Part shown: piece by piece, positions 1 through 64,000 of the stretch
Numbering within the stretch: position 1 is the stretch's first letter
How the letters are laid out: every line of letters starts with the position of its first letter
Origin: Natrinema sp. DC36
GTDB taxonomy: Archaea > Halobacteriota > Halobacteria > Halobacteriales > Natrialbaceae
Direction: 5' to 3'
DNA length: 64,000 nt
NCBI RefSeq assembly: GCF_020405225.1
Contig: NZ_CP084472.1
Location: forward strand, 1,612,001 to 1,676,000
Program-made: the position numbers and the translations under genes
The notes under the pieces: model-generated
Database searches by the model: none
The model's input: the letters and a program-made list of their open reading frames with translations, nothing else
What the model was told of the DNA's origin: nothing

Positions 1-1
1 C

Positions 2-193
2 GTCGATTTCGCGGTAGCCGTCCCGATGCTCGGAGTCCTCACCCTGGCCACCGTTCTCTTGTTCACGTTTTTGCGCACCGATCTCTCGGTTACGAGGCGG
101 GAGTCGGTCGTGCTACTCCTGGCCTACGGCCTGTTCGTCACGTGGATCATCGCCGAAACCGTCGGCGTGACCCACCTTCTCAAGGGAACGTAG
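2..193 (+). CDS. Na+/Ca2+ exchanger (CaCA family), C-terminal end
   Basis: This is the last 63 codons of a gene that begins before the window. The residues form two hydrophobic helices joined by a short loop (FLRTDLSVTRRES), and the protein ends in VTHLLKGT. The pattern of one helix, a charged loop containing R-x-E, then a final helix is typical of the C-terminus of K+-dependent Na+/Ca2+ exchanger-like antiporters of the inner membrane. Codon use is strongly haloarchaeal. The family call is by resemblance of a short fragment, so it could be another membrane antiporter. Confidence 0.55.
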   Translation, partial: VDFAVAVPMLGVLTLATVLLFTFLRTDLSVTRRESVVLLLAYGLFVTWIIAETVGVTHLLKGT

Positions 194-899
194 CAGGTAA
201 CTGAGATATCTCGGCCCGTGGGACGAAGATGTCCGGTCCAAGTTCCTCAAGGGCGGCCGGCACCGCGAACGGCCACCATTGTGGGTTTGGATCACGCGGT
301 GAGTCGGTAGCGATCCACTCCGAGAAATGCGGATCCCCTCCTTCCGAGATCGAATCACGTTCCGACGTGAAGCCACTACCCACGTTGTTACACCGATCTC
401 GGACCCACTCTTAGATCGACACAGCGTGGGAATGGAGGCTCAAATGCTGGCCACCGGCCGGCATTTCTCGAGGTACCGATCTACCATGAAGACGGTTCTA
501 CTCACGATACCAGATATACATCGGAGGGACGTCGCTCGAGATTCGGTGGTGGTTTTCTCGAGAAGCCTCAAAAGACCCGGAGAGCCGGGGGCAACGGCCG
601 CCGCCGGGTGAGGCTGGGACAATGTTAGGGGTGCAATTGGATCGTCCATGTCGCGTAGTGGGAAACGCGACGGTGAGACTATTCGGTGCGACTTTTATCA
701 ATTTCGTCCCAATTCCAACTTTCTCGGAATCGTCCCTGCACGTCACTACAGCCGCTGTACAGTGGGAGTCGAACGTTCTCACGGTTCTCGAAGATCTCGC
801 GGTGTCAGAGAAGGTTACACCCGATCGCTGTTGCGCTGGGCTTGATCACGGATGTCCTGAACGGACGTATCGTCTACCTGTTTTCTGATTTCACCAGCG
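194..899. other. Intergenic stretch, no convincing gene
   Basis: About 700 bases follow the exchanger gene. Open frames here are short, overlap on both strands and lack haloarchaeal third-position GC bias, and no promoter-plus-start arrangement stands out. It runs directly into a decayed insertion sequence, so it is probably degraded mobile or spacer DNA. Confidence 0.5.
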
Positions 900-1870
900 A
901 GTGACGACGAGATCGCTGTCGAAGAATCACAAGATGCCCTCGACAACGTAGAGAGAAGAAGCCGACACAACGTCTATTAGCGGCAATAGCGCACAAAAAT
1001 GGTCTCAGCCAGACCGAGCTAGCCGAGTGGTACGACGTTCAACGACGGACAATCTATAGCTGGCTCAAACGACTCGACACTGACGAGTCGCTCGAGCAGG
1101 CAGTATGATGTTCATAATCTGAGATGAAATGAAAAGCATGAGAAAAATATCAATACGAATTCGAGGAAGCTGTCCACGAATCACCCGAGGAAGTTGGTTT
1201 CGATGCGCCGGCGTGGACGCCAGTACTCGTCCTGCAATATCTCGACGAAAGCTCTGCTGTCGACTACTCGATCCCGAGTTGTCGGCGGCTGCTCAAAGAA
1301 GCGAAATTGAGGTGTCAAAAACCCGCCGTACAGCCGCGGAATATGAGCCTGACAAGCAAGAAACGTTTCGTAAGGAACCCGAAAAAAGCGGCGGGAAATG
1401 GACGCCATGGTGGTCTCTCTTGACCAAACCAAGAAATCCGTCCAAGTCAAGCCGCGTGGGTTCCGCACGGTTCGCGGCTGTCTGTCGAAGTATTCAGGCA
1501 ATGCGGCTGGACGTGTCTCCCGGGCGTGATCACCGAGGATGGTGATCCCTTTTTTCTTTCGATCCGAAGCGTATGTTACCGCAACCCATCCGGAACATCT
1601 CACTTTTGCAGTATACAACGTATTCGAAGATGACTCGATCCTAGTTCTGGATGGAGCACCGTACTTGCTGGCGTCGGTTGTCACAGGCCGCGAGGTCAGT
1701 GATGACCTTGTAATCGTCGCGCTGCCGGCGTATTCGACGGAACCGAATTCAGTCAAATCGTGTAGGCGATAGCTGCAACTCCCTCTCAGCACTCGGTTCT
1801 TCGACACCCCTGGCGAGTTACCCACAGCGACTGATACCCCTCTTACTCAATCCTCAGTTCAGAAGTGAGC
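900..1870 (+). pseudogene. IS630-family transposase remnant, frameshifted
   Basis: Pieces of one transposase can be read in order across several frames. At about 903-1110 comes DEIAVEESQDALDN followed by a helix-turn-helix (LSQTELAEWYDVQRRTIYSWL). At about 1150-1350 there is FEEAVHESPEEVGFDAPAW and YSIPSCRRLLKEAKL. Near 1410-1460 is LDQTKKSVQVKPRG, near 1640-1740 VLDGAPY and VALPAYS, and near 1775-1868 the C-terminal LQLPLSTRFFDT. The order matches an IS630 DDE transposase (the second D is the one in VLDGAPY; the third acidic residue, normally in the P-E-L-N-P-V-E region, is disrupted). Several frameshifts, an early stop after the HTH and an internal deletion show it is dead. No clean terminal inverted repeats were found. 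Confidence 0.8.
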
Positions 1871-2268
1871 AATTATTCCTGTTACGCCGGCATTCCTTGA
1901 TATAGACCCTGACAAGTATTCTTACCACGCCCCGATCATCGAACGGGCCCGGTATTTACAATCTTACAGCTGTAATACATAGCGTCGATGCTCTCTAATC
2001 CGTCCCGCGGCATGAATGGCATATTTTCTAGAGTGTAGTAGAGTGTATGGGAGAAGAACAAAGACGCGATTGGGAAGTGTGTTCCGTACTGCTGAACATC
2101 TTGTGGCGTCCGTTCACGCGAATCACGATCCCGCCCGCGGTACTCAACGTCTTTCGTTCTTCAGGGAGACAGCTGACCATGGCGAGTAAAACCGCTGGCA
2201 ATCGTTCACAGCGGCGCGCTGATTCCGTTCTCGAGGCTGAGCCCTGATTTCGTCGAGTGCGAACATGC
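1871..2268. other. Intergenic stretch, nothing recognised
   Basis: About 400 bases between the IS630 remnant and the MaoC gene. A 66-codon open frame at 2047-2247 has no recognisable domain and basic, un-haloarchaeal composition, so I do not call it. A short TACAGCTGTA palindrome lies near 1965. Confidence 0.45.
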
Positions 2269-2850
2269 TCAGAGGTCCTCCGGTTGGGTTCCGATCCCCT
2301 CCGGCCAGCCCGGCGGCTCCGCGGCGGAGGGGTCGGCGTGTGAGCGTTTCAGCACCATCGGCGTGCGCTCGAGGCTGAGTACAAGGTCGTCGTGCTGGTT
2401 GTACGCCCGGAGTTCGGTTTCCACGATGCCGACGTGGTCGCGGGACTCGAGTTCTCGCTTGCTCAGGACCTCGCTCTCGGCGAAGAGGGTGTCTCCGTGG
2501 AAGACGGGGCTGTGGTGACGAATATCGTCGTAGCCGAGATTCGCCGTCGCGTTCACGGAAACGTCGATAACGCTCATCCCGACCGCGAGCGCGATGACGA
2601 AGGTGCCGTCGACGAGGCGCTCGCCGAACTCCGTCTCCTCGGCATAGGCCTCGTTGAAGTGCATCGGGTTGAGGTTCATCGTCACGTTCGTCATCCAGAC
2701 GTTGTCCGTCTCGGTGACGGTCCGGCCGAAGGGATGCTTGTAGACGTCGCCGACCGTGAAGTCCTCGTAGTAGCGGCCGTGCCAGCCCTCGACGAGCCGT
2801 TTATCTGTCGTTTCCTCGCTGTCGTCCGTCGTCTCGCTGTGGTCCGTCAT
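2269..2850 (-). CDS. MaoC-family (hot-dog fold) dehydratase
   Basis: A 193-residue single hot-dog protein. The N-terminal 17 residues are acidic and Thr/Ser-rich, then YYEDFTVGDVYKHPFGRTVTE begins the MaoC fold. The segment NLNPMHFNEAYAE (about 60-72) carries the hydratase Asn/His pair seen in the R-hydratase motif (usual form D-x-N-P-x-H; here N-x-N-P-M-H, so the Asp is Asn). Such proteins hydrate enoyl-CoA thioesters in the cytoplasm. The start is 34 bases after the end of the acyl-CoA dehydrogenase on the same strand, so the two are probably one operon for oxidation of an acyl-CoA, with this protein hydrating the dehydrogenase product. The exact substrate cannot be told. Confidence 0.85.
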   Translation of the reverse strand: MTDHSETTDDSEETTDKRLVEGWHGRYYEDFTVGDVYKHPFGRTVTETDNVWMTNVTMNLNPMHFNEAYAEETEFGERLVDGTFVIALAVGMSVIDVSVNATANLGYDDIRHHSPVFHGDTLFAESEVLSKRELESRDHVGIVETELRAYNQHDDLVLSLERTPMVLKRSHADPSAAEPPGWPEGIGTQPEDL

Positions 2851-2884
2851 GGGTTTCTATCGTGGGCCGTGAGTCGTGTTTCGA

Positions 2885-4141
2885 TCAGTACGAGCGCGGC
2901 AGGCCGAGTACGTTCTCGCCGAGGTAGTTCAGGGCGAGCTGCTGAGTAATCGGCACGAGCCGAGTCAGTCTGGCTTCGCGGAAGTAGCGCTCGACGTCGT
3001 ACTCCGTCGCGATGCCGAATCCGCCGTGGGTCTGGACCGCGGCGTCGGCCGCCTCGTAGGCCGCGTCGGCCGCGAGGAACTTCGCCGCGTTCGCGTACGC
3101 GCCGAGATCGACGTCCTCGTCCGAGGCCGCTCGGTCGGCCGCGTTGTACGTCAGTTGCTTGGCCGCTTGCAACCGCGCGTAGGCCTCCGCCAGCGGATGC
3201 TGGACCGCCTGATTCGAACCGATCGGACGGTCGAACACCTCTCGCTCGTTGGCGTAGTCGACCGCCCGCTCGAGCGCCAGTCGCCCCAGTCCGATACACT
3301 CGGCGGCGATGACGAGCCGCTCCTCGTTGAGGCCGTCCAGCACCTGATAGAACCCCTCGCCCTCGACGCCGATCAGGTTCTCGGCGGGGACGCGCAGGTC
3401 GTCGAACCAGAGTTCGAACGAGTGAACGAAGTCGCTGGCGGACTTGGGGATCGCCTCCATCTCGAGTGCACCCTGCTCGATGGCGTCCTCGATGTCGACG
3501 AGAAACATCGAGATTCCGTGCGTTCGCTTGTCGACGTCCTCGAGCGAAGTCGTCCGCGCGACGAGGACGATGTAGTCGGAGACGTCGACGCGGGAGGTCC
3601 AGATCTTCTGACCGTTGATGACGTACTCGTCCCCATCCTCGGAAGCGACGGCTTCCGAGGGGTCAGCCGAGGTTTCCTTGGCGAAGTCTCTCTCCGCGCG
3701 TGTTTCGATCGCCGTCGAGTTCGAGCCCGCGTTCGGCTCGGTCAGGCCGAACGCCTGAATCGACGCCTCGCCGTCCGCGACCCGGGGAAGTAGGTCGCGT
3801 TTCAGTTCCTCACTGGCGTACTCGACGATGGGGACGGAGTTGTATACGCCGCCGTGGACCGCCTGTGCGGCACTGAATCCGCCGCCGTTCGCGGCGATTT
3901 CCTCCATCATGACGACGGTTTCCCGGGTCCCCATTCCGGCACCGCCGTACGCTTCGGGAATGAGGACGCCCATCCATCCGTGGTCGATAAGCGTATCGAC
4001 GAATTCTCGAGGATACTCGCCAGCTTCGGCCTGGTCGCGCCAGTACTGGCGGTCGAAGTTCGAACAAACGTCGCGGACGCTGGTCTGTACCAACTGCTGA
4101 CTTTCGGTCAGCGTGACGGCGTCGCTGAGGAGGTGGGCCAT
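2885..4141 (-). CDS. Acyl-CoA dehydrogenase
   Basis: A 418-residue FAD-dependent acyl-CoA dehydrogenase, near the family's usual length of 380-410. Visible signatures include GWMGVLIPEAYGGAGMG in the N-terminal helical domain, AFGLTEPNAGSNS (flavin/substrate contact), INGQKIWTSRVDVSDYIVL in the middle beta domain, and the C-terminal VQTHGGFGIATEYDVERYFREAR typical of the family. The open frame extends upstream to 4567, but a TATA-like box centred near 4168 is 27 bases from the ATG at 4141 (MAHLL), which favours that start and a leaderless transcript; ATG at 4150 is the alternative. It leads an operon with the MaoC dehydratase. It should pass electrons to ETF. Substrate chain length is not deducible. 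Confidence 0.92.
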   Translation of the reverse strand: MAHLLSDAVTLTESQQLVQTSVRDVCSNFDRQYWRDQAEAGEYPREFVDTLIDHGWMGVLIPEAYGGAGMGTRETVVMMEEIAANGGGFSAAQAVHGGVYNSVPIVEYASEELKRDLLPRVADGEASIQAFGLTEPNAGSNSTAIETRAERDFAKETSADPSEAVASEDGDEYVINGQKIWTSRVDVSDYIVLVARTTSLEDVDKRTHGISMFLVDIEDAIEQGALEMEAIPKSASDFVHSFELWFDDLRVPAENLIGVEGEGFYQVLDGLNEERLVIAAECIGLGRLALERAVDYANEREVFDRPIGSNQAVQHPLAEAYARLQAAKQLTYNAADRAASDEDVDLGAYANAAKFLAADAAYEAADAAVQTHGGFGIATEYDVERYFREARLTRLVPITQQLALNYLGENVLGLPRSY

Positions 4142-4162
4142 CAGTCGCATATCGGTGGAACG

Positions 4163-4173
4163 TGGTAAAAGTA
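4163..4173 (-). promoter_or_regulatory. TATA-like box of the acyl-CoA dehydrogenase operon
   Basis: On the minus strand the sequence reads ATACTTTTACC, centred about 27 bases before the ATG at 4141. This spacing fits an archaeal promoter with transcription beginning at or next to the start codon. It is the basis for choosing the shorter protein start. Confidence 0.55.
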
Positions 4174-4543
4174 TTGTGTCGTCGTTGGCGAGACGAGTTA
4201 TCGACAGTCGGTTTGCGGTGCGAAGCGCTGCGAACGAGGGATTCGTCGATCGACGCTCCGTTTCGGCGTCTCCGGGCGAGACGGAGGACTCGCTTGCTGT
4301 GAGCAGTTCTCCGACTCGGACGCGACGGGCGGTTACCGTGTACCGGTCGTCGCAACGAGCATCAATTTTCGGGAATTTGAAACGCCAGGTGGAGCATTCC
4401 GGCCGCAGAGACGGTCTGTATCGTGACCCCCTCGTCGAAGAAGTCGCGTTCGGCTGCCGCTCCGAACGGGACGGGGCTACTCGCGCCGATTGTGAACTCG
4501 AGGGATCGGAGAATTCCGACTGTGGGACGACGGGCGAGCGTTT
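4174..4543. other. Intergenic region between divergent genes
   Basis: About 370 bases between the acyl-CoA dehydrogenase and the divergent dioxygenase-like gene. Both strands have long open frames here, but they are extensions of the neighbours without recognisable domains. Near 4519 there is CTGTGGGACG, which partly matches the candidate IclR-type sites at 10408 and 11294. Confidence 0.4.
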
Positions 4544-4573
4544 ATGATCGCTGATGACATGCACCACGACACG

Positions 4574-5296
4574 ATGGCGTCAACCGAATCGGACCCCGAA
4601 CCGGAGTTCATCGACGATACCAATCGACTGCGAGAATTCGTCGAGACGGTGAAAGCGACCGCCGACGAACACGAGGAGGTTCCACCGCTACTCGAGTCGC
4701 TGGCGGACCCGTTCGAGGAACTCCTCGCGGACGATGATTGGCTCGCTGAACGGTATCAAGAACTCGCCATGGACGACGTGGACGATAAGGGCAACATGGG
4801 AGAGGACATCGCCCAGTGGCTGCTGTACCGGGAGGGGAACAAACTGTCGGTGTTCACGCTCGTCCTTCCGCCGGGCGCCTCGACGCCGGTCCACGATCAT
4901 CTCGCCTGGGGACTCGTCGGAATCTACGGTGGAACGCAGCGCGAGGACTTCTACCGGCGGGTCGATGACGGGACGAACGACGAAGGTGAGGCGGAACTCG
5001 AACGGATTCGGACCGAGCGCATGGAACGCGGTGACTACTACGAACTGATCCCGCCGAACAACGACATCCACTCCGTCGAGACGACGTCGGACGAACCCAG
5101 CGTCAGCGTACACCTGCTCGGTGCGGATGTCGGCTGTATCGAACGGCACGCGTTCGACGCCGACGGTGGCTCAGTCGAACTGTTCCATTCCGGGTACACG
5201 AACGTCGAGTGCGAGGACGTTCTCGAAACGCCGGATGCGGGGCACGGACACCAGCATGGGCACGAACACGACCATACCCACAACGGCGATACGTGA
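4574..5296 (+). CDS. Cupin, cysteine-dioxygenase type I-like
   Basis: A cupin enzyme of about 240 residues. The core TPVHDHLAWGLVGIYGGTQRE holds the H-x-H iron ligands and the later NNDIHSVET supplies the third His, as in the cysteine dioxygenase/thiol dioxygenase family (the double-stranded beta-helix proteins of the COG5553 type). The residues matching the Cys-Tyr crosslink of animal CDO are not evident, so the substrate could be another thiol or amino acid. The tail is His-rich (GHGHQHGHEHDHTHNGDT). ATGs lie at 4544, 4559 and 4574; the TATA-like TTTATGAT at 4540-4547 would overlap the first, so 4574 (MASTESDPEPE) is preferred. It is divergent from the acyl-CoA dehydrogenase operon. Confidence 0.8.
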   Translation: MASTESDPEPEFIDDTNRLREFVETVKATADEHEEVPPLLESLADPFEELLADDDWLAERYQELAMDDVDDKGNMGEDIAQWLLYREGNKLSVFTLVLPPGASTPVHDHLAWGLVGIYGGTQREDFYRRVDDGTNDEGEAELERIRTERMERGDYYELIPPNNDIHSVETTSDEPSVSVHLLGADVGCIERHAFDADGGSVELFHSGYTNVECEDVLETPDAGHGHQHGHEHDHTHNGDT

Positions 5297-5468
5297 CCGA
5301 TTGTGGGTAAGTCGGAACGACGACTCGAGCGACGGGATCCATGGCAACAGCCGTCTGGCTGGGATCGTCTCGCCCCTTCCGCTCGCTCAGGTGGACTACC
5401 CCACACCACCGTTCCAGTTCCGAAAATTCGAGGGAGATTAGCGGCAACACAGTCGATGTCACGGGCTA

Positions 5469-5891
5469 TCAGTCGTCGATCTCTTCGTCGGAAAGCGAGT
5501 GCGGATCACGGCCGGGGTCGTCGACTGATGGCGCGCCGAACGCGAGGACAGCGCCACCATCCTCGCTGATACAGCGATGGCCGTGGCCGATCTTCGGGGC
5601 AGCGACCCAGAAGGTCCCCTCGTCGGCCTCGACGAACTCCTCCTCTCCCGAGCGGCCGAGTTTCAGCGAGAACGTTCCCTCGAGGACGTAGAAGAGTTCC
5701 TCCTGCTCCGTGTGCGCGTGATATCCGATCTCTTCGCCCTCGTCGAAGTACCAGATCTTCACCGCACTATTCTGACAGTCGAGCTCCTCGTCGACGGCCC
5801 GAACGTCCAGATCCGGCGGCATTTCGTCGATTTCAGAGAGGTCGGTAAGCGGTACATCCTCGCTATCGACAACTGTGTACTCCATACCCAT
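5469..5891 (-). CDS. Single-domain cupin protein
   Basis: A 140-residue cupin. YHAHTEQEELFYVLEGTFSLKL is the first cupin motif (G-x5-H-x-H-x3-4-E-x6-G) and the second half runs through WVAAPKIGHGHRC, ending in acidic residues. Such proteins bind a metal and act as small enzymes or ligand sensors; the role here is unknown. A TATA-like ACTATAAC at about 5911-5918 sits some 27 bases before the start, and ATGs at 5891 and 5885 are both possible. It converges on the dioxygenase-like cupin gene, with 170 bases between their stops. Confidence 0.8.
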   Translation of the reverse strand: MGMEYTVVDSEDVPLTDLSEIDEMPPDLDVRAVDEELDCQNSAVKIWYFDEGEEIGYHAHTEQEELFYVLEGTFSLKLGRSGEEEFVEADEGTFWVAAPKIGHGHRCISEDGGAVLAFGAPSVDDPGRDPHSLSDEEIDD

Positions 5892-6009
5892 GCCACATAC
5901 TACCTAGAGAAACTATAACTTTCTGATTTCTGCGACGCTCCATCACGAGACCACCTCGTGACGGTGTGCAGAGATAGTTGAAAGAGTACGGCGTGGCGTT
6001 TCAACGTGT

Positions 6010-6605
6010 CCATGCTCTAAAACGCACGACTCGGTCCTCGTATCGGCTATCTAAACCAGACGTTCGTGGAGCGAAATGGAACGCCGCAACCAGTAGACGC
6101 TCAATATCCAACTTCATCTTGCTAAGCTTTCTCTTTCAAATACTATTAAGGTTCTAGAATGGTTCGGTATTAACCGGCGCGATCAACAGTCGTAGATAAA
6201 GCCGATTTGCATCCCGATACTGGCTATGGCCCGAATCATGCCGCGGTCGACGAGACGGCAATCTGTCCTGACAGCGCAGGATCTTGGCTATACGCCACCG
6301 ACGATCCCGAAACGAGCGAATTTGAATATACAACCGTTGGGGCGCACAGAAACGAGGGTATTGTAATCCGTTTTTCTCGATCGAGAGACAAGACGTCGAG
6401 GATGCCGTGTTGCTCGTCGATAAAGAGCGATCGTTGAACGGCACCTGTCAACGATACGGTTTCGGTTACAGAGACGGAAACCGGAGCCGTGTAGAAATAT
6501 AAATAAAGAGATGAATCCTCATAACTACTTGATTTCAGACTTTTACAACAACACGGACCAGAAACGGCTGATGAGGGATCGGGATCGTTCACCTTCGCGT
6601 TACGT
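6010..6605 (+). pseudogene. IS6-family transposase remnant
   Basis: A decayed relative of the intact transposase at 17926. In order, across frames, one can read FVERNGTPQP (about 6065-6095), LNIQLHLAKLSLSNTIKVLEWFGINR (about 6096-6170), ARSTVVD then KADLHPDTGYGPNHAAVDETAI (about 6178-6260), WLYATDDPETSEFEYTT (about 6283-6333), DVEDAVLLVDKER and CQRYGFGYRDGNRSRVE (about 6390-6495), and ETADEGSGSFTFA near 6570. A one-base indel after GINR and loss of three codons (the WVH of the motif DWVHK) break it. The first two catalytic Asp positions are visible and the DGN is altered. It cannot make an active enzyme. Confidence 0.8.
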
Positions 6606-6964
6606 TGTTCGGCTGCATACGATGGTGCTCGCGCACCTGACATTCATCAAATTTGGACGCCAACCGCGGCGAAGCAGATGTCCACGGCCTCGCACAGTGC
6701 ACAATACGTTCGCGGCTCGTTGAGCAGGTAGCCACCGGCCTCGAGTGGAGTCAGTAGTGCTAGTGGTTCACGCTGGTTACTGAACTCGTCACGACGATTC
6801 CGGTCTGGCTACAGTTCCGGTCGTACCAGTAGCCTCCCTTGAGATTGGGATCGCTGCTCGTGTGATTCGTTTCTCGAGACCGTCTTCGTACGTGTAGCTA
6901 ATTTACGCATTCTGGGGAGTATTCTTAAGCAATGAGAGAGCGATGGTGTTCACACGAACCCGAG
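6606..6964. other. Intergenic stretch, nothing recognised
   Basis: About 360 bases between the IS6 remnant and the next small gene. No domain or RNA was recognised. A TATA-like TTCTTAAG at about 6922-6929 lies before the small gene at 6965. Confidence 0.4.
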
Positions 6965-7228
6965 ATGAACGATCTCACCGATCCGCGGCCACCGCTTCCG
7001 GAGTGGATTTTGGATTCGTACGACCTCCTTTGTACTCACAGCCACGATTCGGACGATCACGAAGACGTGCAGTCGATCTCGCGCGAGCAAGCGTTCGAGA
7101 TCCTCCTCGAAGCCGACGAACTGGAACTCGAGTCTGCGGACGCGGACCATGCAATTACCCGACTGCTCGAGCGGGGCTACTTCTACGAAGTCGATGATGA
7201 ACTTCGTGTAACGGTGTCAGAAAATTGA
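6965..7228 (+). CDS. Small acidic haloarchaeal protein, unknown function
   Basis: An 87-residue acidic protein that starts MNDLTDPRPPLPEWILDSYDLL and contains SREQAFEILLEADEL and DADHAITRLLERGYFYEVDDELRVTV. The second half looks like the recognition helix and wing of a small winged-helix domain, a form often seen in hypothetical haloarchaeal proteins. An upstream ATG at 6932 would extend it, but the TATA-like TTCTTAAG near 6925 places transcription start at about 6952, so 6965 is more likely. It stands alone among IS remnants. It could be a DNA-binding regulator; this is inference. Confidence 0.6.
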   Translation: MNDLTDPRPPLPEWILDSYDLLCTHSHDSDDHEDVQSISREQAFEILLEADELELESADADHAITRLLERGYFYEVDDELRVTVSEN

Positions 7229-7793
7229 GTTCGTTCTGTGCGCCAGAGTTGGAAATTCCCTGCCGCGTACAGTTTCGGATCGAACGACAAACGAGGTGAA
7301 CTCAAATGCTTGATCAGTGGACGTACCTCGTATTGACGGGCAAGTCGCTTGATTTTCTGGTCGTCACGCTCTTTGTCACCAAGAAGAATGTAATACGTTC
7401 GGAGTAGGATGCCGGATCCGTTGAGACTGAGTCATCAGCGGTGACCAACATAGCATTATCGCATGGTACGAGTAGTAATGACGACCGGCGTCGTGACGAT
7501 TGTGGCGAGCGGAGGCCGAGAGCGTTCCGAAGAGAACGATCGAAGCCATGGTATACTGGTTTCAGCCCATCACGCCAAGGCTCTGCTTCCGTGAAGCGTC
7601 ATCCATAGGATAGGACAGTAGTAGTATGCAATCGGGGTATTATCTATTGACACAAGGTGGAAAAAGGCGTTCGTAGTAGATATTACCTTTAATTTCCCAA
7701 GCGTTTCGCCAGTAATAGTGACATTCTCTAATACCAAATTACAATGGAAAATGTGTTTTCACCCCTGAAGTATATTCTCTAATCAACCACCTA
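7229..7793. other. Intergenic stretch with one doubtful 33-codon frame
   Basis: About 565 bases. The only coding-like object is a 33-codon frame at 7306-7407 (MLDQWTYLVLTGKSLD...), preceded by GAGGTGA seven bases upstream, which resembles a Shine-Dalgarno. It matches nothing I recognise and may be an IS scrap. A TATA-like GTATATT near 7769-7775 serves the next gene. The rest is AT-richer than the genes and uninformative. Confidence 0.4.
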
Positions 7794-8243
7794 ATGAACG
7801 AAATGATGGGCAAACAAGACTTTTCCTCTAGCGATGGAAAACCGGACGAGATATCGAAACTCTCCAAAGACGAAATCTTTCATCTCCTCCAAGCAAGCCG
7901 TAGAAGAGATGTAATCGCCTACCTGATGGATAACGATGAACCGATCAAGATGGGGGACCTCGCCGAGATCGTTTCGGCAAAAGAACACGATACGACTGTC
8001 GCAGAGCTAACCTCCACCCAACGCCAGCGCGTCTATATCCCGCTTTACCAAGAACATCTCCCGAAACTCGATACGAAGGGAATTATTGAATACAACCAGC
8101 AACGCGGAATCGTCCGACCAACTGACCGATTAGCTCTCTTTCAACCACATCTCGAAGCAGTGGATACAATCGACGGAGTTGAGTATGCGGATACCGGTCC
8201 TATCCGCTCCCTTATCGCGCGTGGCATTAGTTTCGTTGCATAA
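7794..8243 (+). CDS. DUF7344 winged-helix regulator
   Basis: A 149-residue protein with the DUF7344 haloarchaeal HTH layout: ILLQASRRR-type helix (HLLQASRRRDVIAYLMDN), a loop of about 30 residues with MGDLAEIVSAKEHD, then the hallmark YIPLYQEHLPKLDTKGIIEYN, where H-L-P-K-L followed by a short wing is shared by four proteins in this window. Such proteins resemble ArsR-type winged helices and probably bind DNA in the cytoplasm. A TATA-like GTATATT centred near 7772 fits a start at 7794-7806. It has no co-oriented partner, so its target cannot be inferred. Confidence 0.75.
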   Translation: MNEMMGKQDFSSSDGKPDEISKLSKDEIFHLLQASRRRDVIAYLMDNDEPIKMGDLAEIVSAKEHDTTVAELTSTQRQRVYIPLYQEHLPKLDTKGIIEYNQQRGIVRPTDRLALFQPHLEAVDTIDGVEYADTGPIRSLIARGISFVA

Positions 8244-8551
8244 TGAAATTGAATGAATCGGTAGCCTGCTTCCTGCCTCCGTAATCAGGCTACTTCCACC
8301 TCCACCATGAGTCGGGGCGGTATCGTAGCAACCAGCACGGTACTCTTCGTTGCCCTTCTCGTCAGCGGCCAATTCTTGAGGGTTCACTCCTGAGAACTCT
8401 ATACAGGGGATAGTAGCACGGTTTCGGTATTCAGAAGAACTCACGAAACTCGCGGTACGTATAGGCGGAGAAGTGCACACTCACCGCGAGCGAACCGAGT
8501 GAGCGAGCGGGCCGACGACCGACCCGTAGGGGAGGGAGGAGTGCATTTAAT

Positions 8552-8605
8552 CAACATTTTGCCGAGCGACCGAGCGCTTGCGAGGGAGCGCAGAGCAAAA
8601 TGTTG
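8552..8605. repeat. Inverted repeat (CAACATTTTGC ... GCAAAATGTTG) in a 520-base gap
   Basis: Perfect 11-base arms at 8552-8562 and 8595-8605 enclose 32 bases rich in GAGCG words. The surrounding gap (8244-8767) also holds the GAGCGAACCGAGTGAGCGAGCGG type of low-complexity sequence near 8487-8510, a common haloarchaeal intergenic pattern, and no gene was recognised in it. The hairpin lies beyond the 3' end of the acyl-CoA synthetase, so it may serve as a terminator or be a relic of a small non-autonomous element. Confidence 0.6.
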
Positions 8606-8767
8606 GAACGTATAGTGAGCGTGTATTCCGCGCTAAAACATACCTGAATGGTGGGATTTCAACATACCCTCGAGGATCAGTATCGAGTCTGTACTTTCCG
8701 AACGCACTGTTCAACGGCGACGACCCGATCCAGTGAAGCGCAGATCGTTGAGAGCAAAAGCCCGGAT

Positions 8768-10276
8768 TCAGGTAGACGAGAGTGTCCCAAACAGTTCCCC
8801 GAGCGCGACGCGATCGATCTTCCCTGTCGCCGTCCGAGGAATGTCGTCGACGAATTCGATTCGTTCCGGCGCCTCGTGTTCTCTGAGTTGGGCGGCACAA
8901 ACCTCGCGAATTCGAGCTTCGGTGATATCTCCGTCACGCGTGACGATGGCCGTGATGACTGCTCCCTGACGATCGTCGAGGGCATCGATGATCGCCGCCC
9001 CCGTGACGCCGTCGATCTCGTAGAGGACCTCCTCGATTTCGCGCGGGAAGACGTTCGCACAACCGACGGTGAACATGTCCCCGCGTCGACCGACGACGAA
9101 GAGGTGACCGTCCTCGTCGAGGTATCCGATATCGTCCGAGCGGAGCCATCGGTTTCCATCCCTCTCGACGAAGGACTCGGCCTCGCGCTGTCGTCGCTCG
9201 AATCCCGGTGTCACCGTGTCGCCCCGCCAGAGCAGTTCGCCGCGCTCACCGCGGTCGACCGGCTGCCCCGTTTCGATATCTTCGATGCGCAGGTCGACGA
9301 CTTCGCGAGCGGGTGGGCCGACACTACCCGGCTTTCGCACCGCCGTATCAGGTCGATTGAACGCCGCTAGCGGTGTCGTCTCGGTCATCCCGTACCCCTC
9401 GAGCACCGTCGCGTCGAGTGTCGCCTCCGCATCCTCGAACTGTTCCGTCGGCATCGGTGCACCACCGACGACGACCCGCTGCAGTGACGAGAGATCGTAG
9501 TCGTCGACGTCGTCATCGGCAAGCAGAGAGCTCATCATGTCCGGTGTCAGGAAAGTGTAGGTGACGTTGCGATTTTCGATGGTCTCCGCGACGGAAATGG
9601 GATCCCAGCTCGGCAGAAGCCAGTTCTCCGCCTCGGCGAGGAGTAGTGGGGTCGTCGTGACGTTGAGGCCAGTGACGTGGAAACAGTTACTCACCGTTAG
9701 ACCGACATCGTCCCGCGTCAGGCGATGATAGATACGAATTCCGCGCGCGTTGGCGATGACGTTGCCGTGAGTATGCCGAACGCCTTTCGGCCGCCCGGTC
9801 GTCCCGCTGCTGTAGACGACCGCTGCCGTCTCGTCGCTCCGCCGCGGATGTACAGTGTACGTGTCGGCTGCTTCCTCGAGCAAGGTATGGAAGTTAGCAC
9901 CCACACTTCCATCGATAGTTACCGCTGTTTCCACGTGAGTTGCAACCGATTCGAACGCCTGGTCGGTCACAATTACCGAGCTGTCACTGGTGTCGAGCAC
10001 GTAGTGGATCTGCTCGTCGGTGAATCGCGTGTTGACGGGAACGGGGACGGCCCCGCGCTTCATCGCGCCGAGGTACGCTGTCAGGAACGCGACCTGATTT
10101 CGGAGACAGATTGCGACGCGGTCGTCGGGCGCCACACTGCGCGCCGCAAAGACGTTCGCTGCTGCGTTGGACGCTGCCGACAGTTCAGCGTACGTTAACT
10201 GCCGCTCCGGGTCCCCTACCGCCCGCGCATCCGGAGTATTCCTCGCGATGTGGTCGACGACGTTTCCGAAGTTCAT
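8768..10276 (-). CDS. AMP-dependent acyl-CoA synthetase/ligase
   Basis: A 502-residue member of the ANL adenylating family, normal length for medium/long-chain or aryl acyl-CoA ligases. The P-loop-like YSSGTTGRPKGV lies at about 153-164, GYGMTETTPLAAF at about 295-307, the hinge region RSDDIGYLDEDGHLFVVGRRGD at about 375-397, and the C-terminal PRTATGKIDR carries the catalytic Lys near residue 490. It would activate a carboxylic acid with ATP and CoA in the cytoplasm. A candidate operator at 10408-10434 is shared with the upstream iclR-like gene, suggesting control by that regulator. The substrate is unknown; CoA ligases next to IclR regulators often act on aromatic or fatty acids. Confidence 0.92.
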   Translation of the reverse strand: MNFGNVVDHIARNTPDARAVGDPERQLTYAELSAASNAAANVFAARSVAPDDRVAICLRNQVAFLTAYLGAMKRGAVPVPVNTRFTDEQIHYVLDTSDSSVIVTDQAFESVATHVETAVTIDGSVGANFHTLLEEAADTYTVHPRRSDETAAVVYSSGTTGRPKGVRHTHGNVIANARGIRIYHRLTRDDVGLTVSNCFHVTGLNVTTTPLLLAEAENWLLPSWDPISVAETIENRNVTYTFLTPDMMSSLLADDDVDDYDLSSLQRVVVGGAPMPTEQFEDAEATLDATVLEGYGMTETTPLAAFNRPDTAVRKPGSVGPPAREVVDLRIEDIETGQPVDRGERGELLWRGDTVTPGFERRQREAESFVERDGNRWLRSDDIGYLDEDGHLFVVGRRGDMFTVGCANVFPREIEEVLYEIDGVTGAAIIDALDDRQGAVITAIVTRDGDITEARIREVCAAQLREHEAPERIEFVDDIPRTATGKIDRVALGELFGTLSST

Positions 10277-10407
10277 AGGCGGACGAATTACCTACCGGAC
10301 CATCTGACTTTTTGAAAAACCAGCTACATGTCAGATTAAACTCATAACTAGTTGTAAGTCGTTTACTTCGAGATTTCGACTCACGCGCTGATCTGAAATT
10401 CCCCTAC

Positions 10408-10434
10408 GTGTGCCATATTGTGGGACGGAAGTGC
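10408..10434 (-). promoter_or_regulatory. Candidate IclR operator, site A
   Basis: The core ATTGTGGGACGGAA occurs here and, unchanged, at 11301-11314 (site B). Over 27 aligned bases the two sites agree at 23. Site A lies about 130-160 bases upstream of the acyl-CoA synthetase start, beyond the end of the regulator gene. Same-orientation copies upstream of both genes suggest one regulator acts at both. Confidence 0.45.
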
Positions 10435-10486
10435 GAGCGAACTCCGTGATGGAGACCACGCGGCAGGACCCTTCTCGAGACTGAGC

Positions 10487-11263
10487 TTACTCGAGGCTAT
10501 CGAAGACGATGTCTGCCCTGATGTCGTCCGCAGTTTCTTTAACGAGGCCGGGAAGCCCCTCGTCGAGTGCCTCTTGCATCTCGTGCCCAGCGCCGTATGC
10601 GGCGACTGCGCCGTGAACGGTCCGTTCGGTCGCGATGGGAGCGGCGACACCGAGCATTCCACTGACGAGTTCTCCCTGATCGACGGCGTACCCCCGCTCG
10701 CGTATCGTCTCGAGTTCGGATCGGAGCTCGTCCTCGTCCGTTACGGTCAGTTCCGTCCGGGGCGCCAGACCCGTCCGATCGATCACCGCCGTAATCCGTT
10801 CAGGCGGCAGGTGAGCGAGGAGCGCCTTGCCCGGCGCATTCGTGTGGAGATACGCGCGCATCGGATACGTCCGTTGAACGGGCCGGGCTCCCTCGTCGGG
10901 AACCCACTGCGTCGACTGAATGACTACCGTCTCTCCGTTTTCCTCGACGGCGAGTTGACAGTATCTGCCGGATTGCTCCGCGAGCGCCTCGATGGCGTCG
11001 CGACCGTGCTGGAATACCGCCCGCGAGTTTCGCGATTTCTGCCCCAGGTGGAGATATCGAGCCCCGAGGCGGTACGTCCCGTCTTCTTCGACGAGATAGC
11101 CCAGCGTCGCGAGCGTGCGGAGGTGGTTGTGAACGGTGCTCTTCGGAAGCCTCAGCGCGTCCGCGAGCTCGGTCGCCCCCGCTCGGTCACGGTCGCAGAT
11201 CTCGTCGACGATCGTATACGACCGTTTTATCGAGTTGATCGGGACAGATGGGTCCTCGTCCAT
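10487..11263 (-). CDS. IclR-family transcriptional regulator
   Basis: A 258-residue IclR protein. The winged helix spans about residues 10-75 (SIKRSYTIVDEI, then GATELADALRLPKSTVHNHLRTLATLGYLVEEDGTYRLG) and the C-terminal ligand domain follows (LAEQSGRYCQLAVEENGETVV, HTNAPGKALLAHLP, RERGYAVDQGELVSGMLGVAAPI). The frame is open to 11326, but the start MDEDPSVPINSIKRSY at 11263 gives the usual family length and leaves site B in the 5' region. It is encoded just upstream of the acyl-CoA synthetase on the same strand and probably senses an aromatic or acyl ligand to control it and itself. The ligand is not known. Confidence 0.9.
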   Translation of the reverse strand: MDEDPSVPINSIKRSYTIVDEICDRDRAGATELADALRLPKSTVHNHLRTLATLGYLVEEDGTYRLGARYLHLGQKSRNSRAVFQHGRDAIEALAEQSGRYCQLAVEENGETVVIQSTQWVPDEGARPVQRTYPMRAYLHTNAPGKALLAHLPPERITAVIDRTGLAPRTELTVTDEDELRSELETIRERGYAVDQGELVSGMLGVAAPIATERTVHGAVAAYGAGHEMQEALDEGLPGLVKETADDIRADIVFDSLE

Positions 11264-11293
11264 ATACTCTCGTGGGTGTTGGCTCCCCTTGAA

Positions 11294-11320
11294 ACTGTGC
11301 GACATTGTGGGACGGAACTG
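11294..11320 (-). promoter_or_regulatory. Candidate IclR operator, site B
   Basis: Second copy of the ATTGTGGGACGGAA motif, 31-57 bases upstream of the chosen regulator start at 11263. That position overlaps where its promoter should lie, as expected for autoregulation. See site A at 10408. Confidence 0.45.
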
Positions 11321-11326
11321 CCTCAA

Positions 11327-11599
11327 TTACACACATTCAGTATTACAGAAATTAGGAAATATAAAAATACTAGTATTACTACGAGGCGGAAATTTTGAAT
11401 TCGATATGGCGGTTAGAGATATTATTATAGAACCTATAACGCCTATTGGTCGCCCTATATGGCCCACATATATGATGGTGTAACTCTATAATAATGTAGT
11501 TTGTATCAGTTGCATAGATTTATACGCTATATTCTGGTTCAGTTGTGATGGAGTCACACAGTGACTGACCGATAGTTGCTGACGTGGCCCGGACACACC
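11327..11599. other. AT-rich intergenic region
   Basis: About 270 bases, conspicuously AT-rich between 11340 and 11530 compared with the neighbouring genes, with several TATA-like words (for example near 11447 and 11519). It separates the IclR regulator from the divergent dehydrogenase operon and probably holds the promoter of the latter; TTTATACGC near 11519 is a candidate. No gene is seen. Confidence 0.5.
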
Positions 11600-12742
11600 A
11601 TGCAAGAGAACGATAGGAGTCAGATAGGCCGACGGGGAGTCGTGAAGGGCATCGGCGGACTCGCAGCGCTGTCCATGTCGAACGCGACCTTCGCGACTGC
11701 ACAGGCAGCGATGGATTCGCCACTACAGAGTGATCCGCACACCGCGGACACGTACCGATCGATCGTCGACGCGATCGTGCCACGGACGCCACAGCTCGAG
11801 GACGAGCTCGGGCCGGAGCACGTTCCGGGCGGTATCGACGTCGAGTTGGAGAAGTTCCTCATCTGGGACTTCAACCACTTTCAGGAGATCCGCGCCGAGA
11901 TGGTGACCGAGAAGGACGACCTCCTCGAGAGTACGCTCTCCAGCGATTCGGGACCGGAGATGCCGCGGAGCCTATTCGAGGTAACGGTCGATACGACGGG
12001 GCTCGGCTCCGATCTGGATGCGCTCCTGGACCTCGCGGATATCAGCCTCCTGGACCTCGATCTGGACGGCGAAGCCCTCGAGGAACACCTCACGTTCGGA
12101 CCGATCGAACGCTTCGAGATCGGGTTCGCTGACCTCGACGATGCGGCCGAAGGAGTGGCCGAGTTCGACTTAGTCGTCGAGACGGCCAACGAGACCGTCC
12201 ACCGCGTCCTCCAAAACTACCCCTATGCGGCGCTCTTTACGCTCGTGTTCGACCTCGCAGCCGCGGAGTTCGTCGCGCTCGGAAAGAACGAAGACCCCGT
12301 TTCGCCGAACGAGCAGTTCCCGGGCGGCGGGACGTTCACCAGGCTCTCTCGAGAGGACCGACTTCGGTGTCTGTGGACCATCATCGACGGGGGCGTCATC
12401 GACAGGCTCGACGACCTCCTGTCGCCGCTCGTGCCCGACGCCGGCATCCTGAAGTACGTCGTCATGGCGGTCAACGGCCTCCACGGCTTCGGCTACTACA
12501 CCGAGTGGTCGGGATACGGTGACACGAAGACGAACACGCCCAACGAACGCGAAATGCAGACGGAACCGGGAGCAGTCCAGAGTCACCAGCAAAGCGGCTA
12601 TCCGGGGCCGGCACCGGGGTACGCGGCCGATTGGCGCCACGCCGTTCCGGGCGGATTCAGCGACCCGAAAGCGAAGAACCTGAACCTTCCGGACGATCTG
12701 ACCGGCGACGACGTCATCGACGGGATCGGAGGTGACACCTGA
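11600..12742 (+). CDS. Tat-exported gluconate 2-dehydrogenase subunit 3-like protein
   Basis: A 380-residue protein. Its N-terminus SQIGRRGVVKGIGGLAALSMSNATFATAQA is a twin-arginine signal (RRGVV) with a hydrophobic core and Ala-x-Ala cleavage site. The body includes YRSIVDAIVPRTP and SREDRLRCLWTIIDG, which resemble the gluconate_2-dh3 small subunit, though at 380 residues it is longer than the usual 200-250. Its stop overlaps the next start (ATGA at 12740), so it is translationally coupled to the GMC dehydrogenase. Since the flavoprotein has no signal of its own, this subunit probably carries it through the Tat pore. The oxidised alcohol or sugar acid is unknown. Confidence 0.8.
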   Translation: MQENDRSQIGRRGVVKGIGGLAALSMSNATFATAQAAMDSPLQSDPHTADTYRSIVDAIVPRTPQLEDELGPEHVPGGIDVELEKFLIWDFNHFQEIRAEMVTEKDDLLESTLSSDSGPEMPRSLFEVTVDTTGLGSDLDALLDLADISLLDLDLDGEALEEHLTFGPIERFEIGFADLDDAAEGVAEFDLVVETANETVHRVLQNYPYAALFTLVFDLAAAEFVALGKNEDPVSPNEQFPGGGTFTRLSREDRLRCLWTIIDGGVIDRLDDLLSPLVPDAGILKYVVMAVNGLHGFGYYTEWSGYGDTKTNTPNEREMQTEPGAVQSHQQSGYPGPAPGYAADWRHAVPGGFSDPKAKNLNLPDDLTGDDVIDGIGGDT

Positions 12743-14496
12743 TGAACGATCCCGATGTCGTCGTGATCGGTGCCGGTGCGGACGGTCCCGCCGCCGCGTC
12801 ACGACTCGCCCGCGAGCACGGCCTCGACGTTCTTATCCTCGAGGGTGGCCCGTGGCACGGCAACGACCAGTGGCCCGAGCCACACGCCGACGCCGGCGGG
12901 ACGGTGAGTACGGATCCCGACGACCTCGACGGAAAGCTCCTGGACGAGCAGTTCACCCACCGGGAAGCCGACGCGAACGACCCTACCCACGGGTACCTCC
13001 GCGTGGGGCCGGCGGACCACTCGCGAGCGCCGTGGTTCCGAAACCTCCACCAGAACGCGTTTATCTGGCAGGTCGGCGCGGTCGGTGGCACCTCGCTCCA
13101 CTACTTCGCGAACCATCCTCGAGCATACCCCCACGCCATCGACGAGCAGGATCACTGGCCCATCTCCTACGAGGAACTCGTCCCGTACTACCAGCTCAAC
13201 GAAGAAGTGACGAGCACCCAGCAAGCGCCGATGACGGCGAAGGAGGAGGTATTCATCGAGGGCGCGACGAACGTCGGCTACCCGCGGATCGACACGAAAA
13301 ACGTCACGGAGACGGGCTGGCGACCCCAGGCGAACGCAGTCTCGGACCCCGGAGAGGAGACCGCGACTAACCAACCGCTCGACGCCGACTACGAGGGGTC
13401 GTTCAGCTACGACGACGGGTTCCGCGGCGACACGCTCGTCGGGGATCACTTCCAGGGTGGGTCGACACCCGTCGACGCACCGGTTCGCGAAAAGTCTCGG
13501 AAGTCCGCCAACGTGAGCTGGGTTCCGCGAGCGCTCGACACCAACGACAACTCCGACGCGGGGAACGTCGCGATTCGCCCGAACGCCTTCGTCACGAATA
13601 TCGAGACGAACGACGGGTTCGGGACGATAGAGGCGACCGGCGTCACGTTCCGCGACTCCTGGTCGGGCTCCTCACAAACCGTTTCGGCCGACGCCGTCGT
13701 CCTCGCTGCCGGCTGCATCGAGTCGCCACGGCTCTGGCTCAACTCGGGCCTGCCGGACGACGGCTGGGTCGGAAAGGGGCTCACGACCCACTGGTTCGAT
13801 TGGGTCGTCGGCGTCTACGACGACGATACCGTCGCCGAGATCAACCCCGAGAACGAACACATGGACCCCTACGTGGGGCACAACTCTGCAGTTCGGTTCG
13901 ACAAGCCCGGCGTCGGCGGCATGGAAGACATCGGCATGTCTCCCGGCCTCGTCTCCTACGCCGACTACCTCTTCACCGAAGCCGGGTACAGCTTCGACAC
14001 CCCGGTCGACCCCGGCGAGCCGTGGGACACCCGCGGCTACGTCGTCGGCGAGGAGCTCAAGCGAAAGATGTCGGATTACAGGCAGACGAAGGCGCTCCTG
14101 ATTCTCACTGACGACCTCCCGCGCCAGGACAACGGCGTCTCGCTGGACAATACCTTCAGCGACGAGCACGGGCCGGTCCCGAAGGTCAAGTACGAACCGC
14201 ATCCGGACGACGACGCGAAGCGCGACGAACTCGCACGCATCGCCGCGAACATCCATCGAGAGGCCGGCGCCGAACACGTCCACCGCAGCGAGTGGCCACC
14301 CTTGCTGCTCCACATGCAGTCCACGATGCGAATGGGGAAAGTCCTCGACGAGAACGCCGAGGCGAAGAACGTCTCGAGGCTGTTCGTCGCTGACCACTCC
14401 GCGCTGGCGAACGGGGTCGGCGGCCCGAACCCGACCAACACCGGGCAGGCGCTCGCACTGCGAACCGCCGATCGCATCGGCGACCTCTACTTCTAA
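12742..14496 (+). CDS. GMC-family flavin dehydrogenase
   Basis: A 584-residue glucose-methanol-choline oxidoreductase. VVVIGAGADGPAAASRLARE (residues about 5-24) is the FAD-binding Rossmann fingerprint. GAVGGTSLHYFANHPRAYP is the second GMC signature region, AVVLAAGCIESPRLWLNSGLP follows mid-protein, and the C-terminus VADHSALANGVGGPNPTNTGQALA has the usual His/Asn active-site surroundings together with HMQSTMRMG upstream. It most resembles gluconate 2-dehydrogenase-type flavoproteins that work outside the membrane with a small Tat-bearing subunit, which is encoded immediately upstream with an ATGA overlap. It would oxidise a sugar acid or alcohol and pass electrons to a respiratory acceptor. 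No cytochrome subunit follows. Confidence 0.88.
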   Translation: MNDPDVVVIGAGADGPAAASRLAREHGLDVLILEGGPWHGNDQWPEPHADAGGTVSTDPDDLDGKLLDEQFTHREADANDPTHGYLRVGPADHSRAPWFRNLHQNAFIWQVGAVGGTSLHYFANHPRAYPHAIDEQDHWPISYEELVPYYQLNEEVTSTQQAPMTAKEEVFIEGATNVGYPRIDTKNVTETGWRPQANAVSDPGEETATNQPLDADYEGSFSYDDGFRGDTLVGDHFQGGSTPVDAPVREKSRKSANVSWVPRALDTNDNSDAGNVAIRPNAFVTNIETNDGFGTIEATGVTFRDSWSGSSQTVSADAVVLAAGCIESPRLWLNSGLPDDGWVGKGLTTHWFDWVVGVYDDDTVAEINPENEHMDPYVGHNSAVRFDKPGVGGMEDIGMSPGLVSYADYLFTEAGYSFDTPVDPGEPWDTRGYVVGEELKRKMSDYRQTKALLILTDDLPRQDNGVSLDNTFSDEHGPVPKVKYEPHPDDDAKRDELARIAANIHREAGAEHVHRSEWPPLLLHMQSTMRMGKVLDENAEAKNVSRLFVADHSALANGVGGPNPTNTGQALALRTADRIGDLYF

Positions 14497-14762
14497 CCGC
14501 TCTTCTCTCGAGTCCCGTTTCGGTCACTGGGCACAGCACGGAACAGGGTTGGCAACCGTATTCCGTACAAAGACGCGCCCTGTCGGCTCAGCCGGCCCGT
14601 TCCCCTGAGACGAAGCGTGGGTACGGGCGTACTCGACGAGTGGGAGTCGGCTATCGGGGCGACGAACGGTCAGATCGAGTACGAGTGACAACGTGTGAGA
14701 GTAGTCCGTTCTCCGTCGTCGATGGCGGGTACAGCTATGCATCTCCGTCCTGTGAGGGACCC

Positions 14763-16217
14763 ATGATGCGGAGGCGGCTCCTCAGCGTACTCATCGTTAT
14801 CGTCCTCGTCACTCTCGCAGGGTGTGGTGGAGTGATCAGTGACGAATCCACGTCGCCGGATGAAACGACGGGGCCAACACCTGAATCGCCGGGTGAGACA
14901 CGGGACGAGCGAACGGGGAGTCCGAACGGAACCCTGTCGGTCACGTTCATCAATGTGGGCCAAGGCTCGAGTACGCTGATCGTCGGCCCGACGAACGAGA
15001 CGATGCTCATCGACTCGGGGGACTGGTCTGACGACGGCGAAGACGTGCTCGCCTCTCTCAAGAAGCACAATATCGATCGAATCGACTCCCTCGTGACGAC
15101 ACACGCCGACGCGGATCATATCGGCGGCCACGAGGCCGTCATCGACTACTTCGAGACGGAAGGCGATGGAATCGGCGCCGTGTACGATTCCGGGATCACG
15201 TCGACGTCCCAGACCTATGAGGGATATCTGGATGCGATCGACGAACACAACGTGACGTTGTACGAGACGCGAGCGGGTGACCCGATTCCGTTCGAGGGGG
15301 TCGAAACGCAAGTGCTCGCGCCGCCTGAGGGGTATATCGCGGACGGTGATCGAAACGAGAACAGTATCGTCCTTCGGCTCGGCTTCGGCCGCTCGAGCTT
15401 CCTGCTTCCCGGGGACGGAGGGACGACCAGTGAGCAGTTCCTCGTCGACGAATACGGGGCCGGCCTCAACGCGACGGTCTTGAGTGCCGGCCATCACGGG
15501 AGTCAATCGAGTTCGGGAAGCCAGTTCCTCGACGTCACCGACCCGCACATCGCCGTCGTCTCGAGCGCGTACGACTCCCAGTACGGCCATCCCCACGAAT
15601 CGGTCCTCGATCGGTTTTCCCAGCAGTCGATTCGTACCTACTGGACGGCGACGCACGGAAACGTCCGGTTGACGAGCAACGGGTCCGCGATCACGGTCGC
15701 GACCCAGCGCGATGCACCGACTGCGCCGCTGGCACTTCGAGACGGGGAGCCGATCGAACCCGGTGTCGATGATGATCTCCAGATTCGGACAGTGATCTCG
15801 ATTACGGAGTCGACGACAGCACCGGCCGTGCCCGATGGTGGAACGGAAACCGACCCAACAGAGCCGACAGAGCCGACAGAGAAAGCGGGAGCGTTGTCGA
15901 TCGCCACGATCCACGAGGACGCCTCCGGGGACGAGAGCGACAACCTGAACGACGAGTATATCGTCTTCGAAAACACCGGCGACCAACCGCTCGAGCTCGC
16001 CGGCTGGTCGGTCGCCGATGAAGCGGATCACACCTACACGTTCCCGAGCGAGTTCGCGCTCGACCCGGGCGCACAGGTCACCCTCCACACCGGCAGCGGA
16101 ACGGATTCATCGAGCGGTCTCTACTGGGATTCGGGCCGTGCAATCTGGAACAACGACGGCGATACCGTTACCGTGCGAAACGACAGCGGGACCGTCGTAC
16201 TCGAGGAGGAATACTAA
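14763..16217 (+). CDS. Lipoprotein: ComEC-like metallo-beta-lactamase domain plus lamin-tail domain
   Basis: A 484-residue exported lipoprotein. Starting at MMRRRLLSV (14763), a hydrophobic stretch ends in the lipobox LAGC (Cys near 20), followed by a Thr/Pro/Glu linker. Residues about 60-300 form a metallo-beta-lactamase fold like the C-terminal domain of ComEC/Rec2: INVGQGSSTLI, THADADHIGGH (H-x-D-x-D-H metal motif), LPGDGG, SAGHHGSQSSS. After a PTEPTEPTE linker, the last 110 residues (EYIVFENTGDQPLELAGWSVAD ... ALDPGAQVTLHTG) are a lamin-tail domain. The protein sits on the cell surface and could be a nuclease or phosphodiesterase that handles external DNA. It is coupled to the DUF3006 gene by a TAATG overlap. 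Confidence 0.88.
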   Translation: MMRRRLLSVLIVIVLVTLAGCGGVISDESTSPDETTGPTPESPGETRDERTGSPNGTLSVTFINVGQGSSTLIVGPTNETMLIDSGDWSDDGEDVLASLKKHNIDRIDSLVTTHADADHIGGHEAVIDYFETEGDGIGAVYDSGITSTSQTYEGYLDAIDEHNVTLYETRAGDPIPFEGVETQVLAPPEGYIADGDRNENSIVLRLGFGRSSFLLPGDGGTTSEQFLVDEYGAGLNATVLSAGHHGSQSSSGSQFLDVTDPHIAVVSSAYDSQYGHPHESVLDRFSQQSIRTYWTATHGNVRLTSNGSAITVATQRDAPTAPLALRDGEPIEPGVDDDLQIRTVISITESTTAPAVPDGGTETDPTEPTEPTEKAGALSIATIHEDASGDESDNLNDEYIVFENTGDQPLELAGWSVADEADHTYTFPSEFALDPGAQVTLHTGSGTDSSSGLYWDSGRAIWNNDGDTVTVRNDSGTVVLEEEY

Positions 16218-16513
16218 TGACACCCGACGGAATCTATACGGCGGTCGTGGACCGGTTTGAGGACGACCTCGCGGTATTGTTGCTCGAGGACGATGGCGAC
16301 GCGGTCGACCAAGCAGTCCTCGACACGGAGCGACTCCCTGAAGACGCTCGTTACGTCGATGCAGTAGTGAGCGTCGAACTCGAGGACGAAGAAGTGATCG
16401 ACATCACGTCCGAAGAACGTGAGACGGTGGAGCGCTCTGAGCGAGCCCAACGGCGATTTGACGAGCTATCCCAGCGTCCCCCGTCACCAGAGGACGAGTC
16501 AGAGACGTCCTGA
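16217..16513 (+). CDS. DUF3006-family protein
   Basis: A 98-residue protein starting MTPDGIYTAVVDRFEDDLAVLLLEDDGD, the hallmark of DUF3006 (Y-x-A-x-V-D-R-F-E-x-D-x-A-V-L-L-L). It ends in an acidic, probably disordered tail. DUF3006 proteins are frequently encoded next to ComEC-like MBL proteins in bacteria too; here the ATG overlaps the stop of that gene (TAATG). It probably forms a small beta barrel that assists or regulates the MBL partner. Function is not established. Confidence 0.85.
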   Translation: MTPDGIYTAVVDRFEDDLAVLLLEDDGDAVDQAVLDTERLPEDARYVDAVVSVELEDEEVIDITSEERETVERSERAQRRFDELSQRPPSPEDESETS

Positions 16514-16709
16514 ACGTGTCCGTTGTCGGTTGAGCGGGATTCACTCCTGTGCTCCTCCCTCGAGCGGGGATCGATTCAGCGGCGCTGAGGTTCGTATAGC
16601 TAACGCAATAGAGAACTGAGAGAGGGTGATATCCCCATTTAAGAACGGAGAGCGGTGTCACGAGAGCTCCACGCACTGTCGAGTACGGAGATTCGCCTAC
16701 TGCGATCCG

Positions 16710-17003
16710 TTACTCCGATTCGGAAAGCAACTCGCCGACGTACTGGTCTTCCCACTCTCGGCGAGCCTCGAGTTCACGCCGACCGCGAGCCGTAATCGTG
16801 TAGTAATTCGTTCGCTGGTCGAGTTCGCCTTTCTCGACGAGGCCCTTGTCGACGACCTCGTCGAGGTTCGGATAGAGCCGCCCGTGATGGATCTCTTTTT
16901 CGTAGTAGTTCTCGAGTTCGTCTTTGATCGCGAGGCCGTGCGGGTCGTCTTGCCCGGCGATCGTATACAGCAGGTCGCGCTGGAAACCAGTGAGATCGTG
17001 CAT
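16710..17003 (-). CDS. PadR-family transcriptional regulator
   Basis: A 97-residue PadR winged helix without a long C-terminal dimerisation arm. LTGFQRDLLYTIAGQDDPHGLAIKDELENYYEKEIHHGRLYPNLDEVVDKGLVEKGELD contains the typical H/Y-G-R-L-Y-P-x-L recognition region, followed by the wing NYYTITARGRRELEARREW. A TATA-like CCTTAACTG centred near 17027 is about 24 bases before the ATG, suggesting a leaderless transcript. It stands alone, with no co-directional neighbour, so its target is unknown. Confidence 0.88.
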   Translation of the reverse strand: MHDLTGFQRDLLYTIAGQDDPHGLAIKDELENYYEKEIHHGRLYPNLDEVVDKGLVEKGELDQRTNYYTITARGRRELEARREWEDQYVGELLSESE

Positions 17004-17368
17004 ATCGAAGTTTCCGTGTGTTAGCAGTTAAGGATTCCGAGAACGAACGGACGGATTTAACGTGTCGGACAAGCGCCGAGTCATGTGTATTCCCGTCCGA
17101 CAGAGGTTTTCTCGGGGGGAATCTGTTGAAAGGGCTCAATTGGATCCCAAGACGGCGACGGGATTCAACGCTGAATCGCCCAGTTGCTGTTGTATACGAA
17201 GGCGACGAGGACGAGTTCGCGGAATTGACGAAACCAGCTGCGGCGTCGATGGTTTCGCGGCCGGACGTACCCGAGGCGGGTACCGCCGATGACGTTGAGC
17301 GGGGATCCTCGTCCGCGATATCGCCGCTCGTCCCGGCCAGATATAAAAGCCGAGAGCCGTACGGCCGC
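17004..17368. other. Intergenic region, no gene seen
   Basis: About 365 bases between the PadR start and the VOC gene's stop. The long plus-strand frame across it is an antisense shadow of the neighbours. No hairpin or repeat stands out. Confidence 0.45.
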
Positions 17369-17821
17369 CTAGCTCGCTCCCTCGGAGGCGATCTGCTCGG
17401 CGAGCTCGACGATCAATCCTTCAGGACCGCGGACATAGCAGAGGCGATACGTGTCCTCGAAATCACGGATCTCGCCGACCGTGTCGAAGCCTTTGGCTCG
17501 CAGTCCGTCGACGATCGTGTTGAGGTCATCGACCGCGATAGCGATGTGGCGGAAGCCCAGCCGGTTCGCCGGTAAGGGGTTCGCACCCTCGGTGTCAGCC
17601 GGCTCATGGAACTTGATGAGTTCCAGCTTGCCGCTGCCGTCCGGCGTCCGCACCATCACGATCTCCACTCGGACGCCGTCGAGCCCGACGACCTCGTCCA
17701 CCCACTCACCCTCGACCGGCCCGCCGCCCTCGCGCTCGAATCCCAGATCGAAGAAGAACGCAGCCGTAGCGTCAAGGTCATCGACAACAACACCCATATG
17801 ATCGAGGCGCGGCAACTCCAT
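17369..17821 (-). CDS. VOC-superfamily (glyoxalase/bleomycin-resistance fold) protein
   Basis: A 150-residue single VOC domain built of two beta-alpha-beta-beta-beta units: LDHMGVVVDDLDATAAFFFDLGFE (first metal His) and FRHIAIAVDDLNTIVDGLRAKGF (second), with KLELIKFH and ERGLIVELAEQ-like GPEGLIVELAEQ (acidic ligand) closing each. That gives the usual H, E, H, E metal set of lactoylglutathione lyase-like or dioxygenase enzymes. A GTG at 17830 could extend it by three codons, but the TATA-like CCTTATATT near 17842-17850 supports the ATG at 17821. The IS6 element sits only about 50 bases upstream. Substrate is unknown. Confidence 0.85.
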   Translation of the reverse strand: MELPRLDHMGVVVDDLDATAAFFFDLGFEREGGGPVEGEWVDEVVGLDGVRVEIVMVRTPDGSGKLELIKFHEPADTEGANPLPANRLGFRHIAIAVDDLNTIVDGLRAKGFDTVGEIRDFEDTYRLCYVRGPEGLIVELAEQIASEGAS

Positions 17822-17872
17822 ATCATTCACTCTTAGACGGCCCTTATATTGAATCTTAGCAGGTGTCAGGGT

Positions 17873-18569
17873 GGTTCTGTTTCGTTAAGCGTGAAAAGTG
17901 AGGCGGTACGATTTTGTGGTGCTCTATGCCAAAAATCCACCGCCTCAGTGGATGTAGCGACTGGATCGATTTGAGTTTCGTGGAGCGAGAGCGGACGCCG
18001 CGTCAGCTGATGGAGCTCGGTATTCGGCTCCATCTTGCAGGTTTTTCGCTTTCGAATACCGTTCGAGAATTGGAGAAGTTCGGTGTCGAACGGAGTCGCA
18101 AGGCAGTCCACGATTGGGTTCATAAGTGCGATCTACAGCCGGCAGATGATGAGAAGCCGAATCACGTCGCGCTTGACGAGACAGTGATTCAACTCGATGA
18201 ATATCGGTATTGGCTGTTCACTACTGTCGATCCGGAAACGAACAAAATCGACCATATACGGCTGTATTCGACGACTAAGGCCGTGTTGACAGAACGAGTT
18301 CTGCAGGAACTCACTGAGAAACATGACCTCGACGATGCCGTGTTTCTCGTCGATGGAGCAAAACATCTCCAGACTGCACTCCATCGATCTGGGCTCCGAT
18401 TTCGATACGAAAAACATGGAAATCGGAACGCTGTAGAACGTGTCTTTCGTGAGATAAAACGACGTACCTCTTCGTTCCCAAACTGCTTCAGTCACGCAAA
18501 ATCATCAACAGCAGAGTCATGGCTCCAAGCCTTCGCTGTCTGGCACAATGCTACAAACGAAACACGACC
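17873..18569 (+). mobile_element. IS6-family insertion sequence, about 700 bases
   Basis: The left end GGTTCTGTTTCGTT (17873-17886) and the reverse complement of the right end (18556-18569, GGTCGTGTTTCGTT) match at 12 of 14 positions, giving short terminal inverted repeats that bracket the transposase. No exact 8-base target duplication is visible; flanks GGTGTCAG (17862) and GGTGATCAG (18570) are similar but not identical. The element lies between the divergent VOC and TRAM-domain genes and leaves both of their promoters intact. Confidence 0.75.
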
Positions 18570-18942
18570 GGTGATCAGCGGCATATTTTTAGGGACTACC
18601 GGCATCGGTTGCGACGTGGGACGCTATCATCCAGGGAAACACGACTCGTTCATCAAGTGTGATACGCCTCGATGTGGGGCAAACAATGCCCCAGAAGGGT
18701 CTGCAGAATACGAAACGGACTGTTGGCGGTGTGGGGAGCCCCTCGGCGGGAAACCCGAGCCCGGAGAGAAGGTCACCGTCGATATCGTCGATGAGAAATC
18801 CGACGGAACGCTCGTCTGCAAAACCGAGAGTGGATTCGTCCTCTTTCTCGAGGAAGACATTGCAGCGATCGAGGCCACGGTTCGCGTTACCACCGTCGAT
18901 GAGACGCACGGAGAAGCGGAACTCATCGAAGCGGGATCGTAG
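17926..18942 (+). CDS. IS6-family transposase whose frame runs on into the TRAM-domain gene
   Basis: The first about 210 residues (from MPKIHRLSG) are a complete archaeal IS6-type DDE transposase: an N-terminal HTH (LAGFSLSNTVRELEKFGVERSRKAVHDWVHKCDL), the first catalytic Asp in HVALDETVI, the second in DDAVFLVDGAKHL, and the Glu in HGNRNAVERVFREIKRRT. The fold ends with WLQAFAVWHNATN at the right terminal repeat, where a stop would be expected, but the frame stays open through the repeat (NETRPVIS) and 40 more codons and enters the zinc-ribbon/TRAM protein at about 18650. The long product may never be made, because that gene seems to have its own promoter. Confidence 0.82.
   Translation: MPKIHRLSGCSDWIDLSFVERERTPRQLMELGIRLHLAGFSLSNTVRELEKFGVERSRKAVHDWVHKCDLQPADDEKPNHVALDETVIQLDEYRYWLFTTVDPETNKIDHIRLYSTTKAVLTERVLQELTEKHDLDDAVFLVDGAKHLQTALHRSGLRFRYEKHGNRNAVERVFREIKRRTSSFPNCFSHAKSSTAESWLQAFAVWHNATNETRPVISGIFLGTTGIGCDVGRYHPGKHDSFIKCDTPRCGANNAPEGSAEYETDCWRCGEPLGGKPEPGEKVTVDIVDEKSDGTLVCKTESGFVLFLEEDIAAIEATVRVTTVDETHGEAELIEAGS
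18584..18591 (+). promoter_or_regulatory. TATA-like box of the TRAM-domain gene
   Basis: TATTTTTA is centred near 18588, about 28 bases before a GTG at 18616 that is in frame with the TRAM gene, and only 15 bases beyond the end of the IS. It argues that the gene kept a promoter after the insertion. Confidence 0.5.
18616..18942 (+). CDS. Zinc-ribbon/TRAM-domain protein
   Basis: The 108-residue product, read from the GTG at 18616, contains a zinc ribbon of two Cys pairs (CDTPRC and CWRCGE, separated by about 20 residues) followed by a TRAM-like beta barrel (GEKVTVDIVDEKSDGTLVCKTESGFVLFLEEDIAAIEATVRVTTVDETHGEAEL). This architecture is common in haloarchaea, usually as a short free-standing protein presumed to bind RNA. 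No ATG precedes the zinc ribbon in frame, so either GTG is used on a leaderless transcript (TATA at 18584) or the IS displaced the original start. The IS transposase frame reads into it. Confidence 0.7.
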   Translation: MGRYHPGKHDSFIKCDTPRCGANNAPEGSAEYETDCWRCGEPLGGKPEPGEKVTVDIVDEKSDGTLVCKTESGFVLFLEEDIAAIEATVRVTTVDETHGEAELIEAGS

Positions 18943-19070
18943 CTCATCCGGTAGTCCTCTGGTCGATGATACGTGACGTGCTCACTATGTTTGCAGACGC
19001 TCGTCGCGGTAACGCCTTCGTCTGTACGTATCACAGCGGGTTTTGGCCCTCTAGTAGCTGAAAGTCACTG

Positions 19071-19207
19071 CACACCCAATCGCACGATAGTAGCGCGGTT
19101 CGGAGCGAGCGCGGTGAGCGAGAACCGCGGGGACGCGAACGGTGAGCGAAGCGAGCCGTGAGCGAACGCAGTGAGCGAGAACCGCGGACTGTGCAGTCGG
19201 TGTGTGA
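19071..19207. repeat. Palindromic repeat, copy 1 (downstream side of tbp)
   Basis: The outer arms CACACCCAATCGCA (19071) and TGCAGTCGGTGTGTG (ending 19207) are imperfectly complementary and enclose GAGCGAG/GAACCGCGG words that are themselves repeated. A related element in the same orientation lies at 20041-20117, so the two bracket tbp. They resemble the long GC-rich intergenic hairpins of haloarchaea. The rest of the gap 18943-19285 shows no gene. Confidence 0.6.
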
Positions 19208-19285
19208 ACCGTTCAGTTGTTGCGATAGCTCTCCTGAGATGGGAACCAGTACAAACAACACGGTTCAGCGACGGAAGAAGACGCG

Positions 19286-19846
19286 TTACTCGAGCAGGCC
19301 GAGATCCTCGAGGCGGCTCACGATCACGTCGACGGCCTGATTGGCGTCTTCCACCTTCTTCCCGCCGGTGATTACCAGTTTCCCGGAGCCAAAGAGGAGG
19401 GCAACGACTTTCGGCTCATCGAGGCGATACACGAGTCCGGGGAACTGCTCCGGTTCGTATTCGATATTCTCGAGCCCCAGCCCGATGGCGATCGCGTTCA
19501 GGTTGAGGTTGCGGCCGAGATCAGCGCTGCTGACGATGTTCTGGACGATAATCTCTGGATCCGCTTCGACCTGGATCTGGAGGTCACGAAGTTCGTCGAA
19601 GACGATATTGAGACTCTCGTGGACGGCGTCAGTGCTTTTCGCGCCAGTACAGACGATCTTCCCCGAACGGAAGATCAGTGCGGCGGACTTGGGATTCTGG
19701 GTGCGGTAGACGAGACCGGGGAACTGTTCGGGGTCGTAGTCGGCCCCCTCGAGGTCCATTGCGACGCTCTGGAGGTCGAGTTCCTGCCCGATACCGGTCG
19801 ACGCCACCACGTTTTCGATGTTGATGGATTCCTTCGGGTCAGCCAT
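19286..19846 (-). CDS. tbp: TATA-binding protein (TBP)
   Basis: A complete 186-residue archaeal TBP with two direct repeats of the saddle: INIENVVASTGIGQELDLQSVAMDLEGADYDPEQFPGLVYRTQNPKSAALIFRSGKIVCTGAKS and IIVQNIVSSADLGRNLNLNAIAIGLGLENIEYEPEQFPGLVYRLDEPKVVALLFGSGKLVITGGKK. It recognises TATA boxes and recruits TFB and RNA polymerase. The upstream region has overlapping TATA-like words (TTTAAATA and TTATAA between 19863 and 19880). Haloarchaea often carry several tbp paralogs; whether this is the main one or a specialised copy cannot be judged here. It is flanked by two related palindromic repeats. Confidence 0.97.
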   Translation of the reverse strand: MADPKESINIENVVASTGIGQELDLQSVAMDLEGADYDPEQFPGLVYRTQNPKSAALIFRSGKIVCTGAKSTDAVHESLNIVFDELRDLQIQVEADPEIIVQNIVSSADLGRNLNLNAIAIGLGLENIEYEPEQFPGLVYRLDEPKVVALLFGSGKLVITGGKKVEDANQAVDVIVSRLEDLGLLE

Positions 19847-20040
19847 AAGACGTTCAAAAAGATGTATTTAAAGCTTATAAACCTGCGTACTGACGCTGCT
19901 CAGATTGGCATCCGTCTCGGCGTGAACGCGGAGGAATCCCACGGCACCGCACCGCTGGATTGGGAGAGTACGGGTTGCAGTCTTCCACTTGTTCCTGCGG
20001 TTGGAATCCGTGGGACAAGTCGTGAAGTAGAAGTCAATAT

Positions 20041-20117
20041 ACACCCGATCGCACGACGGGAGCGGGATTCGGAGCGAGTACCGCGAGTGAGAGTCGCGGA
20101 CTATGCGATCAGTGTGT
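20041..20117. repeat. Palindromic repeat, copy 2 (upstream side of tbp)
   Basis: Arms ACACCCGATCGCA (20041-20053) and TGCGATCAGTGTGT (20104-20117) are nearly complementary around TTCGGAGCGAG and GAGTCGCGG words. It is a shorter relative of copy 1 at 19071, in the same orientation. The gap 19847-20303 otherwise holds only the tbp promoter and an unrecognised stretch at 19910-20040 that may be a scrap of a transposon gene. Confidence 0.6.
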
Positions 20118-20303
20118 CATTCGTTTCAGTGGCCACTGTAGTTTTCAGTTGGCTCCGTCCGCTGTAGCCGTGTTCGTCCGCAACCGTATCGAGATCGTCC
20201 CGGAGTCGCTCCGTCATCGAAGAGCTCACGAGAGGCATATATTAAAGATGGTAGAAGTAGCGGTCCAGAGTAGTACTATTAATAATACTTTTGCAAGAGG
20301 ATA

Positions 20304-21077
20304 TCAGTGACTAGTGTCAACTGGACTTCCGAGTTCATTCCTGATTCGCGCGACGTAGTCCACGAAATCGTGAGCCGTTCGGTCACGTGGGCGCTCCAGG
20401 TCGATAGAGATGGTCGACTGCACGGTTCCTGGGTCGGCGTCCATGACGACCACGCGATCAGCCAGCGTCACCGCCTCGTCGATGTTGTGCGTGACGAACA
20501 CGACGGTCTGTCCGGTTTGCGTCCAAATATCGAGCAATTCGGCGTGTAAGCGGTCGCGCGTCCGAGCGTCGACACTGCCGAACGGTTCGTCCATCAACAG
20601 GATCTCCGGATCGACGGCGAGGGCACGAGCGATGCCGACGCGCTGCTTCATCCCGCCGGACAGTTCCTTCGGATACGCGTCCTCGAAACCGTCGAGCCCC
20701 ACCAGGTCGATCAACTCTCGGACCCGTGCCTCGCAGTCGGGGCAATCACACGCAGGCCGGTCGAGGCCAAACCGGATATTCCCGCGGACAGTTCGCCAGG
20801 GGAACAGTGCGTACTCCTGAAAGACCATTCCCCTGTCCAACCCGGGACCGGTAACCGGATCTCCGCCGACCAGTATCGACCCACTGTCCGGGTCGTCGAG
20901 CCCAGCGATTGCCCGCAACAGCGTGGTCTTCCCACACCCGGACGGACCGACGATACAGCAGAACTCACCCTCCGTAACCGAGAACGAGACATCTGCGAGC
21001 GCTTGCGTCGACTCGTACGATCTGCTGACGTTCCGTACAGTGATCTTCTCGCTGGACGGATCCGTACTCAGCGCCAT
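20304..21077 (-). CDS. ABC importer ATPase (nitrate/sulfonate/taurine type)
   Basis: A 257-residue ATP-binding subunit from [12 protein letters not shown]. Walker [10 protein letters not shown] is at about 44-52, the Q-loop [10 protein letters not shown], the signature [16 protein letters not shown], Walker [13 protein letters not shown] and H-loop [10 protein letters not shown] are all present. The signature and [14 protein letters not shown] are typical of the SsuB/TauB/NrtD subfamily. An unusual C-D-C-P-D-C cluster sits between the Q-loop and the signature. The start overlaps the end of the permease gene by 10 bases. It energises import through the co-encoded permease at the inner face of the membrane. 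Confidence 0.92.
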
Positions 21078-21910
21078 ACGAGTACCCTCCGTTCGACGAG
21101 CCGGAACCCGACGTCCATACAGAGGAACGCCAGACTGATCAGGAACATGTACGCGACGCTGGTCGCCATCGCGAGGTTGTTCGAGGCGTTGATAATCTCG
21201 TAGCCCACACCGGGTGCGCCGAACAACTCGGCGCCGACGACGATCATCCAGCACCGACCGATGCTCGTCCGGAACCCCGTCAACACCTGCGGAGCTGCGC
21301 TCGGGAGCGCGACGAGTTTCAGCATCGAGAGATCGCGTTCCACACCGAGCGTCGACGCGACGTCGGTCAACTCGCTCGAGACGCCCTCGACGCCACCGTA
21401 CGCTCCATAGAAGTTGATCCAGAACGCGCCGACGAAGACGATAAACGCCGCGCCGGTGTGATGGATGCCGAACCAGACGATCGCGAAGACGACCCACGCC
21501 AGTGGCGGGATCGGCCGCAGTACTCGGACGAGTGGCCGCAACCAGTCGTAGAGCACTCCGTTCCAGCCCATCGCCAACCCGAGCGAGATCCCACAGCTAG
21601 CTCCGAGGAGGAGGCCAGGAACGTAATGGAACAACGTCTCTGCGAGGTGCGCGAGCCCCGTTGGAAGTACCAGTTCCGACCCGAAGAGGGGAACTACAAT
21701 TGCAGTTGGCGTTGCGAACAGATCGATGAACGCGCGCACCGAATCGACCGGCCCCGGTACCAAATACGACGGCTGGGTCGTCATCGCGCCGACCCACCAG
21801 ACGAGGAGGAACACGAGCAGACCGCCAAGACCGCGTAGATACCTCCGTACGTCTCCCTCGAATCTGGCCGCGACCACCGTGTCGGAACTGGTATCGGTTT
21901 GGCAGCTCAT
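21068..21910 (-). CDS. ABC importer permease (SsuC/TauC type)
   Basis: A 280-residue inner-membrane permease with about six hydrophobic helices. After an N-terminal cytoplasmic tail it has [50 protein letters not shown] and a coupling segment with the sequence [47 protein letters not shown], which carries the EAA-like loop. The last helices end near [11 protein letters not shown]. It forms the pore for the solute delivered by the binding protein; its start overlaps that gene's stop by one base (TAATG). Confidence 0.92.
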
Positions 21911-22935
21911 TACTGGATAGCGTCGTAGGGGTCGAACGCGAACAGGTTCTCGGCCGCAATCGGTTCCTCGATGTTTCCGACGTTCGAGACGAACTCACCC
22001 ATCGTCGCGGTTTGGTCAGTAATCGCGTGTGGGTCCGAGAGGAAATCTGACGCCTGTGAGTCCATGGCCGCCGTAGCGAGATTCTCGCTCACTCCGGACC
22101 CGATCACCGACGCAGCATCGGTAGCGGCTGCATCCGGTGAGTCCGTCGTAAACTCGGTTGCCGCCGTATGCTGTTCGACCAATGACTGCGAAACCTCGCT
22201 ATCGTCGATCACTTGCTGGTTCGCGAACAGCACCGTGACCGGATGGTTTTCAAAAACAGTCCCGGACCAAGCGAGTTCGCCGAAGTCGTCATCCTGGCCG
22301 ATGATCGTCGCGAACGGCTCTTGGATGATCGTCGCATCGATGTCGCTCGATTGGATCGTCTGGACCGCCTTCGCCGGAGAGACGTTCGACTTGTTGATGG
22401 CGGCCTCCATCTCACCGAGGTCGAGGTCCTCCTGAATCCAGTACCGAAGCACGATGTCGGGGACGCTCCCGTCCGGAGGGGCACCGAATCGTATCTTGCG
22501 GCCGTGCTCCTGCTCGAAGTGCTCGAACGCGCCTGCCCCTTCCTGTTCGTACAGATCGACGAGCTCGGTTGTCGCCATGATCTTGAAGCCATTTTTCGAG
22601 TTTGCCGCGAGAATACCGGCTTCGGTACCCTTATCGACAAGTATCATCGCAGGGGTAATTCCAAAGAACGCAACGTCGACGTCTCCGCTGGCGAAGGCCT
22701 TGACGACGTTCGGTCCAGAGCTGAACTGTTCCATAGTGACATCTACGGGGATATCGTCGTAGTACCCCTCTTGTTCCATCACGTAGTGCTGCATATTCGG
22801 ATAAATAGGGATGTACGCGACAGTCACTGACTCGAGTGAGCCGCCATTTCGACCCAGACAACCTGCCATTCCCGGTACCGTAGCCGCACTTGCGCCTGCC
22901 CCCTGGAGCAGTCTTCGTCGCGTGGTTTGGACCAT
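21910..22935 (-). CDS. ABC importer solute-binding lipoprotein (NrtT/SsuA/TauA-like)
   Basis: A 341-residue binding protein. RRRLLQGAGASAATVPGMAGC is a Tat signal ending in a lipobox, so the mature protein is anchored by a lipid-modified Cys near residue 26. The body VAYIPIYPNMQHYVMEQEGYYDDIPVDVTMEQFSSGPNVVKAFASGDVDVAFFGITPAMI is the periplasmic-binding type II fold of the nitrate/sulfonate/taurine group, which bind small organic or inorganic anions. It heads a three-gene operon with the permease and ATPase. A TATA-like ATTATTATAATGG lies about 25-35 bases upstream. TTTGGACCAT occurs twice, at 22926 and 22951. The solute is not known. Confidence 0.9.
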   Translation of the reverse strand: MVQTTRRRLLQGAGASAATVPGMAGCLGRNGGSLESVTVAYIPIYPNMQHYVMEQEGYYDDIPVDVTMEQFSSGPNVVKAFASGDVDVAFFGITPAMILVDKGTEAGILAANSKNGFKIMATTELVDLYEQEGAGAFEHFEQEHGRKIRFGAPPDGSVPDIVLRYWIQEDLDLGEMEAAINKSNVSPAKAVQTIQSSDIDATIIQEPFATIIGQDDDFGELAWSGTVFENHPVTVLFANQQVIDDSEVSQSLVEQHTAATEFTTDSPDAAATDAASVIGSGVSENLATAAMDSQASDFLSDPHAITDQTATMGEFVSNVGNIEEPIAAENLFAFDPYDAIQ

Positions 22936-23437
22936 CAGTGTTACTAATAATTTGGACCATTATAATAATTTCTACGATTCCAACTCCCCGGGTTAATAGT
23001 GCGGCGAGATGGAGGCAATCTACGAGAGTCGGTGATCGCTCAGTACAGACAACTGGGTCATCGACCCCAGTCCTCGATACCAAAATCGCCTCTCCGGATA
23101 ACGACTGACGTAATTGTGAACGTCTTAATCAGAGCGTCAAACAGTTGAAAAGACACTTCATACTGACGAACAAATAGATATAATTATCTTCAATATACTA
23201 ATAAATAGATGGTGGAAGAAGTAGTTCTTGGTCTTGTATTTATCACCGGGTTGAAAGAATCTGAGGTCTCAGATGATCACATCTGGGACATACGCCGTAG
23301 GATCAGTTATCGCTTCGATCGCCTTTTTTATATTGGCGTTCTCCCGGAGATACCAATATAGAGACAACGAGCGAGCAAAATGCGAACGTGAGAAAAGGGG
23401 TTGTTGCATACCGGTGAAGTACACACCGTTCAGTAGC
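22936..23437. other. Intergenic region with one doubtful membrane ORF
   Basis: About 500 bases before the tRNA region. A frame starting at 23273 (MITSGTYAVGSVIASIAFFILAFSRRYQYRD) has a TATA-like GTATTTAT upstream and one predicted membrane helix, but its continuation runs through the tRNA-like repeat at 23438. It could be a truncated small membrane protein gene interrupted by an integration event. The remaining sequence is AT-rich and unrecognised. Confidence 0.35.
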
Positions 23438-23457
23438 CTCCGTCTGGGATTTGGACC
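23438..23457 (-). repeat. Copy of the tRNA-Glu 3' end (attachment-site relic)
   Basis: CTCCGTCTGGGATTTGGACC here matches CTCCGTCTGGGATTTGAACC at 23583-23602 in the tRNA gene at 19 of 20 positions, in the same orientation, 145 bases apart. A further partial and inverted echo (ATTCAAATCCCAGAG) is near 23516. Such copies are left when a tyrosine-recombinase element integrates into a tRNA gene; what is left between the repeats is too short to hold an element. Confidence 0.6.
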
Positions 23458-23580
23458 ACGCGAAGACGTTCCTACTCGCTCACTTCGTTCGCTCGCGGAC
23501 TGCGACTTCTCTGATTCAAATCCCAGAGCGTGCGCGCTTTTCTTCGCTCCACTCCGCGGTGCTACGTTCCGCTTGAAAAG

Positions 23581-23655
23581 TGCTCCGTCTGGGATTTGAA
23601 CCCAGGTCATCGGCTCGAAAGGCCGAAATGATTGGCCGGACTACACCAACGGAGC
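23581..23655 (-). tRNA. tRNA-Glu (anticodon UUC)
   Basis: Read on the minus strand, a cloverleaf forms. The acceptor stem pairs GCTCCGT with ACGGAGC, with discriminator A. The D region is TGGTGTAGTCCGGCCAATCAT. The anticodon stem TCGGC/GCCGA holds the loop CTTTCGA, so the anticodon is TTC. The T arm is CTGGG TTCAAAT CCCAG. There is no intron and no encoded CCA. The gene decodes GAA/GAG and also supplies glutamate for transamidation. A partial copy of its 3' end lies at 23438. Confidence 0.95.
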
Positions 23656-23816
23656 ATATCGCTACGCTCTCTGCCCCGAGCATCGACGGACTTCATCCAT
23701 CTCAGCAACGGAGCCATCTGCCACACGCGCTGTGTGCAACTGGTCGTTGCCGGGGGCTAGTAAAAAGGGTTCCGTTCCGGACTGGAGATGTTATGCTATC
23801 ACACAGGCATCTAGTT

Positions 23817-25184
23817 TCACTCAAGATTGTCGGAGTGACCCCCCTCGAGCCCGAGTAACTCCACGATCGTCGGCGTCACGTCCGTCGCGTCGACCGGCCC
23901 GTCGCCCTCGAGTTCGGGCGCTGCTGGTCCGCCGAGGCCGAAACAACCGAACGCGGATTCGTCGACGCGACCGTGGGAGCCGCTCACCCGCGAGGCGTCC
24001 AGCGAGACGAGCCCCTCGTCGCCGAAGAACAGCTCGCAGGGGTCGAAGCCGGGTTTGGCGTGGATGTCCATCTCGGTCGCGTACGGCGGCGCGTTCGCGC
24101 GGTCGTCCCACCAGTAGTACTGGAACCAGGCGTCGGGCTCCGCCACGAGGACGAGGTCGCCCGCGTTCGGATGGTCGATCCCGCGCTCGGCCTTCCCCGA
24201 GTCGTCGAGCACCGCGTCGATCCCCTCGAGCCCCGCGAGCGCATCGCGCGCGGCGTCGAGCGCTCCCTCGTCAGCGTAGACGTGTGCGATCTGGTGGTCG
24301 ACCATCGCGAACGCGTTCGAATCGGGGATGTCGGCGTCGCCGCCCGCGTCCGTCTCGAGCAACTCGGCCTCCCGTAGCGCGCGGTTGGGGAATATCGGTC
24401 GATCCACCTCGTGAAACCCGTACTCGCTGACGAGGGTGAGGACCGTCTCGTCCCAGCGGTCCGTGTCGGAGCAATCGGCGAGGAACGTCTCGAGGAGATC
24501 GTCGACGGTCTCGAGTGCCGTCGCGAAGGCGTCGCTGTCGGGGCCGTCGCTCTGGCCGGCGTAATCCAAGTGGGGAACGTAAATCCACAGCAGGTCAGGA
24601 TCGAACCGGTCGATCGCTTCGCTCGCGGCCGCGAGGATCCAGCGGCTCCCCTCTTCGTTCGCTCCGGGACCCCAGTAGTTGTGCAGGGGGAAGTGTCCCA
24701 GTTTCTCCCGAAGGTCGTCGTAGAAGCCGTCGGGGTTCGTCCAGCAGTTCATCTCGAGGATGTCGTTGTTCTCGTCCTCGATCGGCGACGGTGTGACCGC
24801 CACGTCGGCGCTCGTCCCGATCAGGTGCTGGAAGTTCAGGACGCCGGTAGTCAGCCCGGCCTCGTCGCTCGCGGTCTCCCAGATCCGATCGCGACCGCCG
24901 CGGTCGCGCTCCCAGAACTCGGCGGTTTTTCGCTCGCGGTCGTACTCGCCGCTGGAGACGTCGCCGTGCTCGCCGGGACCGCGCCCGGTCGCGAGGGTGG
25001 TCTGAGCCGGAACCGTGACCGCCGGAAACGGTGGCCTGAGGTCGGTCACGCGTTCGCTCGGGAAGTGCGACTCGAGCGTCGGCGTACGGTCGGCGTCGAT
25101 GTGCTGGGGCTGGAGGCCGACGACGTCGAGGACGATCGTTCGGCCGGCCGTCTCGGTCGTTTCGGGAATCGTGGGTGCGGTCAT
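23817..25184 (-). CDS. Type I phosphodiesterase/alkaline phosphatase-fold hydrolase, EboF-like
   Basis: A 455-residue cytoplasmic protein (no signal peptide) of the alkaline phosphatase superfamily. GRTIVLDVVGLQ gives the first metal Asp, FPAVTVPAQTTLATGRGPGEHG holds the catalytic Thr near 57, PHLDYAGQ (about 205) the Asp/His pair, VSEYGFHEVD replaces the S-D-H-G motif of classical members, and DIHAKPG the last His. This set resembles the nucleotide pyrophosphatase-like proteins of ebo clusters (EboF). It is 54 bases downstream of the inositol-phosphate synthase on the same strand, and divergent from the TatD/TIM-barrel/UbiA operon. It probably removes a phosphate or nucleotide from a pathway intermediate. 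Confidence 0.85.
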   Translation of the reverse strand: MTAPTIPETTETAGRTIVLDVVGLQPQHIDADRTPTLESHFPSERVTDLRPPFPAVTVPAQTTLATGRGPGEHGDVSSGEYDRERKTAEFWERDRGGRDRIWETASDEAGLTTGVLNFQHLIGTSADVAVTPSPIEDENNDILEMNCWTNPDGFYDDLREKLGHFPLHNYWGPGANEEGSRWILAAASEAIDRFDPDLLWIYVPHLDYAGQSDGPDSDAFATALETVDDLLETFLADCSDTDRWDETVLTLVSEYGFHEVDRPIFPNRALREAELLETDAGGDADIPDSNAFAMVDHQIAHVYADEGALDAARDALAGLEGIDAVLDDSGKAERGIDHPNAGDLVLVAEPDAWFQYYWWDDRANAPPYATEMDIHAKPGFDPCELFFGDEGLVSLDASRVSGSHGRVDESAFGCFGLGGPAAPELEGDGPVDATDVTPTIVELLGLEGGHSDNLE

Positions 25185-25238
25185 GGGGTCACTTGGGGCG
25201 TGTCGGGATGGAACGGAGTCGGTGGGTATCGTTGGGAA

Positions 25239-26459
25239 TCAGCGATGCTCCTCGGCGTAGTCGTACAGTCGATCCAGCTGCCGGGAGAAGTCGTGCTCGT
25301 CGACGCCGATGGGGGCCTTGAAGAACGACGCGAGCTGTGGCTGGAGCCCGCCGTCGCCGTGTTCGTCGGCGTGTGAGATCAGCCGCACCAGATCGAGCAC
25401 GAGCGGCGCGGCCAGCGCTGAGTCCGACCCTTCCCACGTGAACTGCATCTTCATTTCCGTCTCGAGGAAGCCCTCGAAGTGGATGTAGTCCCAGGCCGTC
25501 TTCCAGTCGGCCAGGGAAGGCGTGTAGTCGATCCGGACCCGGTTGTGGCCGATGTCGGGGAGGATCGAATCGAGCACGTCGCCCTTGCTCGAGAGCTTGC
25601 CGGCGGCGTTTTCCTCGTCCTCGAGAACGAGGCCGTCCTTGTTGCCGAGGATGTTGTGACCTTCCCAGCTCATGACCCGCAGATTGCGGCCGGCGAACAT
25701 AGGTGCGAGCGCGGACTTGACGAGGGTTTCGCCGGTCTTCGCGTCGCGTCCCATATGCGGAACCTCGTTTTCGGCCGCGAGTTCGCGGACTCCCCCGAGC
25801 GCGTCGGCCGTACTCGGTGTAAAGTTGACGAACGGATACCCGCTGGATATCGCGGCGTAGGCGTAGAGGACACTGGCAGGGAGGTCGCGGTCGTCCTCGT
25901 CGATCGCTCGCTCGAGCGCGTCGCGCGTGTCGTATCGCTCCGGCTCCGGCAGTTCGGGTTCCGTCGAGGCGACGTTGACGACGACGAGTCGCTCGAGGTC
26001 GTGGCTATCGCGGAACGTCTCGTAGTCGTCTCGGATCTGATCGACGACGTCGCGGATCGGCAGGGTCTCGTCCAGCTGTTCGCTGTCATCGGAAACGGCG
26101 GCACCGCAGTTGACCGCCGTGCCGACCTCGATCCGCTCGTCGATCGCGACCAGATCGTCTCGAACCGTCTCGAGCGTGTCGGCGTCCGGAACGCCGTTTC
26201 GATCGCGCTGGCGTTCGGCCTGCGCGACGAGCGACTCCGGTTCGATGTCGTGCCCGCCGAAGACGAATCCCTCGACTGACGGGAGCTCGAGGCTCGAGAC
26301 CGGGTCACGCTCGGTGACCATCCCGGTAGTGTCCGTCGCTCCCCTGGCGATGGCGCGAGCGCCGACGATCGACATCGTAGCGACGTTCCCGCGCGCGCCG
26401 ACGAGCCAGACGCCCGTTCGGTCCGCGTCGTCGACCGCTGGGTCCTCCCCGTGACTCAT
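25239..26459 (-). CDS. Inositol-3-phosphate synthase (Ino1) family protein
   Basis: A 406-residue member of the myo-inositol-1-phosphate synthase family. TGVWLVGARGNVATMSIVGARA is the NAD-binding loop, FGGHDIEPESLVAQAERQ resembles the family's N-terminal motif, SGYPFVNFTPSTADALGGVREL and HMGRDAKTGETLVKSALAPMF hold substrate contacts, and MSWEGHNILGNKDGLVLEDEENAAGKLSSKGDVLDSILPD is the characteristic N-x-L-G-N-x-D-G catalytic region. Such enzymes cyclise glucose 6-phosphate with NAD, through a keto intermediate. It is the lead gene of a two-gene minus-strand operon with the EboF-like hydrolase. In this setting it could make a different cyclitol phosphate. Whether it is the cell's inositol-lipid enzyme or cluster-specific cannot be told. 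Confidence 0.88.
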   Translation of the reverse strand: MSHGEDPAVDDADRTGVWLVGARGNVATMSIVGARAIARGATDTTGMVTERDPVSSLELPSVEGFVFGGHDIEPESLVAQAERQRDRNGVPDADTLETVRDDLVAIDERIEVGTAVNCGAAVSDDSEQLDETLPIRDVVDQIRDDYETFRDSHDLERLVVVNVASTEPELPEPERYDTRDALERAIDEDDRDLPASVLYAYAAISSGYPFVNFTPSTADALGGVRELAAENEVPHMGRDAKTGETLVKSALAPMFAGRNLRVMSWEGHNILGNKDGLVLEDEENAAGKLSSKGDVLDSILPDIGHNRVRIDYTPSLADWKTAWDYIHFEGFLETEMKMQFTWEGSDSALAAPLVLDLVRLISHADEHGDGGLQPQLASFFKAPIGVDEHDFSRQLDRLYDYAEEHR

Positions 26460-26761
26460 CGGGTCGCATCCCCTCCCGACGGCTGCTCGGTCCGGACTGC
26501 CGACGCACGTTCACCCGACCTCTCCTCGGGATCGATCCACGGCGGGTTCCTCGCTGCCGTCGCTCGGTCGCTCAGGGTCATTCCCACGAATGTGGGGGCC
26601 GAACGACTTTCGTTATGACTCGCGTAGCGGGAGTAATACGGTTTTGCCCGCTCGTAACACCGTATTCCGCCGGTGAGAGCTATCGATTCGCCGTCATCAA
26701 CCTCGGGTTTGGCGATCGAACGACCAGTAGCACCAAACCGTTTCGTCGTCGGACTGCCCGT
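26460..26761. promoter_or_regulatory. Divergent promoter region of the ebo-like cluster
   Basis: About 300 bases separate the two divergent operons. CCCACGAATGTGGG at 26583-26596 is an inverted repeat with 5-base arms and could be an operator. On the minus strand GTATTAC near 26630 is a candidate TATA for the synthase, whose start is preceded by a purine-rich GGGAGGGG. A weak CCGTTTCG at about 26737 precedes the TatD start. All these assignments are tentative. Confidence 0.4.
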
Positions 26762-27562
26762 ATGCGGATTATCGATCCTCACATGCACATGGTATCGCGC
26801 TCGGCCGACGACTACCGGCGAGCGCGGCGGGCGGGTATCGAGTGCTGTATCGAGCCCGCGTTCTGGAGCGGTCAGGACAAACACCACGCGGGTGCCTTCT
26901 TCGACTACTTCGAGCAGATCATCGAGCACGAGACCGACCGCGCCGAGCGGGCCGCCGGGATGGACCACTACGTGACGATCGGTCTCGAGCCGAAGGAAGC
27001 GAACTACCGCGAGATGGCCGAGGAAGTGGTCGACCGGATCCCGGAGTACCTCGAGCGCGACCCCGTCGTCGGCGTCGGCGAGATCGGCTTCGATCAGGTG
27101 ACCGACGACGAGGAGTGGGCGTTCCGTCGCCAACTCGATATCGCGGAAGAGCGCGAACTCCCCGTCATCGTTCACACGCCTCACACGGACAAGCCCGCTG
27201 GCACCGAACGAATCGTCGAGATCATCGAGGAGATGGGCGTCACGCAGGAGCGGATCATCATCGATCACAACACGGAGAATACGATCGATATCTCGACGCG
27301 GACGGATTGCTGGATCGGCTTCACGCTCTATCCGGGCAAGATCGAGACCGAGTCGGCGATCGACCTGCTCGAGGAGTACGGCACCGACAACGTGATCTTC
27401 AACAGCGCCGCGGACTGGGACCCCTCGGATCCGCTGGCGGTGCCGAAGGCTCGCGACCGAATGCTCGACCGGGGCTGGGACCGCGAGGAGGTCCGAAAGG
27501 TCGTCTTCGAGAATCCCTACGAGTTCTTCGACCAGTCGCCGAACTTCGACTACGAGGCCTGA
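26762..27562 (+). CDS. eboB: TatD-family hydrolase, EboB type
   Basis: A 266-residue metal-dependent hydrolase. The start MRIIDPHMHM (26762) gives the D-x-H-x-H ligands, VVGVGEIGFDQ the Glu, LPVIVHTPH and IIIDHNTE the two further His ligands and NSAADWDPSDPLAVPK the last Asp. The stretches MVSRSADDYRRARRAGI, CCIEPAFWSGQ, VTIGLEPKEANYREMAEEV and the segment around SAADW follow the EboB subgroup rather than housekeeping TatD nucleases. EboB lies in the conserved ebo cluster. It starts a three-gene operon: the next gene begins one base after its stop. Its reaction is unknown; it may act on a cyclic or phosphorylated cluster intermediate. Confidence 0.88.
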   Translation: MRIIDPHMHMVSRSADDYRRARRAGIECCIEPAFWSGQDKHHAGAFFDYFEQIIEHETDRAERAAGMDHYVTIGLEPKEANYREMAEEVVDRIPEYLERDPVVGVGEIGFDQVTDDEEWAFRRQLDIAEERELPVIVHTPHTDKPAGTERIVEIIEEMGVTQERIIIDHNTENTIDISTRTDCWIGFTLYPGKIETESAIDLLEEYGTDNVIFNSAADWDPSDPLAVPKARDRMLDRGWDREEVRKVVFENPYEFFDQSPNFDYEA

Positions 27563-27563
27563 G

Positions 27564-28394
27564 ATGCGCTTTGGCTTCTCCACCAACGCCTTCCGGGAGT
27601 ACCAACTCGAGGACGCGATCGAGGCCATCGCCGACGCGGGCTACGAGGGCGTCGAACTGCTGCTCGACGAGCCCCACCTCTACCCGCCGACCGCGACCGA
27701 CGAGGAGCGCGACCGCGTCGCAGAGGTGCTCGAGCGACACGACATCGCCGTCAGCAACGGTAACGCCTTCATGCTGACCGCGATAGAGGACTTTCACCAT
27801 CCGTCCTACATCGAGCCCGACGAGGAGTACCGTCAGCGGCGGATCGACTACACCCTCGCGGCGCTCGAGACCGCGGCCGACCTCGGACTTCCCTACATCT
27901 CGATCGAACCCGGCGGGCCGATTCCCGACGGAAAGTCGCGCGAGTGGGCGATGGACACCTTCGTCGACAGCCTCGAGCAAGTCATCCCGACGGCCGAGGC
28001 GGTCGGCGTCGACCTCCTCGTCGAGCCCGAGCCCGACCTGCTGATCGAGACGAGCGAGGAGTTCCTCGCCCTGCTCGAGCGGGTCGACTCCGAGCGCGTG
28101 AAGTGCAACTTCGACGCCGGCCACTTCTACTGCGTCGGCGAGGATCCGGCCGAACTCGTCGAGCCGCTCTGGGAGCACACGAGTCACTACCACCTCGAGG
28201 ACATCCCGGCCGATCGGACACACGAACACACCCAGCTCGGCGACGGCGCGATGGACATCGACGCCTTCCTCGGCGAACTCGCGGACCGCGGCTACGACGG
28301 CTTCGTCACCGTCGAACTCTACCCCTACGAGGAGACGCCGATCGAGACCGCACGGGAGGCGATGGCCTCCCTCGAGGAACGCGGGTGGGCGTAG
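27564..28394 (+). CDS. eboE: Sugar-phosphate isomerase/epimerase-like TIM barrel, EboE type
   Basis: A 276-residue AP-endonuclease-2/xylose-isomerase-like TIM barrel. FGFSTNAFREYQLEDAIEAIADAGYEGVELL opens the barrel, then PYISIEPGG, LLVEPEPDLLI, CNFDAGHFYC (metal-binding Asp/His) and HYHLEDI, VTVELYPYEE supply the usual E, D, H, E metal ligands. Such proteins isomerise or epimerise keto sugars and cyclitols. It sits between EboB-type TatD (gap of one base) and the UbiA gene (gap of one base), so it belongs to the same operon. A paralog at 33248 shares its layout. The substrate is not known. Confidence 0.85.
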   Translation: MRFGFSTNAFREYQLEDAIEAIADAGYEGVELLLDEPHLYPPTATDEERDRVAEVLERHDIAVSNGNAFMLTAIEDFHHPSYIEPDEEYRQRRIDYTLAALETAADLGLPYISIEPGGPIPDGKSREWAMDTFVDSLEQVIPTAEAVGVDLLVEPEPDLLIETSEEFLALLERVDSERVKCNFDAGHFYCVGEDPAELVEPLWEHTSHYHLEDIPADRTHEHTQLGDGAMDIDAFLGELADRGYDGFVTVELYPYEETPIETAREAMASLEERGWA

Positions 28395-28395
28395 G

Positions 28396-29421
28396 GTGGC
28401 CGGCGGGCTGTCGTCGGACCGAAACGGGAACGCGGGGTCGAACGCAGACGCAGAGGCGGACGCAGACGCGGAGGCGAACGAAATCGACGGCGAGAGCGAA
28501 ACCAAACCCGAACGCAGTCTGCGGGCAACCCTCGGCGCGGTCGGCGAACTGGTCCGTGTGCCGAACCTCTTCACCGCGCCGCCGGATGTGATCCTCGGAG
28601 CCGCACTGGTGGGCGTTGCCGGCTCCGATTTCGTCCCAGCCACTGTCGCCGGACTCGCGATCGGTTCCGTCTGCCTCTACGCCGGGGGAACGACCCTCAA
28701 CGACGCGTTCGACGCGCCTATGGACGCTCGAGATCGACCCGAACGCCCGATACCCTCCCGTCGCGTGTCCCGACGCGTCGCGTTCGGACTCGGATTCGCG
28801 CTGCTGTTCGTCGCCGTCGGGATCGCGTTCATCGTCGCCGGCGGCCCCGCTGCCGCGGCCGCCGGACTGGTCGCCGTCGCCATCGTCGCCTACGACGGGC
28901 TCCTGAAGGGATCCGCGGCCGGCTTCCTCGCGATGGGTGCGACGCGCGGGCTGAACGTCGTACTGGGCACGACCGCAGCGGGGGGTGTGGTCCTCGGGTT
29001 TCCGCTCCGACTGCTCGCCGTTCCCGCGGTCGTCACCGGCTACATCACCGCCGTCACGTTCATGGCGGCTCGAGAGACCGAGGGCGGCAACCGGGCTGCC
29101 GTGGCGGTCGCCGTTGCGGGTGCGGTTGCAGCGGTGCTCACCGTCGGCTGGTTCCTCGTGAGTGGGAGTCCGACCGCGCTCGAGGCGATAGTCGCGACCG
29201 CGTTCGCCGTCGCCTTCTGCTGGTGGGTCGGTCGGCCCCTGCGAGCCGCGTACGCCGATCCGGTACCGAGTACAGTCGGCCCGGCGGTCGGGGCGTGCGT
29301 CCTCGGGCTCGTGCTACTCGACGCGGCCTTCGCCACCGCGGCCGGAGTTCGGTGGGGACTCGCTGCCGGCGTCTTTCTCGTTCCGGCGGTGGGTCTCTCG
29401 CACGTCTTCGACGTGACGTGA
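28396..29421 (+). CDS. eboC: UbiA-family prenyltransferase, EboC type
   Basis: A 341-residue integral membrane protein with a long acidic, Ala/Glu/Asp-rich N-terminal tail of about 45 residues and about nine hydrophobic helices. The first Asp-rich motif is NDAFDAPMDARDRPERPIPSRRVS, the UbiA N-D-x-x-D-x-x-x-D-x-x-x-R-P-x-R-P-I-P signature; a second D-x-x-D motif such as DLKG is not obvious (VAYDGLLKG is the equivalent place). The start is GTG at 28396, one base after the previous stop. UbiA enzymes transfer a prenyl chain to an acceptor inside the membrane. EboC is such a protein; the acceptor is expected to be a small cyclitol-like or aromatic molecule. Confidence 0.88.
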   Translation: MAGGLSSDRNGNAGSNADAEADADAEANEIDGESETKPERSLRATLGAVGELVRVPNLFTAPPDVILGAALVGVAGSDFVPATVAGLAIGSVCLYAGGTTLNDAFDAPMDARDRPERPIPSRRVSRRVAFGLGFALLFVAVGIAFIVAGGPAAAAAGLVAVAIVAYDGLLKGSAAGFLAMGATRGLNVVLGTTAAGGVVLGFPLRLLAVPAVVTGYITAVTFMAARETEGGNRAAVAVAVAGAVAAVLTVGWFLVSGSPTALEAIVATAFAVAFCWWVGRPLRAAYADPVPSTVGPAVGACVLGLVLLDAAFATAAGVRWGLAAGVFLVPAVGLSHVFDVT

Positions 29422-29651
29422 CTACCCACATGTGGTGGTACGGGATGAGGGAGCATCGCGACCGACCGAGTCGGTTGGGGAGGGAGTGGAAATTCCTCGT
29501 GGCCACGTGAGCAGGAAACCTGTGTCGCAATAGAACCTTAAAGAAGCAGTCGTTGATAGTACGATTTCTTTATTCAGAATCGGCGCGAAACTGAAATAGC
29601 CGATTTGGTCACTACGTGTGCGAACTGCTCGCGAGGAGATCGGTAGCGACC

Positions 29652-29951
29652 TCACTGGCGAGTAATCGTCAACTCCTCACCATCGATCTGCACCCGATAG
29701 TCGTCTACTAGGAACGATAGGTTGACGAGTTCTTCGGCAGCGACAAGCGTGTCTAACGCTTCGGGATCGACGTAATCGTACAGTGTGGTACCGAGAACAT
29801 CGGAGAGTTCCACCGGATCGACCTCTTCGAGTGTTCCGAGGGCAGTGATCGTGGCCATACTTGCCGCTGTATCCGACCAATCGTACGTTCGGCGGAATAC
29901 TGGCTCGCGTGCATCGACAGATTGATCGGCACCTTCTCGGTCTGCGGCCAT
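29652..29951 (-). CDS. HalOD1 output-domain protein
   Basis: A 99-residue acidic protein formed mainly by one HalOD1 domain (PVFRRTYDWSDTAASMATITALGTLEEVDPVELSDVLGTTLYDYVDPEALDTL). HalOD1 is a haloarchaeal output domain attached to signalling proteins, also found alone. It probably takes part in signal transduction or partner binding in the cytoplasm. A TATA-like CTTATTTCTC near 29972-29981 precedes the start. It opens a run of small regulators (29652-32744). Confidence 0.78.
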   Translation of the reverse strand: MAADREGADQSVDAREPVFRRTYDWSDTAASMATITALGTLEEVDPVELSDVLGTTLYDYVDPEALDTLVAAEELVNLSFLVDDYRVQIDGEELTITRQ

Positions 29952-30016
29952 ACTCTTTGTATGGGATCGAGAAATAAGAGTGTAGTGTGATTTTCTGAGT
30001 GAACCGTCGAGTAGCC

Positions 30017-30808
30017 TTACGACGGCTGGTTCCCGCTGAGTCGCCAGGTGAAAATCGCCCGCAGGACGACGACGAGACTGTTTCGCTCACCGGCACCCCA
30101 TATCGCCGTCTCCTCGATCTCTTCGCTAGTGGACATATCGTCCACGAGCGCGCTCACGAGCGCCGTTTCTTCGTCCGTGATCAGCAGGTTTCCAGCGGGC
30201 GTCTCCTCCCATTCCCAGAGGGTCTCGAACAGTTCAGCTTCCGGTATCGTCTCCTGAATACGTTCCTCGACTTCTTCGGAGATCCCCGCCAAGTAAATCT
30301 CGACACCACGCTCTGCGGCAGCCCGAAGCCTGTCGAGGTGTTCGTCGGTGACCAAGTCGTCGATAGTCATGTAGACGAGCTGCTCGTCAGCGTCGGCGAT
30401 GAACTCATCAATGCGGGATGACACCGCCTCCCGTCCAGTGACCGTCCAGACGCCGAACTGTTCGCGTTGTGGCTGGGCGGGGCCGATCTCCTCGAGAGAC
30501 TCCGCGAGTCCGGTAATCGTGTTCTCGCGTTTGATGTTGAGCATTCGGATGAGCGTCTCCTCGGAGGTCACGGTGAATTTTCGCGGTGTCGTGTGCTGGA
30601 TGTCGATGAGTCCCAACTCGTGGAGTCGCTCCGCCGATTCGTACACGCGAGTCCGGGGGACACCGTTGATTCGCGTGATGTCCTGTGCGGTTCCAGTCCC
30701 GAGCCGTATGAGGTTGATCAGTGTTTGAGCCTCGTACTGGGACAGCCCAAGGTCTTGCAATCGCTCCAGCGCCTCGGCTTCGGCCTGCTCCTCTTCAAAA
30801 CTCACCAT
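30017..30808 (-). CDS. TrmB-family transcriptional regulator
   Basis: A 263-residue sugar-type TrmB regulator. The N-terminal winged helix is LQDLGLSQYEAQTLINLIRLGTGTAQDITRINGVPRTRVYESAERLHELGLIDIQHTTPRKFTV, then a coiled-coil-like segment, and a C-terminal PLD-like ligand domain (RIDEFIADADEQLVYMTIDDLV ... RAAAERGVEIYLAGI). The chosen start MVSFEEEQ is at 30808; an ATG at 30841 gives a longer form. Many haloarchaeal TrmB proteins control sugar and lipid genes, but no neighbour here reveals a target. It ends 66 bases from the HalOD1 gene and is adjacent to a DUF7344 regulator on the same strand. Confidence 0.85.
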   Translation of the reverse strand: MVSFEEEQAEAEALERLQDLGLSQYEAQTLINLIRLGTGTAQDITRINGVPRTRVYESAERLHELGLIDIQHTTPRKFTVTSEETLIRMLNIKRENTITGLAESLEEIGPAQPQREQFGVWTVTGREAVSSRIDEFIADADEQLVYMTIDDLVTDEHLDRLRAAAERGVEIYLAGISEEVEERIQETIPEAELFETLWEWEETPAGNLLITDEETALVSALVDDMSTSEEIEETAIWGAGERNSLVVVLRAIFTWRLSGNQPS

Positions 30809-30858
30809 AGTAACTAGTGACCTGTCGAGGACAAAAGGCAACCGCCGTTTCGAGTCCC

Positions 30859-31191
30859 CTATTCTAACTCTTCGGTGACGAATTGGAGCACCCTCTCGAC
30901 GCGCCCGTTCGGGCTATACCGGATCGTTTTCGTACGCGGGTCGTACTCGATCAAATTTGCCTCCTCGAGTTTTGGGAGATGGATGTGGTGTACGTCGACC
31001 AGAAGGGAGTCAGCGTGAGTTGCAGCGGTCTCCGAAGAGGGGATCTCGGGAGAGATGCGATCGACGAGGGTATCCGCCGGAACCGTGGTCGCCTCGCTGT
31101 CGATCAACTGGGTGAGGATTGATCGCCGACATGGATCTGCCACTACCCGTAATGCTGTTTCGGTCGTGACAGTTTGGGTTTCCTGGCTCAT
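30859..31191 (-). CDS. DUF7344 winged-helix regulator
   Basis: A 110-residue protein with the layout ALRVVADPCRRSILTQLIDSE ... DSLLVDVHHIHLPKLEEANLIEYDPRTKTIRY. The H-L-P-K-L followed by a wing is shared with the three other DUF7344 proteins of the window. It lies just upstream of the TrmB gene (about 50 bases) and probably binds DNA. No ligand domain is present. Confidence 0.78.
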   Translation of the reverse strand: MSQETQTVTTETALRVVADPCRRSILTQLIDSEATTVPADTLVDRISPEIPSSETAATHADSLLVDVHHIHLPKLEEANLIEYDPRTKTIRYSPNGRVERVLQFVTEELE

Positions 31192-31657
31192 TGACGGATC
31201 TCATAGCAAAAACAGGGGGCTTACGGATAACTCCCTCATTCACCCGAAAAATCACATTCGGACAGACGCAAGATCGAGTAGTAACACCGGAACAAGCTGG
31301 TGATACACGCATCCCTGTACTGATCACTGTCCTCGAGGACGGGATTCGCGGACACGCTACTCGGTAAGTAATGTGCGAACCGAACACCGAAATTTCTGGT
31401 ACGTATGGGCCAGGTTCGTCAAGTCGTGCGAGATACACAGCGCGTGTCGATCCTTCCATCTTCTCGGTCTTCGATGTTACGTATAGAGGGAGTTGGTAAC
31501 GACCTCGGATACCGTAGCAGTGATCCCACTGTTTGGGTCAAGATGCACCTAGTACCGATTCTTAGGCCGAGAGATTACGCGCTCGGGTACAGTGGCATCA
31601 CGAGAACGGTAGTTGATCAGTAGCAGACCTTTACACTGGAAGCCAACGGTACGGACG
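31192..31657. other. Intergenic region, no clear gene
   Basis: About 470 bases. A 72-codon frame from 31405 lacks haloarchaeal codon bias and is not convincing. A TATA-like CCTTTACACT near 31626-31635 fits a leaderless start of the Bat-type gene at 31658. Confidence 0.4.
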
Positions 31658-32314
31658 ATGGCTACTGAGGCGACGTTCACGGTTCCGTCAGACCAGTTCC
31701 CCTTGGGGACAGTGTTCCACCAACTGCCGAACGTGACGGTCAAACTGGAGCGACTTATCCCCGCACGGGACGTGGTGATACCCTACTTCTGGGTTCGGGG
31801 AGCCGAAGTTGACGACATCGAGAACGCGTTCACTGAGCACCCGGGCGTGAAGGATATTCGGCTCGTTGACTCTGTTGAGGACGAGTACCTGTTACGCGTC
31901 GAGTGGGCGCTGGACTACGACGACGTGATGACCGTACTGGGGGAGACGGAGGTTCCACTGATCGAGGCCACCGGTACAAACCAACAGTGGACGTTCGAAC
32001 TCCGCGGTGATAACCGAAGTGACATTGCCGCCTTTCAACAACGTTGTCTAGAGCGGGATATTCCGATAACGTTGACGGAGTTACACGCACTGACGCCGGT
32101 TGAGACGGCGACCGAAGCCGCCCTCACTGACACCCAGCAAGAGGCGCTGGTGCTTGCCTACGAGCACGGGTACTTCGAGTCCCCCCGCGAGGTCACGTTG
32201 GAAGCCCTCGGCGAGGAACTCGGCATCTCACAGCAGGCCGTCGGCTCCCGCATCCGAGGGGGGACCAAGCACGTCCTCGGGAGCACGCTCCCCGCCCTGA
32301 CAGTCCGATCCTGA
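31658..32314 (+). CDS. Bat/HTH-10 family transcriptional regulator
   Basis: A 218-residue regulator of the bacterioopsin-activator type. The N-terminal sensing part begins MATEATFTVPSDQFPLGTVFHQLPNVTVKLERLIP, and the C-terminal HTH-10 domain is LTDTQQEALVLAYEHGYFESPREVTLEALGEELGISQQAVGSRIRGGTKHVLGSTL. An upstream ATG at 31613 is less likely than 31658, given the TATA-like box near 31631. There is no PAS or GAF domain. Members bind promoter DNA to activate small regulons; the target is unknown. Confidence 0.88.
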   Translation: MATEATFTVPSDQFPLGTVFHQLPNVTVKLERLIPARDVVIPYFWVRGAEVDDIENAFTEHPGVKDIRLVDSVEDEYLLRVEWALDYDDVMTVLGETEVPLIEATGTNQQWTFELRGDNRSDIAAFQQRCLERDIPITLTELHALTPVETATEAALTDTQQEALVLAYEHGYFESPREVTLEALGEELGISQQAVGSRIRGGTKHVLGSTLPALTVRS

Positions 32315-32384
32315 TCAGGGGCTTAAAGCTGGTTTGTATATGAAAAAGTCAGCGTGATTTCCGTTGGCCATCTGCATTCGTATA

Positions 32385-32744
32385 ATGAGTAAGGATTCTA
32401 TCGCCTTCGACTCGGTACTCGACCTGTGTCAACACCAGCACCGTCGGATCCTACTTGGGGCGTTCACAGAAGAACAGCGGTCGTTAACGCTCAATGACCT
32501 TACGAAAATCGTCCTCAAGTACAACCATCAAACGCCAATTACAGAGGTGGCTGAGGATGTGCTAACAAAGATTCGGCACTCGTTATATCATGTCCACCTC
32601 CCGAAGTTGGTCTCGGAAGGACTCATAAACTATGAGCCAGAACGCCAACTCGTGGAACCGACCGAGCAATTTGATCAGGTGCAGCCGACCCTGTCTACGA
32701 TCCTTGATGCCGATCCCTCGCTCGAAGCGCCGATTAAACTGTAG
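32385..32744 (+). CDS. DUF7344 winged-helix regulator
   Basis: A 119-residue protein: FDSVLDLCQHQHRRILLGAFTEEQ, then NDLTKIVLKYNHQ, then the shared wing region IRHSLYHVHLPKLVSEGLINYEPERQLVE. It follows the Bat-type gene on the same strand by 70 bases and starts at MSKDSIAF, with an upstream in-frame ATG at 32364 as alternative. It is probably DNA-binding, like its relatives at 7794, 30859 and 60476. Confidence 0.75.
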   Translation: MSKDSIAFDSVLDLCQHQHRRILLGAFTEEQRSLTLNDLTKIVLKYNHQTPITEVAEDVLTKIRHSLYHVHLPKLVSEGLINYEPERQLVEPTEQFDQVQPTLSTILDADPSLEAPIKL

Positions 32745-33030
32745 TGTCAATCAACCGCTCTCAATCCTCGTTCACCCGGATCGCTTCAATGAAAGAGTGA
32801 GGACGAAAACAATACAGCTTATTTAGCACAAATTGATTGGAACAAATGATAGAGGGTCGCTGAATTCATCCTCCGTACTCAGCACGCTGTTTTTGCCAGC
32901 TATTGGATAGGTAGATAGCCGCTCCGGGAAGGCCTTGATCTGTACTTGCCGCAAGTTGCACGGGTTTTTCTAAATAAAGAAAGCGTGTTACGATCTACTT
33001 GAAAGAGCTGTTCATACTGGTGACAGGGAA
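32745..33030. other. Intergenic region, AT-rich, no gene seen
   Basis: About 290 bases after the DUF7344 gene. There is a T-run at about 32965 (GGGTTTTTCTAAAT) that may be a terminator, and a TATA-like run near 32980. No coding signal was found. Confidence 0.4.
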
Positions 33031-33072
33031 TCTCCACGCCCTCCTCAGCCGGTTCACTCGCTCCGTCTGCTC

Positions 33073-33158
33073 ACGGCCGCGAAACGGCCGTTCGCACGGT
33101 GTGCGGGACCGGCGGTCCCGCACTACTCGTGACGACCTCGCACGACTTCGTTTCGTGC
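33073..33158. repeat. Cluster of three hairpins upstream of the second EboE-like gene
   Basis: Three adjacent palindromes lie in 86 bases. They are ACGGCCG/CGGCCGT with a CGAAA loop (33073-33091); GTGCGGGACCG/CGGTCCCGCAC around a single G (33101-33123), with an 11-base stem; and GCACGA/TCGTGC around CTTCGTT (33140-33158). The same sequence class, GC-rich with haloarchaeal GACTTCG/CTCACTTCG words, occurs near 8481, 19071, 20041 and 23470. It could be a small mobile hairpin element or a structured leader; no gene overlaps it. Confidence 0.55.
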
Positions 33159-33247
33159 CACTGTACAAATACGACCGATCACTGTTCGCGCTTCGAGTGT
33201 GACGGGCCAACGAATTAGTGTCCCTCCGGTGTACGAGGTCCAGATCG

Positions 33248-34096
33248 ATGGTCGAACTCGCTTTCTCGACGAACGCGTACACCCGTCACTCGCTCCCCGA
33301 AGCCGTCCGCCGAATCGCCGACCACGGCTACGCCGGCGTCGAACTGCTCGGGGACGACCCCCACGCCTACTTTCCAGCGTTCGACGACGCCGATCGAGAC
33401 GCGCTGCTCGAGGCCCTCGCGAACACCGATCTCGCCGTCTCGAATATCAACGCGAACACGGCGATGGGCTACTACGACGACGCGCCGCCGTCGGCCTTTT
33501 TCGAGCCGAGCGTGATCCGCGCGGACGACGAGGCCCGCGAGTGGCGCGTCGAGTACACGAAGCGAGCGATCGATCTCGCCGAGACGGTCGACTCGCCGGC
33601 GGTCTGTCTGGCAACCGGCCGTCCCCTTCCGGGAACGACGCCCGAGGAGGCCCGCGACTCCCTCCGCGAGTCGCTCCACAAGGTCCTCGACTACGCCGAG
33701 GCCCGCGATATCGAGGTCGGTATCGAGTTCGAACCCGAACTGCTGATCGAGAACACCGACGAGGTGCTCGAGTTGATCGACGAGATGGGGCGGGACTCGC
33801 TGGGCGTCAACCTCGACGTCGGCCACGCGGCCGTCTACGGCGAGGACGCGGCCGAAAGCATCCGCGCCAGCGCCGGCTCCATCACGGGCGTCCATCTCGA
33901 GGACATCGTCGGCGGCCGCCGCGGAAAGCACTATCACCGGATCCCCGGCGAGGGAGACATCGACTTCCGAGCGATATTCGACGCCCTCGAGGACATCGGC
34001 TACGACGGGTTCGCGACGCTCGAGCTCTACACCTATCCTGACGAACCCGACCGCGCGGCGCGGGAGGCGTTCGAGGCGCTCGTGGAGTACGTGTAG
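33248..34096 (+). CDS. Sugar-phosphate isomerase/epimerase-like TIM barrel (paralog of the EboE-type gene)
   Basis: A 282-residue TIM barrel from MVELAFSTNAYTRHSLPEAVRRIADHGYAGVELLGDDPH. Its opening (FSTNAY, YAGVELL), GIEFEPELLIEN, NLDVGHAAVY, GVHLEDI and TLELYTYPDE follow the same order as the protein at 27564, with the same E, D, H, E metal ligands. The pair are clearly related in layout. It is followed by an FAH hydrolase and an MBL protein, so this may be a satellite of the ebo-like cluster. The frame is also open upstream to 33218, but the first ATG with good context is 33248. Function is unknown. Confidence 0.82.
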   Translation: MVELAFSTNAYTRHSLPEAVRRIADHGYAGVELLGDDPHAYFPAFDDADRDALLEALANTDLAVSNINANTAMGYYDDAPPSAFFEPSVIRADDEAREWRVEYTKRAIDLAETVDSPAVCLATGRPLPGTTPEEARDSLRESLHKVLDYAEARDIEVGIEFEPELLIENTDEVLELIDEMGRDSLGVNLDVGHAAVYGEDAAESIRASAGSITGVHLEDIVGGRRGKHYHRIPGEGDIDFRAIFDALEDIGYDGFATLELYTYPDEPDRAAREAFEALVEYV

Positions 34097-34189
34097 CGTC
34101 CCTCCCTGCCGGACCGACCCACCGGCTCGAACACCCTCGAGCGAGCCGCCTTCTCAATCCTTTTTATCCCCTGCGACCATCCACCGACT

Positions 34190-34927
34190 ATGAAATACGT
34201 CCGATTTCGCGATCCGGCCGGTTCGGTTCGCCGCGGCGAGTACGAGAACGGAACCGTTCACTTCGCGAACGAGAGCTACTCGCTCGAGAGCGACGAGATC
34301 GACGTCCTGCCGCCGTCGGAACCCTCGAAGGTCGTTTGCATCGGGAAGAACTACGCCGACCACGCGGCGGAACTCGACTCCGAGGTGCCCGACCGACCGA
34401 TGCTCTTCCTGAAGCCGCCGAACGCGCTCGCGGCTCACGGCGACACCGTCACCCTGCCCGCGGGCAAGGAGCGCATCGACCACGAGGCCGAACTCGGCGT
34501 CGTCATCGGCGAGCAGTGTCGCCACGTCCCCGAAGCCGACGCGATGGACGTCGTCGAGGGCTTCACCTGCGTCAACGACCTCTCGAACCGCGACGACCAG
34601 CGGCAGGAACAGAACTGGATCCGCGGCAAGGCCTTCGACGGTGCCGCGCCGATGGGGCCCGTCCTCGCGACCCCCGACGAAGTCCCCGCGGACGCCGCCG
34701 TTCGGACACGCGTCAACGGCGAAACGAAGCAGGACGGCTCCCGCGAGCAACTCATCTTCTCGATCCCCGAACTGATCGCCGAGATCACGACCTATCTCAC
34801 CCTCGAGCCCGGCGACGTGATCGCGACCGGCACGCCCGAGGGCGTCGGCCCGCTCTCCGACGGCGACGAGATCGAGATCGAAGTCGAGGGCGTCGGCACG
34901 CTCGAGCACTCGGTTCGGATTCTCTGA
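34190..34927 (+). CDS. Fumarylacetoacetate hydrolase (FAH)-family protein
   Basis: A 245-residue FAH protein. VVCIGKNYADHAAELDS, LFLKPPNALAAHGDTVTLP, the metal-binding DHEAELGVVIGEQCRHV (two acidic ligands) and TCVNDLSNRDDQRQEQNWIRGKAFDGAAPMGPVL are the standard FAH order, with the final Lys/Asp region GVIATGTPEGVGPLSDGDEI-type at GDVIATGTPEGVGPL. Members hydrolyse, decarboxylate or isomerise acylpyruvates and beta-diketones. The start is 93 bases after the TIM-barrel gene, with a Pribnow-like CTTTTTATCC before it. Substrate is unknown. Confidence 0.9.
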   Translation: MKYVRFRDPAGSVRRGEYENGTVHFANESYSLESDEIDVLPPSEPSKVVCIGKNYADHAAELDSEVPDRPMLFLKPPNALAAHGDTVTLPAGKERIDHEAELGVVIGEQCRHVPEADAMDVVEGFTCVNDLSNRDDQRQEQNWIRGKAFDGAAPMGPVLATPDEVPADAAVRTRVNGETKQDGSREQLIFSIPELIAEITTYLTLEPGDVIATGTPEGVGPLSDGDEIEIEVEGVGTLEHSVRIL

Positions 34928-34998
34928 CCCGGTCCGGACGAAGTCGCGGCCGAGCGCGAGTCGAACACTTTTCGGCCTGCTCGAGGAACAGGGCGGAC

Positions 34999-35703
34999 AT
35001 GACCGTCCGATTCGACGCGGTGACCGTCGACTGGTTCGGCCTCGCGACCGTCCGCCTCGAGGGCCAAACCGGCGCAGTCGTCTATCTGGACCCTGGCCCC
35101 GAAGAATACGGCGCGCTGGACGATATCGAGCCTCGCGACGGCGACCTGATTCTCGTCTCCCACGATCACCACTACGACCCCGAGTCGATTCGACGCGTCG
35201 CCCGTGATGACGCGCTGGTCGTCGTTCACGAGTCGATCGACGCGGGCGATATCGATCGCGTCGACGAGAGGCCCGAGGACTTGGCGTTCGAGGTCGAACG
35301 CGTCGCTGCCGACGAGTCGTTCGTCCTCGGGCCGCTCGACCTGTTCACGACGCCGGCGTACAACGACCCCGACGGCCCGCACACCGACGAAAACGGGACG
35401 CCGTACCATCCCGAGGGGCAGGGCTGTGGCTTCGGCGTCACCGTCGACGGCATCACCGCGTTCTGGCCCGGCGACACCGACGTCCTCCCGGTTCACGAGG
35501 ACGTCCCGGTCGATCTTTTGCTTCCGCCGATCGGCGGCACGTTTACGATGGATCGGCGCGAGGCGGCGGCGCTGGCCGACCGACTCGAGCCGGACCTCGT
35601 GCTCCCGGTTCACTACGATACCTTCGCGGCGATCGAAATCGACGCGGACGCGTTCGTCGTCGACGTCGCACACCGCGGCGTTCCGGTCGTCCTCGACGAG
35701 TGA
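34999..35703 (+). CDS. Metallo-beta-lactamase-fold hydrolase (UlaG-like)
   Basis: A 234-residue MBL protein of the lactonase-like (Lactamase_B_3) group. The metal motif is VSHDHHYDPES, with H-x-H-x-D analog in SHDHHYD. Later ligands are GDTDVLPVHEDV and LPVHYDTF. The group includes UlaG L-ascorbate-6-phosphate lactonases and metal-dependent hydrolases of unknown role. It follows the FAH gene closely (71 bases) and probably belongs with it. The start is ATG 34999. Confidence 0.85.
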   Translation: MTVRFDAVTVDWFGLATVRLEGQTGAVVYLDPGPEEYGALDDIEPRDGDLILVSHDHHYDPESIRRVARDDALVVVHESIDAGDIDRVDERPEDLAFEVERVAADESFVLGPLDLFTTPAYNDPDGPHTDENGTPYHPEGQGCGFGVTVDGITAFWPGDTDVLPVHEDVPVDLLLPPIGGTFTMDRREAAALADRLEPDLVLPVHYDTFAAIEIDADAFVVDVAHRGVPVVLDE

Positions 35704-35726
35704 GGGGAGCGGCTCGGTGCTGGCGT

Positions 35727-36032
35727 TCAGACGCCGACGCGCGACCAGGCGAACACCGCGATGACGACGAGCACCAGCACGCCGAACGCGATCCACTGCC
35801 CGAAATTGGTGTCGGCGATCGGTGCCAAGACGTCGACGAGACCGGTTCCCTGGAGGAGACCGAGTGCGAGCAGGAGCATCGCACCGATCGCGATGAGACC
35901 GATCGTGACGCCCTCTTTCATCATCCACGCGGTCTCGTCGGCTTCCTGCGCGCTGGAGGTCGTGGGTTCGTCGATCGCCTCCTTGTCCGGATCACTGTGC
36001 ATCGGCTGTTCGCTGTCTTTGTCGTCGGACAT
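35727..36032 (-). CDS. Small two-helix membrane protein, unknown function
   Basis: A 101-residue protein with an acidic N-terminal 40 residues (MSDDKDSEQPMHSDPDKEAIDE...) followed by GVTIGLIAIGAMLLLALGLLQG and WIAFGVLVLVVIAVFAW, two membrane helices. It is convergent with the MBL gene, with 23 bases between their ends. No family was recognised. Confidence 0.7.
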   Translation of the reverse strand: MSDDKDSEQPMHSDPDKEAIDEPTTSSAQEADETAWMMKEGVTIGLIAIGAMLLLALGLLQGTGLVDVLAPIADTNFGQWIAFGVLVLVVIAVFAWSRVGV

Positions 36033-36295
36033 ACCAGTCTAGATGATAGCACTCTCCACAGACGGGAACCGGTTGTACCTGCAGTCACAGGGACTCGCCA
36101 CCAAACCGGTCGCTTTTCCCGACGAGAGCGACGGGAAAGTATGTCGACTCCGTCATCCCGGTGATGTGGGTGTTGTCCTCCATGCAAGAAGCGGTTGCCC
36201 TCGGCGATTCGCACGATATAAGTGGTGGCTGGGGAATTCTTCGACACCTATGATTCGCGTTGGCACAGTAAATGCGACGAACCTCCCTATCTCGC
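36033..36295. other. Intergenic region before the Nramp-like gene
   Basis: About 260 bases between the small membrane gene and the palindrome upstream of the transporter. A TATA-like GATATAAG near 36211 is too far from the next start to be its basal promoter. Nothing else was recognised. Confidence 0.4.
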
Positions 36296-36310
36296 CGGTT
36301 TCGGAAACCG
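36296..36310 (+). promoter_or_regulatory. Palindromic candidate operator
   Basis: CGGTTTC G GAAACCG, with 7-base arms around a single G, lies 30 bases upstream of the Nramp-like gene at 36341, where it would cover the promoter. It may bind a dimeric repressor. Confidence 0.4.
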
Positions 36311-36340
36311 AGATGGCGACACCTGTGATCGGTGATCGCG

Positions 36341-37696
36341 ATGGGCAGTGAAGGGGCGACGAACGTTTCCGGGGCGGACCTCGAGTATCCGGAACGGGAC
36401 TGGCGCGGCTTTTTCAGGGAACACTTCGGGCCGTCGATGCTGTGGGCGCTGATCAGCATCGGCGGGAGTCACATCGTGCTGGCTCCCACTCTCGGCGGAA
36501 CGTTCGGACTCGTGGCGATCTGGATGTTCGGCCTCATCTACGCCGCGAAGTACGGCGCCTGGGAACTCGGGATCCGCTACAACTACGGCGTCGGCGCGAA
36601 CCCGATCGAGGCCTACGATCAGCTTCCCGGTCCCAAGAACTGGGCGCTGTGGGTAACGATCCTGGTGTTTACTGGCATGTACACGTTCATCACGGCCAGC
36701 GTCGGGATGAGCACGGCCGCGTTCGTCGCCGCACTGACCCCCGGCTGGTTCACCGCTACCATCGCGTACATCGTCTTCGTCGGTGGCGCTGGACTGCTCG
36801 TCGCAGCGTCTCGCTATAGCCTGCTCGAGACGGCCCTGATCGCGTTTACCATCGCGCTGGGCGTCCTCGTCCTGCTCGGTGTCCTCGTCGGTCCGCCCTC
36901 GGGCGACGTCGTCCTCGAGACGGCCTTCGCGGTGCCCGACCTGACCGGCCCGGTGTTCATCGCACTGTTCGCCGCCGCCGCGGGCTTCGCACCGACCGGC
37001 TTCAGTACGAGCATCCTGATCGGTAGCTGGAGCATGGCGAAAGACGAAGGCGCGAGCGAACTCGAGGAGAAGGGACTCGATCCCGACGACCCGAAGCACC
37101 ACGACTACATCCGTGCGTGGATCCGAACCGGTCGCCGGGACTTCAACATCGGCTACGTGTTTAGTTTCCTGTTGATCGTCGCGATGGTCGTGCTGGCGTC
37201 GAACGTCCTCTATCCGGAACCGCCGACGGACGCGAACCTCGCCTTTGCGATCGGCAACATTCTACGCGATTCGTTCGGGGAGTGGTCGTATTACGCCATG
37301 CTGCTCGGCGGGTTCGCCGCGCTGTATTCGACCGTCATCACGCTACTGGACGGCGCTGCGCGCGCCACCGGTGACATTCTTCCGATGGCACTCGAGAACG
37401 ACGATATCGACAGCGAACGAGTACGGAAACTGGTCGTCCTCGGCGTGGTCGTCGTCAGCAGCGCGATGGTCGTCGCGCTGGGCGAGATCCCGCTGACGCT
37501 GTTGCTCTACGTCGCCGCGGTCCTCGCGGTCACGGAGATCTTCTTCTATCCGGCCAACTGGTACGTCGTCGAGAAGAACCTGCCCGAGCCGTTCCGCCCG
37601 TCGCGGGCCTGGCACGCCTACTACGTCGTCAGCCTCGTTCTCGTGCTCCTCTTCGGTGCGATGGGAGCAGCGGTTCGGCTCGGACTCATCGGCTGA
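36341..37696 (+). CDS. Nramp-superfamily transporter, lacking the canonical metal motif
   Basis: A 451-residue LeuT-fold protein with eleven or so membrane helices. Helix 1 reads LWALISIGGSHIVLAPTLGGTFGLVAIWMFGLIYAAKYGAWELGIRYNYG, which matches the Nramp position but has GGSHIVLAPT instead of D-P-G-N. In helix 6, FAAAAGFAPTGFSTSILIGSWSMAKDEG lacks the M-P-H motif. So Mn2+/Fe2+ transport is unlikely as written, and another substrate or coupling ion must be considered (some Nramp relatives carry Mg2+ or organic amines). The frame starts at 36332, with ATG 36341 as the better choice. Confidence 0.82.
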   Translation: MGSEGATNVSGADLEYPERDWRGFFREHFGPSMLWALISIGGSHIVLAPTLGGTFGLVAIWMFGLIYAAKYGAWELGIRYNYGVGANPIEAYDQLPGPKNWALWVTILVFTGMYTFITASVGMSTAAFVAALTPGWFTATIAYIVFVGGAGLLVAASRYSLLETALIAFTIALGVLVLLGVLVGPPSGDVVLETAFAVPDLTGPVFIALFAAAAGFAPTGFSTSILIGSWSMAKDEGASELEEKGLDPDDPKHHDYIRAWIRTGRRDFNIGYVFSFLLIVAMVVLASNVLYPEPPTDANLAFAIGNILRDSFGEWSYYAMLLGGFAALYSTVITLLDGAARATGDILPMALENDDIDSERVRKLVVLGVVVVSSAMVVALGEIPLTLLLYVAAVLAVTEIFFYPANWYVVEKNLPEPFRPSRAWHAYYVVSLVLVLLFGAMGAAVRLGLIG

Positions 37697-37957
37697 CACG
37701 ACGACTGAACTCTCGATTTCGAACGAACCGTGCTGGCTGCTATACTAAACAACTCGGTCCAACGAGAGCCGTGACGAATGGCCGGTTCCGTTACGATCGC
37801 CCGCTCACGTCGTCCGCGGAATCGGGACCACGGCCGAACCGGGACACCATACTGCGCAAACTGGAGTGACTCTCCTCGAGCGCGAGCCTCAGTACGGTGT
37901 AAAAACGCGGAGACGTCGGTCACTCCGGTCAAGATCCGTTCCGAGTTGGGAGCCTCG

Positions 37958-39049
37958 CTACAGGACGCCCATATCGTCCAACCGCTCGGGCAAATACGTA
38001 TCCGTCACGAAGTCCAGCCCGTGAGACGCCAGCGATTGCTGTTCGGACTTCTTCCCGAGATCGAGTTGTAGTTCGATCTGTTCCTCCCAGTAGTCGGTCT
38101 GGAAGCGCGGGTCCTCGAGTTCGCTCTCGAGGGCGTTGATGTCCGAATCCGAGAGCGGGTCGGTCGGCAGCTCGTACTCGACGATGTCGGAGGGCTGGAT
38201 GCCGATGAAGTCCGCCTCGGGGGTCGCGAGATACTCCGAGAGATGGGCGGACTTGATCGAGCCGTAGGCGACGGAGCCGTAGATCCGGTACGACCACGGG
38301 TCGCCGTCTGTAAAGACGGTGACGGGAAGGTCGAGTTCGTCGTGGAGCCGCTTGGTGATCCGGCGGGTCGCGCGTGCAGGCTGGCCCTTGAGGTGGACGA
38401 TCAGGGCGTTGTACTCGTCGTCGAACCCGTTCTCGACCAGCCGGTCGCGCATCCCACCGGTCTCCACCGCGAGGATGAAGTCGGCGTCGCTGTCGAGGAA
38501 CTCGATCGTGTCCGGGTTGTTCGGAATCTGGTAGCCGCCCTCGCCGACGTCCTCCTGACAGTGGATCTCGCGTTCGCCGCGACGGGTCTGTTCGATGAGG
38601 TGCAGCGGTCCCATGATCGTCGCACCCGACTCCTCCGGGCGCATGTGGAAGTCCTCGCGGGTGACCCCCGAGACGATCTCGAGGTCTTCGATCATGCCGT
38701 TCGACTCATCCTGATCGTTGAACTGGGCCTCGTCGTTGTCCCAGCTCTCCGAGAGGTAGTAGAGTTCACGCAGGGTCGACGAGCGATCTTGCTCGAGTTG
38801 ATCGGACAGGAACTCGATGGTGTAGATCGCCTTCAGGAGCTTGCGCGCGCCCCGGACGGAGTTCGCCGATCGGGTCGATTCGCGGTCGCCGTAGACCCAG
38901 ACGGACATGTCCTCGTCGTACTCGATGTTGTTCTTCGTCCGCGTCGGCACGGACATGTGGGGAATCTCGCCCAGTTCGAACTGGTCGTAAAACTGCGCCG
39001 CGAGATCGATCAACTGCTCTCGTGCCTGCTGGTTATCGTCCGTGCTCAT
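37958..39049 (-). CDS. top6A: DNA topoisomerase VI subunit A
   Basis: A 363-residue Spo11/TopVIA subunit from [15 protein letters not shown]. The winged-helix CAP domain includes [12 protein letters not shown] with the active-site Tyr, and the Toprim domain includes [14 protein letters not shown] and [30 protein letters not shown], with the acidic metal residues. It cuts both DNA strands when bound to subunit B, relaxing supercoils and unlinking chromosomes. Its ATG overlaps the stop of top6B (ATGA), so the two are coupled. The pair is on the minus strand, away from gyrBA (see findings). Confidence 0.96.
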
Positions 39050-41532
39050 GATTTCACCGTCAGCTTCTCGCTCTCGACGCCCTTGACGTCCAGATCGTAC
39101 GTCGCGTCCTCGGGTACCTCGTACTCGAGTGCCGCCTCGTCGTCGCTCGAGACCTCGGGTTCCCACGTGATGAACCACTCGCCGTCCATCTCGACGACGG
39201 TCGCCCCGTCGGAGAGGTTCGTCGGCTCGACCGAAACGATGTCGGTCACCTCGAGGGACTCGTTCGTCCCCGAGTTGTTCTCGACGACGACGGAGACGAC
39301 CGTTCCGTCACCGTTTTCTTCGACCTCGCGTTCGACGAGGACGTTGTTCATGATGCGTGCGATGGCATCGTCGATGTCCGGCTCGTCACGGCCGGTGACC
39401 TCGGCGACTTTCGTGGCCATTTCCGGGAGGATCTTCCCGAGGACGTTCTGTTTCTTCCGACGCTTTTCCATCGACCGGCGCTTGTTGAGGAAGCTCTTGA
39501 GCTCTCGGGCCGCCTCTCGAATGGCGAGTTCGATCTCGTCTTCGATCTCGGGAACGTTCGCGACGGCGTCTTTCGATTCGCTGGTGAAGGGAACGTTCGT
39601 CGAGGCGACGTGGACCATGATCACGACCGGCCCGTTGGGCAGGCCGGAGCCGCCGGGCTGGTCGAGCCCGTAGTTGCGCCAGCCGATCGACTTGACGACG
39701 TCCGTCGTCGCACAGGCACCGCGCTGGTAGACCAGCGGGACCCGGTTCGCAAAGCGCATAACTTGGCCGGTTCCGTCGGCCTCGAGCTCGCCGCCGTAGG
39801 CGATCCCCGCTTCGACGATGAACGGATCCCCGCCGGAAACGCCGGCGTCGCGCGTCGCGGACGAATAGAACTCGGCGTCGAACTCCTTCTCGAGGCCGGC
39901 AGTGATGAGATCCTCGGAAATGGGCGCGAGACACCGCGTCGGCGGCGCCATGATGTCGGTCGCGCGCATCGCGTCGACGAGGTTGCTGGTGGCGTCGCGG
40001 TCGCCGTTCAGTTCGCGAACCAGCGGCGGATCGTCCGGGACGGTCGCCATGACGCTCCAGATGGCTTCGATGACGTTCTCGCGGGCCGTCTCGCCGAAGG
40101 AAACGTCGTCGTACTCCTCGGTGAGATCCGCGGCTCGATCGACGTGCGCTCGGAGTCGCTTGTGAGTGAGCCGGTGGCGAACGTTCTCGTCCGCGTGTTC
40201 GTCCTCGAACTTGGCCGTGAGTCGGTCGGCGAAGGCGTGAATCACCTCGTCGTCCTTGCGGGTGCTCGTCGCGTCGTCCGCGAGGTCGTACAGATCGGCG
40301 ACCAGCCGCGACTCGCCGTCGGACCCGGTCCCGTCCTCGCCGTCCCCTGCGTCTGCTGCCGTCTTCCCGTCCGCTCCGACGGCGTCGATCAGCTCGAGCC
40401 AGACGGCCTCGACGGCGTTTTCGCGGACGGTGTCGCCGAACGTCGTTCCGTGATCGTCCTCGACCGCGTCGGCGGCCGATTCGACGGCCGCAACCAGTTC
40501 GTGGTGAGCGATTCGGTCAGAATCGGTGACTGCGTCGGCGATGGAATCGGCGAACGCAGCCGTCGCGTCGTGGCCCTTGTTCGCGGTCGCGTCCTCCACT
40601 GCGGCGTGGAGATCGATTCCCTCGTGGCTCGCCGGCGGCCGCCAGCGCATCTCGCGGCCGAAGTGGCGGTCGCGGAACTCGTCGATGACCGACTCCGCGG
40701 TCTTCTTCCCGACGCGGGTGAACTCCTCCTGCAGGAATCCCGAAACCGTCTGGGAGTCCGTCGCCGTCAGCATCTTCATGACGGTGCCGAGCTCGACGCC
40801 GTGGGGGTGCGGGCGGATCTCCTCGGTCTCCTCGGGCAGCTGGTCGGTCGCCCGCTCGAACTTGAAGTGTTCCTGTGGTTCGCGCAGCTCGAGGCGGGCG
40901 TGGGGGTTGACGACCGCCGTGTGCTTGATGTAGTCGTGGAGCTGCTGACGGGCGCGCATGTTGGCTTCCATCTCGAGTTCGATGCGCGTTCCGTGGGGCC
41001 GATCCCAGGAGGTCGTTCCCTCGACGCTGATCTCGGGCTCGTTCTCGTCGGTATCGATGATGAGCTCGAAGTACTCGGCCTCGCTCGAGCCCTGGGTTCG
41101 ACTGGTGATCTTCGCGGGTTTCCCGCTCGTCAGCTGGGCGTAGAGAACGGCGGCAGAGATACCGATCCCCTGCTGACCGCGGGATTGTTCGCGTGCATGG
41201 AAGCGAGAGCCGTAGAGGAGCTTCCCGAAAACCTTCGGCAGCGTTTCTTTCGTGAGTCCCGGACCGTTGTCCTCGACGATCAGGCGGTAGTAGTCGCCGG
41301 CTTCCTGAATCTCGACGTAGATGTCCGGGAGAATGCCCGACTCCTCGGCGGCGTCCAGGGCGTTGTCGACGGCCTCCTTGACGGCCGTGACGAGGCCTCG
41401 AGCGCCGCTGTCGAAGCCGAGCATGTGCTTGTTCTTCTCGAAGAACTCGGCGATGGAGATCGACTGCTGGCTTTCTGCCAGCTCCTCGGCGATCCCCGGC
41501 TCGTCACCGAGTGTCGACTGTAACGACGTCAT
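39046..41532 (-). CDS. top6B: DNA topoisomerase VI subunit B
   Basis: An 828-residue TopVIB. The GHKL ATPase motifs are [16 protein letters not shown] (N box), [11 protein letters not shown] (D-x-G-x-G) and [13 protein letters not shown], then the transducer with [15 protein letters not shown] and a C-terminal region ending [15 protein letters not shown]. Members from thermophiles have about 530 residues; haloarchaeal ones are longer because of an acidic insert in mid-protein ([12 protein letters not shown]... and similar stretches). It hydrolyses ATP to drive the strand passage of the A subunit. Confidence 0.96.
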
Positions 41533-41654
41533 CGTTGTCCCTTACTAACGGGGAGGCTAAAAGGTGTGTGCTACCGGAGTGAAAGTGAATCTACACGGGG
41601 TTTTTCAGCGGTTCGAGGTGAAGACGAGAGGCCGCTGCCGGCTCGGAACCTCGA

Positions 41655-42011
41655 TTAGAAGGTGACAATCTCGTGGTCGTCGTTGATCATCGAGCGAATG
41701 CTCGGGTGACCGTCGTTGTCGTCGATGGTAACGACGCCGGCGTCGTCGACCGCTTCGTCTACACCGAACGCGCCGGAACAGTAGTCGCAGGCTGCGGCCT
41801 CGTCGCTGACGGATTGGTAGAGATCGTGGTAGTCGTGCTCCTCGTCTTCCAGTTCCGGGATCCACTGGGTCCCGGCACCGTCGAAGATGAGCTCGAGGTC
41901 GTCCTCGGGGTTCTCGGAGAACTCCTTCGCTGCCTCGAGTCCATTGACGAGACGGCCGAGGTCGCTGTGTGATTCGGTACCCGCCAGAATGATAATCGCT
42001 ACTTTCGTCAT
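41655..42011 (-). CDS. DsrE-family protein
   Basis: A 118-residue protein with the DsrE/DsrF fold: TKVAIIILAGTESHSDLGRLVNGLEAAKEFSENPEDDLELIFDGAGTQWI is the first half and ACDYCSGAFGVDEAV holds two nearby cysteines. DsrE proteins often take part in sulfur relay, with a conserved Cys on a surface loop; here CDYC could serve. It lies between top6B and a disulfide reductase on the same strand, but no operon is certain. Confidence 0.85.
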   Translation of the reverse strand: MTKVAIIILAGTESHSDLGRLVNGLEAAKEFSENPEDDLELIFDGAGTQWIPELEDEEHDYHDLYQSVSDEAAACDYCSGAFGVDEAVDDAGVVTIDDNDGHPSIRSMINDDHEIVTF

Positions 42012-42158
42012 TACGGGCAGTATTCGGTCGCGGGTTCACAAAAGGGGAATGCGGTCGTGTGCAACGGACGCAAATCCGCCGCCTGCGGAATTACAGTGGA
42101 ACAAACGGTCGCGCGGATCGGAAACGCCGACCGAGTCTCGATTCACTAACGGCTGGTT

Positions 42159-43607
42159 TCAGTGATCGTGGTCGTGGCCGTGACTGTGGTCGTGCCCGCC
42201 TCCCCGAGTGAATTGCCCGGAGAACGCGCGCTGAACGACCTCGGAGAGCGCGGGGTGAATGTGAACGGACTCCCTGATGTCCCGTATCGTCCCGGAGCCG
42301 GCCGTCATCGCCACGACGACCTCCTGAATCAGGTTCGACGCCTCGGGACCGATAATGTGACAACCCAGGATCTCGCCCTCGAAGTCGATGAGTGGCTTGA
42401 CGAATCCCTCAGCCTTCATCGCGCTCCCGCGGGCCGTCTCCTCGTAGCGATAGGTGCGTTTCGCGTACTCCCGGTCTGCAGCGCGTAGCTCCTGTTCGGT
42501 CAGCCCGACGCCGGCGACCTCCGGGGAGGCGAAGACGGCGAAGGGCATCGCCGAGTAGTCGACCGGCTCGAGTTCGTCGCCAAATAGATTACGTGCGACC
42601 GCCTGCGCCTCGTGATTCGCATTGTGTTTCAGCAAGTATTCGCCGACGATGTCGCCGAGCGCCCAGACGCCGTCCGCGGTCGTCCGCAGGTACTCGTCCG
42701 TCTGCACGAACCCGGCCTGATCGGTTTCGATACCGGCAGCCTCGACGGTTAGCGTGTCGGTATTGGGAACGCGACCGGCCGCGACGAGCAGTTCGTCGCC
42801 GGTGACGGAGATGGGATCAACCTCGCTCGCCGCGTCGCCGTCCGGCTCGGGGAAGGGTTGTGCCTCGACGGTGATCGAATCGTCGTCTCCGGAGACGGCG
42901 GTCGCTTTGTAGCCGGTGTACACGTCGAACCGGTCGGCGTAGCGTTCGGTGAACGCTGCGGCCACTTCCTCGTCGGCGTCGGGGAGCAAGTTCGGCCGTC
43001 TGCCGATAATGGACACGTCGCTGCCGAACGTGCCGAAGAATTGTGCCAGTTCGGCGGCGATGTAGCCGCCGCCGACGATGACGAGGTGATCCGGCGGGGT
43101 TTCCAACTGGAGTGCTTCGGTGCTGGTGAGGTAGTCGACAGTATCGATGCTGTCGATCGGTGGAATCGCCGGCCGCGTGCCCGCCGCCACGAGGACGGTG
43201 TCCGCGGAGAGGCGCTCGCCGTCGTGATCTCCGCCGACGAGCTCGAGCGTTCGGTCGTCGACGAACCGACCCTCCGCCTCGTACAGTTCGTGGCGGTCGG
43301 ACGAGCTGAGACCGCGCTGGATGGAGTCCGAACTGCCGTGGACATCCTCGGTCACCTCCCGGACGATGTCGGCGAACCGAACGTCGTTCACCGTGGCGTC
43401 GATTTTGAACTCGCCGGCACGCTCGATCGTCTCCATGACGTGGGCGTGGTACAGCAGCATCTTCGACGGGATACAGCCGCGGTTGAGACAGGTACCGCCG
43501 AGCCGCCCCTTCTCGACGACCGCGACCGACTGTCCCTGGTTCGCCGCCGCGTTCGCCACGTCGAGACCGGAGCCGGAGCCGATGACGAGAAAGTCGTACT
43601 CCTCCAT
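42159..43607 (-). CDS. FAD-dependent pyridine-nucleotide disulfide reductase with His-rich tail
   Basis: A 482-residue class-I flavoprotein. YDFLVIGSGSGLDVANAAANQG binds FAD, GGTCLNRGCIPSKML is the redox disulfide C-x4-C, HLVIVGGGYIAAELAQFFGTFGSDV binds NAD(P)H, and near the C-terminus IHPALSEVVQRAFSGQF has the His-Pro active-site base of the dimer partner. This is a dihydrolipoamide dehydrogenase/mycothione reductase/mercuric reductase-like protein. Haloarchaea keep reduced gamma-glutamylcysteine with such an enzyme, so bis-gamma-glutamylcystine reductase is a good candidate, but dihydrolipoamide dehydrogenase cannot be excluded. The last 14 residues, GGGHDHSHGHDHDH, are a metal-binding-like tail. 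Confidence 0.85.
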   Translation of the reverse strand: MEEYDFLVIGSGSGLDVANAAANQGQSVAVVEKGRLGGTCLNRGCIPSKMLLYHAHVMETIERAGEFKIDATVNDVRFADIVREVTEDVHGSSDSIQRGLSSSDRHELYEAEGRFVDDRTLELVGGDHDGERLSADTVLVAAGTRPAIPPIDSIDTVDYLTSTEALQLETPPDHLVIVGGGYIAAELAQFFGTFGSDVSIIGRRPNLLPDADEEVAAAFTERYADRFDVYTGYKATAVSGDDDSITVEAQPFPEPDGDAASEVDPISVTGDELLVAAGRVPNTDTLTVEAAGIETDQAGFVQTDEYLRTTADGVWALGDIVGEYLLKHNANHEAQAVARNLFGDELEPVDYSAMPFAVFASPEVAGVGLTEQELRAADREYAKRTYRYEETARGSAMKAEGFVKPLIDFEGEILGCHIIGPEASNLIQEVVVAMTAGSGTIRDIRESVHIHPALSEVVQRAFSGQFTRGGGHDHSHGHDHDH

Positions 43608-43753
43608 ACTAGATCGGGTGACTGCGAACGCAATGAATCTCGACCCTGCTCACGATGACTCTCGGTCCTGCTCGGACGGACGACTGGAAGTCAGTTCCGG
43701 CGCACTCGAGACCCGCCATGCGAGTGCGCCGATACGCGGGACAGCAGCCCGTT

Positions 43754-44758
43754 TCACTCCTCGAGCGGCGGCCACTCCCACGCGTCAGCTTCGACCACGG
43801 CGAGCAGGCGACGGCGTCGATCGGTCACCTCCGCGAGGGCCTCGGCGAACTCTTCGTCGGAGACGGTCGGAATGTCGTCCTCCTGTAGCCGACCGAGATC
43901 CGGCGCGCGTGGGACGGCCGGCTCGGGTTCGATAAACGATTCGTCGAGCGTCTCGAGGAAACTCTGTGCGCTCGAGCGACCGGTTGCGATGATCGCGGGA
44001 TCGAGGCTCTGGTCGTCCGGAATTCCGTACCGAAAGAGCATGAGCGCTTCGTCGAGGATGGGGACGGCGACGGCGGCGGCTTGCTCGCCGTCTTCGCTGT
44101 GATAGTAGTGGAGGATGGGATAGGATTTGTGCTGTTCGGCGAGCATGCTCAGTTCCGACGCGAGCGACTCGACGGTCAACTCGAGGCCCTGGAAATCCTC
44201 GCCGGTCCAGCCCGTTCGGACGAGCGCTTCGCTTCGATCTCCCAGTCCCGTGACGGTACTGGCGAAGGAGCGTTTGTCGGAGACGGCCCCGAGGACGGTG
44301 AGCACGTACGAGACCCCGAGCGTGACGAAGGCCATGCCGGAGGCCGTCGTGAACGCGCTGGCAACCTCCCAGACGTTACCGCCGTACACCGGGGTGTAGT
44401 CGCCGTTACCGTCGGTGAACATCGTATAGGCAACGTAGTAGAATCGCCCCCACCAGTCGGCGGGGCCGCCGGTGCGCGAGTTCACCACGGCCATCGACTC
44501 GCTCGCGAAGATGAGCGTCCAACCGATCCAGATGAGCCCGATCCACATCGCGAGCGTGGCGGTGAGGATGATCGGCCCGGCGAGGCTGAGGGCCCTGTTG
44601 TGATCCCCCGTCACGATCCGGAGACCGCGCCAGATAGCGGTCGTCAGGTGGCCGGAAATCGGACCGGATCCCCCGTCGACCCAGAGGGTCGTCCAGAGGA
44701 TGTCTACGATTGCACCCGCGAGGAGGACGATCCCGGCGACGAGGTAGACGGGATTCAT
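43754..44758 (-). CDS. Two-pore-helix K+-channel-like membrane protein with altered selectivity filter
   Basis: A 334-residue protein. Helices are seen at MNPVYLVAGIVLLAGAIVDILWTTL, SLAGPIILTATLAMWIGLIWIGWTLIF and, after the pore segment, FTTASGMAFVTLGVSYVLTVLGAV, leaving a long soluble C-terminal domain. The pore region reads AYTMFTDGNGDYTPVYGGN: the pattern T-x-G-x-G-D-x-x-P of K+ channels (T-V-G-Y-G-D-x-x-P) is kept, but V and Y are replaced by D and N. This could be a cation channel of different selectivity or a non-conducting relative. Its start overlaps the SGNH gene's stop (ATGA), so the two are coupled. Confidence 0.75.
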   Translation of the reverse strand: MNPVYLVAGIVLLAGAIVDILWTTLWVDGGSGPISGHLTTAIWRGLRIVTGDHNRALSLAGPIILTATLAMWIGLIWIGWTLIFASESMAVVNSRTGGPADWWGRFYYVAYTMFTDGNGDYTPVYGGNVWEVASAFTTASGMAFVTLGVSYVLTVLGAVSDKRSFASTVTGLGDRSEALVRTGWTGEDFQGLELTVESLASELSMLAEQHKSYPILHYYHSEDGEQAAAVAVPILDEALMLFRYGIPDDQSLDPAIIATGRSSAQSFLETLDESFIEPEPAVPRAPDLGRLQEDDIPTVSDEEFAEALAEVTDRRRRLLAVVEADAWEWPPLEE

Positions 44759-46014
44759 TCCACGATTGCCCGACGCTCGACGACCTCGGCCAGCACGTTC
44801 GCGATTTCGGCGTTCGTTTCGGGGCTGTAGTGACCGCCCTCCCCGCGCTCGACGTACAGCGACTCGACGTCGCCGTCGTCGGGCGAGAGATGGGTCGCCA
44901 TGTCGATCGTCGTCAGTTCGTCGTAGCGTTCGTCGAGTCGATCCATCAAGTCGCCGTAGATCGGGCCGTGTTCGGACTCGTACGTCGCGTACCGAAGCTG
45001 CTGAACCATCACGAAGGTCGGTTCGAAGTCCTGCTCGTCCGCGTAGTCGACGAACTCCTGGATGAGCGCGTCGAAGAGGTCCTCGTGGGTATCGAACAGC
45101 CGCTCGTGGTACCGCACGCGGGGCTGCTCCAGTCGCAGCGCCGACTGGGTCTGGGCCAGATCGAAGTCGACTCCCGGAACCGACCGGCCGAGGCGGCGCT
45201 CGAGTTCCTTCCCGGCCGTATAACCGGCGTACCGGAGGTGTTCGTTCTTCTCGAGGAAGTCCGCCGTGTACGGCCGCGTCGCGAAGTGGGGCCTGAACCA
45301 GTGGTCGTAGTGGAAGTCGTACTCCCGGAGGAAGTCGGCCTTCGACTCGAGGTCGAGCAGTTCCTCCTTCTCGTCGACGGGACTCTCGACGCGCTCGAGG
45401 TCGCCGTTCTCGAGGACGTAGCGGGGTTTGACCGCGAGAATGTTGCCGAACTCCTGATAGTGTTTCCAGACGCTGAGGATGCGCGCGATCGATGAGGCGG
45501 TGACGACCATGAAGACGTGGTCGGTCGGATCGTCCGGGTACTGACGCTTGAGGCGCATAAGGGCCTGGTCGAGACCGTAGTTGCCGCCGCCGTAGTTGGC
45601 GACGTGGGTGTCGAGCTCCTGTGCGAGATAGTTCTGAAAGGTCTCGTCGTCGTCGACCTCCCGGCAGAAACAGTAGGAGTCACCGTAGGTCGAGACCGTG
45701 TGGTCGGCGTCGGGATCGCGTTCCTTCGCCGGGCAGACCCGACTCGCGTACTCGTCGGTCGAGTACGTAACCGTGGTCCGGACCTCCTCGCCCGGAAGGT
45801 GATCCCCCGTGTCCTTCTGTTTCTCCCGGTTGGGCTGGGGTACCCACCCGAGTTCGGGATCGAAGCTACTGAATTTTCCCAGTAACTCCCGATCGATCTC
45901 GGGGAACTCCTCGGTGGCGACCGAAGGGATCCGTTCGAGCGCTCGATACGACACGGCCTCGAGAATCACCGCACCGACGACGAGAGCGAGCACTATCGCG
46001 ACGAGCGGAAGCAT
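44755..46014 (-). CDS. Membrane-anchored SGNH/GDSL-like hydrolase
   Basis: A 419-residue protein with one N-terminal membrane helix (MLPLVAIVLALVVGAVILEAV) and a large outward-facing or periplasm-side domain. STYGDSYCFCREVDDDETFQNYLAQEL contains the nucleophile block G-D-S, VANYGGGNYGLDQALMRLK the Gly/Asn oxyanion block and GGHYSPETNAEIANVLAE the C-terminal His-containing block, so it is of the SGNH hydrolase/acetyltransferase family. A possible role is acyl transfer or ester cleavage on a surface glycan or lipid. It is coupled to the channel-like gene by ATGA. Confidence 0.75.
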   Translation of the reverse strand: MLPLVAIVLALVVGAVILEAVSYRALERIPSVATEEFPEIDRELLGKFSSFDPELGWVPQPNREKQKDTGDHLPGEEVRTTVTYSTDEYASRVCPAKERDPDADHTVSTYGDSYCFCREVDDDETFQNYLAQELDTHVANYGGGNYGLDQALMRLKRQYPDDPTDHVFMVVTASSIARILSVWKHYQEFGNILAVKPRYVLENGDLERVESPVDEKEELLDLESKADFLREYDFHYDHWFRPHFATRPYTADFLEKNEHLRYAGYTAGKELERRLGRSVPGVDFDLAQTQSALRLEQPRVRYHERLFDTHEDLFDALIQEFVDYADEQDFEPTFVMVQQLRYATYESEHGPIYGDLMDRLDERYDELTTIDMATHLSPDDGDVESLYVERGEGGHYSPETNAEIANVLAEVVERRAIVE

Positions 46015-46246
46015 CGGACCACTGTACCAGAACAGGGGATAAGTGGATTTTGCCGGAGTGTGCCACTGTCACCGAAACCGACAGCAACACGACCGTGACG
46101 TCGGACCGCCATGGGGTTTCGGGGTTCTCCATGCCGTCGCAGTCGCTCATCGCGGTTCTCGGCTCGTCACCTCCCTCGGCGCAAAGAACGCGCTGCCCGT
46201 GTGTGCAAGGGTCCGAGGCGGGACTGCCGATCTAGCCCGCAGGAAC

Positions 46247-46675
46247 TCACCGAACGACCGTCACGGGCACCGGCGAGTGTCTGACGACGACCTCCGCGAC
46301 GCTGCCAAGCAGGATCCGTGCGACGCCGGACCGTCCGTGGCTGCCGATGACGACGTGATCGACGGGGTCGCGTTCGGCGTACTCGCGGATCTCCTGGGCC
46401 GGCGTTCCCAGTCGCGTTCGCGTTTCGACATCGGTTCCGCGTTCGTCGCCGGTGGCTTCGGCCTCGGTCAGCAAGTCAGCGGCGTCGGCCAGTAGCTCCT
46501 GCGTCTCGTCAGAGGTCTCGGCATCGTCGGTGGTGTTCGGAATGTACGGCAACGAGGTGGTATCGACGACGACCAGTACGACGAACTCGCCGTCGGGAAA
46601 CAGATCGAACGCATACTCGAGAGCGTCGCGAGCGGGTTCGGAATCGTCGAACGGGACGAGGATCCGCGGTGGCAT
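46247..46675 (-). CDS. Universal stress protein (UspA family)
   Basis: A 142-residue single UspA domain. MPPRILVPFDDSEPARDALEYAFDLFPDG begins the fold and VIGSHGRSGVARILLGSVAEVVVRHSPVPVTVVR is the G-x2-G-x9-G-S/T ATP-binding motif. It would bind ATP in the cytoplasm; role is stress-linked but unspecific. It is single-standing, near a TSUP exporter on the same strand. Confidence 0.93.
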   Translation of the reverse strand: MPPRILVPFDDSEPARDALEYAFDLFPDGEFVVLVVVDTTSLPYIPNTTDDAETSDETQELLADAADLLTEAEATGDERGTDVETRTRLGTPAQEIREYAERDPVDHVVIGSHGRSGVARILLGSVAEVVVRHSPVPVTVVR

Positions 46676-46760
46676 GGGGATGTGTCGACGTCCACGCGCA
46701 TCGCCTTCAGTCTGGTTCTCCGACGTTAGTCCGATTCCATCCGACGCGCCGGTCCGCCGC

Positions 46761-47540
46761 TCACAGGGCGAGGTAGGGGCCGACGCCGAGAAGGACGACC
46801 CCCAGCGCGACTTTCAGCTTCTCGGGATCGATAGCGTAGGCGACTCGCCACCCGACGACAACGCCGAACAGGAGCGGCATGCCGATGACGACCGCGAGCG
46901 GCACGAGGACGTTCCCCTGCAGGAAGTAGCCCGACGCCGCGAACGTCGCGATGAAAATCGACTGGACCTGTGCGACGGCGACGGCGAGCAACATCGGGAC
47001 GCCGACCAGTACCAGCGCTGGTACGGCCAGCACCGGCCCGCCGATCCCCAGCAGGCCGCTGCAGACCCCGAGGACGAACCCGAGTCCCGCCAGGACGATC
47101 CGGCCGCCTCGAGTCAGGGGCTCGAGGTCGTAGATCGGGCTGAACCCGCGACGCTCGCGGTAACAGATGATCCCGCCGACGGCCATCGCGACGCCGCCGA
47201 GCAGGAACCCGAACACCGAGCGTGGAACGAACGTGTTCACGTACGCACCGACGAGCGCGCCGAGAATGCTCGCGCCGCTGAGGACGATCGCGATCGTGCG
47301 GCTCTCGCCGGTGTTCATCTCCCCGGAGTGGAGGTAAGCGGCGCTCCCGACGAGTCCAGTGACGACGAACGTGGCGTGGGCGGTGCCGGCGACCTGACTC
47401 GAGGGCAGCGACGTCAGGGAGTAGAGCGCGATCGTCACGAAGATTCCGCCCGGGCCGATGGTAGTGATGCCGATCCCCGAGAAGAAGGCGATCGAGACGA
47501 GCAACAGGACCAGGGAGAGTTCGAAGGGCAATCCGAGCAT
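46761..47540 (-). CDS. TSUP-family (TauE/SafE) membrane transporter
   Basis: A 259-residue protein of two repeats of hydrophobic helices (VLLLVSIAFFSGIGITTIGPGGIFVTIALY and ILAGLGFVLGVCSGLLGIGGPVLAVPALVLVGV-type GLGFVLGVCSGLLGIGGPVLAVPALVLVG). Each carries a G-x-G-x-G-G-x-x-x-P signature of the sulfite/organosulfonate exporter family. It probably exports sulfoacetate, sulfite or a similar anion across the inner membrane; the substrate is not known. Confidence 0.88.
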   Translation of the reverse strand: MLGLPFELSLVLLLVSIAFFSGIGITTIGPGGIFVTIALYSLTSLPSSQVAGTAHATFVVTGLVGSAAYLHSGEMNTGESRTIAIVLSGASILGALVGAYVNTFVPRSVFGFLLGGVAMAVGGIICYRERRGFSPIYDLEPLTRGGRIVLAGLGFVLGVCSGLLGIGGPVLAVPALVLVGVPMLLAVAVAQVQSIFIATFAASGYFLQGNVLVPLAVVIGMPLLFGVVVGWRVAYAIDPEKLKVALGVVLLGVGPYLAL

Positions 47541-47803
47541 TAAATCAGAGGAGTTATCCAGTGGTCCGTGCCGATCGAACTAACTCTTCTGATTTCGAGT
47601 TCTTTCGGTCAGCTACCGAGCAAATCGCGGATCACTGTCTCCCGTGACCGAAAAAGCAGTCCGGATGGTCGCGATCACGCGATTGGTTGCGGATCTACTG
47701 ACACGGCAGCGAATATCGATAGGGGGAGCAGACCCGATTGGGGTCGTTGTGGGCGGTTAAAGCGGAGAACAGAACTAGCGTGCTCACCAAACCGGTGTCG
47801 TCC

Positions 47804-47839
47804 GTTCGCGGTTAGAGAAGTTAGTTCGCGGTTAGAGAA
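47804..47839. repeat. Tandem direct repeat at the 3' end of the second Nramp-like gene
   Basis: GTTCGCGGTTAGAGAA occurs at 47804-47819 and again at 47824-47839, a period of 20 bases. The second copy includes the gene's stop codon (TTA read on the minus strand at 47832-47834), so the 3' end of the gene is duplicated just outside it. The gap before it, 47541-47803, shows nothing else. Confidence 0.7.
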
Positions 47840-49088
47840 TGGTTACGATCGTCTCGTAGAGCGACTGGACCGTCATGAGGCTCCCGATCAGCAGGACGAT
47901 CCCCGCGGCCAGGAACCCGGCGTTCTCGTACCATTCGATGTCGTAGTACCTGTTCACGGCACCGATGAGGGCGAAGACGGTCAGGGGAAGCCCGACCGCG
48001 CCGTTGACGGCCGGCATGATGATCGCCATCTCGACGGGACCGAATCCAGTGTATATCAGCATCGGCAGGGCAGTCGCAGCCGAGAGGACGACCAGTGCGA
48101 TGACCGTTCGTCGGAACGCGGTATCACCGAAGACCGTGTGTCGCCCGAGCGACTGCGGAATGATGAACCCGGCACCGAACAGCGTTCCGGTCGCCGACGT
48201 GATGGTGGCACAGAGCACCGCGACCATGAACAGGACGAGTGCACCCTGGCCGATAATCTCCGCGAGCGGGACGCCGGGCCCGGTCAGCGTCATGTCCCCC
48301 TCGGAGAGGGTGACTGCCGAGACGATCATCACGAAGCTGCCGATGGTGAGCGTCGTCGCGATTCCGGCGGCGTTGTCTCGGCGGTAATCCCAGATGTTCG
48401 ACCACTCCTTCGTCGGCTGGATGCTCGACTGGATGAAGAAGTTCGGCCAGTAGACCGTCGTCCCCAGCAGGGCGATGACCGCAGTCAGGTAGCCGATATC
48501 GGTTGCAAGCGCCGGCTGGAGCCCCGCCGCTACGGATTGCCACGGAACGTCGAGCCCCGCGAGGAGCAGTCCGTACGAACCGAATACGGAGAACACCATC
48601 ACGGCGATAACCGCTTCGATCCGATCGTAGACCTTCATCTGCACGATGGCGATGCCGAACCCGGCCGCGAGTACGATGCCGACAAGCACGTTGTCGAAGA
48701 ACGGAACGAGCCAGGCGAGTACCGCTCCGGCGACGGCGTAGTTCGACACGGCCCACAGCGCGGACATCAGCGAGACTCCGATGAGGAGCGGTCGACCCCC
48801 GATCGGAACGGCGTCGAGGATATAATCGGCGAGGGGTTCGTCGGCGACGGCGAGTCGGGCGCTCATGTCGTGCAGTGCGATATCGATGAGGAACGCGAGC
48901 GGGAGTACCCACAACAGGGAGTACGCGAAGTTCGCACCCGTGTCGGCGAGGATATAGACTGACCCCGCTCCGAACACGTTCGCAGCGAACATGATTCCCA
49001 GCCCGTATCTGTAGAGCGCCCCGTGTATCGTTTCACCGCCGGGGATGGCCTTGACGAAGGCCGACGCCGAGGCCGACTCGCTGCTCAT
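47832..49088 (-). CDS. Nramp-superfamily transporter, second diverged member
   Basis: A 418-residue protein with eleven or so membrane helices: GLGIMFAANVFGAGSVYILADTGANFAYSLLWVLPLAFLIDIALHDMSARLA is the Nramp helix 1-2 region, with NVFGAGS where D-P-G-N belongs. The remainder follows the LeuT-fold order, with AVSNYAVAGAVLAWL and VLCATITSATGTLFGAGFIIPQSLG. It is not closely similar to the protein at 36341 but shares loss of the metal motif. Its start overlaps an upstream small frame by an ATGA. Substrate is unknown and metal transport doubtful. Confidence 0.8.
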   Translation of the reverse strand: MSSESASASAFVKAIPGGETIHGALYRYGLGIMFAANVFGAGSVYILADTGANFAYSLLWVLPLAFLIDIALHDMSARLAVADEPLADYILDAVPIGGRPLLIGVSLMSALWAVSNYAVAGAVLAWLVPFFDNVLVGIVLAAGFGIAIVQMKVYDRIEAVIAVMVFSVFGSYGLLLAGLDVPWQSVAAGLQPALATDIGYLTAVIALLGTTVYWPNFFIQSSIQPTKEWSNIWDYRRDNAAGIATTLTIGSFVMIVSAVTLSEGDMTLTGPGVPLAEIIGQGALVLFMVAVLCATITSATGTLFGAGFIIPQSLGRHTVFGDTAFRRTVIALVVLSAATALPMLIYTGFGPVEMAIIMPAVNGAVGLPLTVFALIGAVNRYYDIEWYENAGFLAAGIVLLIGSLMTVQSLYETIVTIL

Positions 49089-49351
49089 GCGCGATCACTC
49101 CGAGGCTCGAGCGCGACTCCGGCGGTCGCTGCGCCTCGAGCGGACGGCTCGGACGCCGTCGATCGGCAGTCGGTCGACGGCGGGAGGGACTTCGACGAGC
49201 GATATCCGGACTGCCAGTCGGGTCCTCTCAGCGCGGAAGCGGACCCGGCCCCGAAGAACGTCGCCGGGAGGTGGAGCCCGAGCCCGCGTTTGAGAATGGT
49301 TTCGGTCACCGATTCGACGGGGACATCGACCGCGGTACAGTGGTCTTCCAT
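49085..49351 (-). CDS. Possible small gene coupled to the Nramp-like transporter
   Basis: An 88-codon frame beginning MEDHCTAVDVPVESVTETILKRGLGLHLPATFF ends in TGA at 49085, overlapping the ATG of the transporter (ATGA), as coupled genes do in this genome. The first half has haloarchaeal codon bias; the second half is Ser/Arg-rich and less convincing. A TATA-like CTTTTCGG about 25 bases before the ATG supports it. No family was recognised, and the first half could be a leader peptide of unknown role. Confidence 0.4.
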   Translation of the reverse strand: MEDHCTAVDVPVESVTETILKRGLGLHLPATFFGAGSASALRGPDWQSGYRSSKSLPPSTDCRSTASEPSARGAATAGVALEPRSDRA

Positions 49352-49732
49352 GTATGGTAGTCTTCCGAAAAGTCGCAGGTGTCTGGCCCCTCGAGGCCAC
49401 ACCGGTCGCGGGCCTCGAGTCGGCTCAGCCGGGCGGATTTTACCTGTGTACTGTGGTACGGAATCCTGTACCTGAAGCAAGGACTGGGACTTGTTTGAGC
49501 GGAAAGCTTGAGATAGCAGACGACCTCTCGAATAGCCGGCTCGAGTAATTCGGTATTTACCGAGTGCGACACGTGAGTCCAGCGGACACTCTCGGACGAC
49601 GGAACGGCCACAGAGCGACAACGAGTGCCGACATCACCTTCTTGGGAATCCGGGGCGAAGGGAAGAGTACACACGAAGTTGCCTTCAGAAGAAGGCCTAT
49701 AAATGTCTATCCCTTACCCGAGGTGAAGACTA
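49352..49732. other. Intergenic region and psmA promoter
   Basis: About 380 bases. CCTATAAATG at about 49697-49704 is a good TATA box and GAGGTGA at 49720-49726 resembles a Shine-Dalgarno six bases before the psmA ATG, though a TATA-directed start would fall near it, giving a very short leader. No other gene was seen. Confidence 0.5.
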
Positions 49733-50479
49733 ATGCAAGGACAATCCAATCAGCAGGCGTACGATCGGGGGATCACCATCTTCTCCCCGGACGGACGTCT
49801 CTATCAGGTCGAGTACGCCCGCGAGGCCGTCAAACGCGGAACCGCGAGCGTCGGTCTCCGCACGCCCGACGGCGTGGTCCTCGCCGCGAATCGACAGGTT
49901 AGCTCGCCGCTCATGGAGCGCGAGAGCGTCGAAAAGATCCACAAGACCGACGACCACATCGGCGTCGCGAGCGCCGGCCACGTCGCCGACGCGCGCCAGC
50001 TCGTCGACCTCGCCCGTCGTCGCGCGCAGGGCGAACAGCTCCGCTACGGGCAGCAGATCGGCGTCGAGACGCTGACGCGAGCGGTCACGGATCACATTCA
50101 GGAGTACACGCAGACGGGCGGCGCTCGCCCGTTCGGCGTCGCCCTCCTCGTCGGCGGAATCGACGCCGGCGAGCCGAAACTGTTCGAGACCGACCCCTCG
50201 GGGACGGACTACGAGTGGAAGGCGGCGGCCATCGGCGGCGACCGCGACACCATTCAGGGCTACCTCGAGGAGAATTACCGCGAAGACCTCGACGTCGACG
50301 GCGGCATCGAACTCGCCGTGAGCGCGCTCAGCGAACCCGAAGACGGGGTCGTCAATGCCGAAGACGTCGACGTCGCGACGATCACGACCGAGGACGAGTC
50401 GTTCCACTCGGTCGAGACCGACCATCTCGAGTCGATCCTCGCGGAGATCGACGAGACGGAGGAGGAGACCGATGAATAA
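49733..50479 (+). CDS. psmA: 20S proteasome alpha subunit
   Basis: A 248-residue alpha-type subunit. QQAYDRGITIFSPDGRLYQVEYAREAVKRG is the proteasome alpha signature and the N-terminal helix of the gate; GLRTPDGVVLAANRQV, KIHKTDDHIGVASAGHVADAR and RARRRAQGEQLRYGQQI-type continue the fold. The acidic C-terminal tail (EIDETEEETDE) lacks a clear HbYX motif. Seven copies make the outer rings that admit unfolded substrates. It overlaps psmB by 8 bases, so the two subunits are co-translated. The start is the ATG at 49733. Confidence 0.96.
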   Translation: MQGQSNQQAYDRGITIFSPDGRLYQVEYAREAVKRGTASVGLRTPDGVVLAANRQVSSPLMERESVEKIHKTDDHIGVASAGHVADARQLVDLARRRAQGEQLRYGQQIGVETLTRAVTDHIQEYTQTGGARPFGVALLVGGIDAGEPKLFETDPSGTDYEWKAAAIGGDRDTIQGYLEENYREDLDVDGGIELAVSALSEPEDGVVNAEDVDVATITTEDESFHSVETDHLESILAEIDETEEETDE

Positions 50480-51188
50480 CTGGACCCAGCCGTCGACGCC
50501 GCAGGGCAACGACGACCCGTCGCCGTACGAACCCGAACTGGGCTCGCTCCCCGACGGCAACCAGAGCGACGACTACGGCGAGAACGTCAACTCCACGGGA
50601 ACGACGACGATCGGCATCACGACCGACGACGGCGTCGTCATCGCGACGGACATGCGCGCCAGCCTCGGCGGGCGGTTCGTCTCGAACAAGGACGTCCAGA
50701 AGGTCGAGCAGATCCACCCCACCGGCGCGCTGACGCTGGTCGGCTCGGTCGGCGGCGCACAGTCGTTCATCCGAACGCTGCGCGCTGAGGTCAACCTCTA
50801 CGAATCCCGTCGCGGCGAGACGATGCCGATCGAGGCGCTCGCGACGCTCGCGGGCAACTTCGCCCGCGGCGGCCCGTTCCGAGCGATCAATCCCATCCTC
50901 GGCGGCGTCGATAGCGAGGGCAGCCACGTCTACAGTATCGACCCCGCCGGCGGCGTGATGGCCGACGACTACACGGTCACCGGCAGCGGGATGCAGCTAG
51001 CATACGGCCTCCTCGAGAACGAGTACGCCGACGACCTCTCGCTCGACGAGGCACAGACGGTCGCGGCTCGAGCCATCAAGAGCGCCGTCGAGCGCGACAC
51101 CGGCTCCGGCAACGGCGTCTTCCTCGCCGAGGTCACGGACGAGGGCGTCGACATCCAGGGCCACAACGACTTCGACGCGGTTATCTAG
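50472..51188 (+). CDS. psmB: 20S proteasome beta subunit precursor
   Basis: A 238-residue catalytic subunit, made with a propeptide of about 43 residues (MNNWTQPSTPQGNDDPSPYE...). The sequence NSTG/TTTIGITTDDGVVIATD places cleavage after Gly43, so Thr44 becomes the N-terminal nucleophile. DMRASLGGRFVSNKDVQKVEQIHP and the G-S-V-G-G-A region follow. It forms the two inner heptameric rings with psmA. Its start lies inside the end of psmA. The autoprocessing site looks intact. Confidence 0.96.
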   Translation: MNNWTQPSTPQGNDDPSPYEPELGSLPDGNQSDDYGENVNSTGTTTIGITTDDGVVIATDMRASLGGRFVSNKDVQKVEQIHPTGALTLVGSVGGAQSFIRTLRAEVNLYESRRGETMPIEALATLAGNFARGGPFRAINPILGGVDSEGSHVYSIDPAGGVMADDYTVTGSGMQLAYGLLENEYADDLSLDEAQTVAARAIKSAVERDTGSGNGVFLAEVTDEGVDIQGHNDFDAVI

Positions 51189-51205
51189 GCCGTTTCGACG
51201 GGTAG

Positions 51206-53230
<2,025 letters not shown>

Positions 53231-53246
53231 CGAGTTTACGAGAGAC

Positions 53247-55736
53247 ATGAGTTCAGACGTACCCGATCCGACGGACGTAGAGGCACGGTCAGTCGAAAAC
53301 GTCCGTATCGAAAACGAGATGGAGCAGAGTTACATCGACTACGCGATGAGCGTCATCGCCGGTCGCGCCCTCCCCGACGTCCGCGACGGGCTCAAGCCCG
53401 TCCACCGGCGCATCCTCTATGCGATGCACGAGATGGGCGTCTCCTCCGGGAGCAGCCACCGCAAGTCCTCCTCGATCGTCGGGGAGACGATGGGTGACTA
53501 CCACCCCCACGGCGACAGCGCGATCTACGATACCCTGGTTCGGTTGGCCCAGGACTTCTCGATGCGCTATCCGCTGGTCGACGGCCAGGGGAACTTCGGC
53601 TCGATGGACGGCGACCCGGCCGCCGCGCCCCGATACACAGAGGCGCGGATGGCCCCGCTCGCCGAGGAACTGCTCGAGGACATCGACAAGGACACGGTCG
53701 ACTTCTCGTCGAACTACGACGACCGCCTGCAGGAACCCGACGTGTTGCCGGCGGCGTTCCCGAACCTCCTCGTGAACGGCTCCTCCGGGATCGCGGTCGG
53801 GATGTCGACGAACATCCCGCCGCACAATCTGGGAGAGGTCATCGACGCGACGATCGAGTTGATCGACGACCCCGACGCGACCGTCGACGACCTGATGGAG
53901 CACGTCAAGGGGCCGGACTTCCCGACGGGCGCGAACATCGTCGGCCGGGACGCCATCTACTCCGCCTACAAGACCGGCCGCGGTCGAATTCGGGTCCGCG
54001 CCGAGTTCGAAGTCGAGGAGTGGAAGTCGAACCGCGAGCGCATCGTCATCACCGAACTCCCCTTCCAGGCCAACAAGGCCCGCCTCGTCGAGCGGATCGC
54101 CGAGGACGTCAACGAGGGCGAGATCGAGGGCATCTCCGACCTGCGCGACGAGTCCGACCGCAACGGCGTCCGCGTCGTCGTCGAACTCAAACGCGGCGCG
54201 AACGCGGAGGTCGTCGAGAACAAACTGCTCGAGAACCACCTCGAGCGGACCTTCGGCGTCATCAACCTCGCGCTGGTCGACGGCCAGCCCCGCGTGCTCT
54301 CGCTCAAGGAGACCTTAGCTGAGTACATCTCCCACCGACGCGAGGTCGTCCGGCGGCGCAGCGAGTACGACCTCCAGGAGGCGGAAGACCGAGCGCACAT
54401 CCTCGAGGGCCGGATGACGGCCGTCGAGAACGCCGAAGATGTCGTCGAACTGATCCGGAACAGCGAGGACCGGTCGGCCGCGAAAGCGGCGCTGCGGGAG
54501 GCCTACGACTTCTCCGAGGAGCAGGCCACCCACATCGTCCGGATGCAACTCGGGAGCCTCACCTCGATGGAGGCCGCCGAGATCGAGGACGAGTACGAGG
54601 ACGTGCAGGTCGAAATCGAGCGCCTGACCGCGATCCTCGAGAGCGAGTCCGAACTGCTCTCCGTCATCAAAGACGAACTCCGCGAGATCAAAGACGAGTA
54701 CGCCGACGACCGCCGGACCTCGATCGTCGAGGATCAGGGGACGGTCACCCACGAGGACCTCATCCCGGAGGAGGAGGTCTTCGTCGTGATGACGGAGGAC
54801 GACTACGTCAAGCGGATGCCGATCGACGGCTTCGACCCCCAGGGTCGCGGCGGGAAAGGGATCATCGGTGCCGACGTCAAAGCGGACGACAGGGTTACGA
54901 CGGTCTTCCGGGCCAACACTCACGACTACCTGCTCTGCTTTACGAATCAGGGCGAAGTCTACCGACTCAAGACCTACGAGATTCCGGAGATGGGCCGGAC
55001 AGCGCGCGGGAAATCGGCGATCAACATCCTCGATCTCGACCCCGGCGAGGACATCACGGCCATCGTCGACACCGACGCCTTCGGCGACGACGAGTTCGTG
55101 ACGATGGCCACCCGACACGGCTACGTCAAGCGGACCGCCGGCGAGGAGTTCGATAACATCCTCTCGACGGGGATCATCGCGGCCGACCTCGAGGAGGGCG
55201 ACGAACTGGTCGACGTCGACGTGACGGACGGCTCCCAGGACCTCGTTATCGCGACCGAGGGCGGCATGACGATCCGCTTCGACGAGAACGAGGTCCGCGC
55301 GATGGGACGGAACGCCCGCGGCGTCAACGGTATCAAACTCCAGGACGGCGACGCCGTGGCGGGACTGGTTGCGACGGACGAGGACGACGGACAGGCGTTG
55401 CTGACGGTCACGGAAAACGGCTACGGCAAACGAACGCTGCTCTCCGAGTACCGTACCCAGTCCCGGTACGGCAAGGGGCTAATCGACATCAAGACGGGCG
55501 AACGCAACGGGCCCGTGACGGCCGTCAAGGCGGTCGACACGGACGATCAGCTCGTAATGATGAGCGAGCGCGGCCAGATCGTCCGGACGCGAGTCGACGA
55601 AATCTCGACCGTCGGCAGGAACACGATGGGCGTGATCGTGATGGAAGTCGAGGACGGCGACGCGGTCGCGAGCGTCGACGTGATCCCGGCGTCGGCGGTC
55701 GCCGACGCGGACGACGCAGTCGACGACCCGAACTGA
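53247..55736 (+). CDS. gyrA: DNA gyrase subunit A
   Basis: An 829-residue GyrA. Tyr130 in [14 protein letters not shown] is the cleavage nucleophile; [19 protein letters not shown] holds the quinolone-resistance region (Ser91 equivalent). A C-terminal beta-pinwheel begins near residue 505, with the GyrA box [11 protein letters not shown] at about 525, followed by [11 protein letters not shown] and more blades. It ends in acidic residues. It cuts and rejoins the gate DNA segment. It lies 16 bases after gyrB. Confidence 0.96.
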
Positions 55737-55853
55737 CAGCTCGAGATCCCGTTGCGATACTGACGCTGACTCCAGACCGTTTTCGCGTCGCAACTGTCGA
55801 ACGCCAGCGCAGGCGCTCGTAGAAGAAGCGTGGTGAACGCGGCCGATCGTCGT

Positions 55854-56387
55854 TCAGTGTGCCGGTTCTTCGGCGGGCGCGACCATGTCGTCGATGCGCA
55901 GGATGAGGATGTTGTTCGTATCGTCTTTCCCGTCGACCGTGCCTTCGATGACCAGTTTCGAAAGCGGCGTCGGGCCGACGGTGACGGAGTCGTTCTCGTG
56001 AATGTCGCTGAGGGTACCCTGGATGTGAATCTCCGCGCGGCAGAGTTCCGGATGGTGGACGCTCGAGAGATCGATCTCCTCGATGATGGTGTCGTCGACG
56101 GGTTCGCCCTCGTGTTGCATCGGGACCGCTGCGGGCTCGTCCATCTGCTGGATCTCGAGCGCCTCGTAGGCGGCGGCCGTCGGTTTGTAACCGCCTTTTG
56201 GCCCCGGTACGCCCTCTACCAGTTGCAGGGCTTTGAGACTCTGCATCTGGTTGCGGATCGTCCCCGGATTGCGGTCGACCTGTTCGGCGATGTCCTCCCC
56301 CTTGATGGCGTCTTCGGTCTCTTTGTGGAGATTCGTTAGCGCGCGGAGGATTTTCTTCTGGCTGGGGGTGAGTTCGATGGATGACAT
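55854..56387 (-). CDS. Winged-helix regulator with C-terminal ligand-like domain
   Basis: A 177-residue protein. The N-terminal HTH is LTPSQKKILRALTNLHKETEDAIKGEDIAEQVDRNPGTIRNQMQSLKALQLVEGVPGPKGGYKPTAAAYEAL, an Rrf2-like winged helix without Cys ligands. The C-terminal 80 residues (LCRAEIHIQGTLSDIHENDSVTVGPTPLSKLVIEGTVDGKDDTNNILILRID) form a small beta-rich domain that may bind a ligand or partner. A TATA-like TTTAAG near 56414 lies about 27 bases before the start. It is convergent with gyrA. Its target is unknown. Confidence 0.75.
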   Translation of the reverse strand: MSSIELTPSQKKILRALTNLHKETEDAIKGEDIAEQVDRNPGTIRNQMQSLKALQLVEGVPGPKGGYKPTAAAYEALEIQQMDEPAAVPMQHEGEPVDDTIIEEIDLSSVHHPELCRAEIHIQGTLSDIHENDSVTVGPTPLSKLVIEGTVDGKDDTNNILILRIDDMVAPAEEPAH

Positions 56388-56566
56388 AGTGATATATTCG
56401 TATTTGGATTCCTTAAACCCGGCGGGTGAGCCGAGCGTTTTGGCAGTATTGTGACGGTTGAGCCGGCGCTAGGAAGAAGTTTCGGTTCGTTCGCTCTACA
56501 GCAATTCGCATCCGTTCGATTGGAACCGCCCCACTCTGATCGAACCGCTCGAGTGATTCCCGTCAC

Positions 56567-57250
56567 CTATGACGACGGTGTGGGCTCCGTAGGCGTCGCA
56601 ACTCGGACGTGATGGGCGACGGATTCGGGAAGCGAGACCGGCTCGTCGGCTTCGCTCGAGCGAGCCGTTACCATCCCGAACGGTGCGATCTCGAGAATCT
56701 CCAGTTCGACACCGGGTTGGACGCCGTTGTCGGCGAGGTACGACAGCACGTCGGGATCCTGGTCGGCGACTTCGGCGACGGTCACGACGGTCCCCGCCTC
56801 GAACTCGGTGATGGCCTCTCCGTCGGGCCGTTCCGGCGGCTCGAGGTCCGCGCCGGGGATCGGCGATCCGTGGGGATCGACCGTCGGCTCGCCGAGGGCG
56901 TCGGCGACGCGGGCCTCGAAGTTCTCGCTGATGTGATGCTCGAGCCGGTCGGCTTCCGCGTGGACTTCCGACCAGTCGTAATCGAGGTGTTCCGTGAGGT
57001 ACGCCTCGAGCAGCCGGTGGTGGCGGACGACCTCGAGGGCGACGGTTTCGCCCTCGTCGGTCAGAGTCACCCCGCGGTACTTCTCGCGGTCGACGAGTTC
57101 GCGCGCCTCGAGTTTATCGAGCATGCTCGTGACCGTCGGCGACGTGACCTCTAGCTCGGACGCGATCTCGGAGGTCTTGATCCGATCGTCGGTCTCGCGC
57201 TGGAGCTGATAGATCGCTTTGAGGTAGTCTTCCATCACGTCGCTCAGCAT
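56567..57250 (-). CDS. sirR: SirR/DtxR/MntR-type metal-dependent regulator
   Basis: A 227-residue DtxR-family repressor. The N-terminal HTH is MEDYLKAIYQLQRETDDRIKTSEIASELEVTSPTVTSMLDKLEARELVDREKYRGVTLT, followed by a dimerisation/metal domain (HHRLLEAYLTEHLDYDWSEVHAEADRLEHHISENFEARV, with the His and Glu ligands of the manganese/iron sites) and a C-terminal FeoA-like domain (AGTVVTVAEVADQDPDVLSYLADNGVQPGVELEILE). It would bind Mn2+ or Fe2+ and repress metal uptake genes. A perfect palindrome in its own promoter (57266) suggests autoregulation. ATGs at 57253 and 57250 are both plausible. Confidence 0.9.
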   Translation of the reverse strand: MLSDVMEDYLKAIYQLQRETDDRIKTSEIASELEVTSPTVTSMLDKLEARELVDREKYRGVTLTDEGETVALEVVRHHRLLEAYLTEHLDYDWSEVHAEADRLEHHISENFEARVADALGEPTVDPHGSPIPGADLEPPERPDGEAITEFEAGTVVTVAEVADQDPDVLSYLADNGVQPGVELEILEIAPFGMVTARSSEADEPVSLPESVAHHVRVATPTEPTPSS

Positions 57251-57265
57251 CATGCTGTCCCGGGA

Positions 57266-57279
57266 TTAGACGCGTCTAA
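57266..57279. promoter_or_regulatory. Perfect 14-base palindrome: candidate SirR operator
   Basis: TTAGACGCGTCTAA lies 16-29 bases upstream of the sirR-like start, between a TATA-like TTTAGG (about 57280-57285) and the ATG. DtxR-type operators have TTAG...CTAA arms, so this is the natural binding site. A repressor here would block initiation. Confidence 0.65.
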
Positions 57280-57411
57280 CCCTAAAGCTATCGCCAGCGT
57301 CGGACCGGATCGTCGCTCCCGGCGAACCACCGCGAAACTCATCGACTGGGTCGCCACGACACCCATCGTCGACATCGCCACGACCAAGCCCGTCGACGGC
57401 GTAGCGCACGT

Positions 57412-58332
57412 ATGGGACGAACCGTCAGAATCATCGGCGCACCGATGGACTACGGGGCGAACCGCCGCGGTGTCGATATGGGGCCCTCGGCGATTCGATA
57501 CGCGGACCTGGCCGACGGCCTCGAGCGAGCGGGCGTCGAGCCGATCGACGACGGCGACCTCTCGATGCCGCGCGCCGAGGAGCGCGATCCGGACGCCGAC
57601 CAGCCCAGTCGGGGAAACGCGAAATTCCTCCGGGAGGTCGAGGATGTCTGTTCGCGCGTGGGCGATCGAGTCGCGGCGACGCTCGCCGACGGCGAGTTCC
57701 CCCTCGTGCTGGGCGGTGACCACTCGGTCGCGATCGGGTCGCTCGACGGCTCGGCGCGAGCCGCAGATCTCGGCGTCGTCTGGTTCGACGCCCACGCGGA
57801 CCTCAACACGCCCGAAACGTCACCCAGCGGGAACGTCCACGGGATGCCACTGGCCGCAGCACTCGGACGCGGCGCGTTCGGGGAGACCGAGTGGGCACCC
57901 GCGGCCGGACTCCGGGAGTCGTCGATCGCCTACGTCGGCCTCCGGAGCATCGACGACCGCGAGCGCGAACTGATTCGAGAGAGCGAGATGACGGCCTTCA
58001 CCATGTCCGACATCGACCAGCGGGACATCTCCGCGGTCGTCGAAGACGCGCTCGCGGTCGCAACCGACGGGACCGACGGCGTCCACGTCAGCCTCGACCT
58101 CGACTGGCTCGACCCCAAGGCGGCCCCAGGTGTCGGCACCCCCGTCCGCGGCGGCGTCACTTACCGGGAAGCCCACGCCGCGCTCGAGGTAATTTCTCGA
58201 CGCGACGAGGCCGACGGGATACTCAGATCGATGGACGTCGTCGAGGTTAATCCGATTTTGGACGAGGCGAACGAGACGGCGACACTCGCGGCCGAACTGA
58301 CGGCGAGCACGTTCGGGAAACGCATTCTTTAA
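57412..58332 (+). CDS. rocF: Arginase (ureohydrolase family)
   Basis: A 306-residue manganese ureohydrolase. VRIIGAPMDYGANRRGVDMGPSAIRYADL is the N-terminal part; LVLGGDHSVAIGSL gives a metal His, WFDAHADLNTPETSPSGNVHGMPLA the D-x-H-x-D ligands with S-G-N substrate contacts and SLDLDWLDPKAAPGVGTPVRGGVTYREA the last two Asp. The S-G-N-V-H-G-M-P motif points to arginase rather than agmatinase. It converts arginine to ornithine and urea. It is divergent from sirR; no arginine-catabolism partner is visible. The upstream 160 bases are shared. Confidence 0.9.
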   Translation: MGRTVRIIGAPMDYGANRRGVDMGPSAIRYADLADGLERAGVEPIDDGDLSMPRAEERDPDADQPSRGNAKFLREVEDVCSRVGDRVAATLADGEFPLVLGGDHSVAIGSLDGSARAADLGVVWFDAHADLNTPETSPSGNVHGMPLAAALGRGAFGETEWAPAAGLRESSIAYVGLRSIDDRERELIRESEMTAFTMSDIDQRDISAVVEDALAVATDGTDGVHVSLDLDWLDPKAAPGVGTPVRGGVTYREAHAALEVISRRDEADGILRSMDVVEVNPILDEANETATLAAELTASTFGKRIL

Positions 58333-58448
58333 TCGGTTCGCTGAAATGTCTTGAACCGGCTCCACGAGCGGTGCTCCGGCATGAGAACCGAAGACACACT
58401 GATTCCCGTTTCAACACCTTTGTATCATAGTGTTTCGCAGTGTTGCAT

Positions 58449-59618
58449 ATGACTGAGAACGTCGTCGTGCTCGGTGCTGGCTACGCCGGTACCGGTGCGG
58501 TCAACAAACTCCAATCGGAGCTCGAAGGCAACGCTCGGCTGACCTGGATCGCTGACGTCGACTATCACCTCGTTCTGCACGAATCCCACCGCGTGATCCG
58601 AGATCCGGACGTCCGCTCGGACATCACGTTCCCGGTCAACCGGATCGCGGACCCGTCGACCCGGTTCATTCAGGACGAAGTCACCGGTCTCGACGTCGAC
58701 GAACAGACCGTCGAACTCGCCGACGGCGATGACGTCGACTACGACTACGTTCTCGTCGGTCTCGGCAGCCAGACCGCCTACTACGGCATCTCCGGCCTCG
58801 AGGAGCACTCCCTGACGCTGAAGAGCCTCGACGACGCCCTCGAGATCAACGAGGCCGTCACCGAAGCGAGCCAGGAGGCGACGCGCGGCGACCCCGCACA
58901 GGTCGTCATCGGCGGTGCGGGCCTCTCGGGCATCCAGACCGCCGGCGAGATCGCGGAGTTCCGCGACAATCACCGCGCGCCGATCGAGATCCACCTCGTC
59001 GAAGCGCTCGAGGAGATCTTCCCCGGCAACGATCCGGAAGTCCAGCAGGCGCTGCGCGACCTGCTCGAGGAGGCCGGCGTCCAGATCCACACGGACGACC
59101 CGATCACCGAGGCCACCGCGGACCACATCGAGTTCGACGAGGGCGAACCGCTCGATCACGACGTGCTCGTCTGGACCGGCGGCATCACGGGTCGCGACGC
59201 GATGGACGACGCCGACCTCGAGAACGAACACAACCGAGTGACCACCGGGGCGAACTTCCAGACCTCGGACGAGCGCGTGTTCGCCATCGGCGACTCGGCG
59301 ATCATCGACCAGGGCGACCAGCCCGCACCGCCGACGGCACAGGCCGCCTGGCAGGCCGCGGACGTCGCCGGCGAGAACATCGCCCGCGCGATCGAGAACC
59401 GCCCCCTCAAAACCTGGGAGTTCGAGGACAAGGGGACCGTCATCTCCGTCGGCGAGAAGGCCGTCGCCCACGGCGTCAAGCCCGCCTTCGGAATCTCCCT
59501 CCCCGTCGACACCTTCGGCGGCTACCCGGCGAAGAACCTGAAAAAGATGATCGCCGCCCGCTGGATCGCGGACATCACATCCTGGAACGTCGCCCGCCGA
59601 TCCTGGTCGTCTCTCTAA
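58449..59618 (+). CDS. Type II NADH dehydrogenase-like FAD oxidoreductase
   Basis: A 389-residue flavoprotein from MTENVVVLGAGYAGTGAVNKLQ, with FAD-binding G-x-G-x-x-G, a second Rossmann at VVIGGAGLSGIQTAGEIAEF (NADH) and the FAD Asp in VFAIGDSAI, and DQPAPPTAQAAWQAADVAGENI near the C-terminus. The C-terminal helix ASRW-type SWNVARRSWSSL could contact the membrane. The enzyme would pass electrons from NADH to quinone without proton pumping, although sulfide:quinone oxidoreductase relatives share the fold. A TATA-like CTTTGTATC near 58422 is 27 bases upstream of the start. Confidence 0.85.
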   Translation: MTENVVVLGAGYAGTGAVNKLQSELEGNARLTWIADVDYHLVLHESHRVIRDPDVRSDITFPVNRIADPSTRFIQDEVTGLDVDEQTVELADGDDVDYDYVLVGLGSQTAYYGISGLEEHSLTLKSLDDALEINEAVTEASQEATRGDPAQVVIGGAGLSGIQTAGEIAEFRDNHRAPIEIHLVEALEEIFPGNDPEVQQALRDLLEEAGVQIHTDDPITEATADHIEFDEGEPLDHDVLVWTGGITGRDAMDDADLENEHNRVTTGANFQTSDERVFAIGDSAIIDQGDQPAPPTAQAAWQAADVAGENIARAIENRPLKTWEFEDKGTVISVGEKAVAHGVKPAFGISLPVDTFGGYPAKNLKKMIAARWIADITSWNVARRSWSSL

Positions 59619-59810
59619 GCCTGTTTTGGCTGTTGCCGTTCGAGCAGTGGCGGTTGTTTCGTCCTCGACTCTTCGTAGATTGTTAGACCGTCACTGACCG
59701 CTAGTCGACGGTCACGCCAGCGAAACCCGTACGGCGTGAGGGACTCGAAGCCGATCGGTTCGCTGGAGCGAGCAGCGCTGCACTCTACTGTTGCGCTCGA
59801 GACGGCCCGT

Positions 59811-60353
59811 TCAGTCCCGATCCTCGGCGGCCGTCTCGCCAGTCGACTCACCCATCGTTTCCGCCGGAACGCCGGCGACCGTCGCCCCGGGCGGGACGTC
59901 GCGGGTCACGAGCGAGTTCGCCGCGATCCGGGCCTCCTCACCGATCTCGACGCCGGGCAACACGATCGCGCCGGCCCCGATCATCGCTCGTTCACCGACG
60001 ACGACCTCGCCGGTCCGGTACTCGTCCTGCAGGAACTCGTGACAGAGGATCGTCGCGTCGTAGCCGACGATCGCGTCCGCTTCGACGGTGATCAACTCCG
60101 GCCAGAAGACGTCGGGCGTGGCCTCGAGGCCCCACGAGACGCCCTCGCCGACCGTGACGCCGATACGCCGCAGTAGCCAGCGTTTGAACCGGAGGCTGGG
60201 CGAGATTCGCACGAGCCAGACGACGATGTAGTTGATCGCGACCCGGAGGGGGCCGCGAGCGGTGGTCCAGTGGGCCAGCGAGTTGCGCGGTCCGGGCGTC
60301 GCGTGGCGCTCGACGCGCTCGTGTCGCCGCGTCGTGTCGTCGGAAGTCGTCAC
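59811..60353 (-). CDS. Hexapeptide-repeat acyltransferase
   Basis: A 180-residue left-handed beta-helix acyltransferase. After an N-terminal region with a possible membrane-associated helix (PLRVAINYIVVWLVRI), coils with the hexapeptide rhythm appear: VGEGVSWGLEATPDVFWPELITVEADAIVGYDATILCHEFL and GEVVVGERAMIGAGAIVLPGVEIGEEARIAANSLVTRDVPPGATVAGVPA. The likely catalytic His is in ILCHEF. It would move an acyl group (acetyl or similar) onto a sugar or amine of the cell surface. The C-terminus is acidic. No partner gene is evident. Confidence 0.87.
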   Translation of the reverse strand: MTTSDDTTRRHERVERHATPGPRNSLAHWTTARGPLRVAINYIVVWLVRISPSLRFKRWLLRRIGVTVGEGVSWGLEATPDVFWPELITVEADAIVGYDATILCHEFLQDEYRTGEVVVGERAMIGAGAIVLPGVEIGEEARIAANSLVTRDVPPGATVAGVPAETMGESTGETAAEDRD

Positions 60354-60475
60354 TGCCCCGTCCTTTGACGTATCGCTACATGAAACCGATCGATGCGGAA
60401 CCGGAATCGAATCGACGAATCGACCCTAACTGGGTAGGGGATATCGCTGTCCCGATTCGCGCGAATGGAAACTGT

Positions 60476-60802
60476 ATGTCCCAGTCTCAATCGAAGACCC
60501 TCGAGTCGCAGACGATCTGGACGCTGCTTTCGAACCCGACGCGTCAGTCCGTTCTCGACGTGCTTCGGACGGTCGAACGGGGGACGCCCGAGGAACTGGC
60601 CCACCGGATCGCCTCGTCGGATCGCGACTTCGAGGGCAGCGAGTCCGGACCCGCCGCCCGGCGAACGATCACCATCGCACTGATCCATAACCACCTCCCG
60701 CGACTGGACGCACACGATGTCGTCGAGTACCGCGGTCCCGAAGCGGCGGTAACGCGGGGAGAAACCTTCGAGGATCTCGTCTCGGTTCTCGACCGATCGT
60801 GA
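60476..60802 (+). CDS. DUF7344 winged-helix regulator
   Basis: A 108-residue protein: TIWTLLSNPTRQSVLDVLRTVERGTPEELAHRIASSD then the shared wing RRTITIALIHNHLPRLDAHDVVEYRGPEAAVTRG, with H-L-P-R-L as in the three other DUF7344 proteins. The frame opens further upstream, but MSQSQSK at 60476 gives the normal length. It is divergent from the acyltransferase. It is probably DNA-binding. Confidence 0.75.
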   Translation: MSQSQSKTLESQTIWTLLSNPTRQSVLDVLRTVERGTPEELAHRIASSDRDFEGSESGPAARRTITIALIHNHLPRLDAHDVVEYRGPEAAVTRGETFEDLVSVLDRS

Positions 60803-60877
60803 CGGTGGCGAGCGGGAGAGAAACCCGGCGCTTGCCGCCGCTCGGTCGAGAGCGATAACGCACGCCTGTCGCCGCCC

Positions 60878-61705
60878 TCACTCGCGGTCGGGGTGATCGA
60901 TCGCTCGTGCTCCCGGAACCCCCACCATCTCCCGAAACGCAGACCCCGAAAGAGCACAGCGATAGGCCGGCTTGAACATCATGTTCGACCCGCCGGCGCG
61001 GACGTTCCACTCGGACGCGATTTCGTCGCGCAGGTAGTACTGCGGCCGTTCGTTGCCCGGCGCGACGTAGTAGTCGCTGAGCCGAATCGGCTCCCGCTCG
61101 AAGAGTCCGCCGGGCGTGCGGCCGTCGACGATGACGACCGGCTTCTCGAGGTAGAGATCGCTGCCCCGGGCGCGTTTCGCGTGTGCGTTCTCCGGATGCG
61201 CGTCGAGGATCGCCTCCCGCTCGTCGGGGGACATTTCGGGGTCGACGACGACCACCTCCTCGACCGTGAAATACCCGATCAGGTAGCGGTGGGCGCGGTC
61301 CCCGCCCGGTCGACGCAGTCCGGCGTAGAAGCCGACGACGTCTCCCGGCTCGAGCGCGCGGAGCCGCGAGACGTAGCCGCTGGTCCGGTGTTCGCCGTAG
61401 GTCAGCGCCTCGAAGTTCGGATCGCGGTGGAGCGGCCAGTCCGCGAGCGCGTCGCCGGTGACGGATTCGGTCCCGTCGTGGACCGGCTGAGGCGTGATAC
61501 GGGTCGTCAGGTCCGCTGCGGTCCCGTCACCGGCACGGAGAGTCCACGAACCGAGGGTTTCCGACTCCGCCGTGTCGGGGGTTTTCTCCGGGATCGGGAC
61601 GTATTCGAAGCGGCCGTCGTCGTAGAGGGGAGCCAACGCACCGACGTTCGTGCTGTCGGCACCAACGCCGGCGAGAACGACTGTCATAGGGGTGTTCGTA
61701 CTCAT
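60878..61705 (-). CDS. Nmad3-like protein (nucleotide-modification-associated domain)
   Basis: A 275-residue protein that opens with MTVVLAGVGADSTNVGALAPLYDDGRFEYVPIPEKTPD, which fits the start of the Nmad3 domain, found beside DNA-base-modifying systems in phages and bacteria. Further conserved-looking parts include PGDVVGFYAGLRRPGGDRAHRYLIGYF and VVIVDGRTPGG. The role of the domain is unproven. It sits alone, with no obvious DNA methyl- or glycosyltransferase nearby. The frame is open beyond the chosen MSTNTPM start (61705); ATG 61687 is the alternative. Confidence 0.6.
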   Translation of the reverse strand: MSTNTPMTVVLAGVGADSTNVGALAPLYDDGRFEYVPIPEKTPDTAESETLGSWTLRAGDGTAADLTTRITPQPVHDGTESVTGDALADWPLHRDPNFEALTYGEHRTSGYVSRLRALEPGDVVGFYAGLRRPGGDRAHRYLIGYFTVEEVVVVDPEMSPDEREAILDAHPENAHAKRARGSDLYLEKPVVIVDGRTPGGLFEREPIRLSDYYVAPGNERPQYYLRDEIASEWNVRAGGSNMMFKPAYRCALSGSAFREMVGVPGARAIDHPDRE

Positions 61706-61794
61706 CGGTCGGATCGACGTGGCGATAAATCCGCCGAAAGCTCGGGACGGCCGGGAGGCCGGGAAGCGATGACGCGGTCGACGACCGATTCGGG

Positions 61795-62055
61795 TCAGCG
61801 ATCGGTCGAACGGGCCACGTAATAGAGGGGAACGAGAAGGATGAGGAAGAGGACGCCGGTCGCGGCGACGCCGAGCCACACCGTCGATAGCCAGCGCACG
61901 GGAAGCATGCCGGCGACCTCGAGGACCCACAGAAGGCTGTAAACGCCGACGATCAGCAGGCTGGCGACGTACACCCGCAGGAGCCAGCCGACGATCCGGT
62001 ACAGCGTCGTCGTCGTGACCGCCGGCGGAAAGGAGTCCTCGAGGTGGCCGATCAT
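61795..62055 (-). CDS. Small membrane protein, unknown function
   Basis: An 86-residue protein with two membrane helices (VGWLLRVYVASLLIVGVYSLLWVLEVAGM and VWLGVAATGVLFLILLVPLYYVA). Its start is at MIGHLEDSFPPAV. It lies just upstream of the Nmad3-like gene on the same strand, 90 bases away, perhaps with it. No family was recognised. Confidence 0.65.
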   Translation of the reverse strand: MIGHLEDSFPPAVTTTTLYRIVGWLLRVYVASLLIVGVYSLLWVLEVAGMLPVRWLSTVWLGVAATGVLFLILLVPLYYVARSTDR

Positions 62056-62360
62056 CTTCTCACCCGCCGGTCGGTAGTGCGGGCGAAATCGTCGGTAGCG
62101 ATGGGACGCTCACCGCTCGAACGCTGGCAGCCGCGGGTCGTCGATAGCGATACCATCGAGCCGATACTCCACAGTGGTTAGTCAAATCGCTTGAATCTTT
62201 GTGCTGTTCGCAGGGAGACGTTCGGATATGCTCACCGCACTCCGTCCGCAATGGTTTCAGTTCGAAGGGTGCCTCGAATAGTTGTGCCCTGATAACGGTC
62301 TCGGTGGCGGCGGCGGTGTCACCAGACTCTTCTTAAACGAGAGCGGCGACGATGCCGATA

Positions 62361-63797
62361 ATGGGAGATCGGTTCGGTATGCGGACAAGATTGGTGACGG
62401 CGCTATTATCGTGGCAATCCCTCGGATTGCTCACGGCCACCATCGTACTCGTGGTCGGTACGACAGTCACTCCACCGGCGGCCCTCTCCGTCGACGGGCA
62501 ACGCACACTGGCAGTGTTCCTGTCTGCGCTCGTGCTGTGGCTGACTCGGCCCGTGCCGTACGTCGTCTCGAGTGTTCTCAGCGTCACCTTGCTGTTCGTA
62601 CTGGGGACCGTCAGTTCGTTCAGTGCGGCGGCGACGGGTTTCACGTCGACGCTCGTGTTCTTTTTGCTACTCCTCCTGTTGCTGGGTGACGCGACGACGA
62701 GTGTCGGTCTCGATCGACAGCTAGCGAGACGCGTACTGACCGCGGACAGTACGCCACGCCGTGCGTTGCGCTCAGTTGCTGGGAGCGTCCTCGCGCTGGC
62801 ACTGGTTATGCCCTCCGCGATGGCCCGCGCGGTAACGTTTATCCCGATCGTGAAGCAGCTCACGTCTGCGTTCGAACTGGACGCCGACAGCGGGTTTGAG
62901 AGCGCAGCGTTTCTCATCCTCGGCCACGTCAACCCGATCGCATCGATGGCGCTGATGACCGGTGGCGGAATGGCGTTGGTCACCTCCGAAATCGTCGCGA
63001 CGTCGGTGAGGCCGATAACCTGGGTCGACTGGGCCGTGTTGATGGTTCCACCGACGATTCTCCTCTACACGTTGGCAGCGCTCTGTGCGGGCCTGTTTGC
63101 GATGGACGACGCAGAGATGACCGCCGGCAGGAAAAACGCCGCGCAACTGGAACCGGACGGCAACGGGACGACCTCACTGACTCGTGAACAGCGTCTCGTC
63201 GGAATCGTTCTCTCCGGAGCCGTCATAAGCTGGATCGTCGGCTCGTTCGTCGGACTCCCGACAGTCCTGCCGGCCGTCGCGGCGGTCGTAGTGCTCTCGC
63301 TTCCATCCGTGGGCATTATCACAGCCGAGGATATTGCGGATGTGAGCTGGGGGATCATCTTCCTCATCGGCGCAATGTTATCGATTCTGGATGTCTTGGA
63401 GGTGACCGGTTCGATTACGGCAGTCATCGACGTACTCGCACGATGGATCCCGTTCGCGGCGCTCGCCCACTGGCAGATCGTCGCAGTGCTGATAGGCATC
63501 GCCGTCGGCATCCGTATCATGTTTTCGACCGGCTCGGCAGCGATCGTCGTTGCACTTCCGATCGTCCTCGAGTTCGCGAGCGTCTTCGGTATCGACCGAC
63601 TGTTTCTTGCACTCGCCGTCTTGCTAGTCGTCGGCTCGACGACGATCCTTCCGTTCAATACGACGGCGGTCCTGGTGTCGATGGATCGCGGACCGCTCTC
63701 TCACCGTGATGTCGCCTCGTTCGGCCTCGTGACGATGGGACTCTCGCTCGGTGTCGCTGCCGTCTCATGGCTCATCTACTGGCCGCTGGTGACCTGA
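62361..63797 (+). CDS. SLC13/DASS-type anion:Na+ symporter
   Basis: A 478-residue transporter with about eleven hydrophobic helices. DLDA-type motifs include LVMPSAMARAVTFIPIVKQLTSAF (an N-proximal S-N-x-x-T-like region) and VLEVTGSITAVIDVL ... STGSAAIVVALPIVLEFASVFG, with N-x-N-x-T-like LPFNTTAVLVSM near the end. The family moves di- and tricarboxylates, sulfate or phosphate with Na+. The ATG at 62361 lies 26 bases after a TATA-like TTCTTAAAC, so it is preferred over 62352. Substrate is unknown. Confidence 0.82.
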   Translation: MGDRFGMRTRLVTALLSWQSLGLLTATIVLVVGTTVTPPAALSVDGQRTLAVFLSALVLWLTRPVPYVVSSVLSVTLLFVLGTVSSFSAAATGFTSTLVFFLLLLLLLGDATTSVGLDRQLARRVLTADSTPRRALRSVAGSVLALALVMPSAMARAVTFIPIVKQLTSAFELDADSGFESAAFLILGHVNPIASMALMTGGGMALVTSEIVATSVRPITWVDWAVLMVPPTILLYTLAALCAGLFAMDDAEMTAGRKNAAQLEPDGNGTTSLTREQRLVGIVLSGAVISWIVGSFVGLPTVLPAVAAVVVLSLPSVGIITAEDIADVSWGIIFLIGAMLSILDVLEVTGSITAVIDVLARWIPFAALAHWQIVAVLIGIAVGIRIMFSTGSAAIVVALPIVLEFASVFGIDRLFLALAVLLVVGSTTILPFNTTAVLVSMDRGPLSHRDVASFGLVTMGLSLGVAAVSWLIYWPLVT

Positions 63798-63858
63798 CCG
63801 CGATAAGCGTGAGCTATATATGACCGGATCGGACTCTTCTCTGTAGGAGGGTCCCCCA

Positions 63859-64000
63859 ATTCTACGCGTCGAGTTCACGACTGTGCCGACGGGTGTGATG
63901 GCAACGCTCCATCGAGAGCTGGACGACGTCCGGAGTATCGAACTCGACAACGCGTTCTACGTCGAAGACGGGACGTGGATCGAGTCGCTGACCGTCGCGT
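63859..64000 (+). CDS. Start of a possible Bat-type regulator (continues beyond the window)
   Basis: A frame open to the window edge reads LRVEFTTVPTGVMATLHRELDDVRSIELDNAFYVEDGTWIESLTVA, which resembles the N-terminal sensing part of HTH-10/Bat proteins. A TATA-like CTATATATG near 63812-63820 and GGAGG at 63846-63850 precede an ATT codon at 63859; the first ATG in frame is at 63898. The start is therefore uncertain. Only 47 codons are in view. Confidence 0.4.
   Translation, partial: MLRVEFTTVPTGVMATLHRELDDVRSIELDNAFYVEDGTWIESLTVA

Follow-up and report, generated by a model that had tools for sequence, protein, structure and literature searches.

A predicted P-loop cation channel subunit with a TDGNGD filter, encoded beside an SGNH-like protein in Natrinema

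The window analysed here, a stretch of 64,000 nucleotides from Natrinema sp. DC36, carries two overlapping genes on its reverse strand (Table 1). The upstream frame encodes an SGNH-like protein, and its stop overlaps, within an ATGA, the start of the downstream frame, which encodes a putative channel subunit. The channel translation contains YYVAYTMFTDGNGDYTP, in which FTDGNGDYTP corresponds to residues 114–123. When this filter is set against TVGYGD position by position, V is replaced by D and Y by N, while T, both glycines, D and P are retained. This is the reading given in a preliminary description of the locus, which had recognised the T-x-G-x-G-D-x-x-P frame and both substitutions.

Table 1. 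Features of the channel gene and the SGNH-like gene, in positions of the window.
Feature	Position	Strand	Basis
P-loop cation channel subunit (predicted), 334 aa	43754..44758	(-)	ORF; homologues; Ion_trans_2 in family; AF2
N-terminal transmembrane (TM) helix, residues 3–25, additional to 2-TM pore module	44684..44752	(-)	AF2, pLDDT ~93
Slide-helix-like element, residues 33–50, ahead of outer pore helix	44609..44662	(-)	AF2 helix
Outer pore helix (TM), residues 60–85	44504..44581	(-)	AF2; residues 61–156 superpose on KirBac3.1
Pore helix, residues 102–114	44417..44455	(-)	AF2; family alignment
Selectivity filter TDGNGDYTP, residues 115–123	44390..44416	(-)	sequence and homologue filters
D116 codon	44411..44413	(-)	sequence
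N118 codon	44405..44407	(-)	sequence
Inner pore helix, residues 128–172, with invariant G141	44243..44377	(-)	AF2; family alignment
Helical, putatively cytosolic domain, residues 176–334	43757..44233	(-)	AF2, all-helical
Signature YPILHYY, residues 213–219	44102..44122	(-)	common to archaeal and bacterial members
ATGA start/stop overlap of both ORFs	44755..44758	(-)	sequence; 28/34 closest homologues
Membrane-anchored SGNH-like protein, 419 aa	44755..46014	(-)	ORF; motifs; structural matches, low-confidence model
N-terminal hydrophobic anchor helix, residues 2–26	45937..46011	(-)	AF2 model and sequence
SGNH block I, G111-D112-S113 (YGDSYCFC)	45676..45684	(-)	invariant across 14 homologues of at least 37% identity
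SGNH block II-like NYGGGNYG, residues 140–147	45574..45597	(-)	homologue alignment, conserved as NYGxGNYG
SGNH block V-like G393-G394-H395	44830..44838	(-)	G394 and H395 invariant

The SGNH-like protein appears to resemble SGNH/GDSL esterases and acyltransferases (PbeAcXE, the OatA C-domain and PAF-AH) in its predicted fold, in blocks I and II and in the histidine of block V. The GDS of block I, with its nucleophilic serine, is invariant in 14 homologues and runs into an equally invariant Cys-x-Cys (GDSYCFC, 45664–45684, reverse strand), which is unusual beside an active site. His395 of the block V DxxH is invariant, and the motif reads ExxH in most homologues and is variable in the two most distant. 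The protein differs from these enzymes in the absence of the oxyanion asparagine of block III (GxND), where the corresponding stretch reads VTASSIARILSVWKHY and a displaced asparagine elsewhere may serve, in its length of ~420 aa with an N-terminal anchor, and in the absence of a Pfam or NCBIfam match. Nearly all of the top structural matches are SGNH/GDSL proteins (best Z 9.3), but they derive from an AF2 model with a pLDDT of 46.6, for which the alignment was too shallow. A sequence search of the PDB gave no match with the protein alone or with alignment A2 and only chance-level matches with alignment A3, and a phylum-wide search with A3 added nothing. The motifs and the fold comparison from this poor model speak for the SGNH fold proposed in the preliminary description, although the block III asparagine is missing. 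From sequence and model, the protein appears to be SGNH-like and may be esterase- or acyltransferase-like, although its activity is uncertain.

The ATGA overlap, also pointed out in the preliminary description, recurs in 28 of the 34 closest homologues, and 24 of the 34 have it with an upstream frame of more than 300 aa. It is confined to Natrinema and is standard there; in this genus the SGNH-like ORF is probably co-transcribed with the channel gene downstream of it, and the two are perhaps translationally coupled. The gene order transporter–TSUP–UspA–SGNH–channel–topoisomerase VI B is common in Natrialbaceae, so that the pair forms part of a wider syntenic block. An acidic 118-aa ORF (41655–42011, reverse strand), conserved in Natrinema, lies between the topoisomerase VI B gene and a dihydrolipoamide-dehydrogenase-like gene.

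The overlap with a long upstream frame and the order SGNH–channel–topoisomerase VI B across Natrialbaceae would both suit a single functional unit, for example one in which an acyl- or glycan-modifying enzyme gates the channel. Such a unit is nonetheless improbable. In Haloterrigena-type genomes, Natronorubrum and others, the two genes are 1.4–3.7 kb apart, with further genes in the gap, some of them seemingly oppositely oriented, and elsewhere the pair is unlinked. Among the genomes of the order, 49 by our count carry both genes, against 13 with the SGNH gene only and 81 with the channel gene only. Furthermore, three Natrinema lineages (L129, L139 and L141) have lost the SGNH core by deletions with different breakpoints and have kept the channel intact, which makes functional dependence unlikely. 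The remnants (L129:4613-5002, L139:3618-4004 and L141:3630-4004) are frames of 124–129 aa that still end in the ATGA of the channel; they are suggestive of a leader cistron with retained translational coupling, although DNA of this GC content commonly contains frames as long as these. The functional coupling suggested in the preliminary description is therefore not supported, the neighbour having been lost or unlinked in many channel-bearing genomes. The partnership is an ordinary gene neighbourhood, and the SGNH protein is dispensable for the channel.

The AF2 model of the channel, built from 39 sequences, has a pLDDT of 86.2 and shows the helices listed in Table 1 followed by an all-helical domain. 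The N-terminal TM helix carries a conserved D19-xx-WTT-xW motif, of which D19, W22, T23 and W26 are invariant in the family alignment. Helix 33–50 is probably amphipathic, and the pore topology would place residues 176–334 on the cytosolic side. H210, Y213, P214, L216, H217 and Y218 are invariant in the 39 sequences, and the YPILHYY signature is seen again in divergent Pontibacter paralogues; this H-x2-YP-x-LHY motif is a candidate ligand or gating site.

The pore module superposes on KirBac3.1 with a Z of 9.6 and an rmsd of 2.0 Å over 91 residues, on NaK with a Z of 8.2 over 82 residues, and on the NaK mutant D66N (PDB 2q69) with a Z of 8.1. Foldseek returned KirBac with a probability of 1.0 and, for the full channel model, no match with an E-value below 0.001; helical proteins of no relation lead its ranking by E-value, and what sets the pore matches apart is probability and Z. 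Profile searches matched Kv1.2 chimeras (E 2e-4) and NaK (E ~0.04), and the Kv rows listed align the filter onto the Kv filter, which rejects a chance motif. Ion_trans_2 (PF07885) matches 38 of the 39 family members. The channel protein alone scores 15.2 bits against a cut-off of 22.5 bits, and neither it nor the SGNH-like protein alone gave a Pfam or NCBIfam match above cut-off.

In the model, the protein has the TM–pore helix–filter–TM module that defines a P-loop channel subunit of the K+-channel superfamily, and its single P-loop per subunit suggests a homotetramer. The preliminary description had held that predicted structures lacking a central pore would speak against a channel; the single-subunit model shows TM–pore helix–TM, which answers the point at the level of the subunit only. 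It had also raised a receptor, and the protein could in that case be a non-conducting sensor or scaffold that keeps only the channel frame. The long conserved cytosolic domain with its invariant H-x2-YP-x-LHY and the sub-threshold Pfam score lean that way. However, matches to Ion_trans_2 reach E 2e-9 in other members, and the filter frame, pore helix and inner-helix glycine are conserved in archaea and bacteria alike, as is not expected of a dead pore. No evidence was found for a receptor, and this reading is very improbable.

Among known channels, KirBac3.1 and KirBac1.1 have the closest pore fold and share an interfacial helix ahead of the outer pore helix. The TDGNGD channel differs from them in its additional N-terminal TM helix, in its filter, which is not TxGYG, and in an identity of 15%; it is not a Kir or KirBac protein, as it has no C-terminal immunoglobulin-like β-sandwich Kir domain and residues 176–334 are predicted to be all-helical at good confidence. 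Similarly, the 2-TM pore modules of NaK from Bacillus cereus (TVGDGN) and of its D66N mutant (TVGNGN) superpose over ~82 residues, and the T-x-G-x-G filter has a small polar residue in place of Tyr78, which in D66N is likewise Asn. The TDGNGD channel is set apart from NaK by D at the V76 position, by a D80-equivalent where NaK has N68, by the additional N-terminal TM helix and by the large helical cytosolic domain. NirBacs are prokaryotic K+-channel relatives with altered, non-selective filters, such as TTGTD in NirBac2.1 (PMC4607889), but they are Kir-domain proteins with dissimilar filters, whereas the TDGNGD channel retains the T-x-G-x-G-D frame. A K2P identity is rejected by the single pore helix and filter within 334 aa, as against two P-loops per subunit.

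The unusual filter is conserved across dozens of related species. An acid occupies the V76-equivalent position in all 70 close homologue entries (>72% identity; GAC in 66 and GAG in 4), which include some repeats of one genome, and the filter of the closest homologues reads T[D/E]GNGDY[T/S]P. dN/dS is 0.10–0.32 for the channel gene and 0.05–0.27 for the SGNH-like gene, both far below 1; judged by these ratios, both genes are under purifying selection. Conservation and dN/dS together rule out a sequencing error or a pseudogene.

Of the 392 genomes in the order, 130 encode members of the channel family, often several each. A pattern-plus-tblastn scan of the genome collection found 248 relatives, of which 80 were kept; these are mostly haloarchaeal, with others from Oceanobacillus, Planococcus, Alkalibacterium, Pontibacter, Chloroflexi and Gemmatimonadales. 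Essentially all of the ~139 distinct homologue rows keep the T-x-G-x-G-D-x-x-P frame. The Y78-equivalent is N in 129 rows, I in 9 and T in 1, never Tyr or Phe, so that the canonical TxGYG or TxGFG filter is absent. Part of these rows were fetched by filter pattern, which biases the count at this position for those rows; whole-genome searches without the pattern gave the same picture. The V76-equivalent is D in 39 rows, N in 31, L in 30, M in 26, S in 8, E in 2, V in 2 and A in 1. The divergent Pontibacter paralogues listed have TLGNGDF, TLGVGDYV and TLGVGNYQP, with N or V and in no case Tyr or Phe at the Y78-equivalent. In three relatives (L101, L102 and L195) the filter reads TLGNGG, and the D80-equivalent is lost as well. 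A Gemmatimonadales MAG (L180:538-2605) carries tandem family channel genes with the filters TMGNGDFYP and then TLGIGNIVP, possibly a heteromeric channel. Homologues that kept a normal filter would, according to the preliminary description, have pointed to an error; their filters are non-canonical too, and the protein represents a branch within a family whose filters read TxG[N/I/T]GD rather than an exceptional single case. No report on a GNGD-type filter or on this haloarchaeal channel family was found in the open-access literature, and the family is apparently uncharacterised.

The genome of the window itself encodes two paralogues of shared architecture with a hydrophobic residue at the V76 position: L071 (TMGNGDFTP, 54% identity) and L072 (TLGIGDLVP, 47% identity). 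It also encodes channels with TVGYGD, TVGFGD and TLGYGD filters, so that ordinary K+ channel roles are covered and the TDGNGD protein probably has another task. A further Ion_trans_2 locus of this genome, L221 (G000:C3:311225-311446), contains a TAG in frame and is possibly a pseudogene.

In a midpoint-rooted tree of 137 sequences, from which the filter columns were left out, only two changes between polar and non-polar residues are required at site 116; one falls within Natrialbaceae, the other within a second haloarchaeal clade with TDGNGDF/Y (L074, L075, L078 and L080). With this root, the V76-equivalent would have changed twice from Met/Leu to a polar residue (D/E/N/S/A). Sister genera have Asn and a Natrialba branch has Ser at site 116, the rest being conserved. 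Tyr108 and Ser134 accompany a polar residue 116 in 80 of 80 rows, the second clade included, and Phe108 is found in 49 of the 57 others; this covariation represents two evolutionary events, or one to two independent pairs, too few for a statistical test.

In KcsA, the side chain of V76 lies behind the filter, by residue 71 and M96 (PMC8943062). Counting from the filter, Y111 would be the equivalent of KcsA E71, Y107 and Y108 of W67 and W68, and F114 of T74; Thr138 would correspond to M96 if G141 matches G99. With Tyr111 and Thr138 at these positions, the pocket around Asp, Asn or Ser 116 would be lined with hydroxyls. It is proposed that side chain 116 points behind the filter, adjoining Tyr111, Thr138 and perhaps Tyr108, and that the polar network around it tunes filter stability or gating in the role of KcsA E71, the acid lying outside the ion path. 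It is also conceivable, more tentatively, that the family has rebuilt the filter without the Tyr78 cuff and has twice acquired a polar or acidic residue at the V76 position, so that the stabilising acid, which in KcsA sits on the pore helix as E71, was transferred to the filter strand. If true, the result would be a naturally evolved filter, suited to molar salt through new selectivity or through pH- or ion-dependent gating.

Alternatively, a binding site might be formed by a ring of acids at the V76 position together with a ring of asparagines at the mouth, making the channel selective for, or blocked by, Ca2+/Mg2+ or Na+. The genus has kept the acid, which appears again independently in the second clade, and NaK and CNG-like filters are established to bind divalent cations at the Y78-equivalent position. 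This reading is unlikely, however: Asn in sister genera and Ser in the Natrialba branch imply that the charge is not essential, and side chain 116 is expected behind the filter.

The preferred reading, with a probability of roughly 0.55, is a gated homotetrameric P-loop channel with relaxed K+/Na+ selectivity and a polar network behind the filter, for which the SGNH protein is not needed. Each gene product would be one subunit of this channel, with a filter of the family TxG[N/I/T]GD, and gating is probably under the control of the cytosolic helical domain with its YPILHY motif. Without the Tyr78-equivalent, the filter would lack the aromatic cuff by which its outer sites are held. NaK, whose TVGDGN filter has two ion sites, is non-selective, and selectivity is seen when that scaffold carries TVGYGD, as in NaK2K (PMC9822992); NirBacs are K+-channel relatives that have lost selectivity in nature (PMC4607889). 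From these comparisons, replacement of Tyr78 is predicted to relax selectivity, and by analogy with NaK, discrimination between K+ and Na+ would be weaker than in a TVGYGD channel.

Against relaxed selectivity, TxGNGD retains both glycines and the D80-equivalent that is absent in NaK, so that K+ selectivity could survive. The channel may possibly be K+-selective in the normal way, with backbone carbonyls forming the K+ sites and Asn118 and Asp116 replacing the Tyr78/Glu71 hydrogen-bond network. Both filter glycines, T115, D120 and P123 are retained in nearly all members, D116 is conserved through GAC and GAG codons only, and filter side chains other than Thr normally face away from the pore (PMC8943062). 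Nevertheless, no family member has Tyr or Phe at the Y78-equivalent position, and replacement of the Tyr and Asp in the NaK filter is the difference between non-selective and selective (PMC9822992). With a P-loop subunit predicted and a non-canonical filter in place, the cation channel of changed selectivity named in the preliminary description stays the best reading.

Haloarchaeal cells maintain molar KCl in surroundings of molar NaCl. So K+-rich an interior speaks for a selective channel, and one of poor selectivity would come at a high cost to the cell unless it were tightly gated. The selectivity of tetrameric cation channels is mostly understood from engineered filters, such as the conversion of NaK to NaK2K or NaK2CNG. 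The present family is a natural series on one scaffold, with L, M, D, N, S, E or A at V76 and N, I or T at Y78, in related species and in paralogues of the same cell. This series makes the need for an aromatic residue at position 78, and the effect of a polar side chain behind the filter, directly testable, and it is also relevant to the handling of cation leak by haloarchaea, whose cells contain molar K+ and are surrounded by Na+.
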